Source of the DNA: an uncultured Acidimicrobiaceae bacterium
GTDB lineage: Bacteria; Actinomycetota; Acidimicrobiia; Acidimicrobiales; Ilumatobacteraceae
Length of the DNA stretch: 34,022 nucleotides
Reading direction: 5' to 3'
NCBI GenBank assembly: GCA_903929185.1
Contig: CAIYTS010000115.1
Coordinates: forward strand, 1-34,022
The notes beneath the pieces are model-generated. The model was given only the letters and a program-made list of their open reading frames with translations, was not told the origin of the DNA and ran no database searches. Position 1 is the stretch's first letter, and each line of letters opens with the position of its first letter. Below are positions 1-34,022 of this stretch, one piece after another. The position numbers and the translations under genes were made by a program.

Positions 1-723
1 ATCTTTTGCTGCAACAACTGCACGATTGTCTCCACTGGCGATACCAATTCCCATCAGAGCAGAACCTGCGCTGGTGAGGATCATCTTCACGTCTGCGAAG
101 TCCGTGTTGATAAGACCAGGAGTCGTGATGAGGTTTGTGATACCTGCAACACCCTGCAACAAGATTTCATCTGCCATCTTGAATGCATTGACAAGTGATG
201 TCTTATCATTCGCGACAGTCAAAAGGCGATCGTTCGGAATAACGATCAGAGTGTCAACTTTTTCCTTCAGACGTTGAATTCCGTTATCAGCCTGAACAGC
301 ACGACGACGACCTTCGAATTGGAATGGACGCGTTACAACACCGATAGTGAGCGCGCCGAGCGACTTAGCAATCTCAGCAATAACTGGAGCAGCACCAGTT
401 CCGGTACCGCCGCCTTCACCTGCGGTAATAAACACCATGTCAGAACCGTTAATAAGTTCTTCGATTTCTTCACGATGCGCTTCTGCTGCTGCACGACCAA
501 CGTCAGGATCTGAACCTGCACCGAGACCGCGTGTGAGGTCACGACCAATATCGAGCTTGACATCTGCGTCGCTCATGAGAAGGGCTTGCGCGTCTGTGTT
601 AATTGCGACAAATTCAACGCCGCGAAGACCAGCATCGATCATGCGGTTGACAGCGTTAACGCCGCCTCCGCCAATGCCAATCACCTTTATAACGGCGAGA
701 TAATTCTGTGGTGCACCGGCCAT
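1..723 (-). CDS. ftsZ: Cell division protein FtsZ, N-terminal part (C-terminus beyond window edge)
   Basis: Reverse translation from ATG at 723: [46 protein letters not shown]...; GGGTGTG tubulin/FtsZ signature; ends ...[22 protein letters not shown] at position 1. GGAGG RBS just upstream. Not in ORF track because it has no stop in the window. Confidence 0.97.
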
Positions 724-822
724 CGACCATTTACCTCCAGTAAGGAGTCCGTGAGGACTGAGTTTCTTAAGTTTCCCACATCACGAGCGATATATGTGGC
801 AATCCCCATTTCGGGTGACTGA

Positions 823-1956
823 TTAGCGGATCTGAACGGTCGGTTCACCCGTGGAAACGTCAATAATTGCCAAGGTTGATGGATTCTGGCGCCGCAACAG
901 CACGACCACAGCAACCAACTTGCTTTGTAAATCATTGGGCGGGCCAAACCGAACGAGAGTTCCGCCCGCAAGGGTCATTGCAAGCTCCCCTCCCGCGCTG
1001 ACTTCAAGAGATTTCACCAACGGTCGCAGTTCATCTGGCAGTGCCAGCACAAGTTGAGCTGCCGCTCTATAGACATCATCGGCCACAGCGCCTGCTTCGA
1101 GAGAAGGCCCGACGCCGCCGACACGTAAGTACTTCGTCGGCCAACCAGCAAGTACGGCGATGACATGACCTCGGGCATCGACAATGCGCGCCTTCTGATC
1201 ATCTCCGACGTACCAAATTACGGGTACCCGTTCAGCAACTTCGACAAGAGCCCGACCGGGGAATCGAGTAGTGATTCGCACGTCAGACACCCATGAATCT
1301 GCAAGCAATAATTCGCGAGCCCGTCGAGTATTAACAGTGAATACCGATGCGCCTTTCAGTGTTTTCTTCACCGCCACCAGTACGTCTTTCGACGTATAGA
1401 CGGTTCCTTCAACTGTCACTGATCGAATTGCAAAGATAGGCGATGCAAGAAGCGCTATCACTACAACGACAGATCCGACTATTGCGCCCGCCAGTTTTAA
1501 CCATTTGACTTTTTGCAAGCGTTCACGGCGTCGTGACCGTCGTTGCCTCTCTTCAAAAGTGGGATCCGGCCTGTCATCGTCGACGATGACAACACGATCC
1601 AGGTCGTCATCAATGACGACCAATGTGCCGGTGTCTTCAGCCATTCCATTGAGTAACGGGTCAATTGGTTCGGATCGACGAACTTCTTCAATACTGGGGT
1701 CAACAATGACGACTGACTCTGTTTCTGACAATTCCATTTCGAGAGAAGCGTCAACTTCAACGACAGAAACCGTTACATCAATAATGTCCGTCGGTGTGTC
1801 GTCACTAGATTCGACGGACGCATCAGGCTCTATCACAGTGACCGATTCGCGATTACTAAAGAGTCCCGACAACTCCTGAAGTACCTGATCAGACACTTCA
1901 GTAACGGAGATTTCCTCTGAACGTTCTTTCGGGCTTTCGTTCTCTGAATCTGTCAT
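823..1956 (-). CDS. ftsQ: Cell division protein FtsQ (POTRA) with long acidic N-terminal extension
   Basis: Position between murB and ftsZ; single TM (LAGAIVGSVVVVIALLASPIF) followed by POTRA-like IRSVTVEGTVYTSKDVLVAVK... Confidence 0.9.
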   Translation of the reverse strand: MTDSENESPKERSEEISVTEVSDQVLQELSGLFSNRESVTVIEPDASVESSDDTPTDIIDVTVSVVEVDASLEMELSETESVVIVDPSIEEVRRSEPIDPLLNGMAEDTGTLVVIDDDLDRVVIVDDDRPDPTFEERQRRSRRRERLQKVKWLKLAGAIVGSVVVVIALLASPIFAIRSVTVEGTVYTSKDVLVAVKKTLKGASVFTVNTRRARELLLADSWVSDVRITTRFPGRALVEVAERVPVIWYVGDDQKARIVDARGHVIAVLAGWPTKYLRVGGVGPSLEAGAVADDVYRAAAQLVLALPDELRPLVKSLEVSAGGELAMTLAGGTLVRFGPPNDLQSKLVAVVVLLRRQNPSTLAIIDVSTGEPTVQIR

Positions 1957-2969
1957 GCGAGATCCCCGAGGATTCTGTGCAATTCATTCCTGGCAGCAAC
2001 GTGTGATTCAGAACTATGAGAAGGGTGTGAAAAACGAGTCATGAGATCTGCAGAGAACCCGACAAGACATACTTCGCTATACAGACGAATGCCGTGAACC
2101 TTTTCCACAGTACTTTGCACATGCGACATCACTGCAGCAATGTCAGCAGCGGTAGACCCTTCCCCGGCCTGAATAAAATTTGCGTGCTTTTCTGACACTG
2201 TGACTGCGCCAATTGTGAAACCTCGAAGACCAGCAGAATCAATAAGCGCACCAGAACTTTCGTCACCTTCGCCAGGATTCACAAACACCGAGCCGGCATT
2301 ACGGCCACCTGGTTGATGCTCGCGCCTCCAACTGACGACGGCGTTGATTTCAGTTGTGCCGATTGCTGCTTCTTGGGCTGCGGTTTTCATTCGAACCGAC
2401 AGCACAACGTGATTATTTGATAATGCCGAGCCGCGAAAGTAGAAATCAAGTTGTTCAGATGGCACTCGCGCGATGATGCCACTACGGAGAGACAAGACGG
2501 TTGCGTCGACCACAGATGACGCCATATCGGCGCCGTGGCCACCTGCATTCATTCGAACCGCACCACCCACAGTGCCAGGAATTCCTACGCACCATTCAAG
2601 GCCACCGCGCGCTGCCCCAACTGACCGTCTGGCCAAAACTGGCATCAACATTGCGCCGCCAGCTTCCACTAGGTCACCGTCAACCGTGACCGCATTTTCG
2701 GTACTTGACGGCGACATCACAATGACAACACCATCGAAACCTTGATCGGCGATCAGAAGATTGCTCCCGCGACCCATCACAAGAGTCTCCACTTCGCGAT
2801 GATGACGCAGAACCTCAGACACAGCAACGGCGTGATCTGTGGAAGAGACTTTGACAACACATGCACCGTTGCCACCAACTCCGTAAGTGGTGAGTGTGGC
2901 TAGCGGTTTATCGACCTGAACGTCAAGACCGACTGCAGTCAATTCAGCAACTATGGCATGTGTGCTCAT
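1953..2969 (-). CDS. murB: UDP-N-acetylenolpyruvoylglucosamine reductase
   Basis: TTYGVGG, GRGSNLLIAD, GIPGTVGGAVRMNAGGHG, GSVFVNP motifs; 4-bp overlap with ftsQ. Confidence 0.96.
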   Translation of the reverse strand: MSTHAIVAELTAVGLDVQVDKPLATLTTYGVGGNGACVVKVSSTDHAVAVSEVLRHHREVETLVMGRGSNLLIADQGFDGVVIVMSPSSTENAVTVDGDLVEAGGAMLMPVLARRSVGAARGGLEWCVGIPGTVGGAVRMNAGGHGADMASSVVDATVLSLRSGIIARVPSEQLDFYFRGSALSNNHVVLSVRMKTAAQEAAIGTTEINAVVSWRREHQPGGRNAGSVFVNPGEGDESSGALIDSAGLRGFTIGAVTVSEKHANFIQAGEGSTAADIAAVMSHVQSTVEKVHGIRLYSEVCLVGFSADLMTRFSHPSHSSESHVAARNELHRILGDLA

Positions 2970-4372
2970 GTCAGAACTCCACGCAGGTCGTCAGGAAAGG
3001 TTTCGATATCGCCACAACCCATCGAAATACAAATGTCGCCAGCCGTAATCCATGATGCAACAGCAGCAACTGTGTCTGCACGCGATGGCGCCCACACGAC
3101 ATCGGCATTCTGATGTGCACGACGTATGGCATTCACCACCAGTTCTCCGGTAATGCCGTCAATCTTTTGAGTGCCTGATGCGTAGACATCTGTAATCACG
3201 ATGCGATCTGCGTGTACAAAACAATCACTATACGAATCAGCCATTGTTGCAATGCGGTGATATCTGTTTGGCTGGAACACGGCAACAACACGGCCCGCGA
3301 GAGCAGGGTGCGACCGTACTGCGTCGATGGTGGTTGAGATCTCCGCTGGCAAATGTGCGTAGTCATCAATAAGCATTGACCCACGGAATTCGCCACGTTC
3401 AGTAAATCGACGAGCCACACCGCGAAATGCCGCCGCTGCCGTGCACGCAACGGCCGGATCGACGCCAAGACGAATTGCGATCGCAAGGGCCGCAGCAAAA
3501 TTCATAACATTGTGTTCACCGCGTAGTTTCAACGCACACGTGTACGTTTGGCCCAAGAATTGAAGAGCAACCATTGTGCCCTCACTATGTGGTTCTGCCG
3601 ATGTGATTCGGACCGTGGATTGCTCTGACCAGCCGAATGTTGTCACTCGAGGGTCGCTACGAAGTGCACTCACTATTTCTTTGGAACCCTCGTCATCTGC
3701 ATTGAGCACAACAGCGCCGTGCGTACGCGCGATCGCATCAGCAAAGCATTCCTTGATGGCCTCAAAAGAACCGAAATAATCAAGATGATCAATATCAATG
3801 TTTGTCACTACAAGAGAAGACAACGGAAGAACATCAAGCGTCCCATCGCTCTCATCTGACTCAATAATCAGTAGCGACCCGTCTCCATGCACGTTTCCTG
3901 TGCCTCCAAGAACGTCTGCGCCGATGATTGACGACGGATGCAGACCACCGGCAGATGTCATGGCAGTCACCAGCGCTGTCGTAGTGGTCTTTCCGTGGGT
4001 ACCTGCGATACCAATTGCGTTTGTAGCAGCACACAACGATGCCAACATGCCCGACCTGTGGCGAGTCGCTATTCCTGCGCGCCCGGCTTCCACCAACTCC
4101 ACGTTGGAAGAAGGAATAGCCGTTGAGTACGTCACGACATCTGCGCCATGAACAGCCGCTTCGTGATGGCCGATGAAGACGTGAATGCCGCGTTGACGTA
4201 GTTCTTCGATTACCTCAGAGCCATGTAGGTCTGATCCTGTGACTTCATGACCCATCTCTGTTAACAAGCGAGCAATCGCGCTCATCCCAGGACCACCGAT
4301 GCCGACGATGTGGCATCTCATTGGGGCATCGAGCGCAAGGAGCGGTTCAGCGAGTCGGCGAGAGACATTCAT
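2966..4372 (-). CDS. murC: UDP-N-acetylmuramate--L-alanine ligase
   Basis: HIVGIGGPGMSAIARLL, GTHGKTTTTA, ESDESDGTL, DDYAHLPAEI. Confidence 0.97.
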   Translation of the reverse strand: MNVSRRLAEPLLALDAPMRCHIVGIGGPGMSAIARLLTEMGHEVTGSDLHGSEVIEELRQRGIHVFIGHHEAAVHGADVVTYSTAIPSSNVELVEAGRAGIATRHRSGMLASLCAATNAIGIAGTHGKTTTTALVTAMTSAGGLHPSSIIGADVLGGTGNVHGDGSLLIIESDESDGTLDVLPLSSLVVTNIDIDHLDYFGSFEAIKECFADAIARTHGAVVLNADDEGSKEIVSALRSDPRVTTFGWSEQSTVRITSAEPHSEGTMVALQFLGQTYTCALKLRGEHNVMNFAAALAIAIRLGVDPAVACTAAAAFRGVARRFTERGEFRGSMLIDDYAHLPAEISTTIDAVRSHPALAGRVVAVFQPNRYHRIATMADSYSDCFVHADRIVITDVYASGTQKIDGITGELVVNAIRRAHQNADVVWAPSRADTVAAVASWITAGDICISMGCGDIETFPDDLRGVLT

Positions 4373-5502
4373 CAGTCGTCCATTGTTCCACGCGCGACAG
4401 TCGCGTGAGCGGCCCCCTCGATTGCATCAACTAACGCAGAGCTTCGATGCATCGTCCCCAATTGGTATGCAGTTCGTGCCATCACTGACACACGATCACG
4501 GTCTGCCAGTAATTGAGTGATCTGCACCACTGCCCTGCCGTCAGCGCATGCTGCATCATCCATGAGAATTCCGGCTCCAGAATCTGTCAACCATCTGGCA
4601 TTCAGTTCCTGATGGTTTTCTGCTGCATCTGGCCACGGAACCAAAACAGCAGCTACTCCGACTGTGGCAATTTCAGCTACTGAACTCGCACCGGCACGCG
4701 AGACCAAAACATCGAGTGCGCTATACACATCTGCCATTCGGTCTTCATAACCAACGCGGATGTATTGAACACCCGCTGGTACGTGTGGCATCGGATCACG
4801 CACAAAGCGTTCACCACAAATGTGATACACAATTGCTTCCCTGCCTTCGAGTGCTCGTAGCAAGTCCGCGACCATCGCGTTAAGAACTCCCGAACCAAGC
4901 GAACCACCCATCACTACGACCATCTGAGCTGTAGATGAAAGACCCAGCATTTCGCGAGAAATTGCTCGACTATCGGCAACGTGAAGGGTACGGAGGTGGC
5001 GCCGCACAGGAGCACCGGTCATCACAGAATTGGGAAGCGAACTGTTCTCGAAAGAAACAGCACAGATCGTCGCATGTCGCGCCTGACGGCGCGTAGCTAG
5101 ACCCGCAATGCGGTCGTAACTCACACATACAAGCGGGATATCTTGCTGTATAGCCGCTCGCGATATGGGCTCACTGGCATAACCACCGACAGAAATAACC
5201 ACGCTTGGTTTCCACAATTTGATGAGACCACGCGCCAGAAATCTGCTGTGTAACAAGCGCCACGGGAGCAATGCATTTCGTGCCATGCCTCGGATTGTCC
5301 ACGACCGTTGCAAACCAGAGATCGGGAGAAATTCACTAGCGATACCGGTATCGACCATCAACTGTGTTTCGATACCACGCCGAGACCCGACATACCGAAT
5401 GTCGTCGGGAGAATGTCCCGCTTCGACAAGTAACTCACAGATAGCCAAAGCCGGAATTACGTGCCCACTTGTTCCGCCACCGGTTACGACTGCGTACACC
5501 AT
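4372..5502 (-). CDS. murG: UDP-GlcNAc--MurNAc-(pentapeptide) pyrophosphoryl-undecaprenol GlcNAc transferase
   Basis: TGGGTSGHVIPALAI, GGSLGSGVLN, SRAGASSVAEIATVGVAAVLVPWPDAAENHQELNA. Confidence 0.96.
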   Translation of the reverse strand: MVYAVVTGGGTSGHVIPALAICELLVEAGHSPDDIRYVGSRRGIETQLMVDTGIASEFLPISGLQRSWTIRGMARNALLPWRLLHSRFLARGLIKLWKPSVVISVGGYASEPISRAAIQQDIPLVCVSYDRIAGLATRRQARHATICAVSFENSSLPNSVMTGAPVRRHLRTLHVADSRAISREMLGLSSTAQMVVVMGGSLGSGVLNAMVADLLRALEGREAIVYHICGERFVRDPMPHVPAGVQYIRVGYEDRMADVYSALDVLVSRAGASSVAEIATVGVAAVLVPWPDAAENHQELNARWLTDSGAGILMDDAACADGRAVVQITQLLADRDRVSVMARTAYQLGTMHRSSALVDAIEGAAHATVARGTMDD

Positions 5503-5505
5503 GGT

Positions 5506-6702
5506 TTAGTGCGAAGTCTTTACGTCTCGTGCCACATTCAACAATAAACCAGCTGCTGCCATCGAAGCGATGAGAGATGAGCCGCCGTACGACAGAAATG
5601 GAAGCGTCAAGCCTGTCATCGGTAGTGCACCCACGACTCCGCCTACGTTCACCAACGCCTGCACACCGAACCACGCAGATATGCCTCCGGCAATGAAGGC
5701 ACCATGGGTGTCAGGCGCTGAAAGAGCGACCTGCAATCCGAAAATCACCAATGCTAAGAATCCACCGACGACCATCAAAGAACCAAAGATTCCCATCTCT
5801 TCTGCGATGACTGAAAAAATAAAGTCGCTGTATGCAAGTGGTACGTAACCCCACTTACTAGTGCCGGATCCGATTCCGGTGCCCGACCATCCACCATTAG
5901 CAATGCTCAAGAGAGACTGATACACCTGATATCCGCTGTCTTCTTTGGTGGCATCAAGATGCATAAATGCAAACATTCGTTGACTGGCATTACTCGCGAA
6001 ATTCAGAACTAAAAATCCGAGCACCCCAACACTTGCTGTTGTCGCAACCAACTGTCGTGCAGGCAGCCCGGCAATGAACATCATGACAAGTACTACGCCA
6101 CCGAAAATCAAACTTCCGCCAAAGTCCTTCTGAAGAGCACATAGACCGGCACTAACTCCCATTGCTGCAATCATTGGCCACAACACAATGCTGGTGATTT
6201 GAACGGAGCGATGTCGATGAGACAGAAGGTTTGCACAAAAAAGAATCACTGCGATTTTCATAAATTCTGAGGGCTGCATTCGAAACGGACCAATGTCGAG
6301 CCATGCACGTGCACCATTAACTAGAGCACCCTTCAAGATGACGAAGATATTCAAGACCAGAACTGATCCAACGACGGACTGCAGGAGAAATGTGTTACGC
6401 CATGTTTCGTACGGCAATGCATACGCCGCCCACATTGCAATTGCCCCCAATGCAGCCCAAATCAATTGACGTTCAAACATTGCCCAGGCAGAACTACCGG
6501 AATGCAAGTTAGTTACCGAAGAAGATGACAACACCATGACCAAACCCAACATCACAAACGACGTGACGATGATCAGAATCCAGAAGAACGCCGCAGATGG
6601 TTTCTCCGATGCCACACGATGACGGTCTGCTACTCCGGTACGGCGAAGAGTCGCAAGTCGGCGCTCCTTAAGAGTTGGTGTTGTTCGTCTATCTGCGACC
6701 AT
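5506..6702 (-). CDS. ftsW: SEDS-family glycosyltransferase FtsW
   Basis: Polytopic membrane protein; INGARAWLDIGPFRMQPSEFMKIA-type motif and PMTGLTLPFLSYGGSSL. Confidence 0.95.
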   Translation of the reverse strand: MVADRRTTPTLKERRLATLRRTGVADRHRVASEKPSAAFFWILIIVTSFVMLGLVMVLSSSSVTNLHSGSSAWAMFERQLIWAALGAIAMWAAYALPYETWRNTFLLQSVVGSVLVLNIFVILKGALVNGARAWLDIGPFRMQPSEFMKIAVILFCANLLSHRHRSVQITSIVLWPMIAAMGVSAGLCALQKDFGGSLIFGGVVLVMMFIAGLPARQLVATTASVGVLGFLVLNFASNASQRMFAFMHLDATKEDSGYQVYQSLLSIANGGWSGTGIGSGTSKWGYVPLAYSDFIFSVIAEEMGIFGSLMVVGGFLALVIFGLQVALSAPDTHGAFIAGGISAWFGVQALVNVGGVVGALPMTGLTLPFLSYGGSSLIASMAAAGLLLNVARDVKTSH

Positions 6703-8048
6703 TATGAACTCGATTCTGTTCGGTGGAAATGTTGACGGACTCTTTCTTGAAAGTCCTCACCACGTTCGTTGTAATTCTTGTACCAGTCATAACTTGTGCA
6801 GCCTGGGGACAACAGAACAGTTGCACCACCCTGTGCCAAACCGTGAGCAAGACCAACTGCTTCTTCCATTGACCTGGCTTCTCGCACCACACATACGCCT
6901 TCAAAAGCTTGACGAATAGCTTCAGCATCGTCACCGATTGCCACGACGCCCACCATCCGTTTCGGCTCTGTGGCCATCTGTGTCAGATCTAAATCCTTAT
7001 TGCGACCGCCGGCTATCAACACAATGTTTTCAAAAGACCGAATCGCAGTCAGTGCTGCATGAGGACTTGTTGCTTTCGAGTCGTCGTACCATGCCGATCC
7101 ACCGAAATGGCCAACGAGCTCAATGCGATGATGCGCAGATTCAAAATTGTGCAATGGCACAGAAACATCGCCCACCGCGCTTAATCCTGATTCAATAACC
7201 AAAGCTGCAGCAGCAAGTGAATTAGTGATGTCATGAGGAAGTGCCCGCCATAGCTCATCAACTGCACATATAACTCCGTGTGCACACACCAAAGACCCCG
7301 CCGACACTGTGTAGTCGCCAGAGTCGAGACCAAAAGTGACACATCGTGATCCGACTGAACGAGCAGACTCAAGAATCAGTTCATTGTTGACTGGCGCAAC
7401 AACGACGTCACTTGATCGAGAATAGGCCCACAACCGACGTTTTGCTTCTGTGTAGTTCTCAAATGAACCGTGCCAATCAAGATGATCCGCAGCCAAATTG
7501 AGCCACACAGACGCATCACAGCGAAACGCGTCTGTGAACTGCAATCGGAAACTTGAACATTCAACAACGAATGCATCAAACGGTTGATCAATAGCTGCCA
7601 TAAAAGGAAGGTCCGTATTGCCCACCTCGCCAACTGAACGACCACTGGCTCGCAACAATGCCGCCGTAATCATCGTGGTCGTTGTCTTGCCGTCTGTACC
7701 CGTGACTCCGAGAATAGGACGTGGCCCACCGCTTCTCTGCTGTTCCCATTCATATGCAATGTCAATTTCAGTACGAACAGAAATTTTTCGTACCAGTGCT
7801 TCGACGATCACGCGGTGATGCGGAGCTACTCCAGGAGCAGGTATCAGAACATCGGCGCCATCAAGAAAAGCAACAAGATCCGACTGAGTAACTACGGGAA
7901 TAATCGTGCAGCCAAGTTCTTGTGCAAGACGACGATGTTCATCTGTGATTGCATCATCTGACAGAACCACCTCAATGCCTCGTGCCACCAAAGCACGCGC
8001 AGCCGCGGCTCCGGCAAGCGCTAGTCCAAAAACCGCTACTCGCTTCAT
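6702..8048 (-). CDS. murD: UDP-N-acetylmuramoylalanine--D-glutamate ligase
   Basis: GVTGTDGKTTTTMI, ECSSFRLQFTDAF, NLAADHLDWHGS, YDDSKATSPHAALTAI, LLSPGCTSYDWYKNYNERGEDF. ATG at 8048 (MKRVAVFG) preferred over ORF-track start 8075 because it abuts the mraY stop. Confidence 0.95.
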   Translation of the reverse strand: MKRVAVFGLALAGAAAARALVARGIEVVLSDDAITDEHRRLAQELGCTIIPVVTQSDLVAFLDGADVLIPAPGVAPHHRVIVEALVRKISVRTEIDIAYEWEQQRSGGPRPILGVTGTDGKTTTTMITAALLRASGRSVGEVGNTDLPFMAAIDQPFDAFVVECSSFRLQFTDAFRCDASVWLNLAADHLDWHGSFENYTEAKRRLWAYSRSSDVVVAPVNNELILESARSVGSRCVTFGLDSGDYTVSAGSLVCAHGVICAVDELWRALPHDITNSLAAAALVIESGLSAVGDVSVPLHNFESAHHRIELVGHFGGSAWYDDSKATSPHAALTAIRSFENIVLIAGGRNKDLDLTQMATEPKRMVGVVAIGDDAEAIRQAFEGVCVVREARSMEEAVGLAHGLAQGGATVLLSPGCTSYDWYKNYNERGEDFQERVRQHFHRTESSS

Positions 8049-8049
8049 G

Positions 8050-9108
8050 TCACCTCCCGGCAAAGGAGTCGGCAATATGCGTGAAGTCAGCGATAAACAT
8101 TCCTACGGCAACAGCCACACAAATTCCGGACAAGATCCAAAACCGAATGATGACTGTGGTCTCGGGCCACCCGAGAAGCTCAAAATGATGATGAATTGGA
8201 GACATACGAAACAAACGCTTCTTTCGACCCGAAGCTTTGAACACGCCCATCTGCAACGCAACAGAACCAGCTTCCATCACATTGAGTGCACAAATAAGCG
8301 GAAGCAACATGTGCGTATTAGTAGTCACTGCCAATAATCCCAAGGCAGCACCAATGCCTAACGCGCCAACATCACCCATAAAGATTCGCGCCGGAGCCGC
8401 GTTCCACCAAAGGAACCCACCGCATGCACCTGCCATTGCCGCAGAAAATACTGCCAAGTCAAGAGGGTTAACCAAGTGGTAAATATCAGGATTACGAAAT
8501 GCCCAATATGCAATCACGGTGAACGCAAGAAATCCGAACAAAGCAGAACCAGCAGCGAGACCGTCGAGACCGTCCGTCACATTGACTGCATTTGTCGTTG
8601 CCCACACCATTATTGATGTCCACACAACCCATAACACTGGCGACAAGTGCCAACCTGGGAAATCAAGCCGAGTAAACGACAACGTTTCACTGACACCTGT
8701 ACCGACAAGCAGCCACGTCATCATGACGACCACAAGACCAAAGGTGATGTATCCCTTTTTCTTCCAAAAGATTCCACGATTATGAGCTCGGCGCACCTTT
8801 AAGAAGTCGTCAAGAAAACCGATGATTGACAAGACTCCACAGATAGCCCACATGATCATCGCTTGGTCTGACAGAGCAATCCCACCGCGCAAATGCGCAG
8901 CAGCCCAACCGATAAATGCAGACACCATGATCGCAATACCGCCCATAGTGGCGGTTCCTTGCTTTTTCATGTGATGAACAGGACCATGGTCGTCAGAACC
9001 AAGAATTGGCTGACCTTTACCGATCGAATCAAAAAAGGAGATCAATGCACGCGTACCAAACAGAGACAACATCATTGCCACTGCTCCAGCAATAAGAACT
9101 GCAATCAT
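8050..9108 (-). CDS. mraY: Phospho-N-acetylmuramoyl-pentapeptide transferase
   Basis: GTATMGGIAI, GFLDDFLKVRR, AVNVTDGLDGLAAG, FMGDVGALGIGAALG, RMSPIHHHFELLGWPE. Confidence 0.97.
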   Translation of the reverse strand: MIAVLIAGAVAMMLSLFGTRALISFFDSIGKGQPILGSDDHGPVHHMKKQGTATMGGIAIMVSAFIGWAAAHLRGGIALSDQAMIMWAICGVLSIIGFLDDFLKVRRAHNRGIFWKKKGYITFGLVVVMMTWLLVGTGVSETLSFTRLDFPGWHLSPVLWVVWTSIMVWATTNAVNVTDGLDGLAAGSALFGFLAFTVIAYWAFRNPDIYHLVNPLDLAVFSAAMAGACGGFLWWNAAPARIFMGDVGALGIGAALGLLAVTTNTHMLLPLICALNVMEAGSVALQMGVFKASGRKKRLFRMSPIHHHFELLGWPETTVIIRFWILSGICVAVAVGMFIADFTHIADSFAGR

Positions 9109-10547
9109 TTCGTTTTCTCCTCTCGTCTCCGAAGTACTCCGGCAGCAATCGCCACATCGCTACTAGGCGTCATGACCCCGATAATTTCCTGAGTCGTTTC
9201 ATGACCCTTGCCAGCGACAACCACCATGTCACCACGCTTTGCACCCAAGATGGCGGATTCAATTGCTTTTTCTCTATTCACGATGGAACTAACAGTCGAA
9301 TGATTGACCACAACACCCGATACGACTTCGGCCACTATGTGCTCTGGGTCCTCACTACGGGGGTTATCAGAGGTGATAATGACGATGTCAGCGCCACGAG
9401 ATGCGATGTCTCCCATGAGAGGGCGCTTTTCATGATCCCTGTCCCCGCCGCAGCCAAAGACCACTATCAGCCCGCCGCGAGAAATCTGTCGCGCACTTAT
9501 CAGCAAGCCTTTCAATGCTTCTGGCGTGTGCGCGAAATCGATCACAACGTCGATGTCTGCACTATTCGGCACGGACTCAAACCGGCCCGGCACGGTCTGC
9601 ACGGAAGCACAACCGCTAACGATGCGCTCATCAGAAACACCGAGTTCGTGTGCAGCAGTAATGGCAGCCAAAGCATTTATCACTGCAAAGGTGCCACCGA
9701 GAGGAATTCGCACATCGAGGCCCTTCCACGTAAACGACACTTGTGCAGCAGTAACCACCACATTGTCCACGTTCGACACTGAATACGATGATGTCGGAAT
9801 GACAGATTCCATTTGTAACTGAATTCCGTACGGATCATCACCGTTAACAACTGCTACTCGTGACTGTTCAGAGGAAAACAGTCTTTTCTTAGCTGCAAAG
9901 TAATTTTCCATGGTGCCATGGAAATCAAGATGGTCATGACCGAGATTCGTAAAGATTGCAACATCAAAAACGATTCCGTCAACCCGATGATGTTCCAATG
10001 CGTGGGACGACACCTCCATCACAACATGGTCAATTCCTGAATCAACACACCTACGTAATTCAGCATGCAGATCTATTGATTCGGGGGTAGTTCGTACACC
10101 AGTCAAGGTTCCCATCACATGCACAGATCCGCCATGAGAGGTCAATAACGAGCCAAGGATTGATGCAGTCGTTGTCTTACCGTTCGTTCCGGTGATTCCC
10201 ACCATCTTTAATGAAGATGCAGGATGACGAAATGCAGATGACGCGATTCGACCGAGAACCTCGCGAACATTTGGCACAACGATTTGAACAACGGATGATT
10301 CAATCGACTCATCAATGTGGTCAACGAGAACTGCTACCGCCCCGCGTTCGATTGCTTCACTGATGAAATGATGTCCATCGAAAGATTCGCCGCGCACGCA
10401 GCACAGAATGTCGCCTGGTTCAACATTACGGGAATCCTGAGTTATCCCAGAAAAAACAGTGTTCTTATTTCCAACAATCGTTGCTGGTATGTCGGCGTGC
10501 ATGACGAGGCTGTCGACAGTCAACGGGGAAACTGAATGGCGCGACAT
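9105..10547 (-). CDS. murE: UDP-N-acetylmuramoyl-tripeptide synthetase MurE (DNPR motif, meso-DAP type predicted)
   Basis: GITGTNGKTTTASIL, VMEVSSHALEHHRVDG, TNLGHDHLDFHGTMENYF, ITSDNPRSEDP. Confidence 0.95.
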   Translation of the reverse strand: MSRHSVSPLTVDSLVMHADIPATIVGNKNTVFSGITQDSRNVEPGDILCCVRGESFDGHHFISEAIERGAVAVLVDHIDESIESSVVQIVVPNVREVLGRIASSAFRHPASSLKMVGITGTNGKTTTASILGSLLTSHGGSVHVMGTLTGVRTTPESIDLHAELRRCVDSGIDHVVMEVSSHALEHHRVDGIVFDVAIFTNLGHDHLDFHGTMENYFAAKKRLFSSEQSRVAVVNGDDPYGIQLQMESVIPTSSYSVSNVDNVVVTAAQVSFTWKGLDVRIPLGGTFAVINALAAITAAHELGVSDERIVSGCASVQTVPGRFESVPNSADIDVVIDFAHTPEALKGLLISARQISRGGLIVVFGCGGDRDHEKRPLMGDIASRGADIVIITSDNPRSEDPEHIVAEVVSGVVVNHSTVSSIVNREKAIESAILGAKRGDMVVVAGKGHETTQEIIGVMTPSSDVAIAAGVLRRREEKTK

Positions 10548-10561
10548 GATTCATGATCCGA

Positions 10562-12640
10562 TCAGTGTCCAGCAGACGCGGCGCCCGCCTTGCAACCAGT
10601 TCCTGAACCAGTTGCTTCAATACCTAATTCGTGCATTACTCCCGGAACCAAGCGAGCGAACACTGGAGCTGCTGCGGTACCACCGAAACGGTCACGAGAT
10701 GATGCATTAGGTTCGTCAATACTGATCAGCATCGTCACTTGAGGATTAGCTGCGGGGAAAAATCCGACGAATGATGCAAAATACTTTCGTCCACCAGTAT
10801 CAGTTGAATACGTACCATTTGCCTGCACTTTGTAACCAGTGCCAGTTTTACCGGCAATCTCCATGCCCTTCACCTGGGCAAGCTCACCTGTTCCTGTACA
10901 AATAACTTCACGCAACATGTCTGTCATCGTTGCAGCTGTTTCAGGTTTGAGAACAGAGCGAGTCGCGGACTCAGCAACAGGATGACGCTTTCCAGTTTTA
11001 TCGATTGTTGCACTCACGAGCTGTGGAGCAACATAGGTGCCCTTATTCGCAACAGTATTCACACCGGCGATTAATTGAAGAGGAGTAGCAGCCATTCCAT
11101 AACCGTACGACACAGTGACCTTCTCCGTGCCTCGCCACTTGTTCGCATTACGCAAGGTTCCGCGGCTTTCTCCTGGATAATCGAGCCCGGTTTTCTGACC
11201 AAAACCAAAAGATGCCAAGTAGTCGTGCAATTTGTTCGTACTTATTGTTTGCGCGGTCATGAGAGTTCCGATGTTTGAACTCTCACTCACAATCGTTCGC
11301 AAATTCATATTCATTGTTGGATGCGGCCATGCATCACGAATTGGAAATTTGTCGACAACAATTGCACCAGGAACTTTTAAGACTGTTTCAGGAGTCACTG
11401 TTCCTTCATTCAACGCAGCGCTGATTGAGAAAACTTTGGCAACGGATCCAGGCTCGTACGCCTCAACAGCCGCAAAGTTTCCTGAAGCAAGGACTGCCGA
11501 ACCCGCTGTATTACGGCGCACGTTTGACATGGCATACACCTGGCCTGTCGTTGTGTTCATTACGATCGCCGTGCCACCTTTGGCACCGAGCTGACCGACT
11601 CGATCAAGCAAAGCGGTGTCAGTTTGAAATTGAATGTTCTTATCGAGTGTGAGAACAATGTCATCGCCTGGAACTGGCGCGGCAGTGGTGCTCTGTACCC
11701 CTGCAATTGAACGGCCGTTCTTGTCAACTTCGCGAACACCTTTTCCATCAACTCCTGTCAGGATTTTGTTGAATTGTTTTTCAAGACCAGATGTTCCGAG
11801 GCCGTCAGGATCTGTTCGTCCAATAACTGCACCTGCAACTCCACCTTCCACTTGACGAGATGGCTCTGTATATGAATACACACCGGGAAGGCCAAGACCC
11901 AAAAGAGTTTGTGCATTTTGCTTTGTCATGCCTCTGGCGATGTAACTGAATTTCGAACCAGGAGCACTAAGGGCGGCCAGCAGACGAGCCTCTTGTTCTG
12001 GCGTGTATGCCAATGCGACAGACAAGGCATGCGCAACTGCAGGAACATCTGTGATGTCACGTGGGTCCGCGTACACAGTGGTACTTGGGACTGACAATGC
12101 CAGCTCGTTTCCGTTGCGATCAAAGATGACTCCACGAGCAGCACGAAGGATATTCACTCTGGTCCTCTGATCAACACTTGCTGCAAAGTAGGCATGACGT
12201 TGAATTGTTTGCAACATAACTACTCGACCAAGCAACAACGTTAAGGCGACTACAAAGAACACCACTGTTTTCTGCAAACGACTTTTTACTCTGTGGTGTG
12301 CTTCAGATGACGGAATCTTGCTTGATCGCAACGCCGCTGGCACTTCCCCGGTGAAACTCATCCTGGTCCAATGCCACACCGATGCCATGATCGACTCAAA
12401 GGGCGAAACAGTTGGCGCAGGCCGACGTGTTGTAGTCGAACTGCGCACAGGAGGGCGACTTGGCTTCTTTGCTACCGGTGGTCGACTTGTTGAACGCGCA
12501 CGACTTGGCGATGCATCACGACTACTCGAAGAACGAGAAGTCGTTGACCGAGGTGATGACGATCGAGACGAAGTTGACCGAGACGACGACGGCGTTCCGT
12601 GCGAACGTGTTCCGCGATGCGAACCTTCTGAGCCACTCAT
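10562..12640 (-). CDS. ftsI: Peptidoglycan D,D-transpeptidase FtsI/PBP2-3 with Ser/Arg-rich N-terminus
   Basis: PBP dimer and transpeptidase domains: YEPGSVAKVFSI (SxxK), SESSNIG (SxN), AGKTGTGYK (KTG). Confidence 0.95.
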   Translation of the reverse strand: MSGSEGSHRGTRSHGTPSSSRSTSSRSSSPRSTTSRSSSSRDASPSRARSTSRPPVAKKPSRPPVRSSTTTRRPAPTVSPFESIMASVWHWTRMSFTGEVPAALRSSKIPSSEAHHRVKSRLQKTVVFFVVALTLLLGRVVMLQTIQRHAYFAASVDQRTRVNILRAARGVIFDRNGNELALSVPSTTVYADPRDITDVPAVAHALSVALAYTPEQEARLLAALSAPGSKFSYIARGMTKQNAQTLLGLGLPGVYSYTEPSRQVEGGVAGAVIGRTDPDGLGTSGLEKQFNKILTGVDGKGVREVDKNGRSIAGVQSTTAAPVPGDDIVLTLDKNIQFQTDTALLDRVGQLGAKGGTAIVMNTTTGQVYAMSNVRRNTAGSAVLASGNFAAVEAYEPGSVAKVFSISAALNEGTVTPETVLKVPGAIVVDKFPIRDAWPHPTMNMNLRTIVSESSNIGTLMTAQTISTNKLHDYLASFGFGQKTGLDYPGESRGTLRNANKWRGTEKVTVSYGYGMAATPLQLIAGVNTVANKGTYVAPQLVSATIDKTGKRHPVAESATRSVLKPETAATMTDMLREVICTGTGELAQVKGMEIAGKTGTGYKVQANGTYSTDTGGRKYFASFVGFFPAANPQVTMLISIDEPNASSRDRFGGTAAAPVFARLVPGVMHELGIEATGSGTGCKAGAASAGH

Positions 12641-13104
12641 GGTGATCCAACCACGACGGCTTTCATGCGGCCGAATTCATCAAGCGGCGATTCAGTATGA
12701 GCAACGACATCAGAGTCCACTTTGCCGATAGTTGCTGCAACCTCAGCTGCGATAGCGGCAGGAATTCCCACCATGTGAATACCGAGACTCGGAACAAGTC
12801 CCATCAGACTTGCTTGATTCATCAATTGCCCAGGCGACTGAAGATTGGCACGCTCGGCACGCAAGGTTTCGAAATGTGCACGTGCACGCGTGATGTCATA
12901 GTTCAATTTGTCAAGACGCATCTCTTGTTGCGCCATATGGGCGCGCAGAGAAACAATGCCAAACATCACTGTTACAACGAACGTCATCACAGTGAATACT
13001 CGGACATATCGACGCTCACTCTGAGGAACCAATACCAACCGTGGTCGGTTGTCACGATCTTCACGCGGTGAGAGAACAGCAGGAAACTTAATTGCGACAG
13101 CCAT
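12637..13104 (-). CDS. ftsL: FtsL-like bitopic division protein
   Basis: Between rsmH and ftsI; single TM (VFTVMTFVVTVMFGIVSL) followed by coiled-coil-like region; assignment mainly by synteny/topology. Confidence 0.7.
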   Translation of the reverse strand: MAVAIKFPAVLSPREDRDNRPRLVLVPQSERRYVRVFTVMTFVVTVMFGIVSLRAHMAQQEMRLDKLNYDITRARAHFETLRAERANLQSPGQLMNQASLMGLVPSLGIHMVGIPAAIAAEVAATIGKVDSDVVAHTESPLDEFGRMKAVVVGSP

Positions 13105-13106
13105 GA

Positions 13107-14057
13107 CTACTTCTGTCCCTCGACGGCTATCTTTTCAACGACTCGCAAACGCGCAGATGACGACCTGGGGTTGAGTGCCAACTCAGCCTTGCTTGCATCA
13201 CGTGGCGCACGCACACGAATAACTGATCGTTGAGCACCGCATCCGCATGGAAGGTTTGGTGGGCAATCACAATCGCCTGTCTCGGCTGATCTCATTACAG
13301 ACTTGACGATGCGGTCTTCGCCTGAGTGATACGAAAGAACTGCAAGTCGGGCACCAGGAGCCAACAACGAGATCACATTGCGCAAGGCACCCGGAAGAAT
13401 CTCAAGTTCTGCATTGACTTCGATACGAATGGCTTGAAACGTTCTCTTTGCAGGATGGCCACCACGACGTCGTGCTGGTGCGGGGATTGCCGAACTCACA
13501 ACGTCTGACAAGCGCACGGTTGAATGAATCGGCCGTGCAGCAATAATCGCTTTAGCAATTCGGTACGCGTGACGTTCGTCAGCGTTTCTGCGCAGCATGC
13601 TGGTTAACGATTCTTCGTCGTATGTATTGACAATCACATCTGCGCTCAATGCCTGAGAGCGGTCCATGCGCATATCAAGTGGCGCATCAAATCGATAGGA
13701 AAATCCACGTTCGGCAACGTCAAATTGTGGAGAAGAAACACCGAGGTCGAAGAGGGCACCGGACAACGCGCCGATGCCCTCTTTGGCCGCGATAAGCGCC
13801 GCTGCATCGAAGCGGGCGCGCCGGAGGGCAACGCGTCCACCACAACCAGCGGCTGCAAGAACTTGTTCGGCTGATTCAAGAGCCATGTCGTCTTGGTCAA
13901 TTCCCAGTAACGACACGTTTGGGTGCGCAGTCAAAATTGCTGTGCTGTGTCCGGCACCACCGAGTGTTGCATCAAGAAAAACGCCGTCATTCATGTCAGA
14001 AAAGACATCGATGATTTGTTCCAACATCACCGGTACGTGTGAAAAGACCGCGTTCAT
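13107..14057 (-). CDS. rsmH: 16S rRNA (cytosine(1402)-N(4))-methyltransferase RsmH/MraW
   Basis: MNAVFSHVPVMLEQIIDVFSDMNDGVFLDATLGGAGHS..., FDLGVSSPQFD, AIRIEVNAELEIL, LSYHSGEDRIVK. ATG at 14057 chosen; ORF track extends to a GTG at 14246 through a structured leader. Confidence 0.95.
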   Translation of the reverse strand: MNAVFSHVPVMLEQIIDVFSDMNDGVFLDATLGGAGHSTAILTAHPNVSLLGIDQDDMALESAEQVLAAAGCGGRVALRRARFDAAALIAAKEGIGALSGALFDLGVSSPQFDVAERGFSYRFDAPLDMRMDRSQALSADVIVNTYDEESLTSMLRRNADERHAYRIAKAIIAARPIHSTVRLSDVVSSAIPAPARRRGGHPAKRTFQAIRIEVNAELEILPGALRNVISLLAPGARLAVLSYHSGEDRIVKSVMRSAETGDCDCPPNLPCGCGAQRSVIRVRAPRDASKAELALNPRSSSARLRVVEKIAVEGQK

Positions 14058-14242
14058 GTTGGTACCCGTGTCATGACGGACGGTCCCTGGCAGCCTCCCG
14101 GAAAGCAATTGCCACCCGGATGTATCCCCGGAATGTGCGCGATGGTAGCGGGCGGAGTTGGAGCTAACCACCGTGCCATCCGGGAGACTGCCAGAGACCG
14201 TCGGCCGCTGACTGATTGAAGAGACATGTGGAGCATCGCGAA
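14058..14242 (-). ncRNA. Putative structured 5' leader of rsmH (mraW-type RNA motif candidate)
   Basis: 23-nt arms at 14080-14102 and 14179-14201: minus strand ACGGTCTCTGGCAGTCTCCCGGA / TCCGGGAGGCTGCCAGGGACCGT, all paired with two G-U wobbles; located in the mraZ-rsmH spacer. Confidence 0.65.
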
Positions 14243-14659
14243 TCACGCGCCCGCTCCAGCTATTTGTTCGGTGCCCGAACTGATGTTGCGATCATGACGA
14301 TCTGGTTCCCAGATCTCGACGCGGTCAAAGGATCCAGCGACAATGACACGTGAGCCCAATTGCACTCCTGCGTATTCGCGAAGTTTTTCATCGAGGTTCA
14401 CTCGACCTTGAGCATCGATAGTGACCTCAACGGTGTTGGCGGCAAGTGCCCGCTGTTCGTTGCGGTCCATTTCTCCGCTACGCACCTTTTGCAGCATTTC
14501 CTCTGCGACTTGCTCGAAGGCTTCAGCTGTCAGAACGTCAATGCACTTATCGCGACCAAACGCTAGGTAGCAACGGGGCTCGAGACGGGGGCGAAATGCA
14601 GCAGGGAGCGCGAGTCGACCTTTTGGGTCGAGCTGTCGCTCGTGCACTCCAACAAACAC
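14243..14659 (-). CDS. mraZ: Transcriptional regulator MraZ
   Basis: MFVGVHERQLDPKGRLALPAAFRPRL..., second AbrB-like repeat TIDAQGRVNLDEKLREYAGV; GTG start. Confidence 0.96.
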   Translation of the reverse strand: MFVGVHERQLDPKGRLALPAAFRPRLEPRCYLAFGRDKCIDVLTAEAFEQVAEEMLQKVRSGEMDRNEQRALAANTVEVTIDAQGRVNLDEKLREYAGVQLGSRVIVAGSFDRVEIWEPDRHDRNISSGTEQIAGAGA

Positions 14660-14706
14660 AGTCTCTGCCTTCCTGGGTGAAGTTCTCCGCCTCTCCCATG
14701 GGACAG

Positions 14707-14746
14707 ATTATCCCCACTTCTCCCCACTGTCAACCATTTACCCCCA
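14707..14746 (-). promoter_or_regulatory. mraZ promoter with MraZ-box array
   Basis: Minus strand TGGGGGTAAATGGTTGACAGTGGGGAGAAGTGGGGATAAT: TGGGG at 14742-14746, TGGTT at 14732-14736, TGGGG at 14722-14726, TGGGG at 14712-14716 (exact 10-bp period); TTGACA (14728-14733) and GATAAT (14707-14712), 15-nt spacer. Confidence 0.75.
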
Positions 14747-15427
14747 AATTTCACCACTCTCTTCCCCACCCAGGGCAGAGAGCCGTTCAGAGAGGGCGTT
14801 CACCAGGGCGAGAGCCGGGACATCAAGGGTCGCCACGGCAATGTCTGCCACCCGAGATTTCACCTCGGCCGACGCAAGGATCGGTGTCCACTCGCCTGAG
14901 CGCCAGTGTCGGTACAGCACACATTGAAATCTGGCCCCTTCTCGGCCGCGACGTTGACTAATGCCCACCAGTTTGTTTGCGCCCACAAAAACTTCACCAG
15001 GTGATGAACTCGCAAAGCACACAACACGACCATCGACATTCGTCGAAAATGACTCGCGATACACCTCGGCTGTCACCCATGGTGACAGTGCGTCAACAAA
15101 ACATTCACCAAGCCACAGCATCGATTGCGCAACATCGTCTTTCCACAATGGATCATCTCGACTAATTGTTATATCGATCCACACCGAATCTGTTGGGTGT
15201 ACAAATACTGCTCCACCGCCACTTCGTCGACGCGTTATCGATACACCGTGTTCAACTGCATTGCTCTGACGTACATCATCAACAGATTGTGTTGATCCAA
15301 GAATCAGAGTTGGTGCCTCTACCTGACACCACCACATTGCACGTTCTGCAGGTAGATCCATTGCATGAAAATCTGCAGCGGTACCTGTCCAGTCATGGCG
15401 GCCCCACTCCATTGAAGGCGTAGTCAT
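14738..15427 (-). CDS. Lipoate-protein ligase A-like (biotin/lipoate A/B ligase family)
   Basis: TLILGSTQSVDDVRQSNAVEHGVSITRRRSGGGAVFVHPTDSVWIDITI: RRSGGGAV(F/Y)H lipoyl-ligase signature. Confidence 0.8.
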   Translation of the reverse strand: MTTPSMEWGRHDWTGTAADFHAMDLPAERAMWWCQVEAPTLILGSTQSVDDVRQSNAVEHGVSITRRRSGGGAVFVHPTDSVWIDITISRDDPLWKDDVAQSMLWLGECFVDALSPWVTAEVYRESFSTNVDGRVVCFASSSPGEVFVGANKLVGISQRRGREGARFQCVLYRHWRSGEWTPILASAEVKSRVADIAVATLDVPALALVNALSERLSALGGEESGEIWG

Positions 15428-15445
15428 TGGGGAATTCGATTCGTA

Positions 15446-15943
15446 TTAACTGGCCTCAGCCAAGTACGGCTTCCACTGTTCGGGAACTCGCGGCACGGCA
15501 TACATAATCCATGACATTTCCCGAGGTGCACGCGGGATGCTCGATAACTGCATGCCAGCTTCTTCTGGTGTGCGATCGCGCTTTCGTAGATTGCAACCTC
15601 GACATGCGGCAATGACATTTTCCCAAACGTTCTTACCCCCACGAGAGCGGGGCATCACATGATCGATACTGTCTGCTGTTCCACCGCAATAACCACAACG
15701 ATGATGATCACGAGCAAACACTGCGCGTCGCGACATGGTTGCGTTGCGGTGATACGGAACTTTCACTACGTACCGCAATCGAATAACGATTGGCGACGCC
15801 AAGGTCAGACGTTCTGAATGAACGACAGTTCCGTCGTCGGCGATGACTTCAGCTTTATCGCAGAGGACGAGACAAATCGCACGGCGTGCCGACACAACAC
15901 TGAGTGGTTCATATGTTGCATTGAGAACGAGTGCGCTTCTCAT
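15446..15943 (-). CDS. HNH endonuclease family protein
   Basis: RDHHRCGYCGGTADSIDHVMPRSRGGKNVWENVIAACRGCNLRKRDRTP. Confidence 0.9.
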   Translation of the reverse strand: MRSALVLNATYEPLSVVSARRAICLVLCDKAEVIADDGTVVHSERLTLASPIVIRLRYVVKVPYHRNATMSRRAVFARDHHRCGYCGGTADSIDHVMPRSRGGKNVWENVIAACRGCNLRKRDRTPEEAGMQLSSIPRAPREMSWIMYAVPRVPEQWKPYLAEAS

Positions 15944-16233
15944 TAGTTTTCGCTACTCCACCGTCTGCACCACTGTAAGTAGTCAACGACATCTTCTGAC
16001 CGAATTGAGCCACGTGCGACACCGTGTCCACCGCCGTATTGAGTCACAAGGCGAAACTCTAAATAGTCCCGAGAAGGAACAGGAAGAAAGGGAGAGGTGC
16101 GCCACCAGCCATGTGGCACCAAGCGATACGCCTGGGAAAGCGCCGCGACCCACAACCACGGACGAACAATGACTGCCCCGAAAATGGACAGAAAGGCAGA
16201 GTCGCTTTTCGATGTGGAGCCCGCGGTTTGCAT
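15943..16233 (-). CDS. Conserved hypothetical protein
   Basis: ORF MQTAGSTSKSDSAFLSIFGAVIVRPWLWVAALSQAYRLVPHGWWRTSPFLPVPSRDYLEFRLVTQYGG...; TAATG overlap with HNH gene; ATG at 16233 preferred. Confidence 0.7.
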   Translation of the reverse strand: MQTAGSTSKSDSAFLSIFGAVIVRPWLWVAALSQAYRLVPHGWWRTSPFLPVPSRDYLEFRLVTQYGGGHGVARGSIRSEDVVDYLQWCRRWSSEN

Positions 16234-16261
16234 AGCGCCAACAGTAGTGGGCAAACCCCGA

Positions 16262-16591
16262 CTAATTGTTAGGAAACTTGACCCGAGGCTTACGAATTGT
16301 TTGGGCAAGGTCTTGAACCCCAGCGCGACCAATTAACCGAACCTGTCGTTCAATGACCAAAGCAAATCCCATCATCACGACAAAGGCTGCAAAAGCAATC
16401 AAAAAGTGAATCTGCAAACTGGCAACGACCGCTACAAGCGACACAATGACGCCGACTAAAGCCCACCACACACGGCGCGCCGAATGGCGGTACAGCCCAG
16501 AAGATGAGACAGCACTTGCGAACTTCTCATCAGTTTTGAGCTGAGCTTCAATCTCGCGCAGGATTCTTTGTTCGTCGTCTGACAATGGCAC
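16262..16591 (-). CDS. DUF3040-like membrane protein
   Basis: MPLSDDEQRILREIEAQLKTDEKFA... followed by two TM segments. Confidence 0.8.
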   Translation of the reverse strand: MPLSDDEQRILREIEAQLKTDEKFASAVSSSGLYRHSARRVWWALVGVIVSLVAVVASLQIHFLIAFAAFVVMMGFALVIERQVRLIGRAGVQDLAQTIRKPRVKFPNN

Positions 16592-16647
16592 AGATTGATT
16601 GTCTCACCTCACACACCCAAACGCAATGCGCCTTGGTGTGTTCTATG

Positions 16648-17910
16648 TCAGGAACCTTCATCGAGGACCGGGCCGGCAGGGCTCTGGCCAGGCTTTCGGG
16701 TATTGAGCCCGCTCACTGGACCAATCATCCCCGCCCCAAACCGATCAACAATCAGGTCAACTGCCTTGCTGGCTGGTTTCCATTGTTCTTCGATGTCTTC
16801 TGGCGTGTCTCCCCCGTCATCAAACAAACGCGGGATGGCTTCGCTCTGCTCACTCAGCTTTTGAGCATGCACACCGAGCAGGCGAACACCTTGTGCATAA
16901 TCCAACATCGCCAACAGCGGCTCAAGAGCTGCCACCATCGAAGGCCCTGTTGTTAACGGCACAGAGGGAGTAACGGACCGAGTGACAGATTCAAATGATG
17001 AGAACTTCACTTTCAACAACAGCGTGCCCGCAGCAACTCCAGCATCACGAGTTCGTCGTGCAACAGCATCACATAGCCGTACCAACTGAACTCGTAACTC
17101 TTCGTGCGTGGTGAGATCAGCAGAAAAAGTCTCTTCATGTCCAATTGATTTAGCAATTCGTTCTGGTTCAACTGTTCGGTCATCAATTCCTCGCGCAAGC
17201 GCATGAAGATGTCGACCATTCACATCGCCAACGGCGGCACACACGATGTCAACATCTAGTTCAGCCAAATCAGCAACGAGACGAACTCCAATAGCTTCAA
17301 GTTTTGCCAATGTTGCTGGTCCGACACCCCACAACGCCTGCACCGGTAGGGGCAACAAGAATTCAGATTCGTGTCCACGCTTCACTTCAAACACTTGATA
17401 CCCACGCTGTACTCCGCCAGCCATTGCTCGTGGCTTGGCATGTTCAGACGCGAGCTTTGCAAGAAATTTATTCGGAGCAACTCCCACGCTGCATGTCAAC
17501 TGTGTTTCAGACACCACGCGCTCACGTAATGCCCACGCAATCGACACAGCGTCTCCCATCAGCGTTGATGCTCCGGTGACGTCGAGAAAAGCTTCATCGA
17601 TTGATATTTGCTCTACGAGCGGCGTGAAGGATTCAAAGATGGTGTGCAATTTTTGGCTGTACTCGACATAGTGAGAAATATCAGGCGCGATAAACACAGC
17701 GTCTGGGCATAACTTGCGCGCAACAGCTGAAGACAGCGCAGAGTGAATCCCATACCGTCGAGCCTCATACGATGCTGCGGCCACAACACCCCGGCCGCCT
17801 GTACCGCCGACAACAACTGGCAATCCGCGCAGTTCAGGGTGACGTAATAATTCAACCGACACATAGAATGCGTCCATATCAATGTGAAGAATCGAGCGGT
17901 CTGTGGTCAT
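16648..17910 (-). CDS. dinB: DNA polymerase IV (Y-family)
   Basis: ILHIDMDAFYVSVELLRHPEL, EQISIDEAFLDVTG, CSVGVAPNKFLAKLASEHAKP, GVGPATLAKLEAIGV. Confidence 0.96.
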   Translation of the reverse strand: MTTDRSILHIDMDAFYVSVELLRHPELRGLPVVVGGTGGRGVVAAASYEARRYGIHSALSSAVARKLCPDAVFIAPDISHYVEYSQKLHTIFESFTPLVEQISIDEAFLDVTGASTLMGDAVSIAWALRERVVSETQLTCSVGVAPNKFLAKLASEHAKPRAMAGGVQRGYQVFEVKRGHESEFLLPLPVQALWGVGPATLAKLEAIGVRLVADLAELDVDIVCAAVGDVNGRHLHALARGIDDRTVEPERIAKSIGHEETFSADLTTHEELRVQLVRLCDAVARRTRDAGVAAGTLLLKVKFSSFESVTRSVTPSVPLTTGPSMVAALEPLLAMLDYAQGVRLLGVHAQKLSEQSEAIPRLFDDGGDTPEDIEEQWKPASKAVDLIVDRFGAGMIGPVSGLNTRKPGQSPAGPVLDEGS

Positions 17911-17961
17911 TTCACGGAAACGCTACTGCACTCGTCATGCCGCCACGCCTACGATGGTGAA

Positions 17962-18225
17962 GTGCCTGACTCCTCCACTTCTCTTTCCGCTCTGCCTTCA
18001 GTCACCGCGCGAGTAATTGCCTTCTGTTCGATTCTCGTTGGTGGACTTGCCGGGGGTCTTATTGGTTACGGCCTGATTGACACGCAATGTGACTCTCGCT
18101 GCGTTGTGCAATCCGGAACAGGAATGTTGATTTGCAGTGTGATCGGAGCTGGAGGAACAGCAATCATTGCGGTCCTTGTCTTACGCGCGCATGGTGAATG
18201 GCGTGAAGTATCGGATCCATCATGA
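17962..18225 (+). CDS. Small two-TM hypothetical protein
   Basis: GTG start at 17962 proposed to avoid overlap with divergent dinB; GGLAGGLIGYGLIDTQ... SVIGAGGTAIIAVLVL; ATGA overlap with next gene. Confidence 0.6.
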   Translation: MPDSSTSLSALPSVTARVIAFCSILVGGLAGGLIGYGLIDTQCDSRCVVQSGTGMLICSVIGAGGTAIIAVLVLRAHGEWREVSDPS

Positions 18226-19028
18226 GTACATCGCCATCACTCGGATCTCAATTACGTCAGATTGCAGAATCACTTGCTCGGGAGGCAGGTGACATGGCGC
18301 TTCGCGGACGCAAGAGCGGACCCCTTACGGCGACAACAAAATCATCACCGATTGACATGGTGACTCAATTCGATAAAGCAAGCGAAGCGATGATCACTGA
18401 GGGCTTGGCAACGTTACGTCCTGATGATTCGATAATCGGTGAAGAAGGTGCAGCAAAAAAAGGCACCTCTAGTATCACCTGGCACATTGACCCAATTGAT
18501 GGCACAACGAATTTCTATTTCGATCTTCCGATGTGGGCGGTATCAATTGGTGCTGTTGACGAACATGGCCCACTTGCTGGTGCCGTATACGTACCGGCCC
18601 TCGGCGAGATGTTTAGTGGCGCACGTTCTGAAGGGGCAACGATGAACGAAGTACCTATCAGTGTCCGTGCCAACCATGACATTGCAGATGCTCTCGTGTG
18701 TACCGGATACAGCTACCTCATTAGTGAGCGAGAAGTACATGCAAAACGCGTTGCCAATATAGTCATGAAGGTGCGAGACCTTCGTCGATTTGGTGCAGCA
18801 GCTGTTGATTTATGTTTCGTTGCAAGTGGTCGCCTTGATGTTTACTTTGAAGAACACCTCAATTCATGGGACCTCATTGCCGGACAAGTAATTGCAACTG
18901 AGGCTGGCGCCATCATCACTGATTACGTCGGCAATCCTGTAACACCTTCTCAAGTGCTGGCTTCAACGCCCGGAGTTCATGCGGACTTCATTCGCCTCAT
19001 TGCAGCGTCGGGGCCAGGCACTTCATGA
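18222..19028 (+). CDS. Inositol monophosphatase family protein
   Basis: GEEGA, WHIDPIDGTTNFYFDLPMWAVSIG, LNSWDLIAGQVIATEAGA motifs. Confidence 0.93.
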   Translation: MSTSPSLGSQLRQIAESLAREAGDMALRGRKSGPLTATTKSSPIDMVTQFDKASEAMITEGLATLRPDDSIIGEEGAAKKGTSSITWHIDPIDGTTNFYFDLPMWAVSIGAVDEHGPLAGAVYVPALGEMFSGARSEGATMNEVPISVRANHDIADALVCTGYSYLISEREVHAKRVANIVMKVRDLRRFGAAAVDLCFVASGRLDVYFEEHLNSWDLIAGQVIATEAGAIITDYVGNPVTPSQVLASTPGVHADFIRLIAASGPGTS

Positions 19029-20488
19029 GTGTGGTGCTCGCGATTGACGCAGGCACCACCGGAGTGCGCACGCGCGCCGTCTATGACGATGGCACGGAAT
19101 CGTTTTCCGCATACCGCGAGTTCACCCAGTACTTTCCCCAACCAGGCTGGGTTGAACATGATGCGCTTGAAATTTGGGACGCAATTGTGGCCACCTTGCA
19201 GGACGTATGCAGCACACTCACTCAGCCCGTTGCAGCAATCGGAATCACAAACCAACGAGAGACCGTGCTGGCATGGGACAAACGAACAGGTCAACCATCT
19301 GCACATGCGATTGTCTGGCAAGACCGTCGCACTGCAGAACGATGTGATGAATTACTTCCGCATCTTGATCGCGTACGCGCGGTAACTGGTTTAGTTCTCG
19401 ATCCGTATTTTTCCGGAACCAAAGCAGCCTGGTTATTGCAACACACTGCAGTTCCGCCGACCGAACATTTGTGTATCGGAACAATCGACTCGTGGCTGGT
19501 ATGGAAACTCACTGCTGGTGCCGCATTCGTCACTGATCCATCCAATGCAAGTCGCACAATGTTGTTCGACATCAACTCAATGCAATGGAGCGCAGAAATG
19601 TGCGACCTTCTCGGTGTCCCCATGTCCGTCCTGCCCGCGGTGCGACCATCCAGCGGACGATTCGGAGTTACTACTGATGTTCCTGGCGTGCCGAACGGAA
19701 TTCCCATTTCAGGAATTGCTGGCGACCAACAAGCTGCACTCTTCGGACAAGCATGCACTCGCGTTGGCATGGCAAAGAACACGTACGGGACCGGAAGCTT
19801 TGTTCTTCTGAACATCGGCACAACATGTCCGCCGCCCTCGGAGGGAATGCTCACAACTGTTGCATGGGACCTTGGTGATGGTGCACCTGTGTACGCATTA
19901 GAAGGCGCAATATTTGTCACCGGTGCCGCTGTGCAGTGGTTACGTGACGGACTTGGCATCATCAATGATTCTTCCGAGATCGGACCCCTCGCTGAATCAG
20001 TGCCCGATTCGGGCGGAGTGTGTGTTGTGCCAGCATTTACTGGCTTAGGTAGTCCGTGGTGGGATCCATATGCTCGTGGATCAATTATCGGAATTACTCG
20101 CGGCACTACGAAGGCACACATTGCTCGAGCAGTGATTGACGCAATGGTTCATCAAACCCGCGATGCAATTGATGCAATGACTCAGGCAGGCGGAGTCACA
20201 CTTGCTGAGTTGCGTGTTGACGGTGGCGCTTCAGTCATGGATGCAATGCTGCAACGTCAGTCTGATGCACTCGGCGTACCTGTGCTGCGGCCGACAGATC
20301 ACGAGACCACTGCACTTGGCGCTGCATACTTGGCCGGATTAGCAGAGGGCGTGTGGGCAAATCTTGATGAGATTGCTTCGATGTGGACACTCGATAAACG
20401 ATTCGAGCCACAGGAGTCAGACTTATCTCATGCGCAATGGTTACGTGCTGTTGAACGCTCGCGCAGTTGGGCTAGCCCTGGGTCATAA
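19025..20488 (+). CDS. glpK: Glycerol kinase (FGGY family)
   Basis: LAIDAGTTGVRTRAV, GWVEHD, TNQRETVLAW, IVWQDRRTA, DPYFSGTKAAWLL, GTIDSWLVWKLT, GDQQAALFGQ, NTYGTGSFVLL. Confidence 0.95.
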   Translation: MSVVLAIDAGTTGVRTRAVYDDGTESFSAYREFTQYFPQPGWVEHDALEIWDAIVATLQDVCSTLTQPVAAIGITNQRETVLAWDKRTGQPSAHAIVWQDRRTAERCDELLPHLDRVRAVTGLVLDPYFSGTKAAWLLQHTAVPPTEHLCIGTIDSWLVWKLTAGAAFVTDPSNASRTMLFDINSMQWSAEMCDLLGVPMSVLPAVRPSSGRFGVTTDVPGVPNGIPISGIAGDQQAALFGQACTRVGMAKNTYGTGSFVLLNIGTTCPPPSEGMLTTVAWDLGDGAPVYALEGAIFVTGAAVQWLRDGLGIINDSSEIGPLAESVPDSGGVCVVPAFTGLGSPWWDPYARGSIIGITRGTTKAHIARAVIDAMVHQTRDAIDAMTQAGGVTLAELRVDGGASVMDAMLQRQSDALGVPVLRPTDHETTALGAAYLAGLAEGVWANLDEIASMWTLDKRFEPQESDLSHAQWLRAVERSRSWASPGS

Positions 20489-21332
20489 ACAGAGCGCAAC
20501 CGATCGCGCCGGCGCGTTCACCCAATGCCGCGACATGCAAGGCAGGATGAGGCCGTGATTCAGATGAATACAAGGCGGCTGCAAAACTCTTCGATACAGA
20601 ATCAAGTACAGATTCAAACGACTGCACGACTCCTCCGCCGATAACAATCACTTCTGGGTCACAAATGTTGGTGAGACTTGCAAGTCCGACTGCAACCCAG
20701 TCAGCAAATGTGGCAACAACTGATTGCGCATGACTGTCACCCGACTCAGCCGCTGCAAAAACGTCTTCACCGCTCATGCCGCCACTCAACATTCGTAATG
20801 CAGAACCCGATGCATATCGTTCCCAGCACCCTCGCCTGCCGCATACGCACTGTTCCCCATCGTGTTGCACAACCATGTGTCCAATTTCGCCTGCGAAACC
20901 ATTTGTACCGCGCTGCAATTGACCACCCATGACAATGCCTCCGCCAATACCTGTACCGAGCGTGACGATGACTGCATTCATTGCGCCGCGTGCGGCGCCG
21001 GCTTTCCATTCTCCGTACGCCGCCATCGTGGCATCGTTTTCAACATGCACATTGATGCCCAAGCGAGCACGAAGTTCAGGGCCAACAGCAATGTTGTGAG
21101 CGCCCTTCATATTTGGAGATGCGCGCACGATCCCGTCTGGCGTGATGAGCCCAGGTACTCCGACCCCAAGAGTCTGCGTTCCGGAGAGTTCATGAAACAT
21201 CGATTCAAGAAGTTCAACCAATTCCGACGCATGCGGGGTTGGATACCGAATTTCTTCTAGGACTACGCCGTGTTCGTCAACACGCACGCCATGGCACTTT
21301 GTGCCGCCAACATCAATTCCAACAAAGCTCAC
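20472..21332 (-). CDS. ROK-family sugar kinase (glucokinase-like)
   Basis: VGIDVGGTKCHGV, ENDATMAAYGEWKAGAARG, LGTGIGGGIVMGG, GEIGHMVVQHDGEQCVCGRRGCWERYASG. Confidence 0.93.
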   Translation of the reverse strand: MSFVGIDVGGTKCHGVRVDEHGVVLEEIRYPTPHASELVELLESMFHELSGTQTLGVGVPGLITPDGIVRASPNMKGAHNIAVGPELRARLGINVHVENDATMAAYGEWKAGAARGAMNAVIVTLGTGIGGGIVMGGQLQRGTNGFAGEIGHMVVQHDGEQCVCGRRGCWERYASGSALRMLSGGMSGEDVFAAAESGDSHAQSVVATFADWVAVGLASLTNICDPEVIVIGGGVVQSFESVLDSVSKSFAAALYSSESRPHPALHVAALGERAGAIGCALFMTQG

Positions 21333-21763
21333 GACTCGGCGCGAGCCTTCAGTTCTTTGACTGCTTCGATGAGAATACGTGCCTCTGCGCGACGCTTCAC
21401 AAAACCAGGCAATGGAACAACAAGTTCCAGTTCCAGTTCATAAAAGACTTGAGTGCCGCCATCAACTTCAACAAATGAATACGCACCATTGAGCGCGCGC
21501 ATGATGTCGCCTTCAACGAGATGCCAAGACAAACGAGATGGCTGTTGCGAATAGTCATACTCAAGTGTGTAACGAGTACTGCGTCCAAGAGCTGATGCGC
21601 GATATTCGACGCGAAGTCCACGACCTTCACTGTCGCGTGTCAAGACATTTGCTTCCTTGACGTCTTTGGCCCAATCGGGGTATTTCTCAAATCCGAGAAC
21701 TACGTCCCAACATGCATTGAGTGGGGCCGAGATGAGGGTGGTCTGTGCAGCGCGGTCAGTCAT
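21329..21763 (-). CDS. SRPBCC/polyketide cyclase-like protein
   Basis: MTDRAAQTTLISAPLNACWDVVLGFEKYPDWAKDVKEANVLTRDSEGRGLRVEYRA...; ATG at 21763 preferred. Confidence 0.85.
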   Translation of the reverse strand: MTDRAAQTTLISAPLNACWDVVLGFEKYPDWAKDVKEANVLTRDSEGRGLRVEYRASALGRSTRYTLEYDYSQQPSRLSWHLVEGDIMRALNGAYSFVEVDGGTQVFYELELELVVPLPGFVKRRAEARILIEAVKELKARAES

Positions 21764-21767
21764 AGTT

Positions 21768-22268
21768 CTAATCTTGACCGCTCGCGGACCCCTGAAGTGG
21801 CACCTCGCTCGAATCATCGAACTGGCGAGGGGAAAAAGTGCCGTGTGTGGCGCCCCATAGACCATTAAGGCCAAGGCCCATCATGGGAGCCAACACCCCA
21901 AATGCCAAGGTGCTCCCCGTGCGACCATCTGTCGTTGTGCGACTGATCGCCGTAGCTACAGCCACCACAACCTGGACACCAAGAGCGCCATTCATCAGTC
22001 GTGCAACTGATTGTGGCGCGCAATTATCAACCAAGAAATACAGTGCTGCCACCGAGATGTTGTCTGTACGACTGCGCTGTACTGCTGTCCAGTAGCCCCA
22101 CAAGAACGCGACGATGCCAACCGTAAAGCAGCTAAGACTCACGACAACGCCAATGGTTTTCCATGGAGACGTGAAAGCCACTGCAGCAACAATTGAAGCC
22201 GCAACGAAGACAGCAGTCAGTGCGAGATTGCATTTGACGAGGAGAGATCCTGGCATGGCATCCATCAT
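21768..22268 (-). CDS. Hypothetical integral membrane protein
   Basis: 166-aa ORF with about four TM-like segments; ATGA overlap with upstream glycosyltransferase gene. Confidence 0.7.
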   Translation of the reverse strand: MMDAMPGSLLVKCNLALTAVFVAASIVAAVAFTSPWKTIGVVVSLSCFTVGIVAFLWGYWTAVQRSRTDNISVAALYFLVDNCAPQSVARLMNGALGVQVVVAVATAISRTTTDGRTGSTLAFGVLAPMMGLGLNGLWGATHGTFSPRQFDDSSEVPLQGSASGQD

Positions 22269-23386
22269 TGCCCAACCTTCAGTACTTGTCCCAAACGCGC
22301 TGCGAGAACTGAGTATTCAAATTCTGATTCAGCGCGAGCACGCGAGGCGACAGACATTGATGCACGCAATGAATCATCATCAAGGATGGTTGTAATACGA
22401 GCAGCCAGGCCAGATGCGTCGGTGGGGTTATTCATCACATAGCCCGTGACTCCGTCAAGAACTGCTTCTGCTGCTCCCCCGCTTTCGCCTGCAATTTGCG
22501 GTACGCCACATGCTGCCGCTTCAACAAACACGATGCCAAAGCCTTCTTGCTCGAGACCCGCCCATCGATTACGACACATCATGGAAAAAATATCTGCGCA
22601 TCCGTATAACGCCGGAACATCGTCATGATCGACTCGCCCCATAAATGTCACGGGAGCTTTCAATTCTTCAGCCAATTTTCGCAACCGATCTTCATCGCGA
22701 CCAGTGCTAGCGATTGCCAAACGCAGATGTGGTCGATGTGGTGCAAGTTGAGCAACAGCCCGAATCACAGTGTCGAATCCTTTGCGAGGCACAAGCCTGC
22801 TGAATCCGAGAATAATTTCGTCATCGTCATTAAAACCGAATCGAGCACGAGCAGCCTTTTTACTTGCAACATCTAACGGAACAAACCTTTGTGTGTCAAC
22901 ACCGGGAGGAACAATGGTTGATGGCAATGCACGACCCGCTGCATGGTCACCTTCTGTTGCCGGATATCCACCAGCAGCAACGACGTGTTCTGCACCACGC
23001 AATACATGCCCTAAAACTTGGCGAGATAACGGCAACCTGCCTGGCACCGTGACCTCTGCTCCGTGTAACACCACCATGTAGGGAACAGACAACCGTGGGC
23101 CCACAAGACCCAATGGCAAAGCCGGGTCAAGCACAACAAAGTCTGCGCCGAATTCTTTGACCATCGCGTTAATGCGTTGCACCATCCATGGATGAGGCAA
23201 CAACACTGGTTCGCGTGTTCGTTCAATGCGATACGGCTCGCCTGCATCAAACGAAGCGGCATCAGGATGAGGGCTTGTGAGCACTGCAAAGGAGTCAGGC
23301 GGCAAGCGACGCCACCATTCCCACAACAGTGACTGAATGCCACCGATCTTGGGAGGAAAATCGTTGGTGACGAGAAGATGCTTCAT
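22265..23386 (-). CDS. GT4 glycosyltransferase, PimB-like
   Basis: HLLVTNDFPPKIGGIQS, VPPGVDTQRFVP, FSRLVPRKGFDTVIRA, EQEGFGIVFVEAAACGVPQIAGESGGAAEAV. Confidence 0.88.
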   Translation of the reverse strand: MKHLLVTNDFPPKIGGIQSLLWEWWRRLPPDSFAVLTSPHPDAASFDAGEPYRIERTREPVLLPHPWMVQRINAMVKEFGADFVVLDPALPLGLVGPRLSVPYMVVLHGAEVTVPGRLPLSRQVLGHVLRGAEHVVAAGGYPATEGDHAAGRALPSTIVPPGVDTQRFVPLDVASKKAARARFGFNDDDEIILGFSRLVPRKGFDTVIRAVAQLAPHRPHLRLAIASTGRDEDRLRKLAEELKAPVTFMGRVDHDDVPALYGCADIFSMMCRNRWAGLEQEGFGIVFVEAAACGVPQIAGESGGAAEAVLDGVTGYVMNNPTDASGLAARITTILDDDSLRASMSVASRARAESEFEYSVLAARLGQVLKVGQ

Positions 23387-24540
23387 AGGCCTTCCCGCAA
23401 GGTTGGCAGATGCAGCAACTCATCACACACCATGGGGTCAGAATCTTCATGATTTATGAGATCAGTGAGACCCAACTTGGCTGCTGCCCATACCGCATGA
23501 GCACGTAATTCACTTCGGGGGTGTGACACATATCTGCGAATGGCATTTACAACTTCAGGGTCACGTGGATTAGCGATATTGCCAAGAACGATCAGCAGGT
23601 TTCGCCGAATCCATGTCATGTCACGTTTGTGTACATACCAACGTTGACATGACGCATTCAAAGCGTCATCTTCCATCGACAGCCATTCCAACACTTCAAT
23701 AACTGACTGAAGAGGCTCAGTTGATTCACTCAGCGCAGTTCGGCGCGTTGGAGGACATGCCGTTTGGCAATCATCACATCCGTAGATTCGATCATGGAGA
23801 GCAACGCGATAGTCGCGATCAAAAATTCCGGGTTTTTGTAACAACCACGACAAACACTTATTTGCATCAATGACGCCTTCTTTGACAATTGCTCCAGTTG
23901 GGCACGCAGGTATGCAGCGAGTACAGGATCCACACCCGTCATCAATGGGAGTCGCAACTGGCAGAACAGCAGTTGTAATCACGCACCCAAGCACAAAAAA
24001 GCTTCCGTGTCCTGGCAACAAAATATTTGCGTTCTTGCCGTACCAACCAATACCTGCAAGCCACGCCGCTTCTCGATCAACCATTGCGTTGTCATCGGCA
24101 AAGACAACAGCACGATGCCCGTCTTGCCGTAATCGCTCAGCGACAACAGAGAGTGAATCTTTGAGGTGGCCATAATGATCAAGCCATGCATAGCGAGCAA
24201 CTCTGGCGAGCGGAGACGACGAGCCAACATCTGGATGATCACTGATCGCATACGAACGAACGCCGACGATTATTGATTTCGCACCCTCAAGATGCTGACT
24301 CGGTGTCGTCGACCGTTCCGGACGAAGGAACGTAAATTTCATGCCATTGACGAGATCGTGATCAATGCGATCGTGAATCTGCTGACGAGCACGTTGCATC
24401 ACATCAGCAGGAGCAACTCCGAGTGAATGAAGACCAGCGACCTGACCGACGGCATGCAGTTGCGCCCAATACTCAGGTCCCTGAGGGGCGTCGGGAGAGA
24501 CGACTGTGGGATTACGGGAGGAAGGTTTAGCCAACGGCAC
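23383..24540 (-). CDS. queG: Epoxyqueuosine reductase QueG
   Basis: CGSCTRCIPACPTGAIV and YGCDDCQTACPP ferredoxin motifs, C-terminal HEAT-like repeat; GTG start at 24540 proposed (ORF track start at 24636 overlaps the upstream small gene). Confidence 0.92.
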   Translation of the reverse strand: MPLAKPSSRNPTVVSPDAPQGPEYWAQLHAVGQVAGLHSLGVAPADVMQRARQQIHDRIDHDLVNGMKFTFLRPERSTTPSQHLEGAKSIIVGVRSYAISDHPDVGSSSPLARVARYAWLDHYGHLKDSLSVVAERLRQDGHRAVVFADDNAMVDREAAWLAGIGWYGKNANILLPGHGSFFVLGCVITTAVLPVATPIDDGCGSCTRCIPACPTGAIVKEGVIDANKCLSWLLQKPGIFDRDYRVALHDRIYGCDDCQTACPPTRRTALSESTEPLQSVIEVLEWLSMEDDALNASCQRWYVHKRDMTWIRRNLLIVLGNIANPRDPEVVNAIRRYVSHPRSELRAHAVWAAAKLGLTDLINHEDSDPMVCDELLHLPTLREGL

Positions 24541-24763
24541 GGTGCCGAAGCGTAGGCACCAAACCGGCCTGAGCGAGCAACCTAATTTCCCGAAGCTCCT
24601 GAATGTCAAGAACGACAGCACCTTCAGAGGGGGCATCGCAGAGGAAACTCATGATGCAGTCACCGCAGGCATCGGTATCGGCCATGACACAGGTGGCGCA
24701 CGAGATCATGAGAACTGGTTCGTACTGAGAGGCGTCGGTGAGGGTGAGAGGCGTGATGTCCAT
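24527..24763 (-). CDS. Cys-rich small protein (78 aa), function unknown
   Basis: MDITPLTLTDASQYEPVLMISCATCVMADTDACGDCIMSFLCDAPSEGAVVLD...; five ordered Cys; placed between trpD and queG on the same strand. Confidence 0.65.
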   Translation of the reverse strand: MDITPLTLTDASQYEPVLMISCATCVMADTDACGDCIMSFLCDAPSEGAVVLDIQELREIRLLAQAGLVPTLRHRAVG

Positions 24764-24803
24764 GTCACAAGAGTGACGAAAGGGTGTGGCACGGTTCGGT
24801 TTG

Positions 24804-25868
24804 TTAGACCTGCATGCGCTTTGCTTCAGCCGAACTAATGGTCACGACCTTGGCCAACATGCTTGCCGCAGCACCTGAATCGATGGTGGCACGAGCAATG
24901 TCAATACCGTCTGCGACTGACTGCACGTGATTGGCAACAAAGAGCGCGCACCCAGCGTTAAACGTAACGATGTCACGAACAGCTCCCGTTTGACCAGCGA
25001 GCAGGCTGTTCATAATGACCAAGTTGTCCGAGGCGTCTCCGCCGCGAATGTCAGCCAACGTGGAGCGGCTAATTCCGAATTCAGAAGCATCGATCTCGAA
25101 TCGAGAAATGTTGCCATCGCGCAATTGGTACACAATGTTCGGACCACTGACCGCAAGTTCATCAAGTCCGCCATGCCCATGCACAACCCATGCACTCGTG
25201 ACGTTTCGTGAAGCCAAGGCGCCCACCATTGCTTCCATCATGTTTGGCATCGCAACGCCGACCAACATGTTTGAGATTGGCGCGGGGTTTGCCATTGGCC
25301 CAAGCAAGTTGAATACGGTCGGAATCCCGATTTCACGACGTGATGGCCCGGTGTAGCGAAACGCTGGATGAAAATGCGCAGCTAAACAGAAACCAAAACC
25401 AGTTACAGCGATTGATGCTTCCACTCCCTGCGGATCAAGCTCAATTGCAACTCCGGCTGCTTCTAACAAATCTGCTGCACCACACTTTGATGACGCTGCT
25501 CGGTTGCCGTGCTTACATACGGGCACTCCGGCGGCAGCAACAACCAATGCAGACATCGTGGAAACATTGACGGTGTTGCTCTTGTCTCCACCTGTTCCAA
25601 CGATGTCAATCGCACGCGATGCAAGTTCTGCACTGAGGTTCACCTTCATGCCAGCTGAACGCACAGCGTGCAACATGCCTTCTAGTTCTTCCACTGTTTC
25701 ACCCTTGGCGCGCATTGCAACAACAAAGGCTGTCATCTGAGATGGTGTGGCATCACCGTTCAGAATTTGTGTGATAGCTGCTTCAGCTTGCGACGAATCA
25801 AGATCGCGCCGATCAAGAATGTGGGCCAGCAACGTGGGCCAGCCGATGAATTCGTGGGAATGCGCCAT
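24804..25868 (-). CDS. trpD: Anthranilate phosphoribosyltransferase
   Basis: DIVGTGGDKSNTVNVSTMSALVVAAAGVPVCKHGNRAASSKCGAADLLEAAGV; RREIGIPTVFNLLGPMANP. Confidence 0.96.
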   Translation of the reverse strand: MAHSHEFIGWPTLLAHILDRRDLDSSQAEAAITQILNGDATPSQMTAFVVAMRAKGETVEELEGMLHAVRSAGMKVNLSAELASRAIDIVGTGGDKSNTVNVSTMSALVVAAAGVPVCKHGNRAASSKCGAADLLEAAGVAIELDPQGVEASIAVTGFGFCLAAHFHPAFRYTGPSRREIGIPTVFNLLGPMANPAPISNMLVGVAMPNMMEAMVGALASRNVTSAWVVHGHGGLDELAVSGPNIVYQLRDGNISRFEIDASEFGISRSTLADIRGGDASDNLVIMNSLLAGQTGAVRDIVTFNAGCALFVANHVQSVADGIDIARATIDSGAAASMLAKVVTISSAEAKRMQV

Positions 25869-25879
25869 GCACCAAGTAT

Positions 25880-26119
25880 CTACGCTGTGCGGCGTCTTTG
25901 ACGAATGATTCTGCGACGCTCACGTTCTGTGGCACCGCCCCAGACTCCGTCTTTCTCGCGAACGGTGATGGCGTGCTCTAAACACGACGCTTTCACCATG
26001 CAGGAACTGCAGATTGATTTGGCCTCGTCAGCTGCTGCTTCTGAATCAGGGAAAAAGACATCAGGGTCTAAGCCGTTACAAGCCCCTTGGTGCCGCCACG
26101 ATAGATCTGTTCCGGACAT
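25880..26119 (-). CDS. WhiB-family transcriptional regulator
   Basis: MSGTDLSWRHQGACNGLDPDVFFP...AKSICSSCMVKASCLEHAI...GVWGGATERERRRI; four conserved Cys and GVWGG; ATG at 26119. Confidence 0.95.
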   Translation of the reverse strand: MSGTDLSWRHQGACNGLDPDVFFPDSEAAADEAKSICSSCMVKASCLEHAITVREKDGVWGGATERERRRIIRQRRRTA

Positions 26120-26135
26120 CGAAATCCCCCTCGAC

Positions 26136-26154
26136 CACGGGGAGAGTCCCCGTG
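26136..26154 (-). other. Perfect 8-bp hairpin in whiB leader
   Basis: CACGGGGA-ctc-TCCCCGTG (minus strand), immediately 5' of the AGGGGGA RBS and ATG of whiB. Confidence 0.6.
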
Positions 26155-26229
26155 CGGGCAGTGTATGTGTCAACCGTCACATCTGTCCATTCCTATTCAG
26201 CCAAAAGGCCAACGGCTACCGGATATGGG

Positions 26230-26841
26230 TTACGGGCGAAGGTCGGTCAGGAGTTCGTTGCGAGTTTCATCTGAGAACGAAGCCATCTCACGGTAATTCG
26301 GCTGATCGCACAGTACCGCGACCGGGCCACTTGCAAACTGCTCGACCTGTTTTTCGGTGAAATCAAATGTGAGGTAGTGAACAGCAGCCGTGACGTCAGG
26401 ACGAGTGAGCCCGGCTGCGTGTTGGGCATCGATTGAACCGCGAATGAGGGAACCGTCAGATAACTGAATACAAATGCTGTCTTCAAGGCCAGCCAATTTT
26501 GGTAACCACTCACGAACCTGCTCTTCGGACGTGAGCTCAAGAAAGAGTGTGGCGCACAATTGTCCTGGCATCGGAATCATGGGGTTGTACACCTTGAGTT
26601 CTTCCATAACGCCTTCATCTGTCACAAGTTTTTCAGCACGAATCATTTCTTGAATCTGCAAACGCATGGTGTCGCGATTTTCAAACATGATGGTCAACAT
26701 TTCGCCAATTGCGATGCGGCGGCGGCGCTTTACTTCAATGACATGCGCACGAAACTCAGGGCGCTCACGCTCGTAGGCGCGAAGGTCTGCGATGTCATCC
26801 AGGGTGAGCTTGCGTGAAGCGGCGGGGGTATTGGTATTCAC
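26230..26841 (-). CDS. DUF3501-like protein
   Basis: RKLTLDDIADLRAYERERPEFRAHVIEVKRRRRIAIGEMLTIMFENRDTMRLQIQEMIRAEKL...EELKVYNPMIP; position next to the Fe-S protein and rubrerythrin. Confidence 0.85.
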   Translation of the reverse strand: MNTNTPAASRKLTLDDIADLRAYERERPEFRAHVIEVKRRRRIAIGEMLTIMFENRDTMRLQIQEMIRAEKLVTDEGVMEELKVYNPMIPMPGQLCATLFLELTSEEQVREWLPKLAGLEDSICIQLSDGSLIRGSIDAQHAAGLTRPDVTAAVHYLTFDFTEKQVEQFASGPVAVLCDQPNYREMASFSDETRNELLTDLRP

Positions 26842-26855
26842 TGGTATCTCTTTTC

Positions 26856-28169
26856 TTACTTCGTTGGTTCTTCAGGAATTCCGTATGCACGTGCAACAAC
26901 TTGTAATGGGTGTTGAGCAACGATGCCTGTCTGTTCATTGATGGCAGTGTTTGCCAAATGACAGTCACCGGCCACTATTTGGTTATTGGCTGCTTCCAAT
27001 TTGTTCGCCAATTTCTTAGCAATCGGTACGGAAAACTCTTCATTGCCAGCCTTGAGGCCCCACATGCCGTCAATACCTGAGCACTGATCGATCAATGTGA
27101 TCTTTGCACCGGTCAACTTCATGATGTCTCGACTACGCAACCCAATGTTCTGAGCACGAAGGTGACAGGGAATGTGATACGAGATGCTTTCCGCGATCTC
27201 ACCAGTGAAATTGGTATCTATCTCTGTTCCCTCGGCCTTATGCAAGTTCATCAAATACTCAGATGAGTCATATGTGTGTGCTGCTACCAATTCCGCATCG
27301 GGTCCACCGACGTAATCGACATAGTCCTTCTTCAAGATGTAGCCACATGTCGGCTGCGGAACAACAATGTCTTTGCCGCCGCGAATTGCTGCTGCCAATG
27401 CCTTGACTTGCTTGGTAGCAACTTTGATGAAGCCGTCCATGTCGCCACTGTGTAGGTACGGCGCACCACAGCAACCAGCACCTTCAATGAGAGAGCACTC
27501 AACGCCATTGCGTTCATACACCTTGACCAAGTCTTGACCAACACCTGGCTGCTGGTATTCAACCAAACACGTAGGAAACACCGCGACAGAACCTTGCTTC
27601 TTTGTCAGCACAGGAGCAGTTCTCTTTTTGAACCACGTACTAAAGCGTTGTTTTGCATAAGGAGGCAACAAGCGAACAGACGAAACTCCTGCTGTCTTTT
27701 CAACAAGCTTTCGCACCATCGAGCCAGGCTTTGCGCCAAGCACAACATTCGTGATGGTGGGAATGGTGGTGGCCAACTTGCCAAGAGCATCTGTATGGCC
27801 CATGGCTTCAGTTGTGACTCGCTTGCGAAGATTCACTTGGCCATTAGCCATACGCATTGAGTCGTGGCGCAACATCAGTCGTGGGAAATCGAGAGCCCAT
27901 TCGTGCAATTCAGGAATGTATGGGCAGTTGACGTAACACAGTTTGCATTGGAAGCATTCGTCGGCAACTTGATCTTGTTGTGCGGGAGTCATACGTCCGG
28001 CATCTTGATCGTCGTGGGCATCGACATAATCGAACAGTGTGGGGAAAGAGGAGCAGAACTTAAAGCAGAGTCTGCAACCGTGGCAGATGTCGTAGACGCG
28101 GGTCAGTTCTTCGCGCACATCTGCTTCGTCGAGATAGAGAGGATTCTTTGGGTCGTATGTGATGGTCAT
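26856..28169 (-). CDS. Heterodisulfide reductase/GlpC-like (Fe-S)-binding protein with CCG domains
   Basis: CHGCRLCFKFCSSFPTLF and CFQCKLCYVNCPYIPELH [4Fe-4S] motifs; GAGCCGAPYLHSGD and CSGIDGMWGLKAGN CCG-domain motifs; ATG at 28169 preferred. Confidence 0.92.
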   Translation of the reverse strand: MTITYDPKNPLYLDEADVREELTRVYDICHGCRLCFKFCSSFPTLFDYVDAHDDQDAGRMTPAQQDQVADECFQCKLCYVNCPYIPELHEWALDFPRLMLRHDSMRMANGQVNLRKRVTTEAMGHTDALGKLATTIPTITNVVLGAKPGSMVRKLVEKTAGVSSVRLLPPYAKQRFSTWFKKRTAPVLTKKQGSVAVFPTCLVEYQQPGVGQDLVKVYERNGVECSLIEGAGCCGAPYLHSGDMDGFIKVATKQVKALAAAIRGGKDIVVPQPTCGYILKKDYVDYVGGPDAELVAAHTYDSSEYLMNLHKAEGTEIDTNFTGEIAESISYHIPCHLRAQNIGLRSRDIMKLTGAKITLIDQCSGIDGMWGLKAGNEEFSVPIAKKLANKLEAANNQIVAGDCHLANTAINEQTGIVAQHPLQVVARAYGIPEEPTK

Positions 28170-28205
28170 CAGGAATTCAATTCTCGTAGTGGTTTTCAAA
28201 GATGA

Positions 28206-28233
28206 GGTGGTTGTTGATCTCTCAACAACCACC
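28206..28233 (-). terminator. Perfect 12-bp hairpin between rubrerythrin and Fe-S protein genes
   Basis: GGTGGTTGTTGA-loop(4)-TCAACAACCACC, no strong U-tract on the minus strand, so terminator/processing/attenuator role uncertain. Confidence 0.5.
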
Positions 28234-28272
28234 CACCTCTTCGATCATCGCGACCAATGGGCCGCGGAAAAA

Positions 28273-28689
28273 TTAGAGAGCAGCTAAGCCTTCAGCGAAA
28301 CGACCAGCGTGGCTCTTCTCTGCGCGAGCAAGAGTTTCGAACCAGTTAGCGATTTCTTCGAATCCTTCTTCGCGAGCTGTCTTTGCAAATCCTGGGTACA
28401 TCTGTGTGTACTCATAGGTCTCGCCGGCAACTGATGCTTTGAAGTTTGCTTCGGTCTCACCAATTGGCTCACCACTTGCTGGGTCGCCTACTTCTGCGAT
28501 GTACTCAAGATGTCCGTGCGCATGGCCGGTTTCACCTTCAGCTACTGAGCGGAACAAAGCAGCAGCGTCTGGGTAACCCTCGATGTCTGCTTTCTGTGCG
28601 AACCAGATGTAACGACGATTTGCTTGGCTTTCGCCTGCAAATGCCTCCAACAGGTTTTCGTGTGTTTTAGTTCCCTTCAAGGCTGGCAT
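28273..28689 (-). CDS. Rubrerythrin-like ferritin-fold di-iron protein (no rubredoxin domain)
   Basis: [35 protein letters not shown]...[10 protein letters not shown]...[11 protein letters not shown]; 138 aa without CxxCG rubredoxin motifs; ATG at 28689 preferred. Confidence 0.92.
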
Positions 28690-28712
28690 GAATGGATCCT
28701 TTCTATTTTTGG

Positions 28713-29135
28713 TTATTTCGTTGCGACTAGCGCAGAACACGCGCCGCATTGTCCTCGGTACACGATGTGTGCATCGCTCACCGAGAAATCGTCGAGGCCG
28801 CGCAATACAGGCGCCTTTGATACGTACACATCGTGGACATCACCACATCCGTCACACACCGCATGATGATGGTCTGACACGTTGGGATCAAACCGCAATG
28901 AACCTGAGCCAACTTCGATCGATTGCAATTCACCCATTTCGGCAAGGTCGGTCAATGTTTGATAGACGGTACGCAACGAGATACCTGGCATCACAGTTGT
29001 TGCGGCGCTGTGCAAAGAGTCAGCGGTGGGATGTGAACTGTTGTCGTGGAGTAACCGAAACAACAGTTGTCGTTGTGGAGTGACCTTTAGCCCTGCACGA
29101 CGAAATGCAATAGTGAGTTCCTCTGGTGATCGCAT
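28713..29135 (-). CDS. Fur-family (PerR-like) metalloregulator
   Basis: RRAGLKVTPQRQLLFRLLHDNSSHPTADSLH..., GISLRTVYQTLTDLAEMGEL, DHHHAVCDGCGDVHDV, CGAC. Confidence 0.93.
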   Translation of the reverse strand: MRSPEELTIAFRRAGLKVTPQRQLLFRLLHDNSSHPTADSLHSAATTVMPGISLRTVYQTLTDLAEMGELQSIEVGSGSLRFDPNVSDHHHAVCDGCGDVHDVYVSKAPVLRGLDDFSVSDAHIVYRGQCGACSALVATK

Positions 29136-29156
29136 GGGAGAACCTTATCTGCATCA

Positions 29157-29172
29157 ATTGCTAATTAGCAAT
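29157..29172. promoter_or_regulatory. Perfect 16-bp palindrome upstream of fur (candidate Fur/PerR operator)
   Basis: ATTGCTAATTAGCAAT in the fur/glpD divergent intergenic region, 21 nt upstream of the fur start codon. Confidence 0.65.
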
Positions 29173-29248
29173 CATTGTTATTTGTAACGAAGGTCACAGT
29201 CCCACCTCAGAATTCCTTCAATAGCCCAGACCACATAGGCTCTGTCCC

Positions 29249-30925
29249 GTGCCAACCCCTCACAATTTCTCCCGACCCTTATCCCTTTCCCGCCTTTCCA
29301 GCGAAGAATTTGATGTCGTTGTTATCGGCGGAGGAATAACTGGAGCCGGTGTCGTTCTCGATGCCGCGTCTCGCGGCCTTCGCGCATGCCTTCTTGAGCG
29401 CGACGACTTCGCATCGGGCACATCATCGAAGTCATCAAAATTGATTCACGGTGGATTGCGCTATCTCCAACAAGGCGATGTTCGGCTCGTCTATCAGGCA
29501 TTACGTGAACGCAAGCGTTTGCGTCGCAATGCTCCCCACCTCGTGCACGTTCTTCCCTTCATGATTCCGATTCTCACAAAGAACAGCGTTGTCTCGAAAA
29601 AGATTGCACGTGCTCTCGGTTCTGCAATGTGGATGTATGACCTCACAGGGGGCTGGCGCATTGGTCGCTTGCATCGCCGCCTTTCTGCTGACACTGCCTT
29701 TGCTCATTTGCCAACAATGGCACGCGAAAAGCTGTCATCTGCATACATGTATTACGACGCTGAAGCAGACGATGCACGTCTCACCCTTGCAGTGCTACGC
29801 AGCGCTGCAGACAATGGCGCAGCCATCGCAAACCAATGCCGCGTTGAAGGAATTGACTCAGCGAATCGCACACAACACTCCGTTCGTGTCCACGACCTTG
29901 TTGGAGACACTCATTTCACTATTCGCACCAAAGCGGTTGTCAATGCAACGGGCGTCTGGGCTGACGATGTCCGTGCCCTTGACGAGGCATCCCACCCCGA
30001 CACCATTCGTCCGGCAAAGGGCGTTCACCTCACTGTGCCCTGGGACAAAGTGCGCAATGACATTGCAGTAGTTATTCCTGTGCCAAGCGACAAGCGCAGT
30101 TTGTTCGTCGTTCCCTGGATCTCTCGCGGTGACGGCTCATACCAATTCACATACATCGGCACCACAGACACCGACTACAAGGGTCCAGTAAACGATCCAC
30201 AGTGCACACGCGACGACATTGAATATGTCCTTGCTGCACTGAACGCAACCGTCAACACGGATGTCACATTTGATGATGTCACAGGCGTGTGGTCTGGCCT
30301 ACGACCACTTGTAAAGATGGATGATTCTTCCGCAAAAGCTGGTCGCACTGCTGACCTCAGTCGTCGCCATCGTGTATTTACGTCCGACAACGGAGTTGTC
30401 ACGGTTACTGGCGGAAAACTCACTACGTATCGCGAAATGGCACAAGATGCTGTCGATGCCGTTTCTGAGGTGTTGGGCACCAAAACACGTTGCCACACAC
30501 GTTCACTGTCACTGCATGGCGCAAAAGGCCGCAGTATCCGTGCGTCACAACGCGATCATCACCTCGACGGCCGTTACGGAAGTGATTCTGCAGAAATAGC
30601 TGCCCTTATTGCAAACGATCCATCACTGTCTGGGCCGTTAGTAGACGGACTTCCCTATTTGCGTGCCGAAGCGGTGTATGCAGTCACACACGAAATGGCA
30701 ACGTCAGTTGACGACGTTCTGAGTCGACGCACTCGCGCCCGTTTACTGAACAGACGTGCCAGCGTTACCGCAGCACGAGCCACAGCAGACCTCATTTCTC
30801 CACTCCTTGGTTGGGACGACGCACACAGTTCAGCAAGTATCGCTGAGTTCGTTGACGCATGCGCGCGCGAAGACGCTGCCGCCATGGTGACAGAACAAGA
30901 ATTCATCGACTCACACAAGGGATAA
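29249..30925 (+). CDS. glpD: FAD-dependent glycerol-3-phosphate dehydrogenase
   Basis: FDVVVIGGGITGAGVVLDAASRGLRACLLERDDFASGTSSKSSKLIHGGLRYLQQGDVRLV; VTGGKLTTYREMA; GTG start. Confidence 0.95.
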   Translation: MPTPHNFSRPLSLSRLSSEEFDVVVIGGGITGAGVVLDAASRGLRACLLERDDFASGTSSKSSKLIHGGLRYLQQGDVRLVYQALRERKRLRRNAPHLVHVLPFMIPILTKNSVVSKKIARALGSAMWMYDLTGGWRIGRLHRRLSADTAFAHLPTMAREKLSSAYMYYDAEADDARLTLAVLRSAADNGAAIANQCRVEGIDSANRTQHSVRVHDLVGDTHFTIRTKAVVNATGVWADDVRALDEASHPDTIRPAKGVHLTVPWDKVRNDIAVVIPVPSDKRSLFVVPWISRGDGSYQFTYIGTTDTDYKGPVNDPQCTRDDIEYVLAALNATVNTDVTFDDVTGVWSGLRPLVKMDDSSAKAGRTADLSRRHRVFTSDNGVVTVTGGKLTTYREMAQDAVDAVSEVLGTKTRCHTRSLSLHGAKGRSIRASQRDHHLDGRYGSDSAEIAALIANDPSLSGPLVDGLPYLRAEAVYAVTHEMATSVDDVLSRRTRARLLNRRASVTAARATADLISPLLGWDDAHSSASIAEFVDACAREDAAAMVTEQEFIDSHKG

Positions 30926-30927
30926 CA

Positions 30928-32406
30928 ATGAGCATTCATACATTTTCAACACAGGCCACAGAGCCCATCGAATTTGGTGGTGACCCTGCTCTTGCTACGT
31001 CTCACTTACCAAGTCCTGGTCGCGCATTAACCGCAACTGAAGCGAAAGAAATTGGTGCAATTTGCGACACTACGGCCGATGCAGTTGAACGTGCACAACA
31101 CGGTCGCGACTGGTGGCCATTGTCGCTTCGATGGTCACTTCGCAATGAAGTGCCGCAAATTCCTGCTGTTGTGTGCCGACCAAAGAACACACAAGAAGTG
31201 TCGATCTTGTTGTCCTATTGCAATGACCACAAAATTCCTGTCACTCCCTCTGGTGGACGAAGTGGAGTATGTGGCGCAGCGATTCCACTTTTTGGTGGTG
31301 TTGCACTCGACATGACTCAGATGCAAGGCATCGAATCAATCGACGAAGTTTCCGGCATAGTCGAAACATTGTCCGGCACCTTTGGTCCCGATCTTGAAAA
31401 AGCAGTACGCACACACGGACTCACCATTGGGCATTACCCGCAATCATTCGACATCGCCACTGTTGGCGGTTGGGTTGCATGCCGTGGCGCTGGTCAGTAC
31501 TCAACGCGGTACGGAAAAATTGAAGACATGGTGCATGCACTTGAAGCAGTACTTGCTGATGGCACCATCATTCGTACAGGTGGAGCACCTGCTGGAGCAG
31601 TGGGACCAGACATCTCACAACTGCTACTTGGTAGCGAGGGAACTCTTGCCGTGATTACACGTGTGTGGTTGCGTGCTCACCCGCTTCCGGAAGTTGAGCG
31701 TCGTGCAGCGTTTGTGTTCACATCATTCTCTGAAGGTATTGAAGCGTGCCGCCGCATTATTCGCGCTGGGGCGACTCCGGCAGTTTTGCGTTTGTACGAC
31801 GGAGCCGAGAGCAAGCGTTCTCATGGTGGTGATGGCACGCAGTGCACCCTTCTCGTTCTTGACGAAGGCACAGAGGCCATTGTCGACGGAACAATGAGCG
31901 TCGTGTTTGACACCTGTAAAGAAATGGGAGCTACTGACGGCGATGTAGCACTTATCGAAGCATGGATGCACCATCGCAACGACACCAGCGGACTTCAAGC
32001 ACTCACTCGCAAGGGCTTTGTAGTCGACACGATGGAAGTGGCAGCCAATTGGGGTCACCTTGATGCAGTCGTCGACGCAGTTGAATCAGCAATGCTCGCT
32101 GTCCCCCACGCACGCTCTGCTACCTGTCACTTGTCGCACAGCTACATCGAAGGCGCATGTGTGTATTTCACTTTTGCAGCAACTCCAGAAGAAGTTGATT
32201 TTGAAAGCACGTACTTGGCAATGTGGAAAGCAGGCCAAGAAGCTGGTCTCAAGTCCGGAGCAAACTTGTCTCACCATCACGGCATCGGATACAGCAGATC
32301 ACAGTTCATGGAACAAGCGCTCGGTACCAGCATGGGTGTTCTTCGAGCAGTGAAAAATGCACTTGATCCGAACGGCATCTTGAACCCGGGCAAACTCGGA
32401 TTATGA
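30928..32406 (+). CDS. FAD-linked oxidase, alkyl-DHAP-synthase (AGPS)-like
   Basis: PVTPSGGRSGVCGAAIPLFGGVALDM (FAD PP-loop), IGHYPQSFDIATVGGWVACRGAGQYSTRYGKIEDMV, CHLSHSYIEGACVYFTFA, LSHHHGIGYSR, LDPNGILNPGKLGL. Confidence 0.85.
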   Translation: MSIHTFSTQATEPIEFGGDPALATSHLPSPGRALTATEAKEIGAICDTTADAVERAQHGRDWWPLSLRWSLRNEVPQIPAVVCRPKNTQEVSILLSYCNDHKIPVTPSGGRSGVCGAAIPLFGGVALDMTQMQGIESIDEVSGIVETLSGTFGPDLEKAVRTHGLTIGHYPQSFDIATVGGWVACRGAGQYSTRYGKIEDMVHALEAVLADGTIIRTGGAPAGAVGPDISQLLLGSEGTLAVITRVWLRAHPLPEVERRAAFVFTSFSEGIEACRRIIRAGATPAVLRLYDGAESKRSHGGDGTQCTLLVLDEGTEAIVDGTMSVVFDTCKEMGATDGDVALIEAWMHHRNDTSGLQALTRKGFVVDTMEVAANWGHLDAVVDAVESAMLAVPHARSATCHLSHSYIEGACVYFTFAATPEEVDFESTYLAMWKAGQEAGLKSGANLSHHHGIGYSRSQFMEQALGTSMGVLRAVKNALDPNGILNPGKLGL

Positions 32407-33863
32407 GAACACTTGTCATCGATGTAGGAACAAGCGGGCTTCGCGCCGCAATCGTGCACGATGACGCCACAGTTACCGATCTTCATTATGAAGAATTCGC
32501 GCCCAATACTCCTTTCTCAGGTCTTGTTGAATTTGATGCAACAGGAATGTATGAAGCAGTTCATCGCGTTTCGCTAGCAGCGTTAGCTTCTGGACCAGTC
32601 AACGGTGTTGGCATCACTACCCAACGTGCCTCCACCATCATTTGGCGTGCTTCAACAGGTGCACCCATCGGGCCATCACTTGGTTGGCAAGACCTGCGCA
32701 CTGTTGGCGAATGCATGGCGGCACGAGCCGAGCACGGATTCAATTTCGCACCGAACCAAACTGCAACGAAGGCAGTGTGGATGCTTCAGAACTACATCTC
32801 TGATGCCAACGAACGAAATAGCGACGACCTTCGTATCGGCACAGTTGAGTCATGGATTGTGTACAACCTCACGCGGGGCGCACAACACGTCAGTGACCAC
32901 ACCAATGCAGCAGTCACTGGCCTCACACTTCCCGACGGAACTGCGTGGAACAGCAAGATACTTTCCGTCCTTGGCATTGCCGAATACCAGTTGCCTCGCA
33001 TCGTTGATTCCATGGGTTACATCGGCGACGCCACAGACCTTCCCGGCGCACCACCAATTCTTGCCATCGCAGGAGATCAACAAGCATCACTCGTTGGCCA
33101 AGGATGCATCGTTCCGGGAATGGCAAAAATCACATTCGGCACGGGCGGCATGTTGGACATGTTTGTCGGAGACAACGCACCTACTTCTGCGCAACGCAAT
33201 TCCGGTGGAACATTTCCTATCGTTGCGTTCAGTCGCGGTGGAAAAATCTCGTACGGAACAGAAGCAATCATGTTGTCAGCCGGCACCAACATCGATTGGT
33301 TGCGCGACGACATGGGCCTCATTGCCAACGCCACTGAATCACACACGCTCGCCTCGTCTGTTTCCACAACTGACGGCGTGGCATATGTGCCTGCACTGCT
33401 CGGACTCGGAACACCATTTTGGGATTACGGCGCACGAGGTGCACTATTTGGAATCACGCGTGGCACCACTCGTGCACACATCGTGCGAGCTGTTCTCGAA
33501 GGTGTCGCCCATCGAGGTGCAGACCTGGTCGACTCCGCCGAGAAAGACTCGGGGCTCACCATCGGCGAAATTCGAATTGACGGCGGCATGAGTCGCAACC
33601 CGACGTTTGTCCAAGCCTTGGCTGATGCCACGGGTCGCCCTGTGCGCGTGTCACCTATTTCTGAAGCCACCACATTGGGCGCCGGTTTCATGGCTGGCAC
33701 AGAATCGGGACAATGGCACAATCTCAGCGCCGCAGCCGAAGCCCTCTCAGGGGCACCTGTCACCTCACCATTAGGTGCGCCGGGGATATCCCGACAACAA
33801 TGGTCAGAGGCGGTTTCTCGATCCCGCTCCTGGATACCCGAACTCTCATCACTGGACTTCTAG
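32403..33863 (+). CDS. Divergent FGGY-family carbohydrate kinase (glycerol-kinase-like, altered active site)
   Basis: LVIDVGTSGLRAAIV, TTQRASTIIW, GTVESWIVYNLT, GDQQASLVGQGC, ITFGTGGMLDM; 4-bp overlap with preceding gene. Confidence 0.9.
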   Translation: MRTLVIDVGTSGLRAAIVHDDATVTDLHYEEFAPNTPFSGLVEFDATGMYEAVHRVSLAALASGPVNGVGITTQRASTIIWRASTGAPIGPSLGWQDLRTVGECMAARAEHGFNFAPNQTATKAVWMLQNYISDANERNSDDLRIGTVESWIVYNLTRGAQHVSDHTNAAVTGLTLPDGTAWNSKILSVLGIAEYQLPRIVDSMGYIGDATDLPGAPPILAIAGDQQASLVGQGCIVPGMAKITFGTGGMLDMFVGDNAPTSAQRNSGGTFPIVAFSRGGKISYGTEAIMLSAGTNIDWLRDDMGLIANATESHTLASSVSTTDGVAYVPALLGLGTPFWDYGARGALFGITRGTTRAHIVRAVLEGVAHRGADLVDSAEKDSGLTIGEIRIDGGMSRNPTFVQALADATGRPVRVSPISEATTLGAGFMAGTESGQWHNLSAAAEALSGAPVTSPLGAPGISRQQWSEAVSRSRSWIPELSSLDF

Positions 33864-33907
33864 TGTTGTGATGCGGTATTTCGCCAACACGACAAAGGAT
33901 GCCCTAC

Positions 33908-34022
33908 GTGGACACTCACCAAGTTGAATCTCCCGACATGTCAATGACTACGCGTCGTCGACTTATCGCCTCACTTCTCGCAGGAGGAGCAGTCGTCGCT
34001 GCAGCTCCTCTGTTTGCAGGTC
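33908..34022 (+). CDS. N-terminus of a protein with putative Tat-type signal (truncated at window edge)
   Basis: GTG start: MDTHQVESPDMSMTTRRRLIASLLAGGAVVAAAPLFAG...; twin-Arg followed by hydrophobic stretch; upstream AAAGGA. Confidence 0.6.
   Translation, partial: MDTHQVESPDMSMTTRRRLIASLLAGGAVVAAAPLFAG

Follow-up and report, generated by a model that had tools for sequence, protein, structure and literature searches.

A conserved three-helix RNA at the rsmH start in Acidimicrobiia

An RNA motif known as mraW RNA (RF01746) has been described in Actinomycetales, where it lies in the gap between mraZ and mraW/rsmH (PMC2864571). In Corynebacterium, mapping of the transcription start reportedly places the motif around that site or upstream of it (PMC5784534, PMC3890552), which leaves even its RNA nature in that genus in doubt. 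RsmH itself methylates base C1402 of 16S rRNA, and its substrate is the assembled 30S subunit, not protein-free 16S rRNA (PMC5053481); METTL15, its human homologue, binds poly(A) as well as h44 RNA, with micromolar affinity and rather unspecifically (PMC10828496). Our literature search for a known rsmH leader or for RsmH autoregulation found no paper on either. Here we describe a conserved three-helix RNA of the class Acidimicrobiia, present in one copy per genome and situated immediately ahead of rsmH or within its start.

The DNA that we analysed (referred to as the window; 34,022 nucleotides) is a contig of an incomplete 1.87-Mb genome. On the minus strand, mraZ is followed by rsmH and then by more frames of the same cluster, and Pfam confirmed both the MraZ and the MraW methylase family in the window. 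Ilumatobacteraceae records (93-94% identity; order Acidimicrobiales, class Acidimicrobiia) are among the named relatives of its RsmH. Three public MAG records titled Bifidobacterium breve (CAMDBY010000067.1, CAMDVC010000029.1 and CAMDLK010000040.1; L190, L191 and L192) contain an RsmH 95% identical to that of the window and are apparently mislabelled. From the mraZ stop to the usually expected RsmH ATG (14057) there are 185 bases, which contain an inverted repeat. The features of the locus are as follows.

14243 to 14659, minus strand: mraZ, the upstream gene (Pfam), with its stop TGA at 14243-14245
13107 to 14246, minus strand: rsmH (mraW), full open frame, with a GTG start (14244-14246) overlapping the mraZ stop and an N-terminal extension of 63 residues ahead of the methyltransferase part
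14254 to 14257, minus strand: GGAG, likely ribosome-binding site of the GTG start, 7 nt before the GTG (GGAG or GGGAG across the genus)
14055 to 14057, minus strand: ATG of a possible short form of RsmH, without a clear ribosome-binding site
14079 to 14202, minus strand: the whole three-helix structured RNA, from fold and conservation (models R1 and R2 match 14079-14200)
14175 to 14200, minus strand: P1 5' strand, with 26 model pairs to 14081-14106; pairing runs on to 14202/14079
14081 to 14106, minus strand: P1 3' strand, containing GGGAGG (14094-14099), in many relatives the position of the rsmH ribosome-binding site, with AUG after it
14140 to 14173, minus strand: P2 hairpin (5' strand 14163-14173, 3' strand 14140-14149)
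14150 to 14162, minus strand: P2 loop UCCAACUCCGCCC, with CCGCCC at 14150-14155
14113 to 14135, minus strand: P3 hairpin GGGGAUACAUCC, missing from several other families of the class

A sequence-only reading of this gap had proposed a large structured leader RNA upstream of rsmH that pairs as minus-strand RNA and might switch between two folds. The long stem is as it described: read on the minus strand, the RNA arms at 14080-14102 and 14179-14201 pair at 23 of 23 positions, two of them U-G, and the pairing extends outward to 14079/14202. The minus-strand fold reaches -109.2 kcal/mol, as compared with -81.3 +/- 4.8 kcal/mol for shuffled sequences (z -5.8, with none of 200 shuffles as stable), and the plus-strand fold is weaker (z -3.5). 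Function as RNA on the transcribed strand, also proposed from the letters, was borne out by our model, which scores 132.9 bits on that strand and 38.3 bits on the opposite one. The structure consists of three helices, namely the long stem P1, the hairpin P2 with the near-invariant loop CUCCGCCC, and the small hairpin P3. P1 is a near-perfect duplex of 23-30 bp, and its stability is so high that release would need an active process. We found no second copy of the element in this genome (an incomplete assembly was searched).

The proposed competing fold fared less well. The 8-nt complementarity between CCCGGAUG and CAUCCGGG is indeed present in the sequence, but the two-fold switch built on it is without support: a fold containing this pairing loses 16.9 kcal/mol relative to the long-stem fold (pair probability about 5e-8), and in relatives the alternative helix is 73.6% paired, as compared with 73.2% in shuffled columns. 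We rejected a two-state RNA switch because the alternative helix is neither conserved above shuffles nor energetically supported.

We evaluated the conservation of the structure at increasing phylogenetic depth. In a DNA search covering 60 relatives, the arms and the loop were the best-conserved part of the mraZ-rsmH gap, far beyond the genus, and the homologous loci in relatives are likewise placed between mraZ and rsmH. Pairs were counted on a consensus from an alignment of 37 leaders (26 pairs in P1, ten in P2 and six in P3). At the order level (the 37 leaders), double-sided changes occur in 27 of the 42 pairs, with 132 such cells as against 33 in shuffles, and 94.5% of cells are paired as against 84.5% in shuffles; in a control with the partners shifted by one, two or three columns, pairing falls to 32-45%. 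The class-level alignment (41 leaders including deeper members of the class, made with MAFFT and without use of the structure) has double-sided changes in 35 of 42 pairs and 88% of cells paired, as compared with 73% in shuffles. The covariation check that the earlier reading had suggested is therefore strongly positive, with compensatory changes supporting 35 of 42 pairs, and the large RNA-level structure that it placed at rsmH is upheld by massive compensatory change in relatives together with the bias to the transcribed strand. These covariation counts and controls leave little doubt that an RNA structure at rsmH is conserved.

The distribution of the element was determined with two covariance models. 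R1, run context-free over 397 genomes of the phylum, matched 22 of them, 21 between mraZ and rsmH and the 22nd at E = 0.1, the latter being the one match beyond the class. R2 detected the element in 308 of 395 Acidimicrobiia genomes (151 of 183 genera) and had no match outside the class in the phylum sample. About 30 of these 308 matches are single weak ones (E 3e-4 to 0.01) in family f111, which has small genomes of 0.6-1.1 Mb and in which a diverged form of the RNA may exist. Every one of the 65 loci with neighbours examined has rsmH, and 64 also have a detectable mraZ, the model search having ignored context. Among the named carriers are records of Ilumatobacteraceae, Microthrixaceae and other Acidimicrobiales. 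The RNA is absent in the cultured Ilumatobacter nonamiensis (L208) and in some relatives (L207 and L211); in all three the two genes overlap or abut (directly overlapping as GTGA in L208), which is another way of coupling mraZ and rsmH. Membership in the mraW RNA family, which had been raised as a possibility, was not upheld. The RF01746 model finds nothing in the window, even with E allowed up to 10, has no match at this place in this genome, exceeds its gathering cut-off (50 bits) in 0 of 61 relatives, and gives no match at E <= 0.01 in 13 genomes of the class; identity with mraW RNA was rejected, since neither covariance model detects the other family. That this is a real, class-wide, cis-acting RNA of Acidimicrobiia, new to Rfam 15, is strongly supported.

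The position of the element relative to the rsmH start differs among lineages. In several families the P1 3' strand reads GGGGGGCUGNNGAUG or similar, and its AUG or GUG is the in-frame rsmH start. In 23 of 56 distinct leaders, among them most of the examined members of families f22 and f31-f33, the G-run of the P1 3' strand is followed after about 6 nt by an in-frame ATG or GTG of rsmH, and P1 thus covers both the Shine-Dalgarno sequence and the start codon. The presence of the rsmH ribosome-binding site and start codon in the P1 3' strand of many relatives points to control of rsmH by the element at the level of translation. Because rsmH starts outside P1 in more than half of the 56 leaders, sequestration of the ribosome-binding site is not a universal reason for the conservation of P1. 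One order-level relative (L055, at 2023-2144 and immediately past it) has a very short frame that begins at the P1 AUG and ends in a TGA overlapping a further ATG (as ATGA) close to where rsmH starts; this may be a translationally coupled leader peptide.

The window's genus presents a different arrangement. In the members with a complete gap, a single open frame runs from a GTG that overlaps the mraZ TGA into the methyltransferase part, with a Shine-Dalgarno-like GGAG or GGGAG ahead of it, and there are no stops in 2015 in-frame codons (as compared with 62 and 58 in the other two frames). Spacer lengths in the genus are all equal to 2 mod 3, varying by multiples of three only. Change at the third codon position is highest in the 5' flank of the RNA (0.244, versus 0.133 and 0.153), and no such excess is present inside the RNA core or in the short 3' flank. 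It is most likely, judging from this reading-frame evidence, that the start has moved upstream to the GTG in this genus and that the RNA then lies within the RsmH coding sequence. The earlier description of 14058-14242 as an untranslated leader is most likely wrong here, given the uninterrupted frame continuous with rsmH. Three relatives (L048-L050) break the frame yet keep the RNA, indicating that the RNA is the wider constraint. A regulatory RNA conserved throughout the class would, on this evidence, have come to sit within a protein-coding frame in one genus.

The P2 loop is the near-invariant part of the element. Its CCGCCC is intact in 39 of the 41 leaders in the alignment (the exceptions are L016 and L118), is recovered by plain string search in 62 of 65 checked upstream regions, and is the part shared with 16S rRNA, persisting in the most divergent leaders. 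In Escherichia coli 16S rRNA, CCGCCC occurs exactly once, at 1399-1404, spanning C1402, to which the loop C at 14152 corresponds; over a longer stretch, ACUCCGCCCG (14149-14158) is identical to 16S rRNA 1396-1405 at nine of ten positions, and the 16S genes of the class contain ACACCGCCCGUC. The loop CCGCCC is followed by a G that sits in a helix of the leader RNA, and the G after CCGCCC in 16S rRNA is helical too. Because about 3% of composition-preserving shuffles of the loop also yield a 7-mer shared with 16S rRNA across C1402, the likeness is suggestive of RsmH substrate mimicry and is not proof of it. A second ACUCCGCCCG in the window (20010-20019) is antisense within a glycerol kinase-like frame and was taken as chance. 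In other genomes of the genus, GCTCCAACTCCGCCCGCT recurs ahead of an acyl-CoA synthetase-like gene (L057 1052-1070, L058 1050-1070 and L059 995-1015), within a longer conserved stretch (...GCTGGAAC). These sites, with the same 18 nt, were rejected as the same RNA, as the loop letters are common to both and the fold is not (z -0.4 to -1.4; R1 13-15 bits).

We give roughly even chances to the reading that this uncatalogued cis-acting RNA of Acidimicrobiia controls RsmH production, most likely by RsmH binding its loop. A protein bound at the P2 loop would stabilise the structure and so lower RsmH synthesis; initiation would be blocked in leaders with the ribosome-binding site in P1, and in the window's genus, where ribosomes would traverse the structure as coding sequence, elongation or reinitiation would be hindered. 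The bound protein would most likely be RsmH, resulting in negative feedback by substrate mimicry, and RsmH is the likeliest ligand because the loop core CCGCCC copies 16S 1399-1404 with the target C1402. The fuller proposal is that RsmH autoregulates: it would bind, and perhaps methylate, a stretch of its mRNA that copies the 16S decoding site around C1402, and in the window's genus this copy would have been absorbed into its own coding sequence. We put this forward tentatively, because RsmH prefers the 30S subunit and METTL15 binding is micromolar and rather unspecific. That rsmH is regulated by a bound factor of some kind, with RsmH among the candidates, is clearly the more probable statement. 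The proposal offers a testable hypothesis for how the amount of an rRNA methyltransferase, one that tunes the decoding site, is set in the cell, and it ties ribosome modification to the division and cell-wall gene cluster.

The same covariation and ribosome-binding-site evidence applies equally if a different binder (a ribosomal protein, another h44-binding factor, MraZ or a small molecule) regulates rsmH translation, with the 16S likeness due to chance or to another binder of the decoding site. The 3% chance level of the loop-16S match and the requirement of RsmH for 30S as substrate (PMC5053481) favour such a binder; the element is found at rsmH alone, which is more typical of gene-product feedback than of a general ligand, and the CCGCCC shared with 16S survives in the most divergent leaders, and we consider a different binder possible though somewhat doubtful. 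Alternatively, the main role of P1 might be that of a stability element or a site of RNase III processing, by which the mRNA levels of mraZ and rsmH are uncoupled, as its 23-30 bp of near-perfect duplex and its retention even where no rsmH start lies in it would allow. A processing site would have no need of a near-invariant 8-nt loop or of the P2 architecture, however, and cleavage would sever the long reading frame in the window's genus, which makes this explanation unlikely.

The remaining explanations dispense with a functional RNA. The perfectly kept frame in the window's genus would fit conservation mainly of a translated N-terminal extension of RsmH, with the RNA fold as a by-product; we judge this very improbable, given that other families with a broken frame still keep the RNA, that the core has no third-position excess while 35 of 42 pairs covary, and that many relatives begin translation only at the end of the RNA. 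Pure coding conservation was rejected, as relatives with a broken frame contradict it. In this gene cluster MraZ acts as a DNA-binding regulator, and long inverted repeats can be mobile elements, either of which could suggest an element acting at the DNA level (an operator or a mobile inverted repeat). The single copy in the genome led us to reject a mobile repeat, and a DNA-level reading is contradicted by the strand-specific covariation: pairing is retained while the sequence changes, and the G-U pairs and the scores (132.9 versus 38.3 bits) favour the transcribed strand. We regard a DNA element as the least probable of these explanations.

The element shares features with several known systems. 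Like translational riboswitches and RNA thermometers, it places the Shine-Dalgarno sequence together with the AUG on the 3' side of a stem (23 of 56 leaders); unlike them, it has a single associated gene, no conserved alternative fold was found, and P1 is too stable for a simple thermometer. It resembles the rRNA-mimic autogenous leaders of ribosomal proteins (for example, S15, PMC4684408) in that a structure conserved by covariation lies at the start of the regulated gene; the ribosome-binding site is inside it in 23 of 56 leaders, though most likely not in the window's genus, and the likeness of a conserved part to the rRNA site of the protein is suggestive (here CCGCCC / ACnCCGCCCG at C1402, about 3% by chance). 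It differs from S15-type leaders in that the gene product, the putative binder, is an rRNA-modifying enzyme and in that the RNA is probably within coding sequence in the window's genus. With mraW RNA (RF01746) it shares the mraZ-mraW/rsmH gap, the phylum, and a long hairpin with a conserved C-rich loop. The mraW RNA is a simple hairpin with a ACUUCCCC apical loop, without a three-way junction or CCGCCC, and in most inspected examples rsmH starts well downstream of that hairpin, whereas the present element has three helices and the CUCCGCCC loop; the two elements could be analogues or could share a very remote origin.
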